Assembly (NCBI GenBank): GCA_020622105.1
Contig: JAHRYP010000006.1
Location: 62,001 to 126,000 of the forward strand
From: Methylotenera sp.
GTDB lineage: Bacteria > Pseudomonadota > Gammaproteobacteria > Burkholderiales > Methylophilaceae
Direction: 5' to 3'
Length of the DNA stretch: 64,000 nt
Made by a program: the position numbers and the translations under genes. The notes under the pieces were generated by a model that was given only the letters and a program-made list of their open reading frames with translations, ran no database searches and was not told the DNA's origin. Shown one piece after another: positions 1-64,000 of this stretch (position 1 is the first letter of the stretch; the number at the start of each line of letters is the position of its first letter).

Positions 1-147
1 TCCATGCATCCTTCGCATGTGCTCAGTATCAAGCAGCAGGTGCTCCATAGTCAGTTAAGTGAGTTATCTGGTCAGGCGCGCAAGGTACTTGGCCTGACAG
101 ATATTGAGAAAATTGAACTTGTAGTCAATAAATTTAATCTCAATTGA
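1..147 (+). CDS. C-terminal end of an unidentified protein
   Basis: An open frame runs in from the left edge and ends at TGA 145-147, giving 48 residues that finish with ELVVNKFNLN. No start codon can be fixed because the upstream part is missing; the ATG at 4-6 is simply the second codon seen. The piece is hydrophilic and probably helical, with no signal or membrane segment. I do not recognise the family. The frame is supported only by its lack of stops and by ordinary-looking residue composition. Confidence 0.45.
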   Translation, partial: SMHPSHVLSIKQQVLHSQLSELSGQARKVLGLTDIEKIELVVNKFNLN

Positions 148-237
148 TAGCTTGTTAATGGCGGCTATCGGTTCTTGCATTAATTATTCACTATTTATAT
201 AAGTGCTCTTAACTTCAAACTTTAAAAGGCTTACCAC

Positions 238-579
238 ATGTCTACCGAGATTACCGTGCCCAATAGCAATGATAAAAACATTGTTACCATTACCCACTTA
301 GGTGGAATATTGTTTTCATTTATACCGTCATTAATCGTATGGCTGCTGAAAAAAGATGATAGTGAATATATTGCAGCACAGGCCAAAGAAGCGCTGAATT
401 TTCAGATTACCTTGCTACTGGCACAATTTGTTGCATACGTTTTAATTTTTATATTGGTCGGGTTTTTATTGCTGGGGCTAATCTGGGTATTTAATGTTGT
501 ATTTTGCATTATTGCCGCCATATCAAGCAGTAAGGGTGAATACTATCGATACCCACTTACCTTACGTTTAATCAATTAG
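238..579 (+). CDS. DUF4870 (Tic20-like) small membrane protein
   Basis: A 113-residue protein with a short polar N-terminus and three hydrophobic stretches: about residues 18-37 (HLGGILFSFIPSLIVWLLKK), 52-80 and 82-95. The pattern of a first membrane segment ending in WLLKK, then a loop with AKEALNFQ, is typical of DUF4870 proteins, whose function is unknown. AAAAGG lies upstream of the ATG. It sits 27 bp before prlC on the same strand and may share a transcript with it. The family call rests on the AKEALNFQ motif and the membrane topology. Confidence 0.8.
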   Translation: MSTEITVPNSNDKNIVTITHLGGILFSFIPSLIVWLLKKDDSEYIAAQAKEALNFQITLLLAQFVAYVLIFILVGFLLLGLIWVFNVVFCIIAAISSSKGEYYRYPLTLRLIN

Positions 580-606
580 ATTTTCAAAAAAGAAAGATCC
601 GCCGCA

Positions 607-2652
607 GTGACTATTTCACAATTAGAGAATAATCCGCTATTACATTTTTTAGGTTTACCTAAATTCAATGAGGTAAAAGCCGATCATGTTTCACCTGCTG
701 TCGATTACTTGCTGGCTGATGCCAGAACGACAGTCGAAGCGCTGGCCACGGCTGACGGCGTGGTGACCTGGGATAACTTCGCCAGTAAACTCGAAGACAT
801 GGAAGAGCGACTGTCACGCGCATGGTCACAGGTTGGCCATATCAATGCCGTAGTCAATAGCCCGGAACTGCGTGAAGCTTACAATGAGAACTTATCAAAA
901 CTCACAGATTTTTATGCAGACCTCGGACAGGATGAGCGTCTTTATGCCAAGTTTCGTACTTTGCGCAACAGCGCTGCATTTGAAGCGCTGACAACCGCGC
1001 AGAAGAAAATTGTCGAGAATGAATTGCGCGATTTTCGTTTAGGTGGCGCCGAGTTGCCTGCTGCACAAAAAGTACGTTTTAAAGAAATTCAGGAAGAGCT
1101 TTCAAAACTTTCCTCCAAGTTTGAGGAAAATGTGCTCGATGCTACCAATGATTACGCGTTGTACGTGCATGATGCAGATACTCTGAAAGGTATTCCGCAA
1201 GATGTGCTGCAGGCTGCGGCTGATGCAGCAAAAGCAGAGGATAAGACTGGCTGGAAATTTACTTTGCATTTCCCGTCCTATCTGCCGGTGCTGCAGTATG
1301 CAGATGATCGCGAATTACGCGAAACGCTTTATCGCGCTTACGCGACGCGTGCATCTGAGTTTGCGAAACCTGAGTGGGATAACACGCCTGTTATTGCGCA
1401 AATCCTCAAGCTGCGCCACGAAGCGGCGCAATTACTCGGCTTTGATAACTATGCAGAACTCTCCATTGCCACCAAGATGGCCGACTCAGCGCAGCACGTT
1501 GAATCATTTTTGAAGGACCTTGCCGCCAGAGCAAAGCCGTTTGCACTCAGAGATAAAATTGAGTTGGATGAATACGCCGCTAAACTTGGCATTACCGATA
1601 TGCAAGCGTGGGATGTCTCTTATGTTTCGGAGAAGCTACGCGAAGATAAATATGCGTTCTCAGATCAGGAAGTTAAACAGTATTTCCCAGAACACAAAGT
1701 GCTGGCTGGTTTATTTAAAGTTGTCGAAACCATTTTCGGTATTCATGTCAGTCGTTCAGATGCTCCGGTATGGCATGAGGCTGCAAGTTTTTATGACATT
1801 AAAGACAGCAATGGTGAGTTGATCGGTCAGTTCTATCTGGATTTATATGCGCGAAATAACAAACGCGGCGGTGCCTGGATGGATGAAGCCATTACGCGCC
1901 GCAAATCGGCCGGCGGTCTGACCAAGCCGGTTGCTTATTTAACCTGCAATTTCTCGGCACCGGTCGGTGATAAACCGGCATTATTTACGCATGATGAAGT
2001 GCTGACCATGTTTCACGAGTTCGGCCACGGTTTGCATCATATGTTGACTGAAGTGGACGATTACAGCGTATCCGGTATTAAAGGCGTAGAGTGGGATGCT
2101 GTGGAACTGCCAAGCCAGTTTATGGAAAACTTCTGCTGGGAGTGGGAAGTGCTGCGCAATATGACGGCGCATGTGGATAGCGGTGAGCAGTTGCCACGCG
2201 CACTTTTCGACAAAATGGTGGCTGCCAAAAACTTTCAGGCTGGTATGCAAACGGTGCGTCAGATTGAGTTCTCATTATTCGATATACGCCTGCACAGCGA
2301 GTTTGATCCGCACGGTACAACTACTGCGCTGGATCTTATTGAATCAGTGCGTGATGAAGTTGCCGTGGTGCGACCACCTAAGTGGAATCGCTTCCCGCAT
2401 AATTTCACGCATGTATTCTCTGGTGGTTATGCCGCCGGTTATTACAGCTATAAATGGGCAGAAGTACTGTCTGCCGACGTTTACAGCATGTTTGAAGAAG
2501 ATGGTGTGCTGTCGAGAGAAACCGGCCAGCGTTATTGGCAGGAAATTCTGGCAAAAGGCGGTTCACGCTCGGCGATGGAATCCTTTGCCGCTTTCCGCGG
2601 CCGTGAGCCGAATATTGATGCACTGCTGAGGCATAGTGGGATGACCGCGTAG
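607..2652 (+). CDS. prlC: Oligopeptidase A (M3 zinc metallopeptidase)
   Basis: A 681-residue cytoplasmic M3-family metallopeptidase that degrades short peptides, including cleaved signal peptides in Escherichia coli. The zinc motif HEFGH is at residues 470-474, with Glu471 as the expected catalytic base. Length matches family members of about 680 residues, and the N-terminal helical domain followed by the C-terminal catalytic domain is intact. The start is a GTG at 607, weakly supported by GATCCGCC upstream; no better ATG lies nearby. It follows the DUF4870 gene and is separated from xth by a repeat-containing gap. Confidence 0.95.
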   Translation: MTISQLENNPLLHFLGLPKFNEVKADHVSPAVDYLLADARTTVEALATADGVVTWDNFASKLEDMEERLSRAWSQVGHINAVVNSPELREAYNENLSKLTDFYADLGQDERLYAKFRTLRNSAAFEALTTAQKKIVENELRDFRLGGAELPAAQKVRFKEIQEELSKLSSKFEENVLDATNDYALYVHDADTLKGIPQDVLQAAADAAKAEDKTGWKFTLHFPSYLPVLQYADDRELRETLYRAYATRASEFAKPEWDNTPVIAQILKLRHEAAQLLGFDNYAELSIATKMADSAQHVESFLKDLAARAKPFALRDKIELDEYAAKLGITDMQAWDVSYVSEKLREDKYAFSDQEVKQYFPEHKVLAGLFKVVETIFGIHVSRSDAPVWHEAASFYDIKDSNGELIGQFYLDLYARNNKRGGAWMDEAITRRKSAGGLTKPVAYLTCNFSAPVGDKPALFTHDEVLTMFHEFGHGLHHMLTEVDDYSVSGIKGVEWDAVELPSQFMENFCWEWEVLRNMTAHVDSGEQLPRALFDKMVAAKNFQAGMQTVRQIEFSLFDIRLHSEFDPHGTTTALDLIESVRDEVAVVRPPKWNRFPHNFTHVFSGGYAAGYYSYKWAEVLSADVYSMFEEDGVLSRETGQRYWQEILAKGGSRSAMESFAAFRGREPNIDALLRHSGMTA

Positions 2653-2710
2653 CGTTTTTAAATAGCTATATAGGGTTGTAATTGTAAAACCGTCGGCATC
2701 GCCCGACAGT

Positions 2711-2925
2711 CGAGTTTCTTTCTTTTGCTCAGCCAAAAGAAAGAAACCAAAGAAAAGGCTACCCTCAGCTACTTGTTTCCTGCGTTGCTCAACTTCGTGG
2801 ACGGCAATCGAAACTCATCCTGACAAGCCACATAAAACGTGCCTTATCAGGACTCAAACAGTCGATTGCCGAAGACATCCACGAAGCCTCCGCTACTCGG
2901 CGTAGCTGAAAGGGATTTGTGCTAA
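2711..2925 (+). repeat. Interspersed structured repeat, copy A
   Basis: This fills most of the 391-bp gap between prlC and xth. It opens with a hairpin (2714-2727 against 2733-2747, arms GTTTCTTTCTTTTG and its near complement). A second long stem follows: CTTCGTGGA (2793-2801) pairs with TCCACGAAG (2878-2886), CGGCAATCG (2802-2810) pairs with CGATTGCCG (2863-2871), and an inner CCTGA/TCAGG stem lies between. The same architecture recurs at 55903-56095 with different arm sequences that still pair. No coding frame looks real here. Confidence 0.7.
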
Positions 2926-3043
2926 GCACGAACCTTGCGTTACTCCTGACGAATGATCAGGTTCTGGTTTTATCTGTGTACATCCGCGTTTATCTGCGGC
3001 TGAAAAAACTTTTAACAAACAATAAAATACCGAGGTTTACCTT

Positions 3044-3811
3044 TTGAAATTTGCTACCTGGAACGTTAACTCTTTAAACGTCAGATTACCCCATGTACTG
3101 GATTGGCTGAAACAAGCTGAGCCCGACGTGCTGTGCCTGCAGGAAACCAAGCAGGAAGATAGCAAGTTTCCTTATGATGCCTTGAAAGAGGCTGGCTACG
3201 AGGCGGTGCATATCGGGCAAAAAACCTATAACGGTGTGGCTATTCTAAGCCGCCATCCCCTGACGAATATTCAGCGCAACATTCCTGATTTTGCTGATGA
3301 GCAGCAGCGTGTGATTGCAGCTAATATCGGTGATGTCCGTGTGGTTTGTGCCTATATTCCAAACGGGCAGGCAGTCGATTCAGACAAGTATCAATATAAG
3401 CTGCGCTGGCTCAATGCACTGCATGACTGGCTGAGAAATGAATTAATTGCGCACCCTAAGCTAATTTTGCTGGGCGACTATAATATTGCTCCTGAAGACC
3501 GTGATTGCCACGACCCCGCTGCATGGATAGGGCAGGTGTTGGTATCCCCGCCTGAACGTGAGGCATTTCAGCAATTGATTCAGCTAGGATTGCATGATAG
3601 CTTCAGGATGTTCGAACAACCTGAAAAAAGTTTCAGCTGGTGGGATTACCGCATGGCGGGGTTCCGTCGAGATCTAGGTATGCGTATTGACCATATTCTG
3701 GTCAGCGATGCGCTCAAGCCACACTGTTTAGATGCACACATAGATAAGGCGCCGCGTAAACTTGAGCGCCCATCTGATCACACTCCCGTATTATTAGACC
3801 TAGCGCTCTAA
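3044..3811 (+). CDS. xth: Exodeoxyribonuclease III (AP endonuclease)
   Basis: A 255-residue enzyme of the exonuclease III family that nicks DNA at abasic sites and removes 3' blocking groups in base excision repair. Visible motifs are NVNSL near the N-terminus, QETK (metal-binding Glu), GDYN (Asp and Asn of the active site) and the C-terminal SDH. The start is TTG at 3044, giving MKFATWNVNS, the usual family N-terminus; no ATG fits. The stop overlaps the stop of mrcA on the other strand by four bases, so the two genes meet tail to tail. Confidence 0.93.
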   Translation: MKFATWNVNSLNVRLPHVLDWLKQAEPDVLCLQETKQEDSKFPYDALKEAGYEAVHIGQKTYNGVAILSRHPLTNIQRNIPDFADEQQRVIAANIGDVRVVCAYIPNGQAVDSDKYQYKLRWLNALHDWLRNELIAHPKLILLGDYNIAPEDRDCHDPAAWIGQVLVSPPEREAFQQLIQLGLHDSFRMFEQPEKSFSWWDYRMAGFRRDLGMRIDHILVSDALKPHCLDAHIDKAPRKLERPSDHTPVLLDLAL

Positions 3812-6273
3812 TGTCCGTTTAACGGATTTTTGCTGGGAGTTTCCGTGGTTTTCGGCGTGCTTTCAGCAGGTTTTGCAGCCGGTGGTTTAGCTGGCAATAT
3901 AATTTCAGGCTGTAGTAATTTCTGTGCCTGATTTAGCTGCAAATCTTCTGTACCTTCCAGATCATCGAACAATGATGGCAGTTGCTCTTCGATTTCCGGT
4001 GGCGGATTTTCATGATAGAAATATTCGTAAATGCCATTTTCGTCGTTATCTGCACGTATGCCGGTAGCCGGGTCAATTCTTAGCGCCATAATGCCATCGG
4101 GTACAACCGGCTCTACTTCAGGCACGCCTCTTAAGGCGGTTGCCATGTACTTGATCCAGATAGGCAGTGCTGCAGCGCCGCCGGTTTCGCTACCACCAAG
4201 TGCACGCGGTTTGTCGTATCCCACCCAGGCAATAGCAACTTGATTAGGGTTATAACCCGCAAACCAAGCATCAAAATGGTCGTTGGTAGTACCGGTCTTA
4301 CCGGCAAGGTCGTTGCGGCCTAATTGTAGCGCACGGGTAGCCGTGCCGCGCCTGATCACGTCTTTCATCATGGAATTCATGATGAAAGCGTTGCGCGCAT
4401 CAATGACGCGAGGAGCACCTTGGCCTGCTTTGGTGAATTTTGTTTCTACCAGCACTTTTCCATTTTGATCTACTATTTTGGTAATCAGGTTAGGCTTCAC
4501 GCGATAGCCGCCATTGGCAAACACCGCATAGGCGGTTGCCATCTGCCATGGCGTTACCGAGCCCGCACCTAATGCCATAGTGAGATAAGCCGGGTGTTCC
4601 TTGGCGGCAAAACCAAAGCGAGTGATGTAATCCTGAGCATATCGTGGTCCTATCGATTGTATTAAACGGATTGAAACCAGATTTTTGGATTTTACCAGCG
4701 CTTGCCTTAAGCGGATTGGACCCTCGAATGTATTGTCAAAATTGCGTGGCGACCATGCTTTTTCACCGGTGTCCTGCGCAGAAAAATTCAAAGGACTATC
4801 TTCTATAATACTTGCCGGTGTGAAGCCTTTTTCCAGCGCTGCAGAATAAATAAAAGGTTTGAAACTCGAGCCGGGCTGGCGCCATGCCTGTGTTACATGG
4901 TTAAACTTATTGCGATTAAAGTCAAAACCGCCTACCAGGGCGCGTATAGCGCCAGTCTCCGGGTCCAGTGCGATGAGCGCTGACTCAACCTGCGGGATCT
5001 GCACTATGCGCCAGCCATTATTATCTTTCTGGCTTGCACTTTTGGTAACTCTGATAATAGAGCCGGTTTTTAACAGGCGTTTTTCAGGTTTTTTTTCATT
5101 CAGCGTCCTTGCAACAAGCGCTAAACCTTTACCGGTGATCTCAACATCATCACCGTATTTTGTGTGAACATGCACTGATTTCGGTGACAAGCTGGTCACA
5201 ATCGCAGGAATAAATCCATTGGATTCGTCAAAGTCATCCAACGCTTCATTTAAGCCGTCAGATGGGTTGTCAGCTAGAATCCTGGCTAGATCAAGTGTTT
5301 TTTCAGGTCCGCGGAAGCCATGGCGTGAGTCATAGTCTAAGACACCTTCTCTGATTGCAGCATTCGCGGCCTCCTGATTAGCTTTACGTATCGTGGTGTA
5401 AACACGCAAGCCACTGCTGTAAATTTCATCCTGATATTGTGCATAAAGACTTTCACGCACAATTTCTGCAACATAATCCGCAGCCAGATCTCTTGCCTGT
5501 TTTGATGCTTTGAATCTTAGCGGCTGTTTCAAGGCTGCTTCATAAACCGGCTCTTTGATAAAGCCAAAGCGGTGCATGTCACGTAAAACCTCTTGCTGAC
5601 GGGCTATGGCACGCTTGGGATTGACGAATGGGTTGTATCCGGAGGGCGCTTTTGGTAAGCCTGCAAGTAATGCGGTTTCGGCAAGATTGAGTTTTTCTAG
5701 TGGTTTTCCATAGTAAACCTGTGCTGCAGCGGCGAATCCATAAGCACGCTGACCAAGGTAAATCTGGTTGATGTAGAGTTCAAGGATCTGATCTTTGTTT
5801 AAAGCGTGTTCAATTTTTAATGCCAGCATCGCCTCATTAATTTTGGTAACGATGGTACGTCTACCATTGGGCTTGGTGAAAAAATTCTTAGCAACCTGCA
5901 TGGTGATGGTGCTGGCGCCTTCATGGCTTATGCCGGTGATATTGTTTTTGATGGCACGTAATATACCCTTGAAATCAACGCCGCTGTGTTGGTAAAAGCG
6001 TCTGTCTTCAATTGCCAGAACTGCATCTTTCATGCTTTGCGGTACTTGTTCAATCTTGATATAGGCGCGACGCTCCTCACCGAATTCATCAATCAGAAAG
6101 CCATCTTCAGAGTAAACCCTCAGTGGCAGTTTAGGTTGATAATCAGTCAAGGCCTCAAGTGATGGCAGTGTCGGGTATATTAACGCTGCGGCAACGCCAA
6201 TCAATGCCAGCACTGACAGGCTGCCGACAATCAGGCTCATTACGAGGTAGTGCCACCATTTATTCAGTATCAT
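3808..6273 (-). CDS. mrcA: Penicillin-binding protein 1A, bifunctional peptidoglycan synthase
   Basis: An 821-residue class A PBP. One N-terminal membrane anchor (about residues 9-31) precedes the glycosyltransferase domain, seen by EDRRFYQHSG and GASTITMQVAKN, which polymerises lipid II. The transpeptidase domain carries SSFK near residue 470, SKN and KTGTTND. The C-terminal tail is rich in Pro, Ala and Lys and looks disordered. It acts at the outer face of the inner membrane. It is transcribed away from the pilM cluster across a 490-bp gap. In Betaproteobacteria this gene commonly lies divergent to pilM, as here. Confidence 0.95.
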   Translation of the reverse strand: MILNKWWHYLVMSLIVGSLSVLALIGVAAALIYPTLPSLEALTDYQPKLPLRVYSEDGFLIDEFGEERRAYIKIEQVPQSMKDAVLAIEDRRFYQHSGVDFKGILRAIKNNITGISHEGASTITMQVAKNFFTKPNGRRTIVTKINEAMLALKIEHALNKDQILELYINQIYLGQRAYGFAAAAQVYYGKPLEKLNLAETALLAGLPKAPSGYNPFVNPKRAIARQQEVLRDMHRFGFIKEPVYEAALKQPLRFKASKQARDLAADYVAEIVRESLYAQYQDEIYSSGLRVYTTIRKANQEAANAAIREGVLDYDSRHGFRGPEKTLDLARILADNPSDGLNEALDDFDESNGFIPAIVTSLSPKSVHVHTKYGDDVEITGKGLALVARTLNEKKPEKRLLKTGSIIRVTKSASQKDNNGWRIVQIPQVESALIALDPETGAIRALVGGFDFNRNKFNHVTQAWRQPGSSFKPFIYSAALEKGFTPASIIEDSPLNFSAQDTGEKAWSPRNFDNTFEGPIRLRQALVKSKNLVSIRLIQSIGPRYAQDYITRFGFAAKEHPAYLTMALGAGSVTPWQMATAYAVFANGGYRVKPNLITKIVDQNGKVLVETKFTKAGQGAPRVIDARNAFIMNSMMKDVIRRGTATRALQLGRNDLAGKTGTTNDHFDAWFAGYNPNQVAIAWVGYDKPRALGGSETGGAAALPIWIKYMATALRGVPEVEPVVPDGIMALRIDPATGIRADNDENGIYEYFYHENPPPEIEEQLPSLFDDLEGTEDLQLNQAQKLLQPEIILPAKPPAAKPAESTPKTTETPSKNPLNGH

Positions 6274-6764
6274 AAGTAATATTATTTCTTTGTTTAAGAG
6301 TTTTGCAAGAAACTGTTTTTTCTATCAGAAATTGATAGCAATACTAACCGCAATGCTCATGTCTGCTTAACTCAGCGCCCAGGGGCGTATCAGGTGTGAT
6401 AAGCCAGCAAGCTGGTAAGTATTGCTGAAAAATTTAATCTTGTCATTCCAAAGTGTTACGAATAATCCATGCAACATATTGAGTGATATGTGTTTTTCAA
6501 TACAGATTAAAAGCGGCGATGTTTTGTATTTTTATTAAAACTAATGCCATTTTTAGTTTCGTGCAAAGTTCTCTTATGGATTTAAATAAATACAATTGGA
6601 CCATTATAAATTGCCTAGCGCATCCATGCGAATTTAATGTGATGCATATATTACTAAAATTGATTAAAAAGAAATTGCTTTACAGGGTTTAAACTTGTTG
6701 CTAGGATTTAATGTAAATTATTAGAAATGTTCGTAACTAACGAAATTAGAAAAGGAATTTCAAT
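6274..6764. other. Divergent intergenic region mrcA / pilM
   Basis: This 491-bp AT-rich gap separates two divergent genes and should hold promoters for both. Small hairpins are visible around 6375-6415 (GCGCCC/GGGGCG and CCAGC/GCTGG). I found no convincing -35/-10 pair. An open frame at 6483-6692 has no ribosome-binding site and an unconvincing composition, so I do not call it a gene. AAGGA at 6752-6756 is the ribosome-binding site for the TTG start of pilM. Confidence 0.4.
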
Positions 6765-7841
6765 TTGAAATTCAGTCTTTTTACAGAAAAAACCCCTCCT
6801 CTTATTGGCATTGATATCAGTTCTACTTCAGTGAAAGCCGTAGAGTTGTCTGGCGATAGCCGTGGCGGTTATAAGCTGGAAGGATACGCAATAGCGCCAA
6901 TGGCACCGGATGCCGTGATCGACGGCAATGTCACTGATCTCGAGAAAGTTGCTGATGCAATCAGGCAGGCATGCAAGCTGTTAGGCACGCGTGAGAAGCA
7001 TGCTGCGCTTGCCTTGCCTTCATCTGCGGTCATTAGTAAAAAAGTGATTATGGAAGCAAGCCTGCGTGAAGAAGACATGGAGGCGCAAGTAGAGGGTGAA
7101 GCTAATCAATATATTCCGTTCCCGCTGGATGAAGTGAATATTGACTTTGAAGTGCTCGGCCCCGCACCTAATAATGCGGAAGAAGAAGTAGAGGTGCTGA
7201 TAGTTGCAGCACGTAAAGAAAAGATTGAAGACCGCGTGGCTGCAGCAGAAGTTGCTGGCCTGAAGGTGATTGTGATGGATGTTGATTCCTACGCGACTGA
7301 GGCTGCTTATACTCTGGTATCAGTGCAGTTGCCTAATGGCGGCAGCGAACAAACGGTCATGATTGTAGATATCGGTGCCACCATGATGCACATTAACGTA
7401 TTGCATGACAACAAACCGGTATATGCACGCGAGCAAAGTTTTGGCGGCAATCAGCTGACACAGGAAATTCAGCGCCGATTCGGTTTGTCTATTGAAGAGG
7501 CTGAAATTTCCAAACGCAAGGGCGGCTTACCTGAGAGTTATGAAAATGAAGTTCTGCAGCCGTTTGTGCAGTTGCTAGCGACAGAAGTAGCTAGAGCGCA
7601 GCAATTTTTTACCAGTTCAACGCAATATCACCATGTAGATCACATTGTCCTGGCAGGCGGCTGCGCTTCAATTCCGGAAATTGAGGTCACAGTGCAGGAC
7701 CGTACTCAGGTGCATACTGTAATAGCAAACCCGTTCCATAGTATGGCATTGGGTACCGGAATAAGGTCGCAGCAACTGCCTGTTGATGCACCGTCTCTGT
7801 TAATAGCCTGTGGACTGGCAATGCGAGGTATTGAGATATGA
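6765..7841 (+). CDS. pilM: Type IV pilus inner-membrane assembly protein PilM
   Basis: A 358-residue actin-like cytoplasmic protein that binds the N-terminal tail of PilN and anchors the PilMNOP alignment complex of type IV pili. The N-terminus GIDISSTSVKAVEL and the later IVDIGATMMHINV are the two phosphate-binding loops of the actin-like fold; LAGGCASIP is the adenosine loop. The start is TTG at 6765, preceded by AAGGA with good spacing. The stop overlaps the pilN start by four bases (ATGA), consistent with translational coupling in a pilMNOPQ operon. Confidence 0.95.
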   Translation: MKFSLFTEKTPPLIGIDISSTSVKAVELSGDSRGGYKLEGYAIAPMAPDAVIDGNVTDLEKVADAIRQACKLLGTREKHAALALPSSAVISKKVIMEASLREEDMEAQVEGEANQYIPFPLDEVNIDFEVLGPAPNNAEEEVEVLIVAARKEKIEDRVAAAEVAGLKVIVMDVDSYATEAAYTLVSVQLPNGGSEQTVMIVDIGATMMHINVLHDNKPVYAREQSFGGNQLTQEIQRRFGLSIEEAEISKRKGGLPESYENEVLQPFVQLLATEVARAQQFFTSSTQYHHVDHIVLAGGCASIPEIEVTVQDRTQVHTVIANPFHSMALGTGIRSQQLPVDAPSLLIACGLAMRGIEI

Positions 7842-8436
7842 TACGCGTCAATTTACTCCCGCATCGGCAACTCAAAAGAGAGGCAAGGCAGCGTCAGTTT
7901 GGTCTGATGGCAGCCTTTACTGCCATAGCAGCCAGTGCCATTATATTTATGGCCTATACCGTGATTAATGCCAGAATTGACTCTCAATCTGAGCGAAATG
8001 CACGGTTGGATGCCGCAATTGTGAAGCTTGATAAAGAAATTAAAGATATTCAGGATCTGAAAGATCAAATCACTGCGATGCTGGAGCGTAAGCAAGTTGT
8101 CGAGAATTTGCAAACCAATCGCAGTCAGGCGGTGGTAGTGTTTGATGAGTTAAGTCGACAGCTACCGGAGGGAATGTATTTTAAAAGTGTTAAGCAGGTT
8201 GGTGATGTTATTACCTGGAGGGTGTTGCCGATACCAATGCCAGAGTAGCTACGCTGGTGCGCAATTACAATAGCTCTACCTGGTTGGAATCGCCAGGGCT
8301 GGTTGAAATTAAGGCTGTTACGGTAAATGGGCAGAAGCAGAATGTGTTCACGCTTACGGTAAAGCTAAAAGCCCCACAGACAGAAGACGAGGCTGATGCA
8401 ACAAAAGATAAAGCAGCAGAAGGGGCCAAGTCATGA
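7838..8436 (+). pseudogene. pilN: Type IV pilus protein PilN, frameshifted
   Basis: The N-terminal part is a normal PilN: a conserved MIRVNLLPHR tail that binds PilM, one membrane segment (about residues 23-43) and a periplasmic coiled coil. The frame stops at 8246-8248 after 136 residues, whereas PilN is usually near 190-200. From about 8217 the next frame reads LEGVADTNARVATLVRN and continues to TGA at 8434-8436, overlapping the pilO start as ATGA. One missing base near 8213-8217 explains this. It is either a sequencing error or a real lesion that would disable the pilus alignment complex. Confidence 0.85.
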
Positions 8437-9107
8437 AGTTAGATGATTTCAATAACATTGATATCAAGAACGCCGGTAATTTACCTGTGCCGGTTAAGGC
8501 AGTGCTGCTCGCGGTTATTTTTATCTTACTTACGGGGTTGGGATATTACTTTTTGCTGAGTCCGGCGCTGGAGACACTGGATCAGGAGAAGGCCAAGGAG
8601 CAGCAGTTAAGAGATGTTTTTCTTGCCAAAAAGAGTCAGGCAATCAATCTGGAAGCCTATCGTGCACAGATGGTTGAAATTGAGAAAACGTTTGGTGCAC
8701 TGTTAAGGCAGTTGCCGGATAAGTCACAAATTGATGGACTGCTGACCGATATTAATCAGGCTGGTCTGAGCAGGGGGCTTGAATTTGAGCTGTTCAAACC
8801 GGGTAGCGAAGTACAGGCAGAGTTTTATGCAGAAATGCCAATCGCAATTAAAGTTCTCGGTACTTATCATGATTTGGGTGCGTTTGCCTCAGATATTTCG
8901 AGGCTGTCTCGTATCGTCACGATAAGCAATGTCTCCGTGCAGCCTCAAGCGAATAAAGATGCCAAAGATACTAAGCCAACTAATGCTGATGCAATATTGA
9001 CGATGGAGGCTGTTGCAAAAACTTACCGCTACTTGGATGCGGATGAGATTGCTGAAAAACAGAAAGCTTTGAAAGCTGAAAAAGCAAAATCTGGAAAGAA
9101 AGGCTGA
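8433..9107 (+). CDS. pilO: Type IV pilus inner-membrane assembly protein PilO
   Basis: A 224-residue bitopic membrane protein. A membrane segment lies at about residues 22-45, followed by a coiled coil and a periplasmic ferredoxin-like domain (LRQLPDKSQIDGLLTDIN, then GTYHDLGAFASDIS). PilO pairs with PilN and contacts PilP, aligning the inner-membrane machine with the secretin. It is translationally coupled to the last codon of pilN. The Lys/Ala-rich C-terminus (KALKAEKAKSGKKG) is longer and more charged than in many homologues. Confidence 0.94.
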   Translation: MKLDDFNNIDIKNAGNLPVPVKAVLLAVIFILLTGLGYYFLLSPALETLDQEKAKEQQLRDVFLAKKSQAINLEAYRAQMVEIEKTFGALLRQLPDKSQIDGLLTDINQAGLSRGLEFELFKPGSEVQAEFYAEMPIAIKVLGTYHDLGAFASDISRLSRIVTISNVSVQPQANKDAKDTKPTNADAILTMEAVAKTYRYLDADEIAEKQKALKAEKAKSGKKG

Positions 9108-9111
9108 TTAA

Positions 9112-9654
9112 GTGAAACACAGTTTGAATCTTAAGTTGGTGCCATTTGCAAATTTCAAGTTTCTGCCGATTTTGGCATTAGGTGTTTTACTGGTTGCCTG
9201 TAGCGGTGATGAAGGCGATGACCTTGATCAGTATATGCGTGATGCCGCAAAAGACATTAAGCCAAGCGTTAAGCCTTTGCCAGAGGTTAAACCTTATGCT
9301 GCATTGCCTTATAACGCGGATGGTAGTCTGGTGGATCCGTTTCGTGCTCGCAAAGCTTCTAATAAAACCAGTAACTTGCAGCCTAACTTGAACCGGCCTA
9401 AAGAGCCTATGGAAGCCTATCCACTGGAAAGTCTGAAATATGTTGGTCTGCTATCCAGGAAAAAATTGACTTATGCATTACTGAAAACACCGGATAATAA
9501 TGTTCAGCAAGTTAAGGTTGGTAATTATGTAGGGCAGAATTACGGCAGAATCACGCAAATTACCGATAGTGAAGTGCTGCTGAATGAAATTGTGCAGGAT
9601 GAGCTCTCCGGCGATTGGGTAGAGCGGGTTTCTAATTTAGCTTTACAGGAATAG
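9112..9654 (+). CDS. pilP: Type IV pilus lipoprotein PilP
   Basis: A 180-residue lipoprotein. The N-terminal signal ends in the lipobox LVAC, predicting lipid attachment at that cysteine and inner-membrane anchoring. A disordered linker (PLPEVKPYAALPY, then VDPF) leads to the C-terminal beta domain with YVGLL, NVQQVKVGNYVGQNYG and ITDSEVLLNEIV, typical of PilP. It bridges PilNO to the PilQ secretin. The start is GTG at 9112, four bases after the pilO stop, with AAAGG upstream. Confidence 0.93.
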   Translation: MKHSLNLKLVPFANFKFLPILALGVLLVACSGDEGDDLDQYMRDAAKDIKPSVKPLPEVKPYAALPYNADGSLVDPFRARKASNKTSNLQPNLNRPKEPMEAYPLESLKYVGLLSRKKLTYALLKTPDNNVQQVKVGNYVGQNYGRITQITDSEVLLNEIVQDELSGDWVERVSNLALQE

Positions 9655-9778
9655 TACGTTATTGAAACTTGGGTTACAAAAAGTGATGACCAACTTTGAT
9701 GTAATCCAGTGAGTTGCGAATAATCCGGAACTTGCGAAACTGACCATTCGGATCAAAAAATAGATTTAAGGTGAAACG

Positions 9779-11983
9779 ATGAAAACGAATATGTTGATAT
9801 CAAAATTTTTACAGGCAGTGATATTGCTTGTTATGGTTATGTTTTCAGGCCCGTTACTGGCTGAAGATCAATCTACTTTGGTGAACAAGATTGAAAGTGT
9901 AGACTTTTCGTCGTTACCCGGTGGCAGGGTGACAATCCGCGTTAAAACAACGCAGCCTCTTGCAAATCCTCCAGCTGGATTCACGCTCAATAACCCCGCA
10001 AGAATCGCCCTGGATTTTCCTCAAGTTGCCAATGGTTTAACTAAAAGTAATATCATTGCAGAGCAGGGTTCTCTGAAAAGTGTGACCTTGGCGCAAGGTA
10101 AGGATCGTACCCGTATGGTGCTGAACCTATCCAAAAATGTAGGCTATAACACGACTGTAACTGGTAATGAAGTAACTGTAATTCTTCAGGCAAATGAAGC
10201 TGTGGCTGGCACAGCTGTAGAAACGAGATTCTCGGAACCTAAACTGGGTAGCAAATCCATCACAATCAACAATGTTGATTTTGCACGTGGTAAAAATGGT
10301 GAAGGACGCATTATCGTTGACCTGTCGGACGCATCTGCCGGTATTAATATCAAGCAAAAAGGCAAGACTATTTTAGTCGACTTTATTAACACTGAAGTGC
10401 CAGACAATCTGCAGCGTCGTCTTAATGTTACCAATTTCAACACTCCCGTCATTTATGTGGATACGATGAAGCAAGGTAAAAACGGTCGCATGGTGATTGA
10501 GCCCAAAGGTAATTGGGAGCACTCAGCCTATCAGGCAGATAAAAAATTCATTATTGATGTTCGTCAGATTGTAGAAGATCCAAATAAATTGGTACGTGGC
10601 AGCAAACCTGGTTATGCCGGTGAGAAGCTGTCATTGAATTTTCAAAATATTGAGGTGCGTGCAGTATTGCAAGTGATTGCTGATTTCACCGGACTCAACA
10701 TTATTACCAGTGATACAGTGACCGGTAATCTGACTTTGCGTTTAAAAGATGTGCCATGGGATCAGGCGCTGGAAATTATCATGCAAAGTAAGGGGCTGGA
10801 TAAACGCAAAAACGGTAATGTGATATTAGTTGCTCCGGCAGATGAATTGGCTGCCAAGGAAAAACAAGTATTCGAAAGCCAGCAGCAGATTGATGACGTA
10901 GAGCCGCTACGCACAGAGGTTTTCACGCTGAATTACATGAAGGCCGAGGCGTTAAAAGATATTCTGAGCGATCCTAAACAGAAGATTTTATCAAAACGCG
11001 GTAGCGCAGTGCTTGATCCACGCACCAACACTGTATTTGTACAGGATATTCCTAAATATCTGGAGCAAGTGCAGGCAATCATTAACAAAACCGATGTTCC
11101 TGTGAAGCAGGTGATGATTGAGTCGCGACTGGTGATTGCAGATGAGAGATTCGGTAAAGATCTTGGTGCGCGCTTTGGTGTAACGCAAACCGGTAGACCT
11201 GGCAGTAGTGTTGCGACTGTTGGCAGTACAATAGGCAATAGGCCTACAACAGTTTCGAGCACCGGAACGATTACACAGGGTACGATGAATGGTACGATCC
11301 AAACAGCACTGACTGATACTATTTATTATGACAAAGCAAGCAATACTAATAGCATGCTGACAAGTAGTAATGGTATGCCAGATTTAATGTCAAACTTGCC
11401 TGTTACTAAGGCTGGTGCCGGTAGTTTTGCTTTTACATTATTTAGATTATCGGCCGGTTTGTTGTTAAATCTTGAATTGTCAGCACTTGAAACTGATAAG
11501 CGCGGTAAGGTTGTTTCCAGTCCACGCATTACGACAGCAAATCAGCGTAAGGCAAAAATATCTGCCGGTACTGAAATTCCTTATCTGCAAGCTTCTAGCA
11601 GTGGTGCTGCTAACGTAACATTTAAGCCGGCAGTGCTGAGCTTAGAAGTGACACCGCAGATTACACCGGATGATAAAATTATCATGGAGCTGGAAGTTAA
11701 AAAAGACAAAGTTGGGCAAACGGTAAGAGTTGGCTTGGGCGAGGCTGTGGCGATTGATACTCAGTCAATCAATACACAAGTGCTGGTAGGTAATGGCGAA
11801 ACTGCGGTTCTAGGTGGTATCTATGAGCAGACTGACCGTACCGAAATGGATAAAGTACCATTCTTCGGAGATTTGCCGATTATGGGTAATTTATTTAAAC
11901 GTAGATCAACGGTTTCAGATAAAACCGAGCTGCTGATTTTTATCACGCCTAAAATTATGGATGACCGCATGAGTTTGCAATAG
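9779..11983 (+). CDS. pilQ: Type IV pilus secretin PilQ
   Basis: A 734-residue outer-membrane secretin through which the pilus exits. A signal peptide (about residues 1-28, ending PLLAED) precedes two AMIN-type beta domains that bind peptidoglycan, then the STN domain (SLNFQNIEVRAVLQVIADF), an N1-type domain, and the C-terminal secretin domain with VPFFGDLPIMGNLFK and LLIFITPKI. Length is normal. It follows pilP after a 124-bp gap, and a strong intrinsic terminator follows, so the pil operon ends here. An intact PilQ argues that the pilus system was recently functional despite the pilN frameshift. Confidence 0.95.
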   Translation: MKTNMLISKFLQAVILLVMVMFSGPLLAEDQSTLVNKIESVDFSSLPGGRVTIRVKTTQPLANPPAGFTLNNPARIALDFPQVANGLTKSNIIAEQGSLKSVTLAQGKDRTRMVLNLSKNVGYNTTVTGNEVTVILQANEAVAGTAVETRFSEPKLGSKSITINNVDFARGKNGEGRIIVDLSDASAGINIKQKGKTILVDFINTEVPDNLQRRLNVTNFNTPVIYVDTMKQGKNGRMVIEPKGNWEHSAYQADKKFIIDVRQIVEDPNKLVRGSKPGYAGEKLSLNFQNIEVRAVLQVIADFTGLNIITSDTVTGNLTLRLKDVPWDQALEIIMQSKGLDKRKNGNVILVAPADELAAKEKQVFESQQQIDDVEPLRTEVFTLNYMKAEALKDILSDPKQKILSKRGSAVLDPRTNTVFVQDIPKYLEQVQAIINKTDVPVKQVMIESRLVIADERFGKDLGARFGVTQTGRPGSSVATVGSTIGNRPTTVSSTGTITQGTMNGTIQTALTDTIYYDKASNTNSMLTSSNGMPDLMSNLPVTKAGAGSFAFTLFRLSAGLLLNLELSALETDKRGKVVSSPRITTANQRKAKISAGTEIPYLQASSSGAANVTFKPAVLSLEVTPQITPDDKIIMELEVKKDKVGQTVRVGLGEAVAIDTQSINTQVLVGNGETAVLGGIYEQTDRTEMDKVPFFGDLPIMGNLFKRRSTVSDKTELLIFITPKIMDDRMSLQ

Positions 11984-12033
11984 CCTGAGTTTGTAAAACA
12001 AAGCAAAATCTGACAGAAACACTAGATTGTCAT

Positions 12034-12070
12034 AAAATGCCCATCATAATAGTGATGGGCATTTTGTTTT
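12034..12070 (+). terminator. Intrinsic terminator after pilQ
   Basis: The perfect stem AAAATGCCCATCA / TGATGGGCATTTT with a six-base loop runs into a T-rich run. It separates the pil operon from aroK. Confidence 0.85.
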
Positions 12071-12124
12071 ATTCGGTGCTAGGTGCGTGTTGTCAGTAGC
12101 GGATAAAAATTAAGGGTTTTTCAA

Positions 12125-12673
12125 TTGAATAATATTTATTTTATTGGCCTCATGGGCGCGGGTAAAACGACAATCGGTCGTTTGCTGGCGAAGCAGATGG
12201 GCAGAGAGTTTTACGATTCTGATGTGGAGATCGAGCGTAAAACCGGCGTAAAGATACCACTGATTTTTGAGCTTGAAGGTGAAGATGGTTTTCGCAGGCG
12301 CGAAACAGCTGCTATTGAAGAGTTAAGCCAGCTTGATCATGTAGTAGTCGCTACCGGTGGCGGGGCAGTGCTCAATCCGGATAATCGGAAGCTTTTAAAA
12401 AACAGTGGCAAGATAATTTATTTGCGCGCAAAGGTACATGATCTGTACCAGCGAACGCGTAACGATAAAAGCCGCCCATTATTACAAGGGGCTAATCCAA
12501 AGCAAAAGCTGGAGCAGTTATATATTGCGCGCGATCCGATTTATACCGAACTGGCAGATTACATTGTAGATACCGGTGCGCAATCTGCTATTGAAATTAC
12601 TAATTATATAGAGCAGTTATTGTTGCGACTATGTGTAGATCCCACCCAAGAATTCACCCAAACAGATAATTAA
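12125..12673 (+). CDS. aroK: Shikimate kinase
   Basis: A 182-residue enzyme that phosphorylates shikimate with ATP at the fifth step of the shikimate pathway. The Walker A loop GLMGAGKT is at residues 8-15; the substrate-binding FRRRE and GGGAV motifs follow, and the lid arginine region is RNDKSRPLL. The start is TTG at 12125, giving MNNIYFIGLMG, a normal family N-terminus. It lies just before aroB (13-bp gap), the common pil-aroK-aroB order in Beta- and Gammaproteobacteria. Confidence 0.95.
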   Translation: MNNIYFIGLMGAGKTTIGRLLAKQMGREFYDSDVEIERKTGVKIPLIFELEGEDGFRRRETAAIEELSQLDHVVVATGGGAVLNPDNRKLLKNSGKIIYLRAKVHDLYQRTRNDKSRPLLQGANPKQKLEQLYIARDPIYTELADYIVDTGAQSAIEITNYIEQLLLRLCVDPTQEFTQTDN

Positions 12674-12686
12674 ATTTTAGATTGAT

Positions 12687-13760
12687 ATGCAAACACTAAA
12701 AGTAGAACTGGCAGATAGAAGTTACCCGATACATATTGGCCGCAATTTAATAGCCGAAGCTGATTTAATATTGCCGTATTTAAAACGCAAACATGTTGCT
12801 ATCGTAACAAATACAACTGTGGCGCCGCTATACTTGGATAAATTAACTCAAACGTTACAGGTTGCCGGGGTAAGTGTAATACCAATTATTTTGCCGGATG
12901 GCGAAGCCTATAAAAATACTGAAACACTTAATAAAATCTATGATGCGTTGCTACAGAATCGCTGTGAACGCAGTACAACGCTCATTGCGCTTGGCGGAGG
13001 TGTTATTGGTGATTTAACAGGTTATGCGGCCGCAACTTATTTGCGCGGCGTACCTTTTATTCAAATACCAACCACTTTGCTCTCCCAGGTGGATTCGTCA
13101 GTGGGCGGTAAAACCGGCATCAATCATCCGCTTGGTAAAAACATGATAGGTGCTTTTTACCAACCGCAAGTGGTTCTGGCAGATATTGATACACTAAAAA
13201 CGCTACCGGCACGCGAATTTTCAGCAGGTATGGCTGAGGTAATCAAGTATGGCCTGATCCGGGATGCTGAATTCTTTGACTGGCTGGAAGCGCACATTGA
13301 ACAATTAATGGCCTTGGAGGAAAGTGCGATCAGTGAAGCCATCTACCGCTCATGCCAGAATAAGGCCGATGTAGTGGCACGCGATGAACATGAGACCGGC
13401 GAGCGCGCGTTGCTTAATCTAGGGCATACATTTGGCCATGCCATAGAAAATGCAATGGGTTATGGCGTATGGCTGCATGGTGAAGCTGTTGCGGCAGGTA
13501 CTATGATGGCCGCGGATCTTTCGCAGCATATGGGTTGGCTGAATGCTGCTGAGGTTGCGCGCATTCGCGCATTACTGACCAAAGCCAGACTACCGTTAGA
13601 CCCACCAAAATTAGGTACCGATAAATATCTTGAATTGATGCAGATGGATAAAAAAGTCGCGGATGGCAAGATCAGGCTGGTATTACAGCAGGGCATCGGT
13701 AAATCTGTAATTACCAGTGATTACGATGCCGACAAACTGAGGGCGACCTTAACTTTATAA
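12687..13760 (+). CDS. aroB: 3-dehydroquinate synthase
   Basis: A 357-residue NAD- and metal-dependent enzyme that cyclises DAHP to 3-dehydroquinate, the second shikimate step. The NAD-binding [10 protein letters not shown] and the [16 protein letters not shown] segment are clear, as is the zinc-ligand helix GHTFGHAIE. Length matches the family. It is co-directional with aroK and separated by 13 bp, so co-transcription is likely. With aroE (23225) and DAHP synthase (30051) the window holds four of the seven shikimate-pathway steps. Confidence 0.96.
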
Positions 13761-13782
13761 TGAATGATAACTGGGTTTGAAA

Positions 13783-14913
13783 ATGAATTATCTGCAACTT
13801 GCACCTTACGCCGCAAACCCGGAACAAAGCTTTGGTCGCGTTCACGATGAACAGCCGTCATTGACCCGCAATGCCTTTCAGCGTGACCGCGATCGCATTA
13901 TCCATTCAACGGCATTTCGCCGACTGGAATACAAAACCCAGGTTTTTGTGAATCATGAAGGCGATCTATTTCGAACCCGCCTAACGCATAGTATCGAAGT
14001 CGCACAGCTGGCGCGAGCTATCGCGCGTACCCTTAAGTTACACGAAGATCTAACCGAGGCAATTGCCTTGGCGCATGATCTGGGACACACGCCGTTTGGG
14101 CACGCAGGTCAGGATGCACTTAATGAATGTATGCGTGAATACGGTGGTTTTGAGCATAATCTGCAATCACTGCGCGTAGTAGAACAGTTGGAATTGCGCT
14201 ATGCGGAATTCGACGGCCTGAATCTTACATTTGAGGTGCGTGAAGGCATACTTAAGCACTGTTCAATTAAAAATGCGAAACAGCTGGGGGAGGTTGGCCA
14301 GCGCTTTATAGATAAAACCAGCCCAAGCCTTGAAGCCCAGCTTACTAATTATGCGGACGAGATTGCCTATAACAATCACGATATAGATGATGGATTACGT
14401 TCCGGACTAATTACGATAGACCAGTTATCCAAAGTAGATTTGTTTGCACGAAACCTGGCCGAAGTGAAAGAGCTATATCCAAAGCTTGAACACAGGCGGT
14501 TGGTGAATGAAACCGTGCGCCGCATGATTAATACACTGGTGGTAGATTTATGCAATCAAACTGCAAAGAACATTGCCTTGCATGAGCCGGCAAGTATTGC
14601 CGACATTCGCAAGCTTCCGCAACTCGTGCATTTCAGCAGTGATATTGCCGAACAAAACCTGAAACTGAAACAGTTTTTGCGTAAAAATCTTTACCATCAT
14701 TACCAAGTAAATCGCATGAGCGCCAAGGCAGCTCGTATCGTACGTGAATTATTTACCGCGTTTTTTGAGAATACAGGCTTATTGCCAAACGAGTTTCAGG
14801 CCTATGCAGAAACCGACAAAGCCCGCGCCGTGGCTGATTACATTGCGGGTATGACAGACCGCTTTGCGATTCGAGAGCATCGCAAGCTATTTACAGTGGA
14901 TGAGTATTTATAG
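13783..14913 (+). CDS. dgt: Deoxyguanosinetriphosphate triphosphohydrolase-like HD protein
   Basis: An HD-domain phosphohydrolase of 376 residues, type 2 Dgt subfamily, expected to hydrolyse dNTPs to nucleoside and triphosphate. The metal motif comes from HSIEVAQ, the HD pair in [13 protein letters not shown], and a later Asp in [13 protein letters not shown]. The N-terminal [11 protein letters not shown] segment is characteristic. I chose ATG 13783 over the in-frame TTG at 13777 because GGG at 13773-13775 is well spaced only for the ATG. It follows aroB by 22 bp, the common aroB-dgt order. Confidence 0.92.
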
Positions 14914-14971
14914 GTGATGTTGCAAAATTACAACAAATGTAAGTAATTGTGACAAAAAAGCAAATTTTAAG

Positions 14972-15058
14972 TTGTCTTAACTAAAACGATTGATGCATAC
15001 TACGTCTACCTTATCTTGATGAAATTATATTTCGTCGAGAAAGCTTGCAAACTTTCTC
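14972..15058 (+). promoter_or_regulatory. Candidate porin promoter and leader hairpin
   Basis: TTGTCT (14972-14977) and CATACT (14996-15001), spaced by 18 bases, make a plausible sigma-70 promoter. A leader of over 120 nt would follow, with a hairpin GAGAAAG/CTTTCTC at 15037-15058. Long structured leaders are common on porin mRNAs and can be targets of small RNAs; that role here is inference. A strong ribosome-binding site AGGAG sits at 15127-15131. Confidence 0.4.
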
Positions 15059-15136
15059 ATTGGTTAAATGCTATTAAAAGTAAAAAGCTAATGAGGTTAC
15101 GAAGTAATAAGAGCAATAAATTTTTAGGAGATTTAT

Positions 15137-16378
15137 ATGAAAACAACTATTAAATTGGCAGTTGCTTCAGCATTAGTTGCTGCAGCTTCAAGTGCTAACG
15201 CTGGTATCATCATTCCAGCTGGCGATTGGACATTGGACATCGGCGGTGTTGTAAACGCTTACTACACACACACACGTTTCAGTGGTGACACTGGTGCTGG
15301 TACAGGCCCATTAGGTTTGGGTGATGGCAGTGCTGAGAACTCAGCAAACATCACTACAGGTCTGTTGCCTAACTACCTGTCAGTATCTGGTAAAACACGT
15401 CAAAATGACATCGATGTTGGTTTCACAATCAGCATCAACCCAGGTGCTTCTACAACTGCTTCAGGCCGTCAATCAGCACAACAAGAAAACCGTCAAGCAT
15501 TCTTGACATTCGGTGACAAATCATGGGGTTCTATCAAGTTAGGTAAAGATCTGGGTATCTATGCTTCAGACGCTATCTTGAACGACATGACATTGTTGGG
15601 CGTTGGTTCAGGTGCTGGTTCATTAGCTGGTAACACAACTACATTGGGCCGTATCGGTTCAGGTTTCATGTACGCTGACTGGAAATCACAAGTTGCTTAC
15701 TCATCACCAAACTGGAATGGCTTCAGCTTCACAGTTGGTTTGACACAAGCTTGGAATGCACAAGGCGACACATACAGCACACGCCGTGCTGAAGGTCAAA
15801 CTGCTTACGAAGGTAAAGCTTCATATGAGTGGACTGGCGACGTAGCAGGTAAAGTTTGGGCTTCAGCAATTTCACAAAAAGTTGAAGGTTTAACAAACGC
15901 TGTTGCTGATACATATGCTACTCCAGGTGGTTCAGCAAGCACAGTTACAAGTACTTCAGATCGTGCAAATGCATGGGATGTTGGTGCTAACGTTAATGTT
16001 GCTGGTTTCGGTTTAACTGGTTACTACGGCCAAGGTAAAGGTATCGGTCAAACTCTGCAATTATTAGACGGTTTTGATGCTAATGGCAAACGTCGTGATT
16101 CAGACCAATGGTACTTGCAAGCTACATACGCACTTCCAGGCGTAGGTACTAAATTGGGCGTTTCATACGGTGAGTCTACTTTAGACGGCAATTCAGTTGA
16201 TTCATTCAACGACATCGAAGATTCAATGTGGACAGTTGGTGCTTACCACCCACTTACAAAACACTTGAACTTGGTTGCTGAGTACTCACAATCAGAGCGT
16301 CAAGTTGACTTGAATGTTGGCGGCGACGCTGAAGCTAAAGCAAAAACTATCTCTTTAGGCGCAATCTTATTCTTCTAG
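15137..16378 (+). CDS. Major outer-membrane porin (Gram-negative porin family)
   Basis: A 413-residue porin. The signal peptide MKTTIKLAVASALVAAASSANA ends at an ANA/G cleavage site, and the mature chain alternates polar and nonpolar residues as in a beta-barrel and ends in the terminal Phe of ISLGAILFF. Motifs GSIKLGKDLGIYASDA and the SYGESTLDG region fit general betaproteobacterial porins. Codon use is strikingly biased (mostly CAA for Gln, ACA for Thr, TCA for Ser), unlike the flanking genes and as expected of a very highly expressed protein. It is monocistronic, with its own promoter region and terminator. Substrate cannot be told from sequence. Confidence 0.9.
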   Translation: MKTTIKLAVASALVAAASSANAGIIIPAGDWTLDIGGVVNAYYTHTRFSGDTGAGTGPLGLGDGSAENSANITTGLLPNYLSVSGKTRQNDIDVGFTISINPGASTTASGRQSAQQENRQAFLTFGDKSWGSIKLGKDLGIYASDAILNDMTLLGVGSGAGSLAGNTTTLGRIGSGFMYADWKSQVAYSSPNWNGFSFTVGLTQAWNAQGDTYSTRRAEGQTAYEGKASYEWTGDVAGKVWASAISQKVEGLTNAVADTYATPGGSASTVTSTSDRANAWDVGANVNVAGFGLTGYYGQGKGIGQTLQLLDGFDANGKRRDSDQWYLQATYALPGVGTKLGVSYGESTLDGNSVDSFNDIEDSMWTVGAYHPLTKHLNLVAEYSQSERQVDLNVGGDAEAKAKTISLGAILFF

Positions 16379-16417
16379 GATAAGGCAGGGGTCACCCTGT
16401 TAGCTTAAAGTTATAAT

Positions 16418-16447
16418 TAAAACGGCATCTTCGGATGCCGTTTTTTA
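16418..16447 (+). terminator. Intrinsic terminator after the porin gene
   Basis: AACGGCATC-TTCG-GATGCCGTT followed by Ts. The loop is the extra-stable C(UUCG)G tetraloop. Confidence 0.9.
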
Positions 16448-16519
16448 TTGCCTGAATATTGTAAACTGTAGTTCTAGCCGGCAATTAGTTAATGATTAAT
16501 TAGATATTTTGGAAAATAA

Positions 16520-17194
16520 ATGAAGTTATATCCAGTCACCGTCATCTCGGATTTTTATGAAAAACCCGATGAAATTCGTAAGTATGCTCTAGCGCAGAAA
16601 TATACCTATCGTCATGAAATGGATAAAGAGCTGGATTACGTATTCCCTGGGAGTCGTACTAAAGAGCTACGTGAATTGAGTATGTCTTTATATGAAAAGG
16701 TGTGTAAGAAACTCATTAGTGTTTTTCATATTCCTGAACATGATGTCATGCAGTGGCAAATCAAAACCAGTTTTCAAATTGTTGAGGGCGAGTATGGTCA
16801 TGGCTTGATTCATCAGGATGACAATACAGTTTTTGCTGGCGTACTGTATTTAACGCCAGATGCGCCGCTTGAAGGTGGAACTTCGTTGTTCAGAAAAAAT
16901 AAAAGTTATGACGAAGAACTATACTGGAAGTTAGTAAAAGAAAACGATGAGCATTTTAAACGCAATGAACCCATTGATTTCAGTTATCACCAAATGTTTG
17001 ATGAGATCGTGCGTGTGAATAATGTTTACAACACGTTAATCATTTTTGAAGGTGATATTCACCATTGCGCTAATAAATTCTTTGGTGATACTAAACAAAA
17101 CTCACGTTTGGCACAGGTATTTTTTATCACAAAAATTGATGCAAATAAGCAAAGTTCATTTCCAATATTGAGGATGAAGAATCAGCCCATTTAA
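16520..17194 (+). CDS. DUF6445-like putative 2-oxoglutarate/Fe(II) oxygenase fold protein
   Basis: A 224-residue soluble protein. The arrangement H98-x-D100, then H181 or H182 in GDIHHCANKFFG, then R196 in NSRLAQVFF resembles the iron ligands and the 2-oxoglutarate-binding arginine of the jelly-roll oxygenase fold. VLYLTPDAPLEGGTSLF after the HxD is the strand pair usually seen there. I assign it to the DUF6445 group from memory of this motif set. Its substrate is unknown. It is a lone gene between the porin terminator and a repeat element, so context gives no hint. Confidence 0.65.
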   Translation: MKLYPVTVISDFYEKPDEIRKYALAQKYTYRHEMDKELDYVFPGSRTKELRELSMSLYEKVCKKLISVFHIPEHDVMQWQIKTSFQIVEGEYGHGLIHQDDNTVFAGVLYLTPDAPLEGGTSLFRKNKSYDEELYWKLVKENDEHFKRNEPIDFSYHQMFDEIVRVNNVYNTLIIFEGDIHHCANKFFGDTKQNSRLAQVFFITKIDANKQSSFPILRMKNQPI

Positions 17195-17277
17195 AATGAG
17201 AGCGGAATATAAGTACAATAAATTTATTCTCTGGTTGAAATTCCCGATAAGCAAAATTAGGGAAACACTATTTGATT

Positions 17278-17357
17278 GTCATTGCGAGCGAAGCGCGGCA
17301 ATCCAGAACTCCATTTAAAAACAAACCACTGGATTGCCGCGCTTTGCTCGCAATGAC
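17278..17357. repeat. 80-bp inverted-repeat element (MITE/REP-like)
   Basis: Two 29-base arms, 17278-17306 and 17329-17357, are complementary with one mismatch. Each outer end reads GTCATTGCGAGC and each inner end reaches CAATCCAG; the spacer is 22 bases. This motif type (CTCGCAATGAC ends) is a familiar dispersed repeat in Proteobacteria. A fragment with the same GCTCGCAATGAC core lies at 20199-20213. It occupies the gap between the DUF6445 gene and the 3' end of ntrC and could also act as a terminator. Confidence 0.8.
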
Positions 17358-17426
17358 GGAACTATGAATTAATAAGTGATACTTTAGATTAAGTGCTGCG
17401 AATATTTTATGTTTGCTAATATCAAG

Positions 17427-17474
17427 CTATTCCTCTATTCCTCTATTCCTCTATTCCTCTATTCCTCTATTCCC
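17427..17474. repeat. Octamer tandem repeat across the ntrC stop codon
   Basis: Six consecutive units of CTATTCCT (the sixth ending CCC) span the end of ntrC. On the ntrC strand the unit reads AGGAATAG, so it supplies both the last codons (GIEE) and the TAG stop, then repeats downstream. The period of eight is not a multiple of three. Confidence 0.9.
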
Positions 17475-18856
17475 AATTCCTGAATTTTTCTAGTAAGTGT
17501 ATTGCGGCCAATGCCTAGTTGCGTAGATGCTTCAACGCGGCGTCCATGTGTATGTTCAAGTGCTTTTTCAATTAATATGCGTTCGAAGATATGTGTGCGC
17601 GTTTCCATCACATTCTGTTCACCGCGGTTAAGCGCATCAGTAACTTCTAATGCTAGTGCCTCTTGCCAGGAAGCACTGCCAGCAGGTGTACCGGTATCTT
17701 CTTTGAGTTCCGGCGGCAGGTCTGCGATGTCGATATTCTGCCCCGGCGCCATCACAGTGAGCCAATGACATACGTTTTCCAGTTGCCTGACGTTGCCACT
17801 CCAGTTGACGGCGCTCAGGTACTTAAGTGCGGCAACAGAAGGTTGTTTGGCCTCTACGCCAAGTTCGGTAGCGCTGTGCTGCAGAAAGTGCTTGATGAGT
17901 AGCGGAATGTCTTCACGGCGCTCACGCAACGGCGGCAGGCGCAATCTGATCACATTCAGGCGGTGAAACAGATCTTCCCGGAACAGTCCGTTTTTAACGC
18001 GTTGTTCTAGGTCTTGGTGGGTAGCGGCAATAATGCGTACGTTGACTTTAATGGGCTGATGTCCGCCTACACGGTAAAACTGACCATCACTTAATACACG
18101 TAGTAGTCTTGTTTGCAGGTCCGCAGGCATGTCGCCGATTTCATCCAGAAAAAGCGTGCCAGTGTCAGCCTGCTCAAAGCGGCCACGACGTGATGCCGCT
18201 GCACCGGTAAATGCACCGCGTTCATGGCCAAACAGTTCAGACTCCAGTAAATCTTTAGGAATAGCCGCAGTATTGATCGCAATAAAAGGTTTGTCAGCAC
18301 GCGGACTGTGGCGGTGCAGTGCACGCGCTACCAGCTCTTTACCGCTACCTGATTCGCCGTTGATCAGTACCGTAGCATGCGAGCGGCTTAAGCGGCCAAT
18401 AGCGCGAAATACTTCCTGCATTGAAGGTGCCTGACCGATAATTTCTGGTGTGACTTCGCTGAGATTGTCATTTGTGTTATCTGTGGCCTGTCTTGTACTT
18501 TCTTCTACAGCGCGCTTAATGATATCAATGGCTTGATCAACATCAAAAGGTTTTGCCAGATACTCGAAAGCGCCGCCTTGGAATGCAGCAACAGCGCTTT
18601 CAAGGTCTGAATAGGCAGTCATGATAATCACTGGAATATCCGGGTATCTGCGCTTGATTTCACTTAGAAAATCCAGGCCTGAACCATTTGGCATGCGGAT
18701 ATCACTGACCACAACTTGTGGCTGCGTACGATCTAATTCGGTGAGCGCTTCGCTAATGCCAGAAAATGTCTTGAATTCGAGATCAGTGCGCGCAAGCGCT
18801 TTTTCGAAAACCCAGCGAATAGATTTGTCGTCATCAATAATCCAGATTGGTTTCAT
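17459..18856 (-). CDS. ntrC: Nitrogen regulation response regulator NtrC
   Basis: A 465-residue sigma-54 activator. The receiver domain carries the acidic pair near D8-D10 and the phosphoacceptor D52 (VVVSDIRMP). The AAA+ domain has Walker A GESGSGKE, the sigma-54 contact loop GAFTGA and LFLDEIGDMP. The C-terminal Fis-type helix-turn-helix (GRRVEASTQLGIGRNTLTRK) binds DNA. It should respond to NtrB and activate glnA, whose promoter region in this window holds matching boxes. It follows ntrB by 51 bp. Its last codons lie in an octamer repeat. Confidence 0.96.
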   Translation of the reverse strand: MKPIWIIDDDKSIRWVFEKALARTDLEFKTFSGISEALTELDRTQPQVVVSDIRMPNGSGLDFLSEIKRRYPDIPVIIMTAYSDLESAVAAFQGGAFEYLAKPFDVDQAIDIIKRAVEESTRQATDNTNDNLSEVTPEIIGQAPSMQEVFRAIGRLSRSHATVLINGESGSGKELVARALHRHSPRADKPFIAINTAAIPKDLLESELFGHERGAFTGAAASRRGRFEQADTGTLFLDEIGDMPADLQTRLLRVLSDGQFYRVGGHQPIKVNVRIIAATHQDLEQRVKNGLFREDLFHRLNVIRLRLPPLRERREDIPLLIKHFLQHSATELGVEAKQPSVAALKYLSAVNWSGNVRQLENVCHWLTVMAPGQNIDIADLPPELKEDTGTPAGSASWQEALALEVTDALNRGEQNVMETRTHIFERILIEKALEHTHGRRVEASTQLGIGRNTLTRKIQELGIEE

Positions 18857-18907
18857 AAGTTTCTCTTAATTTAAAATACGCGTTTATGTATGCGTAATAA
18901 TTGTTTG

Positions 18908-20002
18908 TTATTGTTGATTGATAGCTGGTTTAACTGCTTTGGTTTCTATAGGCAGCAGAATCGTGAAGCAGGTATTGCCAGGCTCGCTCGTGCACTCAAT
19001 CATGCCGTGGTGCTGCGTAATAAAAGTCTGTGCTAAAGTTAAACCCAAGCCGGAGCCACCTTCGCTGCCTGAAACCAGAGGGTAAAAAATACGGTCACGT
19101 ATATCAGCCGGAATGCCGGGGCCGTTATCTATAATTTCCAGTTTAATCGCAACGCGATAGCGTTTTCTCGCAAGTGTTACCTGCCGCTCCGCGCGTGTCC
19201 TGAATATAATCTGACTCGCAGGTGTTTTATGCGCTTGCATGGCCTGTACGGCATTACGTGCAATATTAAGCACAGCCTGAATCAGTTTTTCCCGGTCGCC
19301 GATCAGCTCCGGCAGGCTCAAATCATAATCGCGTTTAATAATGACGGATTGCGGCGACTCTGCCAGCAGCAGGCTCCTTACGCGCTCCAGTACTTCGTGG
19401 ATATTGGTTGGCTGGTATTTAGGTACGCGATGCGGGATCAGCAACCTGTCCATGAGTGCCTGCAGGCGATCGGCTTCCTTAATGATCACTTGGGTGTATT
19501 CACGTAAGCTTGGTGATGGTAGCTCGTGTTCCAATAGCTGCGCCGCGCCCCGCAGGCCGCCCAGAGGATTGCGAATCTCATGCGCAAGGTTACGTAGCAG
19601 CTCGGCATTCGCCTGCTGTTGAATCAGCATGCGCTCTTCACGTGCGATACGCAGTTGCGCATCCATCTGCTGAAATTCAAGAATCAATGTAGCAGCAGGC
19701 GATTCAATAGGGGTAACCGTGCAGGTCACAGCAAAAGAATTATGCCGATGTGTACTGATCGTAAATTCGTGCTCGCGGAAAGGGCTTTGCTGCTGTATAG
19801 CATTGTTAACTGCCATCATCAGGATATCGCAGTTAGGAAACACTTCACTGATGTGCAGCCCGATAATCTGGGTGGCGCTGAACGCAAAGATAATCTCTGT
19901 CCCAGGGTTAACGTAAACCACGCGACAATTGTGATCGAGCAAGATAATTGCGGTCGCTAAATGCTCTAACCCGGCAAAATGGTCTGGTGTTTTTTGAACC
20001 AT
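18908..20002 (-). CDS. ntrB: Nitrogen regulation sensor histidine kinase NtrB
   Basis: A 364-residue soluble histidine kinase/phosphatase that sets NtrC phosphorylation under PII control. An N-terminal PAS domain (about residues 9-115) precedes the dimerisation helix with the phosphorylated His141 in NLAHEIRNPLGG. The ATPase domain shows NIARNAVQAM (N box), DNGPGIP (G1) and GGSGLGLTLA (G2). No membrane segment is present, as expected for NtrB. The order glnA, DUF4124 gene, ntrB, ntrC on one strand is typical of Betaproteobacteria. Confidence 0.95.
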   Translation of the reverse strand: MVQKTPDHFAGLEHLATAIILLDHNCRVVYVNPGTEIIFAFSATQIIGLHISEVFPNCDILMMAVNNAIQQQSPFREHEFTISTHRHNSFAVTCTVTPIESPAATLILEFQQMDAQLRIAREERMLIQQQANAELLRNLAHEIRNPLGGLRGAAQLLEHELPSPSLREYTQVIIKEADRLQALMDRLLIPHRVPKYQPTNIHEVLERVRSLLLAESPQSVIIKRDYDLSLPELIGDREKLIQAVLNIARNAVQAMQAHKTPASQIIFRTRAERQVTLARKRYRVAIKLEIIDNGPGIPADIRDRIFYPLVSGSEGGSGLGLTLAQTFITQHHGMIECTSEPGNTCFTILLPIETKAVKPAINQQ

Positions 20003-20333
20003 AGTATTAATGCACTCAAAGTTTCAGTAATCATACTATGAATAAAGCAAAAGGTAGGCCAGTTAGGCCTATATAGACTATTATTTTGAGAGGATGTTTT
20101 TTGAGTACGTAAATTAGTATTAAATGCTAATAATTGGTTTGGCTTAAATGAAACTTAATTGCCGCCCATCAGGCTAAGCTAGCGGTTAAAGGTTAAATCG
20201 CTCGCAATGACGGCATCTCAAAGATGAGCATTAGCAATTCGGCACATAAGGCTTCGTGACAATTTAATCGTACTGAATCAATAGAGCATTGATTGATGAA
20301 TTGATTGACAACTTTCAATACTTTGAGCGTTAA
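20003..20333. other. Intergenic region with repeat remnant
   Basis: This 331-bp gap lies between the ntrB start and the end of the DUF4124 gene. It must contain the ntrB promoter, though I see no clear -35/-10 pair. At 20199-20213 it contains CGCTCGCAATGACGG, matching one end of the inverted-repeat element at 17278-17357 but with no second arm nearby, so it looks like a decayed copy. No coding frame is convincing. Confidence 0.5.
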
Positions 20334-20837
20334 TTAACGCAGCGAATCGAGCTCTTTTTGCAGTAATTCGATATTTTTCTCGTGGTTATCTACGTTTTCT
20401 TTGAGCCCCTTCATTTTTGCTTCAAATTTAGGCACATTACGGAAAGTCTGACCGCTGGCGGTTCTATATACCTCGGGATTGGATTCGCCTTCTGCGTAAG
20501 CTTTTTTCGCTTCTTCAAGTGCTGCTTTTTCGGCATCCAGTTCGCCCTGCAAGATGCTCCTACGCTTGCTGTCACGTTGATTTTGCGTATCTTTATCTAC
20601 ACGTGGAAAACTATCTGGCGTTGCGGTGCGTTTATTCGCAGTGTTGTTGGTTTTGGCTTTAGCGCGGTCATTGCTGATATTGTTTGCATCCGGATCTATC
20701 TCTAAACGTGTAGAACCCTTGGATTTAATGTTGGAGTAGGTGACGCGGCCATCTGCATCCACATGTTTGTATATTTCGGCAAATGCTGAGGGTGAGGCGA
20801 TGAGCGCAAGTAGCATCAAAAATAAGTGTTTTTTCAT
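20334..20837 (-). CDS. DUF4124 domain periplasmic protein
   Basis: A 167-residue exported protein. A signal peptide (MKKHLFLMLLALIASPSAFA) is followed by the DUF4124 signature EIYKHVDADGRVTYSNIKSKG at about residues 21-41. The rest is highly charged and helical, with a probable coiled coil from about residue 90 to the end (KRRSILQGELDAEKAALEEA, then NIELLQKELDSLR). Function is unknown. It sits between glnA and ntrB, a common betaproteobacterial position, but a terminator after glnA separates it from that gene. Confidence 0.85.
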   Translation of the reverse strand: MKKHLFLMLLALIASPSAFAEIYKHVDADGRVTYSNIKSKGSTRLEIDPDANNISNDRAKAKTNNTANKRTATPDSFPRVDKDTQNQRDSKRRSILQGELDAEKAALEEAKKAYAEGESNPEVYRTASGQTFRNVPKFEAKMKGLKENVDNHEKNIELLQKELDSLR

Positions 20838-20975
20838 GGGCTTAGTTTATTAGAGTTGAGTAGATTAGGCAACAAAGTTAGGTGCGGCAAGCGTTATGAT
20901 GCATGAGTAACCAGCTGTTACTAAATATAGAAACGGTTGGTAGTTTTATCAGTTGACATTTTAAATTGCAGGCAA

Positions 20976-21007
20976 TAAAAAAGGGCGAGAAGCTCGCCCT
21001 TTTTTAT
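20976..21007 (-). terminator. Intrinsic terminator after glnA
   Basis: AAAAAAGGGCGAG-AAG-CTCGCCCTTTTTT is a perfect stem with A/T runs on both sides, so it can work in both directions. It lies 17 bp beyond the glnA stop. Confidence 0.88.
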
Positions 21008-21024
21008 TTGCTAGTTAATGCAAA

Positions 21025-22434
21025 TTAGCATGAGTAATACAGACCAAACTCAGCTGGGTGCGGTGTAATGCGCACTTTGTTAACTTCTTCCATTTTCAGA
21101 TCAATATAAGCATTGATCCAGTCGTCAGTGAATACGCCGCCACGAGTCAAGAACTCACGGTCTTTATCCAAAGCTTCTAAAGCTTGCTCTAATGATGAAC
21201 AAACGGTTGGGATTTTAGCGTCTTCTTCTGGTGGCAGATGGTACAAGTCTTTTGTTGCTGGCTCACCTGGGTGAATCTTGTTTTGTACGCCATCTAAACC
21301 GGCCATCAGCAATGCTGAGAATGCCAGATATGGGTTAGCAATAGGATCTGGGAAGCGCGCTTCAACACGGCGTGCTTTGTCAGAGTGTACGAATGGAATA
21401 CGGATTGAAGCTGAACGGTTTTTAGCTGAGTAAGCCAGTTTAACCGGTGCTTCAAAGTGTGGAACCAGACGTTTGTATGAGTTAGTACCTGGGTTGGTAA
21501 TCGCGTTCAATGCACGGGCGTGTTTGATGATACCGCCGATGTAGTAAAGTGCGAACTCGCTCAAGCCAGCGTAGCCGTTACCTGCAAACAGGTTTTTGCC
21601 ATCTTTCCATACTGATTGGTGCACGTGCATACCGCTGCCGTTATCGCCAGCGAATGGTTTTGGCATGAATGTAGCTGTTTTGCCGTAAGCATGCGCTGTA
21701 TTCAAAATCACGTATTTCTGGATTTGTGTCCAGTCCGCGCGTTGTGTCAATGTGCTGAATCGAGTACCGATTTCACATTGGCCAGCAGTAGCAACTTCGT
21801 GGTGGTGCACTTCAACAGGCACGCCCATCGCTTCTAATGTTGTACACATTGCTGAACGGATGTCATGTAATGAATCGACTGGTGGCACTGGGAAGTAGCC
21901 GCCTTTAACGCCAGGACGGTGACCAGTATTGCCGCCTTCAAATTTCTCGTTTGAAGCCCATGCACCTTCTTCTGAGTTGATGCGTACTGAGCAGCCGCTC
22001 ATTGCAACTTCCCATTGAATGCTGTCAAAAATGAAGAATTCTGGTTCTGGACCAAAGTAAGCAGTATCGCCCAAGCCTGTTGATTTTAAGTAGGCTTCAG
22101 CGCGTTTTGCTAATGAACGTGGGTCACGGTCGTAACCTTTGCCATCAGTTGGGTCTACTACGTCACATGTCAGGATTAATGTTGGCTCGTCCATGAATGG
22201 ATCGATGTTTGCAGTTGTTGGATCAGGCATCAATTGCATATCTGATGCTTGAATACCTTTCCAGCCGCCAATTGATGAACCATCAAAAGCGTGGCCTTCT
22301 GTAAACTTGTCTTCATTAAAGTGAGAAACAGGCACAGTAACGTGTTGTTCCTTACCGCGTGTGTCTGTAAAACGAAAATCGACAAATTTGATGTCGTTTT
22401 CTTCTACCATTTTCATTACATTAGCCACTGACAT
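21025..22434 (-). CDS. glnA: Glutamine synthetase type I
   Basis: A 469-residue enzyme that forms glutamine from glutamate, ammonia and ATP as a dodecamer. Metal and substrate motifs are [21 protein letters not shown] and [16 protein letters not shown]. The adenylylation tyrosine is present at Y398 ([10 protein letters not shown]), so GlnE-type control is expected. AGGAGA lies just before the ATG. Upstream are a sigma-54 promoter and two NtrC boxes; downstream is a strong terminator, so it is monocistronic. Codon use is biased toward that of highly expressed genes. Confidence 0.97.
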
Positions 22435-22517
22435 TTAGAATCTCCTAGTATGGTGTGGGTTAGAATTAATCAGTAAAACTTAAAAAATAAAACAAATAAA
22501 ATTTAACTCAGTAGATT

Positions 22518-22533
22518 AGCAGGAAACGTGCCA
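22518..22533 (-). promoter_or_regulatory. Sigma-54 promoter of glnA
   Basis: On the minus strand the sequence is TGGCACGTTTCCTGCT, matching the sigma-54 consensus TGGCACG-N4-TTGCT with one mismatch and exact GG-to-GC spacing. It lies about 85 bp upstream of the glnA ATG. Confidence 0.85.
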
Positions 22534-22592
22534 ATTTAAAATGGCTAAACCCCTGTAAATTTATTGAGATATAGAAATGTTTATATCAGTGA

Positions 22593-22640
22593 TGTTCCAT
22601 ATTGGTGCAAGAGTGAAATTTTATGCACCAAAACAGAACA
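22593..22640 (-). promoter_or_regulatory. Tandem NtrC binding sites upstream of glnA
   Basis: Two sites resemble the enterobacterial NtrC box TGCACC-N4-GGTGCA. Site 1 (22593-22610) reads on the minus strand TTGCACCAATATGGAACA. Site 2 (22624-22640) reads on the plus strand TGCACCAAAACAGAACA. Each has one perfect and one degenerate half. Their centres are about 30 bp apart, three helical turns, like the enhancer pair of E. coli glnA, and they lie 60-120 bp upstream of the sigma-54 promoter. Confidence 0.75.
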
Positions 22641-22747
22641 TTTCGCAGCTGTGAATTTTTTGTGAGTTTTAAGGCTATACTTTGCGAAATATAAAAGCGA
22701 CATTATAAAGCTAAAACAGAATTTGAAATTTCAAGAAAGATAAAATC

Positions 22748-23212
22748 ATGAATAAGCACGCTGAAATTATTGCAATTGCACAAAAACGCGCCGCAGAAAA
22801 AAACCTACCCTATGCCGGGGCATTAACGCCACAAGAAGCATTCGAAGTTTTGCAGGACAATTCACAGGCGTTGCTGGTAGATGTGCGTACTAAAGCCGAG
22901 CTGGAATTGGTCGGGCGGGTACCTGGTGCACTCAATGTAGAGTGGGCATTTTATCCCGGCATGGTGGCTAATGAGAATTTTGCCGAGCAATTGACGGCGG
23001 AGTTGAACAATCGCAACATCAGCAAAGATTCAGTGTTGATATTTTTATGTCGAACTGGTGGCCGCTCACATAATGCTGCCGCAGTTGCAGCTTCGCTTGG
23101 CTATGCGCAAGCTTACAACACGCTGGAAGGCTTTGAAGGCGAGGCGAACCCTGACAAGCAGCGCACCATGATTAACGGCTGGAAGCATGCCGGTTTGCCT
23201 TGGACAAACTAA
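22748..23212 (+). CDS. Rhodanese-like domain protein
   Basis: A 154-residue single-domain rhodanese. The active-site loop is CRTGGRS with the persulfide-forming Cys101, following VDVRTKAELELVGRVPGALNVEW, the usual substrate-side motif. Such proteins move sulfane sulfur between donors and acceptors; the partner is not evident. No signal peptide, so it is probably cytoplasmic. It is followed 12 bp later by aroE, and both probably share a transcript. TATACT at 22676-22681 could be its -10 box, but the -35 is poor. Confidence 0.88.
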   Translation: MNKHAEIIAIAQKRAAEKNLPYAGALTPQEAFEVLQDNSQALLVDVRTKAELELVGRVPGALNVEWAFYPGMVANENFAEQLTAELNNRNISKDSVLIFLCRTGGRSHNAAAVAASLGYAQAYNTLEGFEGEANPDKQRTMINGWKHAGLPWTN

Positions 23213-23224
23213 GGTTAATGAATC

Positions 23225-24052
23225 ATGGTTGATAAGTACGCTGTCCTTGGTAATCCAATAGCCCATAGTAAGTCGCCTGTAATCCATGAAGCATTTGCAA
23301 AACAAACACAGCAGAGTCTGAGTTACGAGCGCATTCTGGCACCGCTGGATGCCTTTGCGGCAACAGTCCAGGATTTAATCGCTAAAGGTTACAAGGGTGT
23401 CAATGTAACTGTGCCATTTAAGTTTGAAGCTTACACGCTGGCTCATGAGCAAAGCGTCCGCGCATCGAGTGCGGGGGCGGCTAATACGCTTATTTTTGAT
23501 GGGCAGAAAATTGCGGCGGATAACACGGATGGTGCTGGCCTGGTGCGTGATATAGAGCAGAATTTAGAAGTGCCATTATCAGGTAAGCGCGTACTGCTGC
23601 TAGGCGCCGGTGGTGCAGCTGAAGGGGTGTTGCAGCCTATGCTGGCTGCAAATCCTGCCTTGCTGGTGATCGCTAATCGTACTTTAGATAAAGCGCTGGC
23701 GATGGCCAGTAAAGCTGCTGCAAGCACAATATCCTCATCTTCGATCACTGTGACGGGCTGTACATTCAAAGATTTGCAAGGGCAGCAGTTCGATGTAGTG
23801 ATCAACGCAACTTCGGCCGGCTTAACGGATACGGCTTTACCAATATCGGATACGGTTTTTGCAGATGGCTGTTTAGCTTATGACATGATGTATGGCCGTG
23901 AAACGCCTTTTATGGCACAGGCACGCGCTAACGGAGCACGCGTAGCAGATGGCTTGGGTATGCTGGTAGAGCAGGCTGCAGAAGCGTTTTATTTGTGGCG
24001 CGGGGTTAGACCGCAAACGCGGCCCGTCATTGAAATGATGAGAGCGCTATGA
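23225..24052 (+). CDS. aroE: Shikimate dehydrogenase
   Basis: A 275-residue NADPH-dependent enzyme that reduces 3-dehydroshikimate to shikimate. N-terminal shikimate-binding residues lie in GNPIAHSKSPVIHE, the catalytic lysine in VNVTVPFKFEAY, and the Asp in NTDGAG. The nucleotide-binding loop is GAGGAAEG and the adenosine-phosphate motif NRT follows. Length is normal. Its TGA is immediately followed by the ATG of mtgA, so the two are translationally coupled. Confidence 0.96.
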   Translation: MVDKYAVLGNPIAHSKSPVIHEAFAKQTQQSLSYERILAPLDAFAATVQDLIAKGYKGVNVTVPFKFEAYTLAHEQSVRASSAGAANTLIFDGQKIAADNTDGAGLVRDIEQNLEVPLSGKRVLLLGAGGAAEGVLQPMLAANPALLVIANRTLDKALAMASKAAASTISSSSITVTGCTFKDLQGQQFDVVINATSAGLTDTALPISDTVFADGCLAYDMMYGRETPFMAQARANGARVADGLGMLVEQAAEAFYLWRGVRPQTRPVIEMMRAL

Positions 24053-24805
24053 ATGCTTAGAAAATTTTTAAATGATTGGCTGTTGAATCAGCGCCCCGGT
24101 GCCAAGCCTTTGACCAGAGGCGGTTATATCAAGCGTGGCTTGGTATTGCTGGTGACGTTTATTGTGCTTTATCAAATCTGGATATTTCTGCATATTTGCT
24201 GGTGGATTAAATTTAATCCGCATTCAAGCGCGTTCATGCAAGATCGCTTGGAAATTATTCAAATGAAACGACCGGATGCAGAGCTTAAGTATAAGTGGGT
24301 GAATTACGAAAAAATCTCCATTCATCTTAAGCGTGCAGTGATCGCCTCTGAAGATGCAAAATTTCTTGAGCATGAAGGATTTGATTGGGATGGCATTCAG
24401 AAAGCGTATGAGAAGAATCTGAAAAAAGGCAAGATTGTTGCGGGCGGCTCTACCATCAGCCAGCAGCTGGCAAAAAATCTGTTTTTATCAACCAAGCGCA
24501 CGCCCTGGCGTAAGGCACAGGAAGTCGTGATTACGCTTATGCTGGAAAAGATGCTGAGTAAACGACGCATTCTGGAAATATATCTGAATGTGATTGAATG
24601 GGGCAACGGAGTGTTTGGCGCAGAAGCCGCTGCAAGGCATTACTATAAAACCAGTGCATCAAAACTCAGTTCTGGTCAGTCGGCTAGGCTGGCAGCGATG
24701 ATTCCTAACCCGCGGTTTTATGATCAGCACCAGTATACGCGTTACCTGAATCGCCGCACTGCGACGATTCAAGCAAGGATGTATATGGTTCAGGTGCCTA
24801 AGTAG
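24053..24805 (+). CDS. mtgA: Monofunctional biosynthetic peptidoglycan transglycosylase
   Basis: A 250-residue inner-membrane glycosyltransferase that polymerises lipid II. One N-terminal membrane segment (about residues 29-51) is followed by the GT51 motifs ASEDAKFLEHEGFDW, GGSTISQQLAKNLFLS and KRRILEIYLNVIEWG. No transpeptidase domain is present. It complements PBP1A at 3808-6273. Translation is coupled to aroE with no gap, the common aroE-mtgA order in Betaproteobacteria. Confidence 0.95.
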   Translation: MLRKFLNDWLLNQRPGAKPLTRGGYIKRGLVLLVTFIVLYQIWIFLHICWWIKFNPHSSAFMQDRLEIIQMKRPDAELKYKWVNYEKISIHLKRAVIASEDAKFLEHEGFDWDGIQKAYEKNLKKGKIVAGGSTISQQLAKNLFLSTKRTPWRKAQEVVITLMLEKMLSKRRILEIYLNVIEWGNGVFGAEAAARHYYKTSASKLSSGQSARLAAMIPNPRFYDQHQYTRYLNRRTATIQARMYMVQVPK

Positions 24806-24820
24806 CCAGATTCTGGACTA

Positions 24821-25060
24821 TTAACGGGGTTGATCATTGTCTATGATTAAGCCAACAATTTTTCTTACGATAGGTGCTACGATTAAAACTGCCGGAAATG
24901 CAATTGGCCATGCGTGAATGAATGCGCGTAGCCATTGCATCATAAACTGCTCATGAATGCCTGTGAACAGAGCGGTAAGCACTCCAGACATCAGCATGGC
25001 CATCAATAATGACATCACGAATGCAAATACAATATTGGTATATTTTTTGTGTATTTTCAT
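24821..25060 (-). CDS. DUF2798 small membrane protein
   Basis: A 79-residue protein with two membrane helices, about residues 8-32 (IVFAFVMSLLMAMLMSGVLTA) and 48-70 (HAWPIAFPAVLIVAPIVRKIV). The WPIAFP and APIVRK motifs are typical of DUF2798. Function is unknown. It is convergent with mtgA and upstream of nothing on its strand but uvrA's 3' end, so it is probably transcribed alone or by read-through from uvrA. Confidence 0.8.
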   Translation of the reverse strand: MKIHKKYTNIVFAFVMSLLMAMLMSGVLTALFTGIHEQFMMQWLRAFIHAWPIAFPAVLIVAPIVRKIVGLIIDNDQPR

Positions 25061-25085
25061 ACTTGTAATAAACCTACAATTTATA

Positions 25086-27899
25086 TTAAAGCATGTGTTT
25101 TAAATACTTCGCAGTGTAGCTGCTGCCGTTTTGTGCAACCTGTTCTGGCGTGCCTTCCGCAATGATCATGCCGCCGCCATCGCCGCCTTCAGGCCCCATG
25201 TCTACAATCCAGTCAGCAGTTTTAATTACATCAAGGTTGTGTTCAATAATCACGATGGTGTTGCCGGCATCACGCAGGCGGTGAATCACATCAAGCAGCA
25301 ATTGAATATCAGCAAAATGCAAGCCGGTGGTAGGTTCGTCCAGAATATACAAGGTGCGGCCAGTATCGCGTTTGCTGAGTTCCAGTGCCAGCTTTACGCG
25401 CTGCGCTTCACCGCCGGATAGTGTTGTTGCGCTTTGCCCCAGCGTGATATAGCCCAGGCCAACATCGAGCAGGGTTTGCAGTTTACGTGCAATCACAGGC
25501 TGTGCGCTGAAGAAAGCATGTGCCTGCTCAACTGTCATGCCTAAAATCTCATGAATGTTTTTGCCTTTGAATTGTACTTCCAGCGTTTCACGATTATAGC
25601 GGTGACCTTTGCACACATCGCATGGTACATATACGTCGGGTAAAAAGTGCATTTCCACGCGAATTACGCCGTCACCTTGGCAAGATTCGCAACGGCCGCC
25701 TTTGACATTGAATGAATAGCGGCCAGGGCCATAACCGCGTGCGCGGCTTTCCGGCACGTTGGCAAATAAATCCCGTATCGGCGTAAACAGGCCGGTGTAG
25801 GTTGCAGGGTTGGAGCGTGGCGTGCGCCCGATAGGGCTTTGGTCTACATCAACTACCTTGTCAAAAAATTCCAGTCCTTCCATTTCGCCATACGGCGCAG
25901 ACTCGGTGCTGCTACCGTATAGATGGTGCGCAACAATGCGGTACAGCGTGTCGTTAATCAGCGTAGATTTGCCGCTGCCGGATACACCGGTAATGCAGCT
26001 GAGTAAGCCAACCGGCAGCTTCAAGGTCACGTCTTTGAGGTTGTTGCCGGTAGCGTGGGTCAGTTTCATCCAGCGTGCAGGGTCAGCTGCGGTGCGTTTT
26101 TTGTTGTAGGTGATCTGGCGTTTGCCGCTGAGATATTCACCGGTGACCGAGTTGGGATTATCTTTAATCTGTTGCGGTGTGCCTTCTGCCACAATACGTC
26201 CGCCGTGTTCACCTGCACCGGGACCAATGTCAATGACATAATCCGCTTCCATAATCGCATCCTGATCATGCTCCACCACAATCACGCTGTTGCCGATGTC
26301 GCGCAAACGTTTCAGGGTATCAAGCAGGCGGTCATTATCGCGCTGATGCAAACCGATGGATGGTTCATCCAATACATACATCACGCCAGTGAGACCACTG
26401 CCGATTTGTGAGGCGAGGCGAATACGCTGCGCTTCACCGCCGGACAAGGTTTCAGCAGAGCGTGATAGTGATAAATACTCTAGGCCGACGTTGGTCAGGA
26501 ATTTGAGGCGATTGCTGATCTCTTTAACAATTTTGTCAGCAATGGCAAGTTTAGCCCCTGTTAACTCAATCGTATCAAAGAAAGTAAGTGCTTGCTTTAG
26601 TGGCACTTCACATACTTCATGAATGTTTTTGTTACCGACTTTTACGTGGCGCGCTTCTTTACGCAGGCGGGTGCCGACACAATCCGGGCAGGTTTGTGAG
26701 TTCAAGTATTTTGCCAGTTCTTCACGTACAGTTTGTGAGTCGGTCTCGTGGTAGCGTCTTTGCAGGTTATTTAAAATGCCTTCAAAGGCGTGGTTTTTTT
26801 GATAGAACACGCCACGTTCATTTAAGTATTTGAATGCTATTTCTTCTTTACCGCTGCCATGCAGCAAAATGTGCTGCACATGTTCCGGCAATTTTTCGAA
26901 AGTAGTATCCAGGTCAAATTTGTAGTGCTCAGCCAGGCTCGCCAGCATCTGGAAATAAAACTGGTTGCGTCTGTCCCAGCCTTTAATTGCACCAGCTGCC
27001 AGTGATAAATGCGGGAATGCAACTACGCGTTTTGGGTCAAAAAAGTTGATGTTGCCCAAGCCGTCACATTTAGGGCAAGCACCCATCGGGTTGTTAAATG
27101 AGAATAGGCGGGGTTCTAATTCCGCAAGTGAATAGTCACACACCGGGCATGAAAACTTCGCGGAGAATAAATGTTCTTTTTCAGAATCCATCTCGACGGC
27201 AATCGCTTTGCCTTCGGCCAAACGTAAGGCAGTTTCAAATGATTCTGCGATACGCTGTTTCATATCCGCTTTAACTTTGATGCGGTCAACCACTACATCT
27301 ACATTGTGCTTGGTGGTTTTTGCCAACTGCGGCAGTGCATCCACTTCATAAATTTTGCCGTCCACGCGCAAGCGCACAAAGCCCTGTGCTTTCAGTTCTT
27401 CAAATAAATCAACTTGCTCGCCCTTACGGTTAGATACAACCGGTGCCAGTATCATTAATTTGGTTTCTTCAGGCAGCGCTAACACGCTGTCTACCATCTG
27501 GCTTACGGTCTGCGCTTCGAGCTTGATGCCATGCTCCGGACATTCCGGGTCACCGGCGCGCGCGTACAGCAGTCTCAAGTAGTCATGAATTTCGGTAACC
27601 GTGCCTACAGTAGAGCGTGGGTTATGCGAGGTGGATTTTTGCTCAATAGAAATAGCAGGCGATAAGCCTTCAATTAAATCAACGTCAGGTTTGTCCATGC
27701 GCGCCAGAAATTGACGTGCATAAGCGGAAAGTGACTCCACATAGCGGCGCTGACCCTCGGCGTAGAGCGTATCAAAAGCCAGGGAAGACTTGCCGGAACC
27801 GGACAGACCGGTAATTACTACCAGCTTGTTACGCGGGATATCCAGCGATATATTCTTTAAATTGTGGGTACGCGCACCGCGAATACGAATTAATTCCAT
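25086..27899 (-). CDS. uvrA: Excinuclease ABC subunit UvrA
   Basis: A 937-residue damage sensor of nucleotide excision repair. It has two ABC ATPase modules: Walker [21 protein letters not shown] near residues 31-38 and GVSGSGKST near residue 640, each with a LSGGEAQR signature. Zinc-finger cysteines appear in [19 protein letters not shown] and in CESCQGDG / [10 protein letters not shown]. Length is standard. It diverges from the transporter gene at 27996; I looked for a LexA box in the 96-bp gap and saw none. Confidence 0.97.
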
Positions 27900-27995
27900 T
27901 GAGCTAAATCCATCATGCTTTTATTAAGCTTTTACTAAAAATTGGGGCAACCTGCTAATATACCCACTTTTACGCATTAAGATTAATTATTTTTC

Positions 27996-29435
27996 ATGTC
28001 AACGTTGCACAACTCTACATCTACGACAATTAGCGCTGTTGAAGACATCATCTCTTCAGAAAAAATGACTCCGGCAGAATTGCGTGCCACGCTAAGTTTA
28101 GCCTCAATTTATGGCTTGCGCATGTTGGGCATGTTTTTGATTTTACCAATATTTGCAATTTATGCGTCTACTCTACCTGATAAGCCTAGCGGCTTGATGG
28201 TGGGTTTAGCGCTGGGCGCTTATGGTCTGACGCAGGCTTTGTTGCAATTGCCGTTTGGCATGGCCTCAGATAAATATGGTCGCAAACCTATGATTTATAT
28301 TGGTTTGGCTATTTTTGCCATCGGCAGCATGGTGGCGGCACTTGCCATGAATATCGAGGGCGTAATTATCGGCCGAGCCATTCAGGGTGCGGGTGCAGTT
28401 TCTGCTGTAGTGACTGCCCTGGTAGCTGATTTGACGCGCGACGAACATCGCACCAAAGCAATGGCAACCATAGGCGGCACTATTGGTATTGCTTTTGCCT
28501 TTTCACTGGTAGCCGGGCCGATTCTGAATGAGTGGATGGGTGTGCCGGGTATATTTTTTCTGACAGGTATATTGACGCTGGCTGCGATTGCAGTCGTTAG
28601 ATTTGTGGTGCCGGATCCAGTGCATAGTCATTATCACTCGGATGCCAGCGCTGCTCCGGCAAAATTAAAAGACGTATTGAAGAATCGTCAGCTGTTACGT
28701 CTCAATTATGGTATTTTTGCCTTACATGCCGCGCAGATGGCAATGTTTGTTGTGGTGCCTTTTGCAATTAATCAAACCAGTGATATGGATGTAAACCAGC
28801 ACTGGAAGATTTATCTGCCGGTGGTGTTGGCCGCGTTTGTATTAATGGTGCCTGCAATTATCTATGCAGAAAAACAATCCAAAATGAAACAGGTGTTTGT
28901 GGCGGCAGTTGCAGTCATGTTGCTGGCACAAATTATGTTTGCTGTTTCGATATCGTATTTCTGGGGCATTGTCGCTTCACTTACCATTTACTTCATCGCA
29001 TTTAACCTGCTGGAAGCGTCATTGCCGTCATTGATCAGTAAAATTGCACCAGCAGCTGCGAAGGGTACGGCGATGGGGGTTTATAATACTGCGCAGTCGC
29101 TGGGTATTTTTGTCGGTGGTGCTTTTGGCGGTTATCTGTCGCATGTCTATGGCTTTGCCAGTGTATTCATATTTTGTGGCGTGATGATGGTTTTATGGCT
29201 ATTATTTGCATCATCAATGCAAGCACCATTAGCTGTCAGAACCAAAATGTACACAATGCATGAATCTGCTGATGCGATGTCTGCTGAGCAGGCAGGCGCT
29301 ATCAGGACTAAGTTGTTGGAGTTGGCGGCTGTGGTAGAGGCGGCAGTGCTGCCGCAAGAGCGCACAGTAATATTGAAAATAGATAAATCATATGATTGGG
29401 ATGACGCCCAAGTGTATCAATTGTTGAAGGGATAA
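27996..29435 (+). CDS. YajR-like MFS transporter
   Basis: A 479-residue major facilitator with 12 hydrophobic segments. Motif A appears as [14 protein letters not shown] between helices 2 and 3. After the last helix there is a soluble tail of about 70 residues ending in [20 protein letters not shown], which fits the small YAM domain of E. coli YajR. Substrate unknown; drug or metabolite efflux is inferred from the family only. It is followed by ssb with a 2-bp gap, so the two are co-transcribed. The uvrA / MFS / ssb arrangement is common in Betaproteobacteria. Confidence 0.85.
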
Positions 29436-29437
29436 AT

Positions 29438-29947
29438 ATGGCATCAGTGAATAAAGTGATATTGATAGGCAACTTGGGACGTGATCCGGAAGTGCGCTAT
29501 ATGCCGAATGGTGAGGCTGTATGTAATTTTAGTATTGCAACGACTGATAGCTGGAAAGATAAATCCGGTGCCAAGCAAGAGCGTACTGAATGGCATAACA
29601 TTGTGATGTATCGCAAACTTGCTGAAATTGCCGGCGAGTACCTGAAAAAGGGCCGTCCGGTGTATGTCGAAGGCCGTCTGCAGACGCGCAAATGGCAAAC
29701 TAAAGAAGGTCAGGATCGGTACACCACAGAAATCATTGCTGACCAGATGCAGATGTTGGGTGGCCGTGATGGTGCAGGCTCTAATGCCAGCTACGATGGC
29801 GGTATGGATCAGGGTGGCATGGATAGCGATTATAATCAGGCGCCGCCAAGCCAAGGTCAGGCTAGAAGCGCGCCGGCTCAATCTGCACCTAAAGCGGCTA
29901 CTACAGGCTCAGGTTTTGATGATGTTGAGGACGATATACCGTTTTAA
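29438..29947 (+). CDS. ssb: Single-stranded DNA-binding protein
   Basis: A 169-residue protein with an N-terminal OB fold ([26 protein letters not shown], residues 3-28; then [21 protein letters not shown]), a Gly/Gln-rich flexible linker and the acidic interaction tip DDVEDDIPF that recruits replication and repair proteins. Length and layout are standard. Its start lies 2 bp after the transporter stop, and an intrinsic terminator follows. Confidence 0.97.
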
Positions 29948-29980
29948 TTGCTATAGCAGTATAATTAGACAATTATTACA

Positions 29981-30012
29981 ACAAAGCCCGCTATATACGG
30001 GCTTTGTTTTTT
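29981..30012 (+). terminator. Intrinsic terminator after ssb
   Basis: ACAAAGCCCG-CTATATA-CGGGCTTTGT followed by TTTTTT; it closes the transporter-ssb unit. Confidence 0.88.
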
Positions 30013-30050
30013 GCGTTTCTTTTATTTTGCGCATTCAACGAGTTACCTAA

Positions 30051-31139
30051 ATGAGTCCTAGCCAAAAAATTATTACTGATGATGTCCGTATCATCGAAAT
30101 CAAGGAGTTGACTCCGCCTTCAGTGCTGCTGGATAAGCTTGAGCCGAGCAAGGCCACGACTGACCGCATTGTTAAAACACGCGCCGAAATACATCGTATT
30201 CTGCACAGTGCGAACGACCGCCTGCTGGTTGTGATTGGCCCTTGCTCGATTCATGATTATGACGCCGGTATTGAATACGCAAAACGCCTACTGACGCAGT
30301 ATCACAAGCACAGTAATGAGCTGTTGATTGTGATGCGTGTTTACTTTGAAAAACCACGCACCACCGTGGGTTGGAAAGGGCTGATCAACGATCCGCATCT
30401 AGACGGCAGTTTTGATATTAATGAAGGTCTGGATCTGGCGCGGCGTTTTTTGCTTGAAGTTAACGAGCTTGGTGTGCCTGCAGCTACCGAGTTTCTGGAT
30501 ACGATCACGCCGCAATACACGGCTGATTTGGTAAGCTGGGGTGCAATCGGAGCACGTACAACTGAATCACAGATTCACCGTGAGCTGGCGTCAGGTTTAT
30601 CCTGCCCGGTAGGCTTCAAAAATGGTACTGATGGCAATATTCGTATTGCGGTTGACGCAATCAAGGCAGCGGCGAGCCCGCACCACTTTTTATCAGTAAC
30701 CAAAGACGGGCGCTCTGCGATTATCTCGACTACTGGTAATGAAGATTGCCACGTGATCTTGCGCGGCGGTAAAACACCTAACTACGATGCGGCTAACATT
30801 GATGCTGTTGCCAAAGAATTGGCGCAGTCAGGGCTGAATACTAAAGTGATGGTGGACTGTTCGCATGCTAACAGTCAGCGTCAGTACAAACTGCAAAAGC
30901 AAGTGGCAGCGAACGTTGCCGAGCAATTGAATACAGGCGATGACCGCATCATCGGGTTGATGATTGAGTCGCATTTGAATGAAGGTCGTCAAGACCATGA
31001 GCCAGGCTGCGCATTAGAGTACGGTAAATCGATTACCGATGGCTGCCTGGGTTGGGATGACACGGTAGAGATTCTGGATATGCTGGCGGAGAGCGTTAAA
31101 AGAAGACGTTTTCAGAATCAGCAGGATGACGATAACTAA
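30051..31139 (+). CDS. aroG: 3-deoxy-7-phosphoheptulonate synthase (class I)
   Basis: A 362-residue class I (AroF/G/H type) DAHP synthase that condenses phosphoenolpyruvate and erythrose 4-phosphate, the committed step of aromatic amino acid synthesis. Motifs: IGPCSIHDYDAGIEYAKRL, RVYFEKPRTTVGWKGLINDP, GARTTESQIHRELASGLS, and the metal-binding CSHAN. Which aromatic amino acid inhibits it cannot be decided safely, so the symbol is a general one. It is separated from ssb by a terminator. Confidence 0.92.
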   Translation: MSPSQKIITDDVRIIEIKELTPPSVLLDKLEPSKATTDRIVKTRAEIHRILHSANDRLLVVIGPCSIHDYDAGIEYAKRLLTQYHKHSNELLIVMRVYFEKPRTTVGWKGLINDPHLDGSFDINEGLDLARRFLLEVNELGVPAATEFLDTITPQYTADLVSWGAIGARTTESQIHRELASGLSCPVGFKNGTDGNIRIAVDAIKAAASPHHFLSVTKDGRSAIISTTGNEDCHVILRGGKTPNYDAANIDAVAKELAQSGLNTKVMVDCSHANSQRQYKLQKQVAANVAEQLNTGDDRIIGLMIESHLNEGRQDHEPGCALEYGKSITDGCLGWDDTVEILDMLAESVKRRRFQNQQDDDN

Positions 31140-31182
31140 GCCTGCTGAATGCTTTTGCGGTAAAGCTTTTGTGGTATTAAGG

Positions 31183-31188
31183 TATAAT
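31183..31188 (+). promoter_or_regulatory. Candidate -10 box for the FmdB-DUF502 unit
   Basis: A perfect TATAAT lies 38 bp before the FmdB start. The -35 position (about GTAAAG) is poor. A clear AAGGAGG ribosome-binding site sits at 31214-31220. Confidence 0.4.
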
Positions 31189-31225
31189 TTCGGGTTGTTT
31201 AACATATTTGTGTAAGGAGGATCAC

Positions 31226-31489
31226 ATGCCTATTTACGATTATCAATGTACTAGCTGCGGCCATAAAGCTGAGGTGATGCGCAAAATTAGCGCGGCATCG
31301 GTAGAGGCTTGTCCAGAGTGCGGTAAAGAGACTTTTTCCAAACAGGTTTCTGCGCCTAGTTTTCAACTGACCGGCAGTGGCTGGTATGCAACAGATTTTA
31401 AAGGCGGTAACAGCGCAAAAAAGCCTGAGCCCGCTGCAGAATCCAGCGCGGCGCCTGCAGCTTGCAGCACCGGCTGCGCCTGCCATTAG
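31226..31489 (+). CDS. FmdB-family zinc ribbon protein
   Basis: An 87-residue protein starting MPIYDYQCTSCGHKAEV, with a second knuckle EACPECGK, the CxxC...CxxC zinc ribbon of the FmdB/putative regulatory family. The tail is Ala/Pro-rich and ends CSTGCACH, a possible extra metal site. I placed the start at ATG 31226 because AAGGAGG precedes it; the frame extends a little upstream without support. It is followed 14 bp later by a DUF502 gene and then aspS, a conserved betaproteobacterial order. Confidence 0.9.
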   Translation: MPIYDYQCTSCGHKAEVMRKISAASVEACPECGKETFSKQVSAPSFQLTGSGWYATDFKGGNSAKKPEPAAESSAAPAACSTGCACH

Positions 31490-31503
31490 CGAATAAATTC
31501 TTT

Positions 31504-32118
31504 ATGAAAAAATATCTTATAACAGGCTTGCTGGTTTTAGTGCCTTTGGTGATTACCATATGGGTGCTTAAATCATTGATCGGCATTATGGATCAAAGCC
31601 TGTTGCTGCTGCCTTTAGAATGGCATCCACGTACGCTGCTCGGTCGCGACATCCCGGGCTTTGGCGTGATTCTGACGTTTGCTATCGTGCTGATTACCGG
31701 GCTCATTGCTACCAACTTTTTCGGCATGCAGGTTATTGTGCTGTGGGAAAAGTTGCTGAATCGCCTGCCGGTGGTTAAGTCTATCTACTCCAGCGTTAAG
31801 CAAGTTTCAGATACACTTTTCTCTGATTCAGGCAATGCATTCCGCAAGGCGGTCTTAGTGCAATTTCCGCGTGAGGGTGCCTGGACAATTGCTTTTTTAA
31901 CCGGCACTCCTGGTGGCGATGTCGCTAATCACTTGCATGGCGACTACGTCAGCGTATTTGTGCCAACCACCCCTAACCCTACCGGCGGTTACTTTCTAAT
32001 GATGCTTAGAACCGATGTCGTTGAATTGGAAATGAGCGTGGATGAAGCGCTTAAATATATTATCTCTATGGGCGTCGTTGCGCCGGCAAATAAATTACCT
32101 AAACTTTTAACTCAATAA
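31504..32118 (+). CDS. DUF502 family membrane protein
   Basis: A 204-residue integral membrane protein. Two hydrophobic stretches (about residues 3-25, LITGLLVLVPLVITIWVL, and 55-80, GFGVILTFAIVLITGLIATNFFG) precede a soluble part with LNRLPVVKSIYSSVKQVSDT and FPREGAWTIAFLTG, characteristic of DUF502. Function is unknown. The start at ATG 31504 avoids overlap with the FmdB gene and gives a normal MKKYLITG N-terminus. It lies in an apparent FmdB-DUF502-aspS unit. Confidence 0.88.
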   Translation: MKKYLITGLLVLVPLVITIWVLKSLIGIMDQSLLLLPLEWHPRTLLGRDIPGFGVILTFAIVLITGLIATNFFGMQVIVLWEKLLNRLPVVKSIYSSVKQVSDTLFSDSGNAFRKAVLVQFPREGAWTIAFLTGTPGGDVANHLHGDYVSVFVPTTPNPTGGYFLMMLRTDVVELEMSVDEALKYIISMGVVAPANKLPKLLTQ

Positions 32119-32154
32119 AACTTTTAACTTAATAAATACAGTAGATACACAATT

Positions 32155-33942
32155 ATGATGCGTACACATTACTGCGGCCATTTAAACCGCGAACACATTG
32201 GTCAAACCGTAACGCTATGTGGCTGGGCGCATCGTCGTCGCGACCATGGCGGCGTTATTTTTATCGACTTGCGCGACCGTGAGGGCTTGGCACAAATCGT
32301 GATTGACCCGGATACCAAAGCGGCATTTGCGATTGCTGAAACAGTGCGTAGTGAGTTCGTATTGAAAGTCGTCTGTAAAGTACGTGCGCGTCCTGAAGGC
32401 ACCGTGAACCCTAACTTGCCTACTGGCGAAGTGGAAATGCTGGCAACCGAGATTGAAGTGCTCAATCCTTCGCTCACGCCACCGTTCATGCTGGATGATG
32501 AAAACCTGACTGAAACCGTGCGTTTAGAGCATCGTTACATTGATTTACGTCGCCCTGCGATGCAAAAAAATATGATGCTGCGTTACCGCGTGTCTAAAAC
32601 CTTGCGTGATTATCTGGATACGAACGGCTTTATTGAAGTCGAAACGCCGATGCTGACACGTTCAACACCAGAAGGTGCACGTGATTACCTGGTACCTAGC
32701 CGTGTACATCACGGTATGTTCTTTGCGTTGCCGCAATCACCGCAATTGTTCAAACAGTTGCTGATGGTGTCAGGTTTTGACCGGTATTTCCAAATCACTA
32801 AATGCTTCCGTGATGAAGACCTGCGCGCTGATCGCCAGCCAGAATTCACACAAGTGGATATTGAAACGTCGTTCATGGAAGAAAACGACATTATGGATCT
32901 GGTGGAAGAAATGATTCGCCAGATGCTGAAAAAAGTACAGGATGTAGACCTGCCAGCTAAATTCCCACGCATGCCATTTGCAGAGGCCATGAACCGATAC
33001 GGTTCAGACAAGCCGGATATGCGTGTGACGCTTGAAATTACCGAGCTTTCAGATGTCATGAAAGATGTCGATTTCAAAGTATTCGCAGGTGCTGCCAATA
33101 TGGCGGGTGGCCGTGTGGCTGCGTTACGTGTGCCAAATGGTGCCGCAATCAGCCGCTCAGAAATTGATGCTTATACCGAATTCGTAAAGATTTACGGTGC
33201 GAAAGGTTTGGCATACATCAAGATCAACGACATCACTAAACTGAATGAAGAAGGGCTGCAAAGCCCGATTGTGAAAAACATTCACACCATAGCCTTGCAA
33301 GCGATTATTGAGCGCACCGGCGCACAAAATGGCGACATCGTGTTCTTTGGTGCAGATAAAGCCAAAGTAGTGAACGAAGCATTAGGTGCCTTGCGCCTGA
33401 AAGTCGGTCACGATAAAGGCCATGTAGATGGCCGCGCTTGGGCGCCATTGTGGGTGGTGGATTTCCCGATGTTTGAACATGATGAAGATGCCGACCGCTG
33501 GGTGGCATTACACCATCCGTTCACAGCACCAAAAGATGGTCATGAAGACTTGCTGACCACTAATCCAGGTGCTGCCCTGTCAAGAGCGTATGACATGGTG
33601 CTAAACGGCTGGGAAGTTGGCGGTGGTTCTGTGCGTATCCATAAACAGGAGGTGCAGTCTAAAGTATTCGATGCATTGAAGATTAGCAAAGAAGAAGCAC
33701 AGGAAAAATTCGGCTTCCTGCTCGATGCATTGCAATATGGCGCGCCTCCACATGGCGGCCTGGCATTCGGTCTCGACCGTCTGGTAACGCTGATGGCGGG
33801 TGCTGAGTCTATCCGTGACGTAATCGCATTCCCTAAAACACAGCGTGCACAGTGTTTGATGACGAATGCGCCGAATGAAGTGGATGAGAAGCAGTTGCGC
33901 GAGTTGCACATTCGCGTGCGCACGCAAACGCCAGTGGCGTAA
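32155..33942 (+). CDS. aspS: Aspartyl-tRNA synthetase
   Basis: A 595-residue class IIb synthetase. The N-terminal anticodon-binding OB domain ([20 protein letters not shown]) is followed by the catalytic core: motif 2 [16 protein letters not shown], the bacterial GAD insertion, and motif 3 GLAFGLDRL. Length is that of bacterial-type AspRS. Whether it discriminates tRNA-Asp from tRNA-Asn cannot be told here. ATG codons at 32155 and 32158 are both possible; the second gives the usual MRTHYCG start. Confidence 0.97.
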
Positions 33943-33950
33943 ATACACTC

Positions 33951-34020
33951 CGCGCTGGCTTTGTTGCAAGCTCTTGCCGTACTAATAGTACTGTCTGCGA
34001 GCTTGGGCCTAGTCAGCGCG
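33951..34020. repeat. 70-bp imperfect palindrome between aspS and apt
   Basis: The ends CGCGCTGGCT (33951-33960) and AGTCAGCGCG (34011-34020) pair with one mismatch. Inner arms CAAGCTC/GAGCTTG and GTACT/AGTAC also pair, so the whole segment can form one long interrupted hairpin. It lies 8 bp after the aspS stop and may end transcription, though it lacks a T run. Confidence 0.7.
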
Positions 34021-34112
34021 TCGCGAATTGCATTTTTGAAGTTGCTGATGGCAATTGTAGTTGGCTATGCTGTAATAAGTAGATTTAAACTAAATTATGA
34101 TTGAGTAGCTAA

Positions 34113-34640
34113 TTGCCTATCAAATCCCTCATTCGTACTATTCCGCACTATCCCAAGCCGGGTATTCAGTTTCGCGACATCACCACTTTGCTCAAAGACC
34201 CTCTAGGTCTTCGTATGGTGATTGATGCGCTTTCGCAACATTATTCAGATAAAAAAATAGATAAAATTGCAGGTATAGAAGCGCGTGGTTTTATTATTGG
34301 CGCAGCGCTGGCTTACAAGCTGGGCGTGGGTTTCGTGCCTGTTCGCAAATCGGGTAAGCTGCCTGCTGAAACTATTGGCCATGATTATGCGCTGGAATAT
34401 GGCGCAGATCGTGTGGAAATTCATATCGATGCCATCACCAAAGATGAGCAGGTATTGCTGGTGGACGACCTGATTGCAACCGGCGGCACTGCAGAGGCTT
34501 CAGTTGCGCTGATTCAGAAGTTAGGTGGAATTGTCGTGGGCTGTGCTTTTGTAATTGATCTGCCGGATTTAGGCGGCTCAAGGCGATTGACTGAAAGCGG
34601 CATTAACATTTTTTCCTTGTGTGAGTTCGAAGGTGATTAA
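34113..34640 (+). CDS. apt: Adenine phosphoribosyltransferase
   Basis: A 175-residue enzyme that converts adenine and PRPP to AMP in purine salvage. The N-terminal IPHYPKPGIQFRDITTLL and the PRPP loop VLLVDDLIATGGTAEA are clear; GIEARGFIIG is the other conserved loop. The start is TTG at 34113; no ATG lies nearby and the N-terminal family motif begins only nine residues in. It appears monocistronic. Confidence 0.95.
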   Translation: MPIKSLIRTIPHYPKPGIQFRDITTLLKDPLGLRMVIDALSQHYSDKKIDKIAGIEARGFIIGAALAYKLGVGFVPVRKSGKLPAETIGHDYALEYGADRVEIHIDAITKDEQVLLVDDLIATGGTAEASVALIQKLGGIVVGCAFVIDLPDLGGSRRLTESGINIFSLCEFEGD

Positions 34641-34745
34641 TACAACTTTTATCAATAGCGCTAGTTACTGATATGGTTGAAAATGTTAAAGTGGCTAAAT
34701 AAATATTGTTGAAATTTAATTGCTTGCTAATCAAGAAGAAATATT

Positions 34746-35150
34746 ATGCCAGTCACCGAACTTAACCACGTTAATTTACGCACACCGTATGAGACGATGC
34801 TCAAACTCAAAGACTTCTACTGTGATGTAGTGGGCTTGAAGGTCGGGCCACGCGAAGGCTTTACCAGCAGAGGTTTCTGGCTGTACATTGGCGATGATAC
34901 AGCCAATGCCGTGCTGCACCTTGCGGAGTATCGCGGCGAGGGTGAGCCGTTGACTAATGTTTTAACTACGATTGACCACATTTCCTTTACCTGCAAAGAC
35001 ATTCCTGCAACAGAAGCGCATCTTAAACAGCACAATGTTGAATACACGATACGTGATTTGCCGGTTTTAAATGTTAAACAAATTAACTTTAAAGACCCTG
35101 TAGGCAACGGTATTGAGCTATTTTTCCACCTAGAGCATGAGAAGGTTTAA
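34746..35150 (+). CDS. VOC (glyoxalase/extradiol dioxygenase) family protein
   Basis: A 134-residue vicinal-oxygen-chelate protein made of two beta-alpha-beta-beta-beta repeats. Likely metal ligands are His8 (LNHVNLRT), the His in LHLAEYRG, the His in IDHISFTCKD, and Glu in GNGIELFFHLE. The fold is shared by glyoxalases, dioxygenases and resistance proteins, so the reaction is not assigned. It stands alone between apt and the SoxYZ-like gene, with AAGAAG upstream of its ATG. Confidence 0.82.
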   Translation: MPVTELNHVNLRTPYETMLKLKDFYCDVVGLKVGPREGFTSRGFWLYIGDDTANAVLHLAEYRGEGEPLTNVLTTIDHISFTCKDIPATEAHLKQHNVEYTIRDLPVLNVKQINFKDPVGNGIELFFHLEHEKV

Positions 35151-35254
35151 GGTCATTGGTAGCTGCAAATCAAGCAATCGAACTTAGTAAGTGAGTTTTC
35201 TGTCATAGTTCAAATATTAGGTATTTATCACAAATAACGTTTTGGAGTGGGCGC

Positions 35255-36062
35255 ATGGGTACACAGACACAATCCTTATTTTTAAAACTTATGCTGATGG
35301 TTGCTGTTTCATTAGCATTCGTATCTAATGCCTTTGCCGAGGCTGATCCTAAATTATGGCCGGTGGTTAAAGAGGCATTCTTTGCCAAGCGGGATATTCA
35401 GGAAGTCGAATTTATCAAGATCGATGCGCCGCGTCGTGCTGAAAGTGGTGCGCAGGTACCAGTCACTTTCAGCTATGACAAAGCCGCAGCGAATGGCGTA
35501 GATATCAAAAATCTATGTACTGGTCGATGCCAACCCGATTCAGCTTGCTGCAATTTATAACTTGACGGACATGCTTGGAAATTTCCAACTGGCAACACGC
35601 ATCCGTATGGAAACTGACTCATTTGTGCGTTTAGTCGGTGAGACAGCGGACGGCAAACTGTATATGGTTAAGCGTGAAATTCGCGCAGCAGGTGGCTGCG
35701 GTGGAACCGTAGATAATGATGAATCTGCAGTGCGTGCAGCAGCGGGTAAAATAAAATTGCATGTGGATGATCCGGTTAAATTCGGCAGCCCTGTTGTGAC
35801 TACCTTTAATATTCGCCATGTGATGCGTACCGGTTTGCAGCGCGATCTGGTTTCACAAGGTTATGTACCGGCTTTTTATATCAATAAAGCAGCGTTCACC
35901 TATAACGGTAAACCTGTAATGACTGTGGACGTAGGTGTGGGTACCAGCGAGGATCCTTACTTTAAATTTAACTTTATCCCGGATGCACCAGGTACATTGG
36001 AAGTAACCGCAACTGACAATGAAGGTAAAACCTTTACGCAGCAGTTGGATGTAAAAGGGTAA
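35255..36062 (+). pseudogene. SoxYZ-like carrier protein, frameshifted
   Basis: The first frame (35255-35560) has a signal peptide ending NAFA and a SoxY-like segment (DPKLWPVVKEAFFAKRDIQE). At 35516 the reading shifts: removing one base restores VLVDANPIQLAAIYNLTDMLGNFQLATR, which continues without a stop to 36062 and ends in a SoxZ-like domain (VKFGSPVVTTFNIRHVMRTG). The whole matches the fused SoxYZ-like carriers seen near PQQ alcohol dehydrogenases in methylotrophs, periplasmic and of uncertain role. The separate frame from TTG 35562 lacks a signal peptide and is not a gene of its own. The lesion is a +1 or -2 indel, or a sequencing error. Confidence 0.8.
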
Positions 36063-36081
36063 GCAGCTTCAAGTTATAGAA

Positions 36082-36109
36082 AATGGCCTCCTTGTGAGGC
36101 CTTTTTTGT
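36082..36109 (+). terminator. Intrinsic terminator after the SoxYZ-like gene
   Basis: GGCCTC-CTTGT-GAGGCC followed by TTTTTT. Confidence 0.85.
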
Positions 36110-36159
36110 TAGTTTGCGAGGAGGTGTTAAAATTACCATATTGAAATTAAGGAGTTTTT

Positions 36160-36579
36160 ATGAAAAGTTATCGTAAAGAGCTTTGGTTTAACCCACCAAC
36201 ACGTGTAGCGTTCATTCGCATTACAGAACAAGTGCGTGAATGTTTGCGTGAGAGTGGTGTGCGCGAGGGTTTTGTGCTGGTGAATGCGATGCATATTACT
36301 GCCAGTGTATTCATTAACGATGACGAGCGCGGTTTGCACCATGACTACACGCAATGGTTGGAGCGCCTCGCCCCACATGAGCCGGTGAGCAGCTATCGCC
36401 ATAATGACACCGGCGAGGACAATGCCGATGCACATATGAAGCGCCAAGTGATGGGGCGTGAAGTGGTGGTCGCAATTACCAATGGTGAGCTTGATTTTGG
36501 CCCATGGGAACAAATATTCTATGGTGAGTTTGATGGGCGTAGAAAAAAACGCGTTTTAGTAAAGATTATTGGTGAGTAA
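36160..36579 (+). CDS. yjbQ: YjbQ-family protein (UPF0047)
   Basis: A 139-residue protein of the YjbQ/UPF0047 family. It shows the conserved [40 protein letters not shown] (positions about 85-105, cluster of His and Asp) and the C-terminal [17 protein letters not shown]. Some members have weak thiamin-phosphate synthase activity, but the physiological role is not settled. It has AAGGAG upstream and a terminator close downstream, so it is a single-gene unit. Confidence 0.9.
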
Positions 36580-36580
36580 A

Positions 36581-36617
36581 TCAAGACGCCGTTTAGTGAC
36601 GGCGTTTTGACTTTTTG
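36581..36617 (+). terminator. Intrinsic terminator after yjbQ
   Basis: TCAAGACGCCGT-TTAGTG-ACGGCGTTTTGA followed by CTTTTT. Confidence 0.85.
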
Positions 36618-36636
36618 AGATTTAAGTGAAGTAAAT

Positions 36637-37986
36637 ATGATGAAAATACCTGAATTATTAGCCCCGGCGGGTGACCTTGACCGTATGCGTACAGCGTTTG
36701 ATTACGGCGCAGATGCAATCTATGCCGGGCAGCCGCGTTACAGCCTGCGCGCGCGTAACAATGACTTTACGATGGCGAACCTTGAGATCGGCATCAACGA
36801 GGCACATGCGCGTGGTAAGAAATTCTTTGTAGCCAGTAACATTGCCCCGCATAACGCCAAAGTAAAAACCTACATGGCGGATATGGAGCCGGTCATTGCA
36901 ATGCGTCCGGATGCGCTGATCATGTCAGACCCGGGGCTGATTATGATGGTGCGCGAGAAGTGGCCGGAAATGCCGGTTCACCTCTCTGTGCAGGCAAATA
37001 CCGTTAACTATGCTACGGTGAAGTTCTGGCAGAGCATGGGGCTAAGCCGGGTAATTCTGTCACGCGAGTTGTCCTTGGATGAAATTGAAGACATTCGCCA
37101 ACGCTGCCCGGAGATGGAGCTGGAAGTGTTTGTGCATGGTGCACTATGTATTGCTTATTCAGGTCGCTGCCTGCTTTCCGGTTACTTTAATCAGCGTGAC
37201 CCTAATCAAGGCACGTGTACCAATAGCTGCCGCTGGGATTACAAAGTGCATGACGCGTCAGAAGATGCCGCAGGAGTGATTCGCCTTGATGAATTTGATT
37301 TTAAAGCCGAGATGGAAAAGTCCAGCTTATCAGGTTGTGGCAGCTTGCCGCGCCACCCGTTGGCAGATAAAGTCTACCTGATTGAAGAAAAAGGTCGCCC
37401 TGGCGAATTGCTGCCGATTGAAGAGGATGAGCACGGTACTTACATTATGAACAGTAAAGATCTGCGTGCGATTGAACACGTGGAGCGACTGATTAGAATG
37501 GGTGTGGATTCGCTGAAGATTGAAGGCCGAACTAAATCACGCTATTACGTAGCGCGTACCTGCCAGAATTATCGCAAGGCGATTGATGATGCTTTGGCTG
37601 GCCGTCCGTTTGACTGGAACCTGCTTGGTGATCTGGAAAATCTGGCTAATCGCGGTTATACCGATGGTTTCTACCAGCGTCATCACACAGCGGAGCACCA
37701 GAATTACAAGCAGGGCTATTCAAGTTCGAGTCGTAGTCTGTATGTAGGAGATGTGGTGGCTTATGATGCGGAAAAAGGGCTGGCAGATATTGAGGCGCGT
37801 AATAAGTTTGGCGTGGGTGACCGTCTGCAGGTGATACACCCGACTGGCAATCAGGATGTTGTAGTTGAGGCGATGTTTAATAAAAAAGGCGAGCCAATTC
37901 AAGAGGCATCCGGTAGCGGCTATTATGTGCGTTTGCCGATTGCTGCCGGTGATTTGAGTAATGCCATGGTGGTTAAGTATCTGTAA
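36637..37986 (+). CDS. trhP: U32-family tRNA hydroxylation protein TrhP (YegQ)
   Basis: A 449-residue U32 'peptidase' family protein of the YegQ type. In E. coli YegQ/TrhP is needed, with prephenate, to hydroxylate uridine 34 of certain tRNAs. The N-terminus IPELLAPAGDLDRMRTAFDYG and the U32 signature EVFVHGALCIAYSGRCLLSG with later cysteines (GTCTNSCRWDY) are evident. The Cys cluster may bind an iron-sulfur centre. Start at ATGATG 36637/36640. It is bounded by terminators on both sides. Confidence 0.93.
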   Translation: MMKIPELLAPAGDLDRMRTAFDYGADAIYAGQPRYSLRARNNDFTMANLEIGINEAHARGKKFFVASNIAPHNAKVKTYMADMEPVIAMRPDALIMSDPGLIMMVREKWPEMPVHLSVQANTVNYATVKFWQSMGLSRVILSRELSLDEIEDIRQRCPEMELEVFVHGALCIAYSGRCLLSGYFNQRDPNQGTCTNSCRWDYKVHDASEDAAGVIRLDEFDFKAEMEKSSLSGCGSLPRHPLADKVYLIEEKGRPGELLPIEEDEHGTYIMNSKDLRAIEHVERLIRMGVDSLKIEGRTKSRYYVARTCQNYRKAIDDALAGRPFDWNLLGDLENLANRGYTDGFYQRHHTAEHQNYKQGYSSSSRSLYVGDVVAYDAEKGLADIEARNKFGVGDRLQVIHPTGNQDVVVEAMFNKKGEPIQEASGSGYYVRLPIAAGDLSNAMVVKYL

Positions 37987-38004
37987 GCTGATTTTTTATC
38001 AATA

Positions 38005-38040
38005 ACACAAAAGGGAGCCGATGCTCCCTTTTGTGTTTTA
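38005..38040. terminator. Bidirectional terminator between trhP and the CBS gene
   Basis: ACACAAAAGGGAGC-CGAT-GCTCCCTTTTGTGT, a perfect 14-bp stem with A/T runs on both sides, lies between convergent genes. Confidence 0.9.
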
Positions 38041-38052
38041 ATCAGTGTGAGA

Positions 38053-38484
38053 TTAACGCTGAATGTAACTTTCCAGTTCTTTAATCAGGCGCTGCTGATA
38101 ATCGATGGTTTCTTTTGCAAGGTCTATAAGTGAAAGCATACCAATCACTTTATCGTCTTTCATTATCGGCAAGTGGCGGAAGTTTTTACTTGTCATCATT
38201 GTCATGGCTTCTTGAACAGTATCATCCGGACTGCCACAGACTACGTTATGCGTCATTACATCGGTTATATGCGTGGTTTTTGATGAACGGCCTTTTAAAA
38301 TTACTTCACGCGCATAATCGCGCTCTGAAAAGATGCCCACCAGTTTTTCGTTCTCCAGCACTACCAGCGCGCCGATTCTATATTCTGCCAGTATCACTAA
38401 AGCATCAAATACCGGGCGATTTGGGGCAATTGAGATCACTTCTTTATATTTTTTTACGTCTAGCAATTGTTGCAATGTTTTCAT
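38053..38484 (-). CDS. Two-CBS-domain protein
   Basis: A 143-residue protein made of a CBS pair: VKKYKEVISIAPNRPVFDALVILAEYRIGALVVLE, then TDVMTHNVVCGSPDDTVQEAMTMM with RHLPIMKDDKVIGMLSLIDL. Such Bateman modules bind adenine nucleotides and can regulate partners; none is evident here. I start at 38484 because AGGAG sits just upstream, and the longer in-frame extension to 38556 looks like non-coding leader. It diverges from marR. Confidence 0.9.
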   Translation of the reverse strand: MKTLQQLLDVKKYKEVISIAPNRPVFDALVILAEYRIGALVVLENEKLVGIFSERDYAREVILKGRSSKTTHITDVMTHNVVCGSPDDTVQEAMTMMTSKNFRHLPIMKDDKVIGMLSLIDLAKETIDYQQRLIKELESYIQR

Positions 38485-38579
38485 AGCAATCTCCTGACTG
38501 TAACTAAAATGCAGAGCGAAGTTTAAATATACACCAATAAATATTTTAACCAACAATTCTTAAATATTTCAATCAGCTA

Positions 38580-38607
38580 TTGACTTAGTTAGGAAGCTAA
38601 CTATAAT
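38580..38607 (+). promoter_or_regulatory. marR promoter with operator in the spacer
   Basis: TTGACT (38580-38585), 16 bp, TATAAT (38602-38607) is a near-perfect sigma-70 promoter. Its spacer is almost wholly the palindrome TAGTTAG-GAAG-CTAACTA (38586-38603), the kind of site a MarR dimer binds. A repressor bound here would block RNA polymerase. The -10 box overlaps the ATG at 38606, so translation must begin further on. Confidence 0.75.
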
Positions 38608-38617
38608 GCACCTAATC

Positions 38618-39124
38618 ATGTTGCAATTAAAAGACCTCCCTACCACTAAAGTGCTTGGCAAATTTGCCGAACGCTATCCTGACGCAGATATTACGGCGGT
38701 GTCGGGCTTTTTACATTTGCTGCGTGTCGCGACTGATCTATCCGTGGCACTGGATGCTTGTTTAAGTAAACATGGCTTGCTACAGGGGCGCTGGTGGGTG
38801 CTGATTTTGCTCATGCGTGAAGATTCAAAGACTTCCACACCGTCAGTGCTGGCAGAAAAAGCTGGAGTGACGCGTGCAACCATGACTGGGCTGATTGATG
38901 GCTTGGAGCAAAATGGTCTGGTTGAGCGGGTTTATACCAAAAATGACAGGCGTAGCGTACTGATCAGCCTGACCGATGCGGGACAGGACAAGCTTGATGC
39001 AGTGATGCCTGATTATTACCGCAGGGTACGCAAGTGCATGCATTCACTGGATGATGAAAAACGTACGCAGTTACAACAGATATTAGAATTAATTAATGCA
39101 GGCATACCGGCACTTATTGAATAA
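38618..39124 (+). CDS. MarR-family transcriptional regulator
   Basis: A winged-helix dimeric regulator of 168 residues. The recognition helix region is TPSVLAEKAGVTRATMTGLIDGLEQNGLVERV and the wing NDRRSVLISLTDAG. The in-frame ATG at 38606 lies inside the -10 box of a strong promoter, so I prefer ATG 38618; the mRNA would then be nearly leaderless. The operator palindrome just upstream suggests autorepression. Downstream are a SnoaL-like gene, preceded by a half operator, and an EamA exporter, which are the likely regulon. Confidence 0.9.
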   Translation: MLQLKDLPTTKVLGKFAERYPDADITAVSGFLHLLRVATDLSVALDACLSKHGLLQGRWWVLILLMREDSKTSTPSVLAEKAGVTRATMTGLIDGLEQNGLVERVYTKNDRRSVLISLTDAGQDKLDAVMPDYYRRVRKCMHSLDDEKRTQLQQILELINAGIPALIE

Positions 39125-39149
39125 AACTAAATAGGTGCTGATTTTTAAA

Positions 39150-39156
39150 CTAACTA
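39150..39156 (+). promoter_or_regulatory. Possible MarR half-site before the SnoaL-like gene
   Basis: CTAACTA repeats exactly one arm of the operator at 38586-38603, 16 bp before the ATG at 39172. No matching second arm is present, so it may be a weak site or chance. Confidence 0.35.
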
Positions 39157-39171
39157 AACAGGATACAAAAC

Positions 39172-39549
39172 ATGTCAAATATTCAAACACAAATATCAGC
39201 AATAAACGCAGCATTCGATGCTGCATTTAACAGCAAAAATGCTGTAGCAATTGGTCAGCTTTATGCTGATAACGCAGTAGTAATGCCTGCTCCAGCTGGT
39301 GAACCTGTACTTGGTGCTGCGGCAATTCAATCATTCTTTGCCGGCTTGATAACGGCTGGTGTCATTGAGCATCAATTGACACTGGATGAGGCTGTAGAAG
39401 ACGGTAACCTTGCTTATCAGCGCGGTAAATGGGCAGGTGCAATGTTGAACGAAAAAGGCGAAAAACAGACATTTGGCGGCAATGTGCATCTGGTGTATCG
39501 TAAGCAAGCAGATGGCGGCTGGAAAGCGGTAACACATATCTGGAATTAA
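39172..39549 (+). CDS. SnoaL/NTF2-like (DUF4440-type) protein
   Basis: A 125-residue cone-fold protein. The N-terminal helix ISAINAAFDAAFNSKNAVAI, then LYADNAVVMPAPAG and the C-terminal strands GKWAGAMLNE and VHLVYRKQADGGWKAVTHIWN, are typical of SnoaL/SgcJ-type proteins that bind or isomerise small molecules. Activity unknown. AGGA precedes the ATG. It lies 47 bp after marR and 63 bp before an EamA exporter, so it is probably part of the same small-molecule response locus. Confidence 0.82.
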   Translation: MSNIQTQISAINAAFDAAFNSKNAVAIGQLYADNAVVMPAPAGEPVLGAAAIQSFFAGLITAGVIEHQLTLDEAVEDGNLAYQRGKWAGAMLNEKGEKQTFGGNVHLVYRKQADGGWKAVTHIWN

Positions 39550-39612
39550 TCCTTTGCGGCTTTCTCAGCCGCAAGGCTTGCAATAAATTTAACAACCAAT
39601 AGCAAACAAACT

Positions 39613-40530
39613 ATGCATAACAGTAAAAAAATTACTATCCGTGCCTTTGCTGCACTGATGCTGCTGACCATAATCTGGGGTTACAACTGGGTTGTGATGA
39701 AAAGCGCTCTGGAATATTCAGGTGCTTTTGAGTTTGCGGCATTGCGTACAGTAATTGGTGCGCTATGTTTGTTTGCGGTAGTGATCTATATGCGTAAACC
39801 GCTACGTGTCAAAGAAATGCCGACATTAATCCTGCTCGGCATTATGCAGACCAGTGGTTTTACCGGTTTGTTAATCTGGGCATTGGTCGAAGGCGGGGCG
39901 GGTAAAACCGCCGTGCTGACATATACCATGCCATTCTGGGTAATGGTGCTGGCCTGGCCTATGCTGGGAGAGAAATTGCGCGGGCTGCAATGGCCTGCAG
40001 CAATACTTTCAACCATGGGTATGCTGTTTATTCTGGATCCGCTGCATTTGGGTACAGATACATTCAGCATGTTCCTTGCAGTATTGTCCGGTATCTTCTG
40101 GGCACTGTCGGTTATTCTTGCTAAAAAGCTGCATCAGCGTTCGCCGGATCTGGATTTATTGACACTGACCGCGTGGCAGATGTTTTTTGGGTCAATTCCT
40201 TTAGTCGTCGTAGCACTACTAGTGCCGTCAGCGCCGATTCAGTGGACGCCATACTTTATTGGCGCGGTGATTTTTAATTCAGTATTCTGTAACGCGCTGG
40301 CTTGGCTGCTGTGGCTGTATGCTTTGCAGCGCCTGAGTGCCGGCGTTGCAAGCATGTCATCCATGCTGGCACCAGTAATAGGCGTGCTAGCGGCATGGCT
40401 GCAGCTTAATGAAGTGCCAAGTACAACAGAGTTGATTGGCATGACTTTGATTGCCGCATCACTGGTGATTATTTCCATGATCAGTATCCGCAAACATACG
40501 CCGATTGATCCAGCGATGGCGCAAGACTGA
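39613..40530 (+). CDS. EamA/DMT-superfamily transporter
   Basis: A 305-residue membrane protein with ten hydrophobic helices in two EamA repeats. The first begins LLTIIWGYNWVVMKSALEYSG and the second near LSGIFWALSVILAKKLHQRS; SSMLAPVIGVLAAWLQLNEVPS is the typical helix 9-10 motif. Family members export amino acids, metabolites or drugs; the substrate is unknown. As the last gene after marR and the SnoaL-like gene it is a good candidate for MarR control. Confidence 0.88.
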   Translation: MHNSKKITIRAFAALMLLTIIWGYNWVVMKSALEYSGAFEFAALRTVIGALCLFAVVIYMRKPLRVKEMPTLILLGIMQTSGFTGLLIWALVEGGAGKTAVLTYTMPFWVMVLAWPMLGEKLRGLQWPAAILSTMGMLFILDPLHLGTDTFSMFLAVLSGIFWALSVILAKKLHQRSPDLDLLTLTAWQMFFGSIPLVVVALLVPSAPIQWTPYFIGAVIFNSVFCNALAWLLWLYALQRLSAGVASMSSMLAPVIGVLAAWLQLNEVPSTTELIGMTLIAASLVIISMISIRKHTPIDPAMAQD

Positions 40531-40633
40531 GAAGTTAAGTGCTCTTAAATCAATGTAAGTTAGCCTTTACTTAGTCCTATGCTTCGCCTGTGATAAAATC
40601 GCGTTTATTTGATTTGTATTAAAGGGTCGGGAC

Positions 40634-41359
40634 ATGGCTGGTCATAGTAAATGGGCAAATATTCAACACCGCAAAGGTCGCCAAGACGCAAAACGCGGCA
40701 AAATCTTCACTAAAATCATCAAAGAAATCACCGTGTCGGCACGTATGGGCGGCGGCGATATCAATATGAACCCGCGCCTGCGTGCCGCAGTTGCGCTGGC
40801 AAAAGAAGAAAACATGCCGTCTGACAACATCACGCGAGCCATTAAAAAAGGTACCGGCGAGCTGGAAGGCGTTAACTACGAAGAAATTCGTTACGAAGGT
40901 TATGGTATCAATGGCGCAGCGATTATCATTGACTGTTTAACCGATAATAAACAGCGTGCGGTTGCTGATGTGCGCCACGCACTGACCAAGTTTGGCGGCA
41001 ATCTGGGCACGGATGGCTCTGTTGCGTTTATGTTTAAGCATTGTGGCAGTCTGGTCTATGAGCCTGGCACCTCTGAAGATAAAGTCATGGAAGTGGCTCT
41101 CGAAGCCGGTGCTGAAGATGTAGTGACCAACGATGATGGCAGTATTGAAGTGATTACACCGCCAGCTGACTTTGTCACTGTAAAAGAAGCGATGGAAGCT
41201 GCCGGCTTAAAAGCGGTGTTAGCTGAAGTGACGATGAAAGCCATGAATGAAGTTGAATTCACTGGTGACGATGCCGTGAAAATGCAGAAAATTCTGGATG
41301 CGCTCGAAGATCTGGATGATGTGCAGGATGTTTACACTTCTGCCGTGCTGGAAGAGTAA
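40634..41359 (+). CDS. yebC: YebC/PmpR-family regulatory or translation factor
   Basis: A 241-residue protein starting [23 protein letters not shown], the invariant YebC N-terminus. Three domains are intact, with [16 protein letters not shown], the family hallmark [19 protein letters not shown] and a C-terminal [12 protein letters not shown]. YebC proteins have been described as transcription regulators and, more recently, as factors that relieve ribosome stalling. It precedes ruvC, as in many Proteobacteria, with an AAGGGTCGGG ribosome-binding region. Confidence 0.95.
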
Positions 41360-41427
41360 AACGTTAACTTGCTGCAAAACTTACCGCTAATTGTGATGTA
41401 TTTGAGAAGAATCTGGACACCATAAAT

Positions 41428-41994
41428 TTGGACAGCATCAGAATCTTAGGTATTGATCCAGGTTTGCGCCTCACTGGGTTTGGTGTGATTGAAAAAGTAG
41501 GTGAAAAAATCATCTACATCGCAAGCGGTACGATTAAAACCGCCAGCGGCAAAAAAAATAAAATTGAGGGCGAGGACGACAGGGAGGAACTGCCTGCCCG
41601 CCTTAAAATTATTGTGGATAGCCTGTTCGAAGTGATCGATACCTATCATCCGAACCAAGTCGCCGTTGAAAAAGTATTTGTAAATGTAAATCCGCAATCC
41701 ACATTGCTGCTGGGGCAGGCACGTGGTGCTGCTATCTGTGCAGCAGTGATCCGCAATTTAAGCGTGGCTGAATATACGGCATTGCAGGTTAAGCAGGCTG
41801 TGGTCGGCAACGGTCATGCGCAAAAAGAGCAGGTGCAGGAGATGGTGAAACGCTTGTTAAATCTGCCTGCCGCACCAAAGCCAGATTCTGCGGATGCACT
41901 GGCCTGTGCCATCTGCCATGCTCATGGCGGGCAAGGGATGGGTAAATTGGCGACTGCCGGCTACCGTGTACGTGGCGGACGCCTGATTGGGTGA
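41428..41994 (+). CDS. ruvC: Holliday junction endonuclease RuvC
   Basis: A 188-residue resolvase that cuts Holliday junctions made by RuvAB. Catalytic acids are Asp in GIDPGL (residue 8-10 region), Glu in AVEKVFVN, and two Asp in [12 protein letters not shown]. The start is TTG at 41428, giving [12 protein letters not shown] with TCTGGA upstream. Compared with E. coli it carries a basic insertion near residue 40 ([14 protein letters not shown]). It follows yebC and precedes ruvA. Confidence 0.95.
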
Positions 41995-42150
41995 GTCGCT
42001 ACGGATGACTAAGCCTGTAAGTAAAAATTTCTCTGATGTATTTACTCATTACTACTTTGCAACCCGCCCTGTATTACAATCCTCAACACTGATGGCCAGC
42101 ATGCTGAGCCATATACTATCGTTAACCCTTATTACGTTATGGAACACGCC

Positions 42151-42729
42151 ATGATTGGACGCCTGAGTGGAATCCTGCTTGAAAAAACACCGCCGCTGGT
42201 TTTAATTGACTGCAATGGGGTCGGTTATGAATGTGAAGTGCCGATGAGTACTTTTTATAATTTGCCGGCCGTGGGTGAGAAAGTCGTCATGCTCACGCAT
42301 TTTGTGGTGCGCGAAGATGCGCAGCTTCTTTATGGTTTTGGCAGTAGTCAGGAGCGCGCAACGTTCAGGCAGTTGTTGAAAGTGAACGGTATTGGGGCTA
42401 AATCTGCATTGTCGATTTTGAGCGGCTTGTCAATTGATGAGCTGGTGCAGGCGGTTGCCCTGCAGGAAACAACCATGCTGACACGTGTGCCGGGAGTGGG
42501 TAAGAAAACAGCTGAGCGCCTGCTGCTGGAGCTAAAAGATAAATTTACCATTGATGGTGTAGCTGCCATGAATTCCAATCAGCCTAAATCAGCCAGCAGT
42601 GACGTGTTAAATGCCTTGCTGGCATTGGGCTATAACGAGCGTGAGGCTTTGGCTTCTGTAAAACTGCTGGATAAAGATGTCAGTGTGACCGATGGCATCA
42701 AGCAGGCTTTGAAGCTGCTATCGAAATAG
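42151..42729 (+). CDS. ruvA: Holliday junction branch migration protein RuvA
   Basis: A 192-residue tetrameric junction-binding protein. The N-terminal OB domain starts [21 protein letters not shown], and the two helix-hairpin-helix motifs are [16 protein letters not shown] and [20 protein letters not shown]. The C-terminal domain III contacts RuvB. I prefer ATG 42151 over ATG 42139: it gives the canonical N-terminus and TGGAA (42140-42144) is then well placed. A 100-bp gap and an AI-2E-type gene separate it from ruvB. Confidence 0.94.
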
Positions 42730-42828
42730 CCGCAAGTGTAATTTTAATTATTACGATTTAGAGTAAAATCAAAGCATGATGCCTACCGCTCAATATCAGA
42801 AGCATCTTACCTTTAAGAACAGGAATAT

Positions 42829-43875
42829 ATGATTAATACCAACCAGATTGCACGTATTGTGCTGATTGCCTTACTGATCGTTGGTTGTTTGTTTGTATTA
42901 CATCCTTTTATGGCGGCATTGCTTTTTGCAGCGGTGTTTTGTGTTTTCACCTGGCCGGCTTACCACTGGCTTTGGCTAAAATTTGGTAAGCGAGATAATT
43001 TAGCTGCAATCACAATGACTGCGCTGTTGTCGGTTGCAGTGATTCTGCCTATGGCTTATCTGGCAACCAATCTGGCTGACTCTGCAGCTATTCTGATTGA
43101 AGAGGCACAGGTTACTCTAAAAAACCTGCAGCCGCAGGCACCACAATGGATAAGCAATTTACCTCTGGTTGGTGACAAGTTGGCAACGTCCTGGCAGCGT
43201 GCGGTTGTGAGTCATGAGGAGTTGATGAAGCTGATTAGCCAGTATTCAGAGCCTCTGCGTAAATTCGTACTGCAGGCTGTGCAGTTGATGATGGGCGGTT
43301 TTTTACAAATGCTGCTAGTCGCTTTTATCGCTTTTTTCTTTTACCGTGATGGTAGCCGGTTGGCCAAAGGCATTGTGCTGATGGTGCACCGTTTGGGCGG
43401 AACCTTGGGCGAAGAAATGCTGACACTATCATGCAGTACCGTGAAAGGCGTAATGTTAGGTATTTTCGGTACCGCGCTGGCTCAATCTATAGTGGCGTTG
43501 TTCGGTTTTTGGCTGGCGGGTGCACCTATGCCTGTTTTGCTGGCATTGGCAACATTTTTCCTGTCGGTAGTGCCGATTGGGCCGCCGTTAGTGTGGGGTG
43601 GTTCAGCTTTATGGCTTTATAATCATGGCGACCATGGCTGGGCTATTTTTCTTGCCATATATGGCTTGCTGGCAATCAGCACGGTTGATAATGTGATTAA
43701 ACCAATTTTAATCAGCCATTCATCGCATCTGCCCTTGCTGTTAGTGGTGCTTGGTGTGCTTGGCGGTGCGTTTGCGTTTGGTTTTATCGGTATTTTTCTA
43801 GGGCCAACGCTGCTGGCAGTTGGTTTAACACTTATTACACACTGGGTTGCGTTGCAAGACAGAGAGAATAGATAG
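42829..43875 (+). CDS. AI-2E-family (PerM-like) transporter
   Basis: A 348-residue membrane protein with about seven to eight hydrophobic helices. It has a periplasmic or cytoplasmic amphipathic region after the third helix (QAPQWISNLPLVGDKLATSW) and the family segment FFFYRDGSRLAKGI, then SIVALFGFWLAGAPMPVLLALATFFLSVVPIGP and GFIGIFLGPTLLAV. Members include autoinducer-2 exporters and Na+/H+ antiporters, so the substrate is open. It lies between ruvA and ruvB, 6 bp before the latter. Confidence 0.87.
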   Translation: MINTNQIARIVLIALLIVGCLFVLHPFMAALLFAAVFCVFTWPAYHWLWLKFGKRDNLAAITMTALLSVAVILPMAYLATNLADSAAILIEEAQVTLKNLQPQAPQWISNLPLVGDKLATSWQRAVVSHEELMKLISQYSEPLRKFVLQAVQLMMGGFLQMLLVAFIAFFFYRDGSRLAKGIVLMVHRLGGTLGEEMLTLSCSTVKGVMLGIFGTALAQSIVALFGFWLAGAPMPVLLALATFFLSVVPIGPPLVWGGSALWLYNHGDHGWAIFLAIYGLLAISTVDNVIKPILISHSSHLPLLLVVLGVLGGAFAFGFIGIFLGPTLLAVGLTLITHWVALQDRENR

Positions 43876-43881
43876 CGCTTT

Positions 43882-44916
43882 ATGATAGAAACCGATCGCT
43901 TAATTGCTCCAGATAATATTAGCCCGCAGGAAGAGGCTCTGGAGCGCGCATTACGCCCCAAAATACTGGATGAATATATCGGGCAGGAAAAAGCGCGTGC
44001 TCAGCTGGAGATATTTATCAATGCCGCACGTGGCCGCAGTGAAGCATTGGATCACGTGCTACTGTTTGGACCACCGGGCTTAGGTAAAACCACGCTGGCA
44101 CATATTATTGCCAAAGAAATGGGCGTCAATATGCGCCAGACTTCAGGTCCGGTGCTGGAACGTGCGGGCGATCTGGCCGCATTACTGACCAACCTTGAAC
44201 CTAACGATGTGTTGTTTATCGACGAAATCCATCGTTTATCACCAGTGGTGGAAGAGATTTTATATCCGGCGATGGAAGATTACCGTCTGGATATCATGAT
44301 CGGTGAAGGCCCCGCTGCGCGCAGTGTGCGTCTCGATCTGCCTCCATTCACTCTCGTGGGTGCCACCACACGTGCCGGTATGCTGACCAATCCATTACGC
44401 GACCGCTTTGGTATTGTATCAAGGCTGGAGTTTTATACTTCAGAAGAGTTAGGTCGAATCGTACAGCGCTCTGCCGGTTTGCTCGAAGTGGAAATGGCAG
44501 GTAGCGGCGCGCTGGAAATTGCCAAGCGTTCACGCGGCACTCCGCGTATTGCTAACCGCCTGCTGCGCCGAGTGCGTGACTATGCGCAGGTTAAAGCCGA
44601 TGGCGTGGTGTCCGCCGAAGTTGCGGATGCTGCCCTCAAAATGCTGGATGTAGACAAGCTGGGTTTTGATGTTATGGATAGAAAATTGCTATTGGCTGTG
44701 CTGGAGAAATTCGGTGGCGGGCCGGTTGGTCTGGATAATTTAGCGGCTGCCATTGGCGAAGAGCGCGATACAATAGAAGATGTACTGGAGCCGTATTTGA
44801 TTCAGCAGGGTTATTTGATGCGCACGCCGCGTGGTCGTGTTGCAACCAGTCAGTCCTACCAGCATTTTGGTTTGGCGGTGCCAGCCAGTCTGGCTTCGGG
44901 TGAACGGCAACAGTAA
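43882..44916 (+). CDS. ruvB: Holliday junction branch migration helicase RuvB
   Basis: A 344-residue AAA+ motor that drives branch migration on RuvA-bound junctions. Walker A is [11 protein letters not shown], Walker [12 protein letters not shown], with sensor 1 [10 protein letters not shown] and the arginine finger in LRDRFGIV. The winged-helix C-terminus contains [15 protein letters not shown]. Length is normal. Its stop is 2 bp before the ybgC start, linking the ruv genes to the Tol-Pal cluster as in many Proteobacteria. Confidence 0.97.
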
Positions 44917-44918
44917 AG

Positions 44919-45344
44919 ATGCATAGCACTAATACTTTTAACTGGCCAGTCCGCGTCTATTATGAAGATACAGATGCTGGCGGCGTGGTTTACCATTCCA
45001 ATTATCTGAACTTTATGGAACGCGCCAGAACCGAATGGCTGCGTGCTTTGGGTTTTGAGCAGCCACAGGTCAAAACGGATTTAGGTGTCATCATTGTAGT
45101 GCATAGTCTTTCGGTTGAATTCAAAGGCCCCGCATACTTCAACGATATGCTTGAAGTACATTGCAAGCTCACAAAAATCGGGCGCGGCAGCATTGAAATG
45201 GAACAGAAGATAATGCGTGAGCATCAGGTGCTGATTAAAGCGCAAGTCAAGCTGGCGTTTGTGAATGCTGACACATTCAAGCCGGTGGGTATTCCTGTAG
45301 CTATCAAAACGGCCATGTTGCCGACATTGGCTGATCAGAAATAG
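44919..45344 (+). CDS. ybgC: Tol-Pal system acyl-CoA thioesterase YbgC
   Basis: A 141-residue hotdog-fold thioesterase. The active-site motif is YYEDTDAGGVVYHSNYLNFMERARTEWLR (about residues 11-39) with the catalytic Asp in DTDAGG. It hydrolyses acyl-CoA or acyl carrier thioesters and is regularly encoded first in the tol-pal operon. It starts 2 bp after ruvB and is followed by tolQ after 56 bp. Confidence 0.94.
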   Translation: MHSTNTFNWPVRVYYEDTDAGGVVYHSNYLNFMERARTEWLRALGFEQPQVKTDLGVIIVVHSLSVEFKGPAYFNDMLEVHCKLTKIGRGSIEMEQKIMREHQVLIKAQVKLAFVNADTFKPVGIPVAIKTAMLPTLADQK

Positions 45345-45400
45345 ATTTTTTTAAATAATTGTTATAAAAATAGTGTGCAGTAGAAACTAGTGGAGAAATT

Positions 45401-46075
45401 ATGAACGCAAGCAGTGATATGTCGTTTTTTACCTTGATCGCGGGTGCCAGCTTACCAGTGCAGCTGGTGATGCTGATTCTGGTCATTACCTCGCTATTCT
45501 CATGGTGGTACATATTTATTAAAGTCGCCACTATTAAACGTGCTGAAAAAGATGCAGAGCAATTTGAAGAAACGTTCTGGACTGGCGGTGACTTGAATAA
45601 GCTGTATGAAAGCGTGACCGCAGGGCGCCGCAAGCCGCAGGGTATGGCCAGCATCTTTGAAGCGGGCTTCAAAGAATACATCAAGCATAAGCAGCAGGCA
45701 CGCATGGAAGTGTCCGATGTGATGGAAGGCGCACGCCGTGCAATGCGTGCTGCCTACAATCGCGAAATGGATGATATGGATGCACACCTGCCATTCCTTG
45801 CATCGGTCGGTTCTGTGAGCCCTTACATCGGCCTGTTCGGCACGGTATGGGGCATTATGAATGCATTCAGGGGCTTGTCTAACGTCGCACAGGCAACGCT
45901 TACCCAAGTGGCGCCCGGTATTGCCGAAGCGCTGGTAGCTACTGCTATTGGCCTTTTTGCAGCGATTCCGGCAGTGATTGCTTACAACCGTTTTGCCAGC
46001 TCTGTCGATAGGCTTTCTGTGCGTTATGAGAGCTTTATGGAAGAGTTCACCAATATCCTGCAACGTAAATCTTAA
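45401..46075 (+). CDS. tolQ: Tol-Pal system proton channel subunit TolQ
   Basis: A 224-residue inner-membrane protein of the MotA/TolQ/ExbB family. Three membrane segments: about residues 17-38, 130-155 and 165-190. Conserved motifs are LPFLASVGSVSPYIGLFGTVWGIMNAF and PGIAEALVATAIGLFAAIPAVIAYN. With TolR it uses the proton gradient to energise TolA during outer-membrane constriction. GGAGAAATT upstream provides the ribosome-binding site, and tolR follows after 11 bp. Confidence 0.96.
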   Translation: MNASSDMSFFTLIAGASLPVQLVMLILVITSLFSWWYIFIKVATIKRAEKDAEQFEETFWTGGDLNKLYESVTAGRRKPQGMASIFEAGFKEYIKHKQQARMEVSDVMEGARRAMRAAYNREMDDMDAHLPFLASVGSVSPYIGLFGTVWGIMNAFRGLSNVAQATLTQVAPGIAEALVATAIGLFAAIPAVIAYNRFASSVDRLSVRYESFMEEFTNILQRKS

Positions 46076-46086
46076 GGGCGAACGCA

Positions 46087-46482
46087 ATGTCACGCACTCG
46101 TAAACGCCGCATGATGAATCAAATCAATGTAGTGCCTTACATTGATGTTACCTTGGTGTTGCTGGTTATATTTATGGTGACTGCGCCAATGACGAATCCA
46201 GGCGTAGTGGAATTGCCAGGCGCAGGTCAAGCCTTGAGTCAGCCAAAATTGCCGCCAATCGTTGTTACCGTGAAGAAGAACGGAAACACGGAGCTGGACG
46301 GTAAAACCATGCAGCGCGATGAATTATTGTCTGCGGTTAAAGTACAGCTGGGTAAAGGGCCGGAGCGTTCAGTCGTGATTGCGGCCGATAAAAGTGTCAA
46401 ATATGAAGATGTGATCGGTGTTATGGATTTATTGAAAACCAATCAGGTGGATAAAGTTGGCTTGCTGCTGAAGCCACTTTAA
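46087..46482 (+). CDS. tolR: Tol-Pal system protein TolR
   Basis: A 131-residue ExbD/TolR protein. One N-terminal helix contains the proton-carrying Asp (NVVPYIDVTLVLLVIFMVTAP); the rest is a periplasmic domain that binds peptidoglycan (VVIAADKSVKYEDVIGVMDLL). It forms the motor with TolQ and couples to TolA. Length and motif are normal for the family. Confidence 0.95.
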   Translation: MSRTRKRRMMNQINVVPYIDVTLVLLVIFMVTAPMTNPGVVELPGAGQALSQPKLPPIVVTVKKNGNTELDGKTMQRDELLSAVKVQLGKGPERSVVIAADKSVKYEDVIGVMDLLKTNQVDKVGLLLKPL

Positions 46483-46499
46483 AAGAGTAATCAGAATTT

Positions 46500-47306
46500 A
46501 TGATGTTACGTCAGCGCGAAAATCCAGACTCATTCAAGGCCGGTGTCTACTCTGTTTTAGTACACACCTTGCTGCTGGGTGCTTTACTGATTTCGTTTAA
46601 CTGGAAAACGACGCACCCGATCAGCATTGCGCAAGTGGAACTATGGGACAGCGTTGCTGTTGAGGAACATAAGCCGGCACCTGTGCCTGAGCCTTTTCCG
46701 GAGCCGATGCCTGTAGAGAAAGAGATACCAAAACCGGAGCCGGTAGTCGCGCCTGAAGAAAAACCTGCACCAAAAGTGGAAATAGCGATTGAGAAAAAAC
46801 CGGTCAAAAAAGAGCCAGTAAAAAAAGAAGAGCCGCCCAAACCTGTTGCCAAGGCGAATGATGCACTGGCTCAACTGCAGGAAGAAGCACGTCAGGAAGC
46901 ATTGAAAAATAAAAGCGTTACAAAATCAAACACGAATGATGCTTTAAAAAGACTGCAGCAGGAAAGTTTGAATGAAGATAAGGCTGCGGGTGAGCAAAAA
47001 GCTTCTGCAGCAAGTGCCGGGGTGGTAGATGAGTTTAAAGCTAAAATTCAGGCGAAAATCCGCAGTAACGTGAATAAAACACTATGCGGTAATGGCAATC
47101 CCGAGCTGAAATTTGAAATCGGATTAATCCCTACCGGTGAATTGAGCGGTGCACCCAAGCTTATTAAATCTAGCGGTAATGCTGCCTGTGACGATGCGGT
47201 AGAGCGTGCAATTCGAATGTCAGAACCGCTACCGTTGCCTCAGGATGCAAGCTTGTTTACTCAGTTCAGGAACCTTAAGCTGACATTCAAACCTAATGAG
47301 AGTTAA
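46500..47306 (+). CDS. tolA: Tol-Pal system protein TolA
   Basis: A 268-residue bridging protein. One N-terminal helix (about residues 15-35, VYSVLVHTLLLGALLISF) anchors it in the inner membrane. A Pro/Glu/Lys-rich then Ala/Lys-rich periplasmic domain follows (about 50-170), and the C-terminal domain (FKAKIQAKIRSNVNKTLCGN onward) with a Cys pair contacts TolB, Pal and outer-membrane partners. Two ATG codons, 46500 and 46503, are equally possible. Confidence 0.93.
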   Translation: MMLRQRENPDSFKAGVYSVLVHTLLLGALLISFNWKTTHPISIAQVELWDSVAVEEHKPAPVPEPFPEPMPVEKEIPKPEPVVAPEEKPAPKVEIAIEKKPVKKEPVKKEEPPKPVAKANDALAQLQEEARQEALKNKSVTKSNTNDALKRLQQESLNEDKAAGEQKASAASAGVVDEFKAKIQAKIRSNVNKTLCGNGNPELKFEIGLIPTGELSGAPKLIKSSGNAACDDAVERAIRMSEPLPLPQDASLFTQFRNLKLTFKPNES

Positions 47307-47451
47307 ACCTTAAACGCTGATTTTCCTTGGCCAATAACAGTTTTCACCAGTAACCGTTCACTGTTTTTCTTTAACAAAATTAAATGCTTGTAGCTTGCTC
47401 TTATTGCAGTAAAATTCATTAACTTTATGGATGCAGACCCAATTTCAGTAT

Positions 47452-48741
47452 ATGAAAAAACTTTTTAAATTATTCCAGCCCGTTTTATTTTTGATTGCGA
47501 CGCTCACTACAACTGTAGCGCATGCTGCATTGGAAATTGAAATCAGCGGCGGCAGTGCGCAGCAAATTCCAATTGCAATCGTGCCTTTCGGTCAGGCTGT
47601 TACTGCTAATCAGGATAAAATCGCTGATATTATCGCCGCAGATTTACGTCGTAGTGGCTTGTTCCGTGTGCTGGAGACCAGCGGTGTTGCAAGTCGACCT
47701 ACTGAAGTGTCGCAAGTCAAATATGCCGAGTGGGCTGTGCTGCAAGCACAGGCGATCACAGTCGGTAATGTCACCGCTTTACCCGGTAACCGTCTTAAAG
47801 TGACATTTGGCTTGGCCGACGTGCTTAAGCAAACGCAACTGGTGACGATGGAATACAATATTGCGCCTAATCAGCTTAGATTAACCGCACATAAAATCGC
47901 AGATGTGATTTATCAGAAGCTGACTGGTGAAGGGCCTATTTTTGCTAGCCGTATTGCTTACATCAATAAAACCAAGAATCGTTATGCGTTGCAGGTGGCA
48001 GATGCTGATGGCGTTAATGCACAAACTGTAGTTTCTTCCAGCGAGCCGATTATTTCACCGGCTTGGTCGCCAGACGGTACCAGGATTGCTTATGTTTCAT
48101 TTGAGAAGAAAAAGCCGATTATTTTTGTGCAGTCGCTCACAACTGGCCAACGCTTAACTCTGGCTAACTTTAAAGGTAATAACAGTGCGCCGACCTGGTC
48201 GCCTGATGGTAAAAAACTGGCGATTGTACTTAGCCATTCAGCCAACTCGCAGTTATATACGATTAATGCAGATGGAACTGGCTTGAAGCAAGTCACCAAG
48301 AGTAGCGCGATTGATACCGAACCGAGTTGGTCGCCGGATGGCAAATGGATTTATTTTACTTCTGACCGTGGCGGTAACCCCCAGATTTATAAAGTATCTG
48401 CATTTGGCGGCGAAGCACAGCGTGTGACCTTTCAGGGCGACCATAACCTGAGTTCACATTTCTCTCCAGATGGAAAATCATTGGTGATGGTGCGTAAAGA
48501 CGGCGCAAGATACAGTATTGCCTTGCAGGATTTAGCGAGTGGGCAGAGTCAGTTACTGAGCGATGGCGGCCAGGACGAGTCGCCAAGTTTTGCTCCTAAC
48601 GGTCGTGTGATACTATATGCTACCCGAATGGGTGGTCGTGGTGCTTTGGCGGCAGTGTCTTCAGATGGTCGTGTTAAGCAGCGCCTGAGTGAATCTGGCG
48701 GTGATATACGTGAGCCATCGTGGGGGCCTTTACTGAATTAG
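47452..48741 (+). CDS. tolB: Tol-Pal system beta-propeller protein TolB
   Basis: A 429-residue periplasmic protein. The start at ATG 47452 yields a proper signal peptide (MKKLFKLFQPVLFLIATL, ending VAHA); an upstream ATG at 47431 would add seven polar residues. The N-terminal anticodon-binding-like domain precedes six WD40-like blades, each with a SPAWSPDGTRIAYVS-type repeat (SAPTWSPDGKKLAIV, EPSWSPDGKWIYFTS). TolB cycles between Pal and TolA. A 124-bp gap separates it from tolA. Confidence 0.95.
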   Translation: MKKLFKLFQPVLFLIATLTTTVAHAALEIEISGGSAQQIPIAIVPFGQAVTANQDKIADIIAADLRRSGLFRVLETSGVASRPTEVSQVKYAEWAVLQAQAITVGNVTALPGNRLKVTFGLADVLKQTQLVTMEYNIAPNQLRLTAHKIADVIYQKLTGEGPIFASRIAYINKTKNRYALQVADADGVNAQTVVSSSEPIISPAWSPDGTRIAYVSFEKKKPIIFVQSLTTGQRLTLANFKGNNSAPTWSPDGKKLAIVLSHSANSQLYTINADGTGLKQVTKSSAIDTEPSWSPDGKWIYFTSDRGGNPQIYKVSAFGGEAQRVTFQGDHNLSSHFSPDGKSLVMVRKDGARYSIALQDLASGQSQLLSDGGQDESPSFAPNGRVILYATRMGGRGALAAVSSDGRVKQRLSESGGDIREPSWGPLLN

Positions 48742-48811
48742 TAGCGCATTGAACAGTTTCAGTGCTGCTTTTTGAATATTGCGAGATTGCAATTAATATG
48801 AGGAGAATAAA

Positions 48812-49378
48812 ATGAACAAAACTATGTTAAACAAAAAACTCTTGAGTAGCTTGTTACTGGCTATGGTTCTGTCAGCTTGTAAAAGCACCCCTATGGTTGA
48901 TAAACCTGCAGCGGTAGATGATAAGAGCCCTAACACTACAGCAACTGCGCCAGCTGCACCTGTTGCAGATAGCGGCGCAGATACTGCCGGTGTTAAAGAT
49001 GGCTCAGTGAGCGGCAATCCTTTAACAGATCCAAACAATATCTTGTCTAAACGCACTGTGTATTTCGATTTTGATAAAGATACGGTTAGAGAAGAGTTCC
49101 GTCCGCTGGTTGAAGCGCACGCTAAATATCTGGCTGAACATGGCAGTGCAAAAGTAATCCTGCAAGGTAATGCTGATGAGCGCGGTACACGTGAATATAA
49201 TCTTTCATTAGGTCAGCGTCGTTCAGTTTCAGTGAAAAAATCATTGAATCTGCTGAGTGCACAAGATAAGCAAATTGAAACAGTAAGCTACGGCGAAGAA
49301 AAAGCCACAGCAAATTGTAAAGATGAAGCGTGCCATCAATTGAACCGTCGCGTAGATATCGTCTACGAGGGCGAATAA
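48812..49378 (+). CDS. pal: Peptidoglycan-associated lipoprotein Pal
   Basis: A 188-residue outer-membrane lipoprotein. The signal ends in the lipobox LSAC, followed by an Ala/Thr/Pro linker and a C-terminal OmpA-like domain (TVYFDFDKDTVREEFRPLVE, GNADERGTREYNLSLGQRR) that binds diaminopimelate in peptidoglycan. It partners TolB. GAGGAG lies just upstream of the ATG. A Cys pair near the C-terminus (ANCKDEACHQLNRR) could form a disulfide. Confidence 0.96.
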   Translation: MNKTMLNKKLLSSLLLAMVLSACKSTPMVDKPAAVDDKSPNTTATAPAAPVADSGADTAGVKDGSVSGNPLTDPNNILSKRTVYFDFDKDTVREEFRPLVEAHAKYLAEHGSAKVILQGNADERGTREYNLSLGQRRSVSVKKSLNLLSAQDKQIETVSYGEEKATANCKDEACHQLNRRVDIVYEGE

Positions 49379-49402
49379 TTAAAAGCTTAGAATAGAGACA
49401 CG

Positions 49403-50224
49403 ATGAGAAAACTGATTCTGATAAGCCTGTTTTTAACGGCACAATTATTTTCATATAGCAGCCACGCGGCATTGTTCGATGACACTGAGGCACGTAAGAA
49501 GATATTTGAACTTGAAAAAACAATGCAAAGTCAGAATCAGGCAACTCAGGCAACACTGGCAGAGCTGAAAAAAAATCAGCAAGCGTTGGAGCAAAGAGTG
49601 ACCTCACTAGAGGCGATTGCTAAAAATGGCTTGGTTGATGTGCAGGCTCAGCTGGAAGTTCTGAAGCAGGAAAATTCAAGATTAAAAGGCGATCTGGAAC
49701 TGGCGACGCATAATCTTGATTTGGCACAGCAACGTCAAAAAGATTTATATACAGATACCGATGTCCGCTTGCGCAAATTGGAAAGTGGTGGGGTTACTGT
49801 AGCACAAGCAGCGGCAGAGCCGACTGCTGTGGTTAAAGAATCAGAAGAGCAGAAACAGTTAGAGGCAGCTAATGCCTTATCAAAAGATGCAAAGCATAAA
49901 GATGCCTTTGCAGCGTATGATAAATTTTTAAAAGACTTTCCAGGTAGTGCTTTAGCTGCAGATGCCATGTATGGTCTGGGCTATTCGCAGTTCGCATTAA
50001 AAAACTACAAATCAGCAATTGCTACCCAGCAAAAATTACTGGATGCACATCCTGATAGTGCCAAGGCGCCTGATGCAATAATGAACATGGCGAACAGCCA
50101 GATCCAACTGGGTCAGGTGGCGGCCGCAAAGAAAACATTGCGCGAACTGGTTAAGAAATTTCCTAACAGCGAGGTAACGCCAACAGCGCAAAAACGCTTG
50201 AAAGCGCTAGAGTCAATCAGGTAA
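49403..50224 (+). CDS. cpoB: Cell division coordinator CpoB (YbgF)
   Basis: A 273-residue periplasmic protein. A signal peptide ending SSHA is followed by a coiled coil (about residues 30-110, ELEKTMQSQNQATQATLAEL onward) and then three tetratricopeptide repeats (AFAAYDKFLKDFPGSALAAD, AIATQQKLLDAHPDSAKAPD, AKKTLRELVKKFPNSEVTP). In E. coli it links Tol-Pal to peptidoglycan synthesis by PBP1B. It ends the tol-pal operon; a terminator follows about 70 bp on. Confidence 0.93.
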   Translation: MRKLILISLFLTAQLFSYSSHAALFDDTEARKKIFELEKTMQSQNQATQATLAELKKNQQALEQRVTSLEAIAKNGLVDVQAQLEVLKQENSRLKGDLELATHNLDLAQQRQKDLYTDTDVRLRKLESGGVTVAQAAAEPTAVVKESEEQKQLEAANALSKDAKHKDAFAAYDKFLKDFPGSALAADAMYGLGYSQFALKNYKSAIATQQKLLDAHPDSAKAPDAIMNMANSQIQLGQVAAAKKTLRELVKKFPNSEVTPTAQKRLKALESIR

Positions 50225-50296
50225 TCTTTAGAAAAAACATTCACTTAGTTAACGTGGGTGTTAACTTGGATTTAGCGTATTGCACCTTTTAAGTTA

Positions 50297-50329
50297 AAAT
50301 AGCGCCAATTAAATTGGCGCTATTTTTTA
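50297..50329 (+). terminator. Intrinsic terminator after cpoB
   Basis: AAAATAGCGCCAAT-TAA-ATTGGCGCTATTTT, a 14-bp stem followed by Ts. It overlaps the 5' extension of the queE frame, which supports the later queE start. Confidence 0.88.
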
Positions 50330-50361
50330 TAGCGTGCATACATGGCGCTATAACATCTCAA

Positions 50362-51000
50362 ATGAAACTTAAAATCCACGAAATCTTTTATTCATTGCAG
50401 GGTGAGTCCAGCAGGGTAGGCTTGCCTACCGTATTTGTGCGCCTCACTGGCTGCCCGATGCGTTGTGTATATTGCGATACTGCTTATGCATTCAGCGGCG
50501 GTAGCAATATCGAGATCAGTGATATTTTAGCCAAGGTTGCAGATTACGGAACAAAATACGTCACAGTTACCGGAGGCGAGCCGCTGGCACAGAAAGGCTG
50601 TCTGGTGCTGTTGCAGGATCTGTGCGATGCTGGTTACAGCGTATCGCTTGAAACCGGCGGCGCGATAGATATCAGCCCTGTTGATAAGCGTGTTTCAGTG
50701 ATTCTGGATGTTAAAACACCCGATTCCGGTGAAGTTGAAAATAATGTTTGGAGCAATCTGGAGCATCTCAAGCAGACTGATGAGGTGAAGTTCGTGCTAT
50801 GTAGTCGTGCCGATTACGTTTGGGCAAAAGAAATTTTAAATAAACATCATATTGCAGATAAGTGCCCGGTATTATTTTCGCCGGTTTACAGTCAGATTAA
50901 TCCGACTGATCTGGCAGGCTGGGTATTGGAAGATAAGCTGCCGGTGCGCATGCAGGTGCAGCTGCATAAAATATTATGGGGCGAGAAGCCTGGAGTTTAA
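50362..51000 (+). CDS. queE: 7-carboxy-7-deazaguanine synthase
   Basis: A 212-residue radical SAM enzyme that converts carboxy-tetrahydropterin to 7-carboxy-7-deazaguanine in queuosine synthesis. The iron-sulfur motif is CPMRCVYC (C-x3-C-x2-C); VTVTGGEPLAQKG is the SAM-binding GGEP loop. The start at ATG 50362 gives MKLKIHEIFYSLQGE, the family N-terminus; the longer frame back to 50314 runs through a terminator. It is followed by queC, the next enzyme. Confidence 0.95.
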   Translation: MKLKIHEIFYSLQGESSRVGLPTVFVRLTGCPMRCVYCDTAYAFSGGSNIEISDILAKVADYGTKYVTVTGGEPLAQKGCLVLLQDLCDAGYSVSLETGGAIDISPVDKRVSVILDVKTPDSGEVENNVWSNLEHLKQTDEVKFVLCSRADYVWAKEILNKHHIADKCPVLFSPVYSQINPTDLAGWVLEDKLPVRMQVQLHKILWGEKPGV

Positions 51001-51032
51001 CCTTAATCTAAGTATGAGCAGTCTGATCTGAT

Positions 51033-51779
51033 ATGAACAATCAAGTGAAAACGCCCACAGAGGGCATATTAAACGAGCAACTAGCGCACAACGACCGCGC
51101 TGGTGCTAAAGCCGTAGTGCTGCTTTCAGGCGGCTTGGATTCTGCGACCGTGCTGGCTTATGCACGTAGTCAAGGCTATGAGTGCTATTGCCTGAGTCTG
51201 GATTATCACCAACGTCATATTGCAGAATTAAATGCAGCTAAGAACATTGCCGCAGTAATGGGTGCGGCCGCACATAAAACCGCGCAGCTTGATCTATCGT
51301 TGTTTGGCGGTTCTGCTCTAACGGATGACGCAATCGCGGTACCTGAAAAAGCCTCGGAAGGCATTCCGATTACTTATGTACCGGCGCGTAATACGATCAT
51401 GCTGTCACTTTCCTTGGCTTGGGCAGAAGTGCTGGGCGCACAAGATATTTTTATCGGCGTGAACGCGCTGGATTATTCCGGTTACCCGGATTGCCGCGGC
51501 GAATACGTAAAAGCGTTTCAGGCTATGGCCAACTTGGCGACCAAGAGTGCGGTGGAAGGCAAAACCATCACCGTGCATGCGCCGTTGATTGATATGACCA
51601 AGGCGCAGATCGTGCAGTTGGGTACAAAGTTGGGTGTGGATTATGCGATGACTGTTTCCTGTTACCAGGCAGATAGTCAGGGCGAGGCTTGTGGTGTCTG
51701 TGACTCTTGCCGTTTGCGTAGTGAAGGGTTTGCGGCGGCAGGATTAGTAGATCCTACACGTTACAAGCATCAGCCATAA
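51033..51779 (+). CDS. queC: 7-cyano-7-deazaguanine synthase
   Basis: A 248-residue ATP-dependent enzyme that makes preQ0 from 7-carboxy-7-deazaguanine. The PP-loop is [12 protein letters not shown], and the zinc site is C-x8-CGVC-x2-C ([17 protein letters not shown]). A polar N-terminal extension of about 25 residues precedes the conserved start ([10 protein letters not shown]), so the true start could be internal. It forms a two-gene queuosine unit with queE. Confidence 0.95.
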
Positions 51780-51878
51780 AATGTATAGAAAATCGGTTTC
51801 TGACATAGCTGTATTGGTTCTGTAATTAGTCACAAAAACAAACAGATACATTAATAATGAAATTGATTGATAAATAGC

Positions 51879-51908
51879 TTGCCAAAAGGTTCGGATATAA
51901 CGTAAAAT
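51879..51908 (+). promoter_or_regulatory. Candidate promoter of the rpsP operon
   Basis: TTGCCA (51879-51884), 18 bp, TAAAAT (51903-51908), about 44 bp before the rpsP ATG, in a non-coding gap after queC. Confidence 0.5.
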
Positions 51909-51951
51909 CCGCGCCTTTCTGCTTTAAATTATTCAAAAGAGAACAAAGATT

Positions 51952-52413
51952 ATGGTTATTATTCGTTTAGCTCGTGGTGGCGCGAAAAAAACTCCTTTCT
52001 ACAACGTAGTTGTGGCTGATTCACGTAACCGTCGCGATGGTCGTTTCATCGAGCGCGTTGGTTTCTATAACCCATCTGCCAGTGCTAATGCTGAAGGTTT
52101 GCGTATTGATTTGGCCCGTGTTGCTCACTGGCAAAACAACGGTGCGCAACTGTCAGATACAGTTGCACGTCTGGTGAAATTTCACGCTAAAGGCCCTGAA
52201 GCTGCTATCGCTGCTAAAGCTAAAGATGCTGAAAAAGTAGAAGCTAAGAAAGCTAAAATTGCTGCTGAAGAGGCTGCTAAAGTGCAAGCTGCTGCTGACG
52301 CTGCTAAAGCTGAAGCAGATGCAAAAGCTGCTGCTGAAGCCGAAGCCGCTAAAGAAGCTGCTGCTGCTGCAGAAGCTCCTGCTGAAACAGAAACTCCAGC
52401 TGCTGACGCTTAA
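51952..52413 (+). CDS. rpsP: 30S ribosomal protein S16 with long Ala-rich tail
   Basis: A 153-residue S16. Residues 1 to about 80 are the usual protein ([20 protein letters not shown], then [14 protein letters not shown]), while bacterial S16 is commonly 80-90 residues. The remaining 70 residues are low-complexity, built from Ala, Lys and Glu ([20 protein letters not shown] onward) and end TPAADA. The tail is probably a charged helix on the ribosome surface. It leads the rpsP-rimM-trmD-rplS operon. Confidence 0.96.
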
Positions 52414-52479
52414 TCATTTGCTGCCTGAATACGTTCAGGCGTCGCAAGTGATTAGCTTAAGCCGGATTGAGGTTTAATT

Positions 52480-53043
52480 TTGGCAGATAATGCAATGGTA
52501 GTCATGGGGCGCGTTGTTGCGCCCTACGGCGTTTTTGGCTGGCTGAAAGTGCTGCCTGACACTGAAGTGATTGATGGTCTGTTTGACTACGATACCTGGT
52601 GGCTGGGCAAAGGTGATGATTGGCGTGAAATGGTTGTGGAAACAGCCAAAATTCATAACGATGTGATTGTAGTGAAACTACAAGGCATTAATGATCGCGA
52701 TGCTGCATTTGCCTGTAAAGGCAAACAGATTGCAGTACCTAGAGCGCAATTGCCGCCGCCAGACGAGAATGAGTATTACTGGTCTGATCTGATTGGTTTG
52801 CACGTTAAAAATGTGCAAGGTGTTGATTTAGGTGTGATTGATGACGTTCTTGAAACTGGTGCCAATGATGTGCTGGTAGTTAAGAGCACACCAGTTGAGA
52901 CTGAAATCACTGACAAAACCAAAACTGATAAGGCTGCAATAGAAAAGCCGCAGGAAAGATTGCTGCCTTTTATTGCAACTGTGGTGTTGGATGTGGATTT
53001 AAAAGCAAAAACAATGCTGGTTGATTGGGATCCGGATTTTTAA
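52480..53043 (+). CDS. rimM: 16S rRNA processing protein RimM
   Basis: A 187-residue assembly factor for the 30S head that binds S19. The N-terminal barrel begins [18 protein letters not shown] and the PRC-barrel part is [21 protein letters not shown] charged insertion (about residues 146-165, [16 protein letters not shown]) precedes the conserved [10 protein letters not shown] strand. The start is TTG at 52480. It sits between rpsP and trmD, the standard order. Confidence 0.94.
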
Positions 53044-53057
53044 CCGGTTCTTTAATC

Positions 53058-53795
53058 ATGGCGTTTAAGTTTGATATCGTAACGTTGTTTCCTGAAATGT
53101 TTGATGCTGTTACCAAATACGGCATTACCAGCAGGGCGTTACAGAAAAATATCTATGCAGTGCAGTATTGGAATCCACGTGATTACACGACTGACAATCA
53201 TAAGACTGTAGATGATCGACCCTATGGTGGCGGTCCCGGCATGGTGATGCTGATTGAACCGTTGGAAAAGGCGATTGGTGCGGCAAAGGTGGTACAGGCA
53301 GATCAGGGTGTAGCGCCTTGGGTGGTGCATGTTTCACCGGCGGGTAAACCGCTGACGCATGATAAGGTCATGCAGTTAAGCGCGAAGCCAGGTTTGGTGA
53401 TATTGGCCAGCCGTTATGAAGGTGTAGACCAGCGTCTGATTGATGCTGAGGTGGATGAAGAAATCTCCATCGGTGATTATGTATTAAGTGGCGGTGAATT
53501 GCCCGCCATGGTGTTGATGGATGCAATTATTAGGCAATTGCCGGGTAGTTTGGGTGACAGTGATTCGGCCATTGAAGATTCATTTGTAGATGGCTTGCTG
53601 GATTGCCCGCACTATACAAGGCCGGAAGAATATAAAGGCGTGAAAGTACCTGAAGTGTTGATGTCGGGCAATCATGCAAAGATCAAGCAGTGGCGTTTGA
53701 AAACGTCATTGCAAAGAACTCGGGATCAACGTCCCGATTTATTGGCCGCAAGGCTGTTGACGAAAGAGGAAGCACGGCTGCTACAGCAGGATTAG
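53058..53795 (+). CDS. trmD: tRNA (guanine-N1)-methyltransferase
   Basis: A 245-residue SPOUT methyltransferase that methylates G37 next to the anticodon. The SAM-binding trefoil knot is seen in [11 protein letters not shown] and [33 protein letters not shown] is the other family motif. I start at ATG 53058, giving [15 protein letters not shown]; the frame extends upstream into the rimM end without support. It is 14 bp after rimM. Confidence 0.96.
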
Positions 53796-53884
53796 TTAGC
53801 AGGAACAAGTTTCTTCATAATTAAAAGGAACCCGCCAAGGATAAACCGCAAGGTTTAAACCCAAGGCGATATAAAGGAAATAAC

Positions 53885-54280
53885 ATGGCAGATATTATTA
53901 AAATGCTGGAAGAAGAAGAAATTGCGCGTTTAGGCAAAACTATTCCTTCTTTTGCTCCAGGTGACACTGTAGTAGTTGGTGTGAACGTAGTTGAAGGTAC
54001 ACGTAAACGTGTGCAGGCATACGAAGGCGTGGTGATCGCTAAACGTAACCGCGGTTTGAACTCATCATTCATCGTGCGTAAAATCTCTTCAGGTGAAGGC
54101 GTTGAGCGTACATTCCAAACTTACTCACCATTGATCGCTAGCATTGAAGTTAAACGTCGCGGTGATGTACGTCGTGCGAAACTGTACTACTTGCGTGAGC
54201 GTTCAGGTAAATCAGCACGTATTAAAGAGAAATTGGTTTCTCGTGACAGAGAAGTCATGGCTCCGGCAGAAAGCGCTTAA
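53885..54280 (+). CDS. rplS: 50S ribosomal protein L19
   Basis: A 131-residue L19 with the conserved [38 protein letters not shown] and [20 protein letters not shown]. It sits at the 30S-50S interface. It ends the rpsP-rimM-trmD-rplS operon, and a strong terminator follows. Codon use resembles that of the other highly expressed genes in the window. Confidence 0.97.
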
Positions 54281-54296
54281 TTTAAAGCGAATTCTG

Positions 54297-54333
54297 AAAA
54301 ACCCCAACAGATGCAAATCGTTGGGGTTTTTTG
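54297..54333 (+). terminator. Intrinsic terminator after rplS
   Basis: AAAAACCCCAAC and GTTGGGGTTTTTT form a stem around an 11-base loop. Confidence 0.88.
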
Positions 54334-54412
54334 TTGCGTCAAACATTTGTATATTCAGACATTTTCACAACGGGTGCTTTGGTTTAGCGGCGGTTTGATT
54401 TAACATCGTGCC

Positions 54413-54913
54413 ATGACAGCAAACAACGATGCATTGATTAATACTCCGTTCGGTGCGGTGATGATTAGCTCAAACGGCGGTCAGTTGGCGATAACGCTAT
54501 TAGCTGCGCCTGCTTGTAGTAATGTTCAAATCACAAAAACATCTGCCAACCCATTGGTAGCACAAGCCTGTAAACAGGTACTGCAGTATCTGCAGCAGCC
54601 TGCAGCAAGGTTTGATTTATCTTTGACGCAGCAGGGTACAGCGTTTCAGCAACGGGTGTGGCAGGCAATTGCATCTATACCGCTGGGTCAAGTGCGCACC
54701 TATAGTGAACTTGCACGCGAAATTGGTTCTGGCCCGAGGGCGGTTGCCAATGCCTGTGGTGCTAATAAACTGCCTTTACTGGTGCCTTGCCACCGAGTGG
54801 TCGCACAGCATGGTCTTGGTGGCTTTATGCAGGGTAAAGAAAATGGCCTGTCAATCAAGCAGTGGCTACTAAAGCACGAAGGTGTGCGCTTGACTGGAGC
54901 AGATGGTGAGTGA
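54413..54913 (+). CDS. ogt: Methylated-DNA-protein cysteine methyltransferase
   Basis: A 166-residue suicide repair protein that takes alkyl groups from O6-alkylguanine. The acceptor is Cys126 in LVPCHRVV, preceded by RTYSELAREIGSGPRAVANA with the DNA-binding arginine finger. The N-terminal domain lacks the Ada metal site, so this is an Ogt-type enzyme. Its end overlaps the xerD start by 11 bases, suggesting coupling. Confidence 0.93.
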   Translation: MTANNDALINTPFGAVMISSNGGQLAITLLAAPACSNVQITKTSANPLVAQACKQVLQYLQQPAARFDLSLTQQGTAFQQRVWQAIASIPLGQVRTYSELAREIGSGPRAVANACGANKLPLLVPCHRVVAQHGLGGFMQGKENGLSIKQWLLKHEGVRLTGADGE

Positions 54914-55814
54914 GCAAGTACTTTCGCCAGAGAATAACGCAGAACTGGATGTATTTATAGATCACCTTTGGTTGGAAGATGGCTTGTCAAAAAATACACT
55001 GCAAAGTTACCGGCTGGACTTAATGAGCTTTGCGCTTTGGGCGCAAGATCAGCACAAGCTGCTGTTATCTATTGAACCGGTTGATATCCAGCAATACCTG
55101 GCGGTAAAGTTTCCCCAAAGCAAACCGCGCAGCATCAGCCGCCTGATTGCCAGTCTGCGCCGATTTTATCGATACTGTTTGCGTGAAAATAAGATAAATG
55201 CTGATCCTACGTTGCAAATAGAATCCCCCAAGCTGCCACGCAGTCTACCTAAAAGCCTCAATGAAGATGAGGTGCTTTCATTGCTCAACGCCCCGAATTT
55301 AAATGAGCCAGCAGGCCTGCGTGACAGGGCCATGCTGGAACTGCTGTATGCATGCGGATTGCGGGTGACTGAGCTGGTATCGATCAAAACGACGGAAGTC
55401 AGCGTTAGTGATAGTGTCGTACGGGTCACTGGCAAAGGCAGCAAAACAAGACTGGTACCGATGGGTGAAGAAGCCGCGGATTGGATAGGGCGTTATTTAA
55501 AGGAAGCGCGCCATGAAATTCTGCAAAAGCGCTTGAGTGATGCCTTGTTCGTCACTAATCGTGGTGATGAAATGACACGACAGGCGTTCTGGTATCTGAT
55601 AAAGCGTTATGCTTTGTTGGCTGGTATTACCAAGCATATGTCGCCGCATGTGTTGCGCCATGCTTTCGCAACGCATTTGTTGAATCATGGCGCAGATTTA
55701 CGTGTGGTGCAGATGTTGTTGGGGCATTCGGATATTTCAACTACGCAGATTTATACGCATGTCGCGCGGGAGCGGTTGAAGAAGCTACATTCGCAGCATC
55801 ATCCGAGGGGTTAA
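54903..55814 (+). CDS. xerD: Site-specific tyrosine recombinase XerD
   Basis: A 303-residue recombinase that, with XerC, resolves chromosome dimers at dif. The N-terminal SAM-like domain (FIDHLWLEDGLSKNTLQSYRLDL) and the catalytic domain with the R (ACGLRVTELV), K, HVLRHAFATHLL (H-x2-R), GHS and IYTHVARERL (Tyr nucleophile) are all present. GGAG precedes ATG 54903 by five bases, inside the end of ogt. A repeat-rich gap follows. Confidence 0.95.
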   Translation: MVSEQVLSPENNAELDVFIDHLWLEDGLSKNTLQSYRLDLMSFALWAQDQHKLLLSIEPVDIQQYLAVKFPQSKPRSISRLIASLRRFYRYCLRENKINADPTLQIESPKLPRSLPKSLNEDEVLSLLNAPNLNEPAGLRDRAMLELLYACGLRVTELVSIKTTEVSVSDSVVRVTGKGSKTRLVPMGEEAADWIGRYLKEARHEILQKRLSDALFVTNRGDEMTRQAFWYLIKRYALLAGITKHMSPHVLRHAFATHLLNHGADLRVVQMLLGHSDISTTQIYTHVARERLKKLHSQHHPRG

Positions 55815-55820
55815 AGCTAG

Positions 55821-55857
55821 CTCCCTCACCCTGTAAGGGGGAGGGTTGGGGTCGGGG
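55821..55857. repeat. GC-rich hairpin repeat after xerD
   Basis: CTCCCTCACCC-TGTAA-GGGGGAGGG continues into TTGGGGTCGGGG. This type of CTCCC/GGGAG hairpin is widely dispersed between proteobacterial genes and may act as a terminator. Confidence 0.6.
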
Positions 55858-55902
55858 TAAAGTGCAGAAATATTCACCATGTCGGTCTCGCCCAACTAGC
55901 GA

Positions 55903-56095
55903 ACCTATTTCTTTTGTTTGTCCAAAAGAAATAGGTAAAAGAAAAAGACACCCCAAAACACGGGCTTCGCCTTCCCTGCGCTACTCAACATAAAGGGCAG
56001 CAATCGGGAACTCGCCCTTATGGGCTCAAACAGCCGATTGCTGAAAACTCCCTTTATGTCTGCGTTGCTCGGCGTGCTGTAAGGGGCTGTGATGG
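55903..56095 (+). repeat. Interspersed structured repeat, copy B
   Basis: It occupies most of the 329-bp gap between xerD and folB. It starts with a hairpin ACCTATTTCTTTTG (55903-55916) / CAAAAGAAATAGGT (55923-55936). Then CATAAAGGG (55989-55997) pairs with CCCTTTATG (56050-56058), CAGCAATCGG (55998-56007) pairs with CCGATTGCTG (56034-56043), and an inner GCCC-TTAT-GGGC hairpin lies between. The layout equals copy A at 2711-2925, with different but compensating arms. A small GCGTTGCTCGGCG block follows both. Confidence 0.7.
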
Positions 56096-56143
56096 TTGAG
56101 TCAATTGTTAATTAATATCGAAAAATACAATCCCAGTTTCATA

Positions 56144-56494
56144 CTATTTGTTGCGTTGAACTATAACGCCTAACGCTTTAAGACCAGGCAATATCGCAGG
56201 TTTAGCCACTTTTACTTTCACACTTAACGCGCCAAACTCTTTTAAAATCAATTGGCATAGATGCTCGGCTAGCGCTTCTACCAATTTAAAGCTGTTTTCT
56301 TTAAGTGTTTCACGAACGCGGCTCACTACCGCACCATAGTCTATGGTGTCAGCGACATCATCGCTTTTGCAGGCTTTGCTTAAATCATAGCCAATTTCTA
56401 TATCGAGAATGATGGTTTGCTCAACCATGCGCTCCCACTCAGGTACGCCGAGTTTGGTTTGTACTTTGACTTCGCTTAAGAATATGGTGTCCAT
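56144..56494 (-). CDS. folB: Dihydroneopterin aldolase
   Basis: A 116-residue enzyme of folate synthesis that releases glycolaldehyde from dihydroneopterin. The T-fold motifs are MDTIFLSEVKVQTKLGVPEWER, TIDYGAVVSRV and LVEALAEHLCQLIL, with VKVAKPAILPGLKALGVIV at the end. Length matches the family. It diverges from plsY, the classic betaproteobacterial folB/plsY/tsaD neighbourhood. Confidence 0.94.
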   Translation of the reverse strand: MDTIFLSEVKVQTKLGVPEWERMVEQTIILDIEIGYDLSKACKSDDVADTIDYGAVVSRVRETLKENSFKLVEALAEHLCQLILKEFGALSVKVKVAKPAILPGLKALGVIVQRNK

Positions 56495-56724
56495 AAAATA
56501 TTGTGCCTAGTATTTTGCTATGGTTTAGAATGTGTAAGCCTGAATATTACATAAATTAACACGTATTCTTGCTAGTCTTTTATTTCGTATGAGAATTTTA
56601 TTCAGTCGGCATATGAATAACTACGCCACTCCCTCATAAAATCCCCCTACAAAACAAAATCCTGCACAATAATTACGTGAATTTATGTAATATCCAAGCT
56701 AGTTAAATTTTAGAGCACCTTATT

Positions 56725-57345
56725 ATGAATGAATTAGGTTTTATTCCCGTAACCTTGGTTCCTGTGGTCTGGATCGTGGCAGCGTATCTGCTGGGTTCAA
56801 TCGCATTTGGTATTTTAATCAGCAAACTTTATGGTCTGCCTGACCCACGTTCAGTTGGTAGCGGTAATATCGGTGCGACTAACGTTGCACGTAGCGGTAA
56901 AAAGTCTGCGGCTGTGCTCACATTGCTAGGTGATGCTTTTAAAGGCTGGTTTCCGGTTTGGCTGGCTTTGCAATCCGGTATGCTGATGTGGGTGGTGAGT
57001 GCGGTAGCGCTGGCGGTATTTTTTGGGCATCTGTACCCAATTTACCATGGCTTTAAAGGTGGTAAGGGTGTAGCGACTGCGCTGGGCGTAATGCTGGCTA
57101 TATCGCCATGGTTAGGATTGGCGGCACTTGCAACTTGGCTGGTAGTGTTTGCAGCGACACGCTATTCGTCATTGGGCGCCATTGTGGCTGCGGCTCTGGC
57201 ACCAGTGTTTGCCTGGTATTTGCTACCTTATCAGGATTATGTGCTGACAGTGCTGATAATGTCCGTATGGCTGATATGGCGTCACAGAACCAATATCCAG
57301 AAATTGCTGGCTGGCACAGAGTCCGGTTTCGGCAAGAAGAAATAG
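56725..57345 (+). CDS. plsY: Glycerol-3-phosphate acyltransferase PlsY
   Basis: A 206-residue membrane enzyme that acylates glycerol 3-phosphate from acyl phosphate, starting phospholipid synthesis. Five hydrophobic helices are visible. The conserved loops are [38 protein letters not shown] and [11 protein letters not shown]. It converges with tsaD, leaving 3 bp between the stops. Confidence 0.95.
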
Positions 57346-57348
57346 TTA

Positions 57349-58371
57349 TTACGGCGCTTGTAGTTCGTTCAGGTTCCAGCGCGGTTTTACGCTGAAACTG
57401 TAATTCTTAGGGCTGGCATCCTGCATTGCAATCAGACGCATGGCGCCGGCAAAAGCGATCATGGCGCCGTTGTCGGTACAGAACTCCAGGCGCGGATAGC
57501 TCACTTTGCAGCCCCTGCGTTTAGTGGCGGCATTCAATTTTTCGCGTAGTTTGGCGTTGGCGCCAACGCCACCAGAAACGATTAAATTATCCAGCCCGGT
57601 GTCACGTAATGCATGCATGCATTTTATCGTTAATACTTCAGTCACAGCTTCCTGAAATTCATAGGCGATGTCAGCTCTGGTGGATTCATCTAAAGGCTGC
57701 TGCTGGTTAACCAGTGTCAGTACCGAGGTCTTGAGTCCGCTGAAGCTGAAATTCAGATCACCGCTATGGAGTAATGGTCTAGGTAGCTTGAAGTGAGGTT
57801 TACCACTTTGCGCTAATTTAGATAACGCCGGGCCGCCCGGGTAGCCCAAGCCTAATAATTTTGCAGTTTTGTCGAATGCTTCGCCTGCGGCGTCATCCAG
57901 GGTGTCGCCAAGTAATTCGTATTCGCCGATGCCATCTACCCGCATGAGCTGGCTATGGCCGCCCGAAACCAATAATGCAACAAATGGGAATTGCGGTGGG
58001 TTGTCTTCAAGTAATGGTGCTAGTAAATGGCCTTCAAGATGATGTACATTGATGGTAGGTACTTGCAAGCTGTAAGCAAGTGCCTCTGCAAAGCTGGTGC
58101 CAACCAGCAGTGCGCCGGAAAGTCCGGGACCTTGTGTGTAGGCAATTGCGTCAATATCCTGCAGTGTTTTGTTGGCTTCTTTTAAGGTGACTTCTGTCAG
58201 CGGCAGTACGCGGCGAATATGGTCGCGTGAGGCGAGCTCAGGCACTACGCCGCCATATTCAGCATGCATCTCTACCTGCGAGTGCAGGGCATGCGCTAAC
58301 AGGCCTTTGTCGGTATCATAGAGGGCGATACCCGTTTCATCACACGAAGATTCAACACCAAGTACTAGCAT
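57349..58371 (-). CDS. tsaD: tRNA threonylcarbamoyladenosine transferase TsaD
   Basis: A 340-residue ASKHA-fold protein that transfers threonylcarbamoyl to A37 of ANN-decoding tRNAs. The metal-binding histidines are in [12 protein letters not shown], with [15 protein letters not shown] at the N-terminus and [15 protein letters not shown] near the C-terminus. It diverges from rpsU, a near-universal arrangement with the macromolecular synthesis operon. Confidence 0.96.
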
Positions 58372-58429
58372 TTTTTGTATTCAACTTTGCCTAAAAAGAA
58401 CTTTTACAACACAATTACATAGAAAGTAA

Positions 58430-58458
58430 TTGAACAAAACCAATTATACGATTAAAAT
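58430..58458 (+). promoter_or_regulatory. Promoter of the rpsU-dnaG-rpoD operon
   Basis: TTGAAC (58430-58435), exactly 17 bp, TAAAAT (58453-58458), 86 bp before rpsU in the divergent gap with tsaD. Confidence 0.6.
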
Positions 58459-58543
58459 GGCGGACTTTTCTCATGTTTATGCCTGAAAAGGCGAAACTTG
58501 AGCATGACCTTATAATTGAATTGTTGCAGATAAGAGAGACCGA

Positions 58544-58756
58544 ATGTCTAGTGTACGTGTAAAAGAGAATGAGCCGTTTGACGTTGCTTTACGCCGTTTT
58601 AAACGTTTGATTGAAAAAACTGGTTTGTTAAATGACCTTCGCGCACGCGAGTTTTACGAGAAACCAACTTGGGAACGTAAACGTAAAGCTGCTGCTGCTG
58701 TTAAGCGTCAATATCGCCGCTTGATGAAACAAACATTGCCAGCAAAACTTTACTAA
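58544..58756 (+). CDS. rpsU: 30S ribosomal protein S21
   Basis: A 70-residue basic protein with the full family sequence ([19 protein letters not shown], then [20 protein letters not shown]). It binds the 30S platform near the anti-Shine-Dalgarno end of 16S rRNA. GAGAGACC lies upstream of the ATG. It is the first gene of the rpsU-yqeY-dnaG-rpoD unit. Confidence 0.97.
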
Positions 58757-58780
58757 GCAACGCTTGGTAAAAGCATCAGT

Positions 58781-59224
58781 ATGTCATTAAAAGCTCAGAT
58801 ATCTGAGGATATGAAGACTGCCATGCGCGCAAAAGATAGCGCACGCTTAGGCACGATTCGCCTGCTACAGGCTGCGATTAAACAGCGCGAAGTTGATGAG
58901 CGCATTGAACTTGATGACAGCAATGTAATTGCTGTGATTGAGAAAATGCTTAAGCAGCGTCGTGATTCTATCGCAGCTTATGAATCAGCAAATCGTAATG
59001 ACTTGGCTGATGTGGAAAAGTTTGAAGTCAGCGTACTGCATACCTATTTGCCACAGCAATTGACTGAGGATGAAATTAAAGACATCCTCGAAAAAGTTGT
59101 GGTAGAAACAGGTGCTGCTGGTATTAAAGATATGAGTAAGGTCATGGCGGCGATTAAACCGCTGGTAGCTGGCCGTGCCGATATGGGTAAAATATCCGGG
59201 TTGATCAAGACCCGTTTAGGTTAA
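58781..59224 (+). CDS. yqeY: GatB/YqeY domain protein
   Basis: A 147-residue helical protein of the YqeY family, related to the tail domain of amidotransferase subunit GatB. Motifs: LKAQISEDMKTAMRAKDSAR, LGTIRLLQAAIKQREVDER and KDMSKVMAAIKPLVAGRADM. Its molecular role is not established, although tRNA interaction is suspected. It lies 24 bp after rpsU; a hairpin with a T run follows. Confidence 0.92.
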   Translation: MSLKAQISEDMKTAMRAKDSARLGTIRLLQAAIKQREVDERIELDDSNVIAVIEKMLKQRRDSIAAYESANRNDLADVEKFEVSVLHTYLPQQLTEDEIKDILEKVVVETGAAGIKDMSKVMAAIKPLVAGRADMGKISGLIKTRLG

Positions 59225-59254
59225 GCAGTAAAGCTGTAAACAAGCAAACATCAT

Positions 59255-59280
59255 AAGGAGCGTAAGCTCCTTTTTTGTTT
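59255..59280 (+). terminator. Terminator or attenuator between yqeY and dnaG
   Basis: AAGGAGC-GTAA-GCTCCTTTTTTG. As in E. coli, where a terminator before dnaG keeps primase low, it may reduce but not stop read-through. Confidence 0.8.
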
Positions 59281-59348
59281 TCTTTTGCGCTAGAATTACC
59301 ATTCGGTCATTCAATCAACGTCGTTATTTTTGGTAAAAGCAGATAAAT

Positions 59349-61094
59349 TTGATCCCGGAAAGCTTTATTCAAGAACTCCTGAACCGCGTTGATATTGTTG
59401 ATGTGGTGGATAAAAGTGTGCCGCTCAAAAAAGCTGGCGCCAATTATTCTGCCTGCTGCCCGTTCCATAATGAAAAATCCCCCAGTTTCACAGTCAGCCC
59501 TACCAAGCAGTTTTATCATTGTTTTGGCTGCGGCGCACATGGCACCGCCATAGGTTTTTTAATGGAGTATCAAGGCGTTAGCTTTGTAGAGGCAGTGCAG
59601 GACCTAGCCAAAAACGTGGGTCTGGTTGTACCGCAGGAAACCCGTGATGCCGACAGGCCTGCGCAGAAGGTGATCGTGGGTCTGCAGGAATCGTTACAGC
59701 AAGCTGCGAATTTTTATAAAGCCGAGCTTAAAAAATCACAGCGCGCGATTGATTACCTCAAAAGCCGTGGCCTCAGCGGCCAGATTGCTGCCAAGTTCCA
59801 GATTGGATATGCCCCTGCCGGCTGGCAGAATCTGCAAGGCGTTTTTCCGCATTATGAAAGTGAAGCCTTAACCACTGCAGGCTTGGTGGTCGAAAATGAT
59901 CAGGGTCGCCGTTATGACCGCTTCCGTGATCGCATCATGTTTCCGATTCACGACCAAAAAGGGCATGTGATTGGCTTTGGCGGCCGCGTAATTAATCCTG
60001 AAGATACGCCTAAATATTACAACTCTCCTGAAACGCCGCTGTTTCAAAAAGGGCATGAGCTTTACGGGTTGTTCATCGCGCGCCGCGCGATACGCGACGC
60101 CGGTCGTGCGCTGGTGGTTGAAGGCTACATGGATGTTGTTGCGTTGGCGCAATATGGTATTGAGTATGCGGTTGCTGCATTAGGGACGGCTACTACGCCA
60201 TATCACATAGCTAAACTGATGCGGCAGGCAGATGAAATTGTATTTTGTTTTGATGGCGATAATGCCGGGCGCACCGCTGCCTGGCGTGCTGCCATGAATG
60301 CATTGCCGGCACTGACGGATGGTCTCAAGCTTACTTTTTTGTTCCTGCCAAAAGAGCATGATCCGGATTCTTATGTACGTGAATTCGGCAAAGAAAAATT
60401 CGAAGTTGAAGTAAAAGCGGCAATGCCGCTCTCGCAATATATTCTGCAGCACCTGAGTGAAAATAATCCGTTGCAAAGTCAGGAAGACCGCGTGCGCTTT
60501 TTAAATGAGGCTGAACCTATTCTGCAGCAGATTAATGCGCCGCGCAGTGCGATGTATTTGCGTAAAAAAGTTGCCGAGCTCGCGCAATTGTCGTCAGAGG
60601 AAATGCATAGTCTGCTTAAGCTGCCAAATGTGAATAGAGCGCCAGCACAGGCAAGACCCAAGCAAACGCGGACGACGGTATCATTGCAGAAGCGCTTTTG
60701 CCTGATGCTGCTGATGCGGCCTGCGCTCGCCATTGCCTCGGATTTGCTTTGGGTAGAGGGTGATGCCGAGGAAGATATTTTACTCAAGCAGACTATTGAA
60801 ACTTGCTTAAGTCACCCCCATTCTAAACCAGCAGTCTTGATGCGTGAACTTGAGGGCAAAGTAGAGGCCAAAGGTTTACGTGAATTAGAACGCGAATTAT
60901 CACTGCTGGATGAAACGCTGGATCTCGAACGGGAGCTGGCAGGCACCAGGCAACAGTTGCAGGATGTCTATTCACATCAGCAGTCATCAAACTTATTGGC
61001 GCGAGTCGGTGAAAAACCTTTAAGTGCGCTGACGGAAGAAGAGAAAGTCCTGTTGAAATCTGTGGGCAATAAACCCAGCCAAAATAGGGCTTAA
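59349..61094 (+). CDS. dnaG: DNA primase
   Basis: A 581-residue primase that makes RNA primers for replication. The N-terminal zinc finger is CCPFHNEKSPSFTV...YHCFGCGAHG (residues about 36-64), then the RNA-polymerase core with EGYMDVVALAQYG and the Toprim acidic motif FCFDGDNAGRTAA. The C-terminal third contacts DnaB. The start is TTG at 59349, giving MIPESFIQELLNRVDIVDVV, the usual N-terminus; a weak start suits a protein kept at low level. Confidence 0.96.
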   Translation: MIPESFIQELLNRVDIVDVVDKSVPLKKAGANYSACCPFHNEKSPSFTVSPTKQFYHCFGCGAHGTAIGFLMEYQGVSFVEAVQDLAKNVGLVVPQETRDADRPAQKVIVGLQESLQQAANFYKAELKKSQRAIDYLKSRGLSGQIAAKFQIGYAPAGWQNLQGVFPHYESEALTTAGLVVENDQGRRYDRFRDRIMFPIHDQKGHVIGFGGRVINPEDTPKYYNSPETPLFQKGHELYGLFIARRAIRDAGRALVVEGYMDVVALAQYGIEYAVAALGTATTPYHIAKLMRQADEIVFCFDGDNAGRTAAWRAAMNALPALTDGLKLTFLFLPKEHDPDSYVREFGKEKFEVEVKAAMPLSQYILQHLSENNPLQSQEDRVRFLNEAEPILQQINAPRSAMYLRKKVAELAQLSSEEMHSLLKLPNVNRAPAQARPKQTRTTVSLQKRFCLMLLMRPALAIASDLLWVEGDAEEDILLKQTIETCLSHPHSKPAVLMRELEGKVEAKGLRELERELSLLDETLDLERELAGTRQQLQDVYSHQQSSNLLARVGEKPLSALTEEEKVLLKSVGNKPSQNRA

Positions 61095-61097
61095 TTC

Positions 61098-61106
61098 TGG
61101 TATAAT
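61098..61106 (+). promoter_or_regulatory. Extended -10 promoter for rpoD
   Basis: TGG-TATAAT is a perfect extended -10 element just after the dnaG stop, 73 bp before rpoD. The -35 position is poor, as is usual for extended -10 promoters. It would let rpoD be expressed apart from dnaG. Confidence 0.55.
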
Positions 61107-61178
61107 ACGCGGTTCGGTAATCTTATCGTTATGCAGCTAATTTAAGTGCATGGCAGAAGCTAATTTTAGAGGTAAGTC

Positions 61179-63116
61179 ATGGCAAGACCAAAAAAGAGCG
61201 ATCAAACAGCTGAAAAAGAAACAGAAGAGTTTATTAGCACGGATATGCAAGAGGTAAGCGCAGAAGAGCGCCGTACCCGTCTTAAAAGCTTAATCGTTTT
61301 AGGCAAAGAGCGTGGTTACCTCACTTATGCCGAAATTAACGATCACTTGCCTGATGATGTGCAGGGATCTGAGCAGATAGACGGTATCATCGGCATGATC
61401 AACGACATGGGTATTCAGGTGTACGAAGAAGCGCCTGATGCTGAAGTGCTGTTGATGTCTGACTCACCACCGGCAGTGACCGATGATGATGCGGTAGAAG
61501 AGGCTGAACAGGCGCTAGCGACTGTAGATTCAGACTTCGGCCGTACGACTGACCCGGTGCGTATGTATATGCGCGAAATGGGCACAGTGGATTTGCTTAC
61601 GCGTGAAAGCGAAATTGAAATTGCACGCCGTATTGAAGACGGCTTAAAACACATGGTACAGGCGATTGCCGCCTGCCCAACCACGGTTGGCGCATTGCTT
61701 GAGCTGGTAGATAAAGTAGAAAAAGACGAGCTTAGCGTTGATGATCTGGTGGATGGTTTAATTGACTCTGATATTGGTCTGGATGATGGCATGACTGCCG
61801 AGGCTGAAGAAGAAGTAGAGGCTGAAGAAGATGACGAAGATGAGGATGAAGATGCTGATGGTGCAAAAGCCGCAGCAATCTCAGCTGAAGCATTAGCTAA
61901 ACTCAAGGAAGAATTGCTCAAGCGCTTTACTATAGTACGTGCAGCCCATCAGAAAATGATGGAAATTCTGCCGTTAAGAGGCTCACAAGATCCTGAGTAC
62001 CAATCATTCCTTGCAGAGATTCTGGAAGAGCTTACTGCATTCCGCTTTTCACCAAAACAGGTTGAAGCGCTTTGTGACCAAGTGCGTGACTTGGTGGAAA
62101 CCGTGCGCGGCCATGAACGTAAAGTACTGGATTTCTGCGTTGAAAAATCCGGTATGCCTAGAGCTCACTTTATCAAGTCATTCCCGGGTAATGAAAGCAA
62201 CCTGAACTGGCTGGCAGAAGAATTGCAGGCTGATAAGCCTTATGTAGAAAAACTGGCACGATTTAATCACTCAGTGCTTGATCAGCAGCAGCGTATTATT
62301 GATCTGGAAACTAAAGTTGGTATTTCAACTAAAGAGCTCAAAGAGATCAATAAACAAATGACGACTGGCGAGGCACGTGCCCGCCGCGCCAAGCGTGAAA
62401 TGATCGAAGCTAACCTGCGTCTGGTGATTTCTATTGCTAAAAAATACACCAACCGCGGTTTGCAGTTCCTGGATCTGATTCAGGAAGGCAATATCGGTTT
62501 GATGAAAGCGGTAGATAAATTTGAATACCGTCGCGGTTTTAAATTCTCTACCTATGCAACATGGTGGATTCGTCAGGCGATTACACGTTCGATTGCGGAC
62601 CAGGCACGCACCATCCGTATTCCGGTGCATATGATTGAAACGATCAATAAAATGAATCGTATCAGCCGTCAGATTCTGCAGGAAACAGGTGTAGAGCCAG
62701 ATCCAGCATTGCTGGCAGAGAAAATGGAAATGCCTGAAGACAAGATCCGCAAGATCCTGAAAATCAGCAAAGAGCCAATTTCCATGGAAACACCGATTGG
62801 TGACGATGAAGATTCACATTTGGGCGATTTCATTGAAGACAGCACAACGCTGGCACCAGTGGACGCGGCTGTTTATGCAAGCCTGCGTGACGCAACCAGT
62901 GAAGTGCTTGAATCACTGACACCGCGTGAGGCGAAAGTCTTGCGTATGCGTTTCGGTATTGAAATGAATACTGACCATACATTGGAAGAAGTAGGTAAAC
63001 AGTTTGACGTAACGCGTGAGCGTATCCGCCAGATTGAAGCCAAGGCATTACGTAAATTACGTCATCCAACCCGCTCAGAAAGATTAAGAAGCTTCCTCGA
63101 AACAGGCCAAGATTAG
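61179..63116 (+). CDS. rpoD: RNA polymerase sigma factor RpoD (sigma-70)
   Basis: A 645-residue primary sigma factor. Region 1.1 ([20 protein letters not shown]), region 1.2 ([19 protein letters not shown]), an acidic non-conserved insert (about residues 205-225, mostly Asp and Glu), region 2 ([21 protein letters not shown], then [20 protein letters not shown]), region 3 and region 4.2 ([20 protein letters not shown]) are all present. It ends the macromolecular synthesis operon. tRNA-Ile sequences follow within 60 bp. Confidence 0.98.
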
Positions 63117-63174
63117 TTATTTGAGACAGGCCAAAGTCAGTTATTTTAGTTTAAAATAGCGAACTTAAAGTTTT

Positions 63175-63219
63175 GGCCCCTTAGCTCATGCTTGGTTAGA
63201 GCAGCGGACTCATAATCCG
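63175..63219 (+). pseudogene. Intron-less 5' half of tRNA-Ile(CAU)
   Basis: GGCCCCT opens a perfect tRNA 5' acceptor strand. The D arm (GCTC...GAGC), the anticodon stem GCGGA/TCCG and the loop CTCATAA follow, so the CAT anticodon is uninterrupted. Similarity stops at 63219: no T arm, no AGGGGCC and no CCA appear downstream. From 63183 on it is identical to the 5' exon of the intron-bearing gene 163 bp further on, and it also shares a TAAAAT box about 23 bp upstream. It cannot give a mature tRNA. Confidence 0.85.
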
Positions 63220-63382
63220 ATGCTCTTCTTAAGTGGCTAGTGGGTTTTCAGACAGGTTTCATGTGCTTAGGTGCATAAAGTAGTAAAAAGTAATTTGTAA
63301 TACTGAAACATCATTAAGAAAGTAGTTTCAGAAAAGAATAGATGTGGGTAAATGTTATAAAATGCCCACGTTGTAAGTTTAA

Positions 63383-63675
63383 GGCCCTTAGCTCATGCTT
63401 GGTTAGAGCAGCGGACTCATATGTAAATGTGCCATATACGTGGAAACTGTATATGGGATGGTGTCAAATTCGGTGAAACCTGACGGCAGCAATGCACAAG
63501 GCAATGCCGAGCTAAGCTTCAAATAGAAATGTTTGTTGAAAGTGTAGAGACTAGACGGCACCCACCTAAAGCAATCGTAATGGTTGATATGGTGAAGGCA
63601 TAGTCCAGGGAGGCGGGGAAACCGTCACAAACCAGAATCCGTTGGTGCTGTGTTCGACTCACAGAGGGGCCACCA
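63383..63675 (+). tRNA. tRNA-Ile(CAU) interrupted by a group I intron
   Basis: The 5' exon is 63383-63420 and the 3' exon 63636-63675. Spliced, it gives a D arm GCTC/GAGC, anticodon arm GCGGA-CTCATAA-TCCGT, variable loop TGGTG, T arm CTGTG-TTCGACT-CACAG, 3' strand AGGGGCC and an encoded ACCA. The acceptor stem and CAT anticodon fit tRNA-Ile2, whose C34 would be modified to lysidine by TilS to read AUA, rather than tRNA-Met. The 5' acceptor strand reads GGCCCTT with one C fewer than needed, leaving two mispairs unless this is a sequencing slip. TATAAA at 63356-63361 could be its -10 box. Confidence 0.88.
63421..63635 (+). ncRNA. Group I self-splicing intron in tRNA-Ile(CAU)
   Basis: A 215-nt intron sits directly after the anticodon CAT. 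P1 pairs CAT|AT with ATGTG (63427-63431) around a GTAA tetraloop, giving the obligatory U-G pair at the 5' splice site. P2 is CCATATAC (63432-63439) with GTATATGG and a GGAAAC loop. P3 pairs GGTGTC (63460-63465) with GGCACC (63557-63562). P7 pairs GACTA (63549-63553) with TAGTC (63601-63605). P9 is GGCGG/CCGTC with a GGAAA loop. The last base is the expected G (63635). The core resembles the Azoarcus tRNA-Ile intron. There is no room for a homing endonuclease. Confidence 0.93.
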
Positions 63676-63679
63676 TTTA

Positions 63680-63714
63680 AGACGACGTAGGGAGAGATCT
63701 CTAGGTCGTTTTTT
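63680..63714 (+). terminator. Intrinsic terminator after tRNA-Ile
   Basis: An interrupted stem ACGAC..TAG..GAGA / TCTC.TA.GTCGT ends in TTTTTT, five bases after the encoded CCA. Confidence 0.75.
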
Positions 63715-63892
63715 CTTTTGTGGGTAAATTTTATGTTTCGTAGTAATGAAATTGCTTTATTTAGGAGGTAGGGGTGAAGATGCTTAATACATTCATTTGT
63801 TGTTCACTCTTAATTTGCAAACTCAATGTATTCAGCACATATTAAGATAACTATGTATTATTGCTAATAAACAATTCTAATAATTAATTTAT

Positions 63893-64000
63893 ATGAAGCA
63901 TATCACGCTAGAGACCAGACTAAGATTCAAAAGAATCGCTCGTTATAGAGTTAAAGCTAAGAAACGTAGAAAATTGAAAGGCAAGGTTTTAGTAAATAAG
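63893..64000 (+). CDS. Start of an unrecognised basic protein (truncated by window edge)
   Basis: An ATG at 63893 opens 36 codons without a stop to the right edge. The peptide is very rich in Lys and Arg (RLRFKRIARYRVKAKKRRKL). I do not recognise it. There is no good ribosome-binding site, and the 180 bp before it are far more AT-rich than the rest of the window, which suggests acquired DNA. It may be the start of a gene or chance. Confidence 0.3.
   Translation, partial: MKHITLETRLRFKRIARYRVKAKKRRKLKGKVLVNK

Follow-up and report, generated by a model that had tools for sequence, protein, structure and literature searches.

A tRNA-Ile(CAU) gene of a Methylotenera-like MAG, located near the end of the window (the whole stretch of 64,000 nucleotides that was analysed), is interrupted by a 215-nt group I intron. 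Sequence comparison shows that an integrative element has split the native tRNA-Ile(CAU) gene in its anticodon loop and that the interrupted gene is the replacement copy, carried at the element's end. It is fairly probable that this intron-bearing replacement self-splices and that the intron masks the attachment core of the element. The relevant features of the window, with the basis of each assignment, are as follows.

61179..63116, + strand: rpoD (named by eye), ORF of 645 aa; similar ORFs lie upstream in relatives
63175..63219, + strand: 5' half of the native tRNA-Ile(CAU) with AATCCG, left scar of the insertion; sequence and a weak tRNA match (23.6 bits)
63209..63215, + strand: CTCATAA, the 7-nt anticodon loop; shared by the two ends of each of ten elements of relatives
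63220..63382, + strand: element left end, reaching to the replacement tRNA; like sequence in G162, G165, G173, G047, G147 and G138 (by reading)
63383..63420, + strand: 5' exon of the replacement tRNA-Ile(CAU), acceptor strand one C short compared with relatives; sequence and ARAGORN
63421..63635, + strand: group I intron, 215 nt, after CAU; Rfam match, ARAGORN, alignment and covariation
63636..63675, + strand: 3' exon of the replacement tRNA-Ile(CAU), including CCA; sequence and ARAGORN
63681..63714, + strand: terminator-like hairpin and T run, by eye; similar behind the copies of several relatives
63893..64000, + strand: start of a 356-aa ORF, possible element cargo; L148 5894-6964

The consensus scan listed no terminator or promoter at 63681-63714.

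The group I intron and the reading of AUA

The insertion at 63421-63635 lies between CAU (63418-63420) and AATCCG, and its last base, as read from the sequence, is G. An earlier note, made from the letters alone, had proposed a group I intron immediately 3' of the anticodon in a tRNA-Ile(CAU) gene, and the sequence analyses confirm this. The Rfam model Intron_gpI (RF00028), run in the E-value mode, matches positions 63408-63628 with 39.6 bits (E 2e-8). The covariance search that the note had proposed as a check thus finds the intron, although the score is below the Rfam gathering score of 50, which is a listing threshold rather than a biological trait, and for this reason a default Rfam scan lists nothing here. 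The proposed tRNA search succeeds as well: ARAGORN calls no tRNA at 63383-63675 without introns, and with introns allowed it gives a single tRNA over this span, with anticodon cat and an intron of 215 nt.

In 38 aligned introns (alignment A2, which omits the odd rows L075, L076 and L095 and one duplicate), 22 of the 52 predicted pairs have changed on both sides with pairing kept. These pairs are mostly in P2, the P5 extension, P6 and P9, with one each in P4 and P8. P3 is invariant and hence carries no covariation information; P7 pairs in the window row and is absent from the nested fold. The U-G splice-site pair and the terminal G described in the note are both borne out. The guide G (G17) opposite the exon U is invariant (38/38), the constancy of the U carrying no weight as it is fixed by the extraction pattern. 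The terminal G precedes the 3' exon in 42 of 42 introns with the 3' exon in view; the remaining 4 of the 46 tried are incomplete, the stretch ending first, and a non-G would also be listed as incomplete. A conserved core with variable peripheral stems in a betaproteobacterial host, also stated in the note, was judged a right description. The single-sequence fold is modestly better than that of shuffles (z -2.1, 6/200 shuffles equally good). The precursor would self-splice using the exon U:guide G pair and the terminal G, yielding an AUA-reading tRNA. A reading in which the intron would link the upstream 5' half with its 3' exon was rejected as unsupported.

The 5' exon of the window gene reads GGCCCTTAG, and the other intron-bearing copies of the same tRNA type that were compared read GGCCCCTTAG. 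An extra G in the P9 loop of the window intron is absent from 37/37 other aligned introns. The lack of one C (63383-63390) and the gain of one G (63613-63621) could represent decay or homopolymer sequencing errors.

AUA accounts for 105 of the 862 isoleucine codons in the 36 window ORFs of at least 200 aa. Neither tRNA nor pattern searches of the 96%-complete MAG found a second complete tRNA-Ile(CAU), such as the intron-free gene that the note had named among the findings that would refute it; the sole other CAU tRNA (L008) is elongator-Met-like by eye. AUA decoding probably relies on the intron-bearing gene, and the claim of the note that it depends on splicing is kept at this strength.

Integrative elements in the anticodon loop of tRNA-Ile(CAU)

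In many relatives, rpoD is the upstream neighbour of tRNA-Ile(CAU). Behind rpoD of the window sits a second tRNA-Ile(CAU) 5' half, with sequence diverging after AATCCG. A decayed orphan 3' half of tRNA-Ile(CAU) was found on another contig of the window genome (G000:C45:10038). It carries a terminator resembling that of an intact native copy, and it is followed by two genes with relatives behind the rpoD locus of G147 (82% identity for one, 42% over 138 residues for the other). The window genome, which is grouped in one genus with G119, has no match to the element integrase at 1e-40. Judging by these remnants, the window element is decayed, its right end, decayed as well, being on the other contig, and thus the cell would now depend on the intron-bearing copy. 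A test with neighbouring genes for an empty site in close relatives produced G147 alone, and so the empty site rests on the rejoined halves and on intact genes elsewhere. Possible cargo of the element is the 356-aa ORF and, beyond the window, a DUF4325 protein that comes after it; PADLOC has no match for either. The earlier note, right about the group I intron of tRNA-Ile(CAU), had missed the split native gene, the element end and the position of the intron on the attachment core.

Both ends of such elements were found on one contig in G188 (~10 kb), G192 (~24 kb), G187 (tandem), G189, G190, G199 and G159, and across contigs in G165, G119 and G102; the element of G191 is inverted. At one end of these 11 elements the native 5' half joins the element, and at the other the native 3' half departs, so that in 11/11 relatives examined the target tRNA is split with a displaced fragment at the far end. 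In ten elements, G191 not being among them, the two ends have CTCATAA in common, which is exactly the anticodon loop. The rejoined native halves are called as a tRNA in all 11 pairs. Acceptor pairing averages 6.7 of 7 for own halves versus 5.0 for crossed halves, 18 of the 110 crossed pairs also reaching 7. The acceptor strand of the replacement differs from that of the native half in 6 of 10 elements, which fits arrival of the replacement from elsewhere.

A tyrosine integrase is encoded behind the intron-bearing replacement in G188, G197, G192, G187, G430, G441, G656 and, twice, G386. Pfam integrase domains were found in five of the seven proteins tested; the integrase of G430 and one of those of G386 have no Pfam domain at 0.001 and were assigned by similarity. 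Several elements also encode smaller proteins (~190 aa) with integrase domains. PADLOC models match 7 of 10 cargo proteins that were hand-picked as defence-like, namely methyltransferase, restriction enzymes, CBASS-type cyclase and AbiU. The plasmid search returned two weak Tritonibacter matches alone, with 52% of the query covered, the phage-record search returned no match, and IMG/VR contained no relative of the one integrase searched. In G122 and G047 (L131, L142) an integrase that is P4-like by eye starts just downstream of the intron-bearing tRNA. These integrases were rejected as parts of the element described here, as their different repeats suggest a second element, probably residing at the tRNA 3' end.

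A group I match was found in 16 of 187 genomes of the family, and the exact intron-core pattern in 46 stretches of genome contigs. By context, 27 of these loci are of the element type (26 by script, and L094 with a shorter half), 13 are native unsplit genes adjoining rpoD or hrcA (neighbours named by eye), 2 are in neither class and 4 were dropped (L069, not a tRNA; L082, from the genome of L064; L074, at a contig end; L095, decayed). As the 46 loci were chosen for the intron, 27/46 cannot show a need for it. The intron-free junction occurs in the family at 111 places in 107 genomes, its pattern being unable to match intron-bearing genes and thus counting splits, not introns. Among the 103 of these places that were read, 95 are intact, 7 are split with an intron-bearing replacement behind and 1 is a fragment.

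The left-end pattern CATAATCD matched 0 of 399 genomes of the order, where the wider pattern CATAAV was applied instead. Its scan for a broken or interrupted loop gave 12 matches in 11 of the 399 genomes. Four genomes have a split with an intron-bearing replacement, two (G758, G742) have a split with an intron-free replacement, and three intron genes have no half within 1.5 kb upstream; the remainder are one contig end and one split apparently made by another integrase. By these counts, which are not independent as the genomes are partly related, the layout in which an element splits the native tRNA-Ile(CAU) and brings an intron-interrupted replacement is recurrent across Betaproteobacteria. 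Two partial copies lie serially behind a complete one in L181 (G114:C4, ~2651-2839 and ~6367-6568); they keep the 3' part of the intron and the tRNA 3' half, with other sequence in place of the 5' part.

Proposed masking of the attachment site

On integration, the element splits the native tRNA-Ile(CAU) in its anticodon loop and supplies a whole replacement tRNA. In the DNA of this replacement, the intron divides the attachment core in two. Because the halves are separated, the element's tRNA could not serve as an attachment site for its own integrase or for sister elements, and splicing would restore the tRNA at the RNA level. The anticodon loop is also a usual home of tRNA group I introns, and hence the position alone proves little for masking.

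Sampling by integrase avoids selecting for introns. In 200 genomes of the family of G188 and 399 genomes of the order, nine integrases adjoin a replacement tRNA-Ile(CAU). All nine replacements, which are few and partly related, are disguised at the CTCATAA site: seven by an intron (G188, G386 twice, G187, G656, G430, G441), two by another anticodon stem, and none is plain. The intron-free, stem-swapped copies have GGCGA/TCGCT in G580 and GTCGA/TCGAT in G639, where the integrase is cut by the contig end; both differ from the native half. A tRNA-Ile half lies upstream in eight of the nine, and one G386 element joins another element at this place. The classical solution, with one reconstituted tRNA, is seen in G468.

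The introns of the replacements are of two kinds and interrupt the loop at either 33/34 or 36/37. The site between U33 and C34 is the one occupied in G441, G656 and one G386 element; the group I model gives 34 bits for G386 and 30 bits for G656, and the intron of G441 has exactly the sequence of the G386 one. In G102:C72 the CAU is followed by a 264-nt intron with a score of 86 bits. A distinct group I intron of 245-247 nt was observed between U33 and C34 of the replacement tRNA-Ile(CAU) in L235, L325 and L330. Another group I intron (44 bits) was noted in a tRNA-Ser(UGA), assigned by eye, at L146 4090-4296 (G136:C335), near ORFs that are PIN-domain-like and HTH-like by eye.

Nine relatives of the integrase, some of them distant, stand beside tRNA-Lys, Phe, Cys or Pro genes, all intron-free; eight of these genes have no half within 700 bp upstream and the ninth has 50 bp in view. 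Two relatives adjoin split tRNA-Lys and tRNA-Phe genes where no replacement was seen, and beside several others no tRNA is visible. In L344, L352 and L354 related integrases adjoin tRNA pieces, again with no visible replacement: tRNA-Lys(CUU) and tRNA-Phe are each represented by a 5' half broken off in the anticodon loop, and tRNA-Ile by a 3' half.

The intron-free replacements of G758 and G742 stand at scars where this integrase is absent within ~16 kb downstream. One stem pair is changed in the G742 replacement and none in that of G758, a genome with an integrase relative elsewhere. Two halves lie in series ahead of the intron-bearing copy of G441, the first of them preceded by sequence like the left end of G758. 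By sequence they look like earlier intron-free replacements that were themselves split later. The last copy in a series of this type is intact by necessity, and therefore the series shows only that plain copies get hit.

In a tree of 42 introns (L064, L069 and the incomplete L081, L083, L088 and L091 are omitted) 6 changes are required to explain the element state, and well-supported branches force no fewer than 4 of them. The intron of G103 (L068), whose gene is native and unsplit, clusters with an element-borne Methylophilaceae intron. Loss of the direct repeat of the 5' half would leave the intron in a native-looking gene, and G103 may be an example. The intron core was seen as well in 8 IMG/VR viral contigs (L308-L315), some of them near-copies of each other; there it interrupts CAU tRNA genes that look Ile-like by eye, some of which adjoin other tRNA genes. 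The viral contigs are a possible reservoir of the intron.

A different explanation, which we regard as possible and rather doubtful, is that the intron does not serve to mask anything: it arrived with a captured tRNA, for instance from a phage or from a native intron gene, and persists since splicing makes it harmless. The 13 of 46 intron loci that are native and unsplit speak both for this explanation and against masking. The viral CAU tRNA genes, the interleaving of element and native states on the tree, the replacements of G758 and G742 and the selection of the 46 loci for the intron agree with it too. Further points against masking are these two scars, the two integrase relatives at split tRNA-Lys and tRNA-Phe genes and, in the window genome, the failure to find the integrase and the two indels of the intron-bearing copy. 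However, two intron kinds at two positions and two stem swaps converge on the same outcome, with no intact target in 9/9 replacements that have an integrase, and the intron-free copies of G441 seem to have been hit again. We therefore prefer masking of the attachment core by the intron.

Two further alternatives concern the window gene itself. Local tandem duplication, with the upstream half a pseudogene, the intron an ordinary tRNA intron and no element involved, would agree with the single half copy and single full copy on the window contig and with the failure to find an integrase in the window genome. It is highly improbable given that the missing 3' half is present as an orphan, that element ends, and in several cases an integrase, lie between the halves in other genomes, where 11/11 pairs rejoin to a tRNA, and that the replacement has an acceptor strand unlike the native half in 6/10 elements. 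It is unlikely, too, that the window gene is a broken copy, with its short acceptor and extra P9-loop G, and that the assembly lacks the tRNA-Ile(CAU) that decodes AUA. The two single-base indels are unseen in other intron-bearing copies, and the MAG is 96% complete with several expected tRNAs not seen; yet the remaining exon parts, the core and the splice sites match relatives, both indels are in homopolymer runs, as expected of sequencing errors, and no alternative tRNA-Ile(CAU) was found.

Masking may be part of a wider scheme, to which we give an even chance, with the ribozyme acting as DNA camouflage: the site in the replacement would be hidden by an intron or by a swapped stem, the elements would spread introns that lack a homing endonuclease, and loss of the half repeat would leave a native-looking gene.

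Relation to known systems and significance

The Azoarcus intron, which we take to be ~205 nt long, to follow CAU and to have a GUG guide, is a natural reference for the window intron. The pre-tRNA-Ile of Azoarcus sp. BH72 carries a group IC3 intron, as stated in the available part of a review (PMC3984707). The likeness, compared by description, is that both are group I introns of a tRNA-Ile gene; the window gene differs in being a replacement brought by an element and in standing next to a split native gene. The Azoarcus sequence was not among the 46 stretches that matched the exact core pattern.

Excerpts of two papers describe islands in tRNA genes. The target of Islander islands is restored with a tDNA fragment (PMC4383910), and the anticodon loop with the flanking stem corresponds to overlap and core in a classical attachment site (PMC8371274). 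The elements studied here share with the islands of these excerpts the tyrosine integrase, as found in relatives, the 7-bp crossover in the anticodon loop, the split target and the displaced fragment at the far end. Unlike the Islander islands as excerpted, they bring an entire separate tRNA gene interrupted by a ribozyme.

The closest proposal concerns the tRNA-Thr(GGU) of Caldiarchaeum, where, in the part of the paper at hand (PMC3293823), the authors suggest that an added intron could prevent further invasion. There, too, a 5' tRNA fragment lies upstream of a complete tRNA and the intron was gained with a mobile element. That case, according to the same text, concerns a single population, with an archaeal tRNA intron at 24/25, whereas the introns here are bacterial group I introns that interrupt the very crossover; they occur in many lineages, and the stem swap is an alternative to them. 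IStrons likewise tie a group I intron to a DNA-moving enzyme; in the excerpt of PMC1924603 the insertion sequence itself includes the intron, whereas here the intron resides in a cargo tRNA and has no transposase of its own. The open-access literature, to which the search was confined with subscription papers outside it, yielded no paper in which the masking of integrase sites is connected to group I introns of bacteria.

The present material offers one testable answer to the question why small group I introns without homing endonuclease persist in the anticodon loops of bacterial tRNA genes, consisting of a selective reason, the hiding of the attachment site, and a vehicle, the integrative elements. 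The intron type resembles the lineage to which a model ribozyme belongs, and natural controls are at hand in the two intron kinds, the stem swaps and the integrase-less scars.
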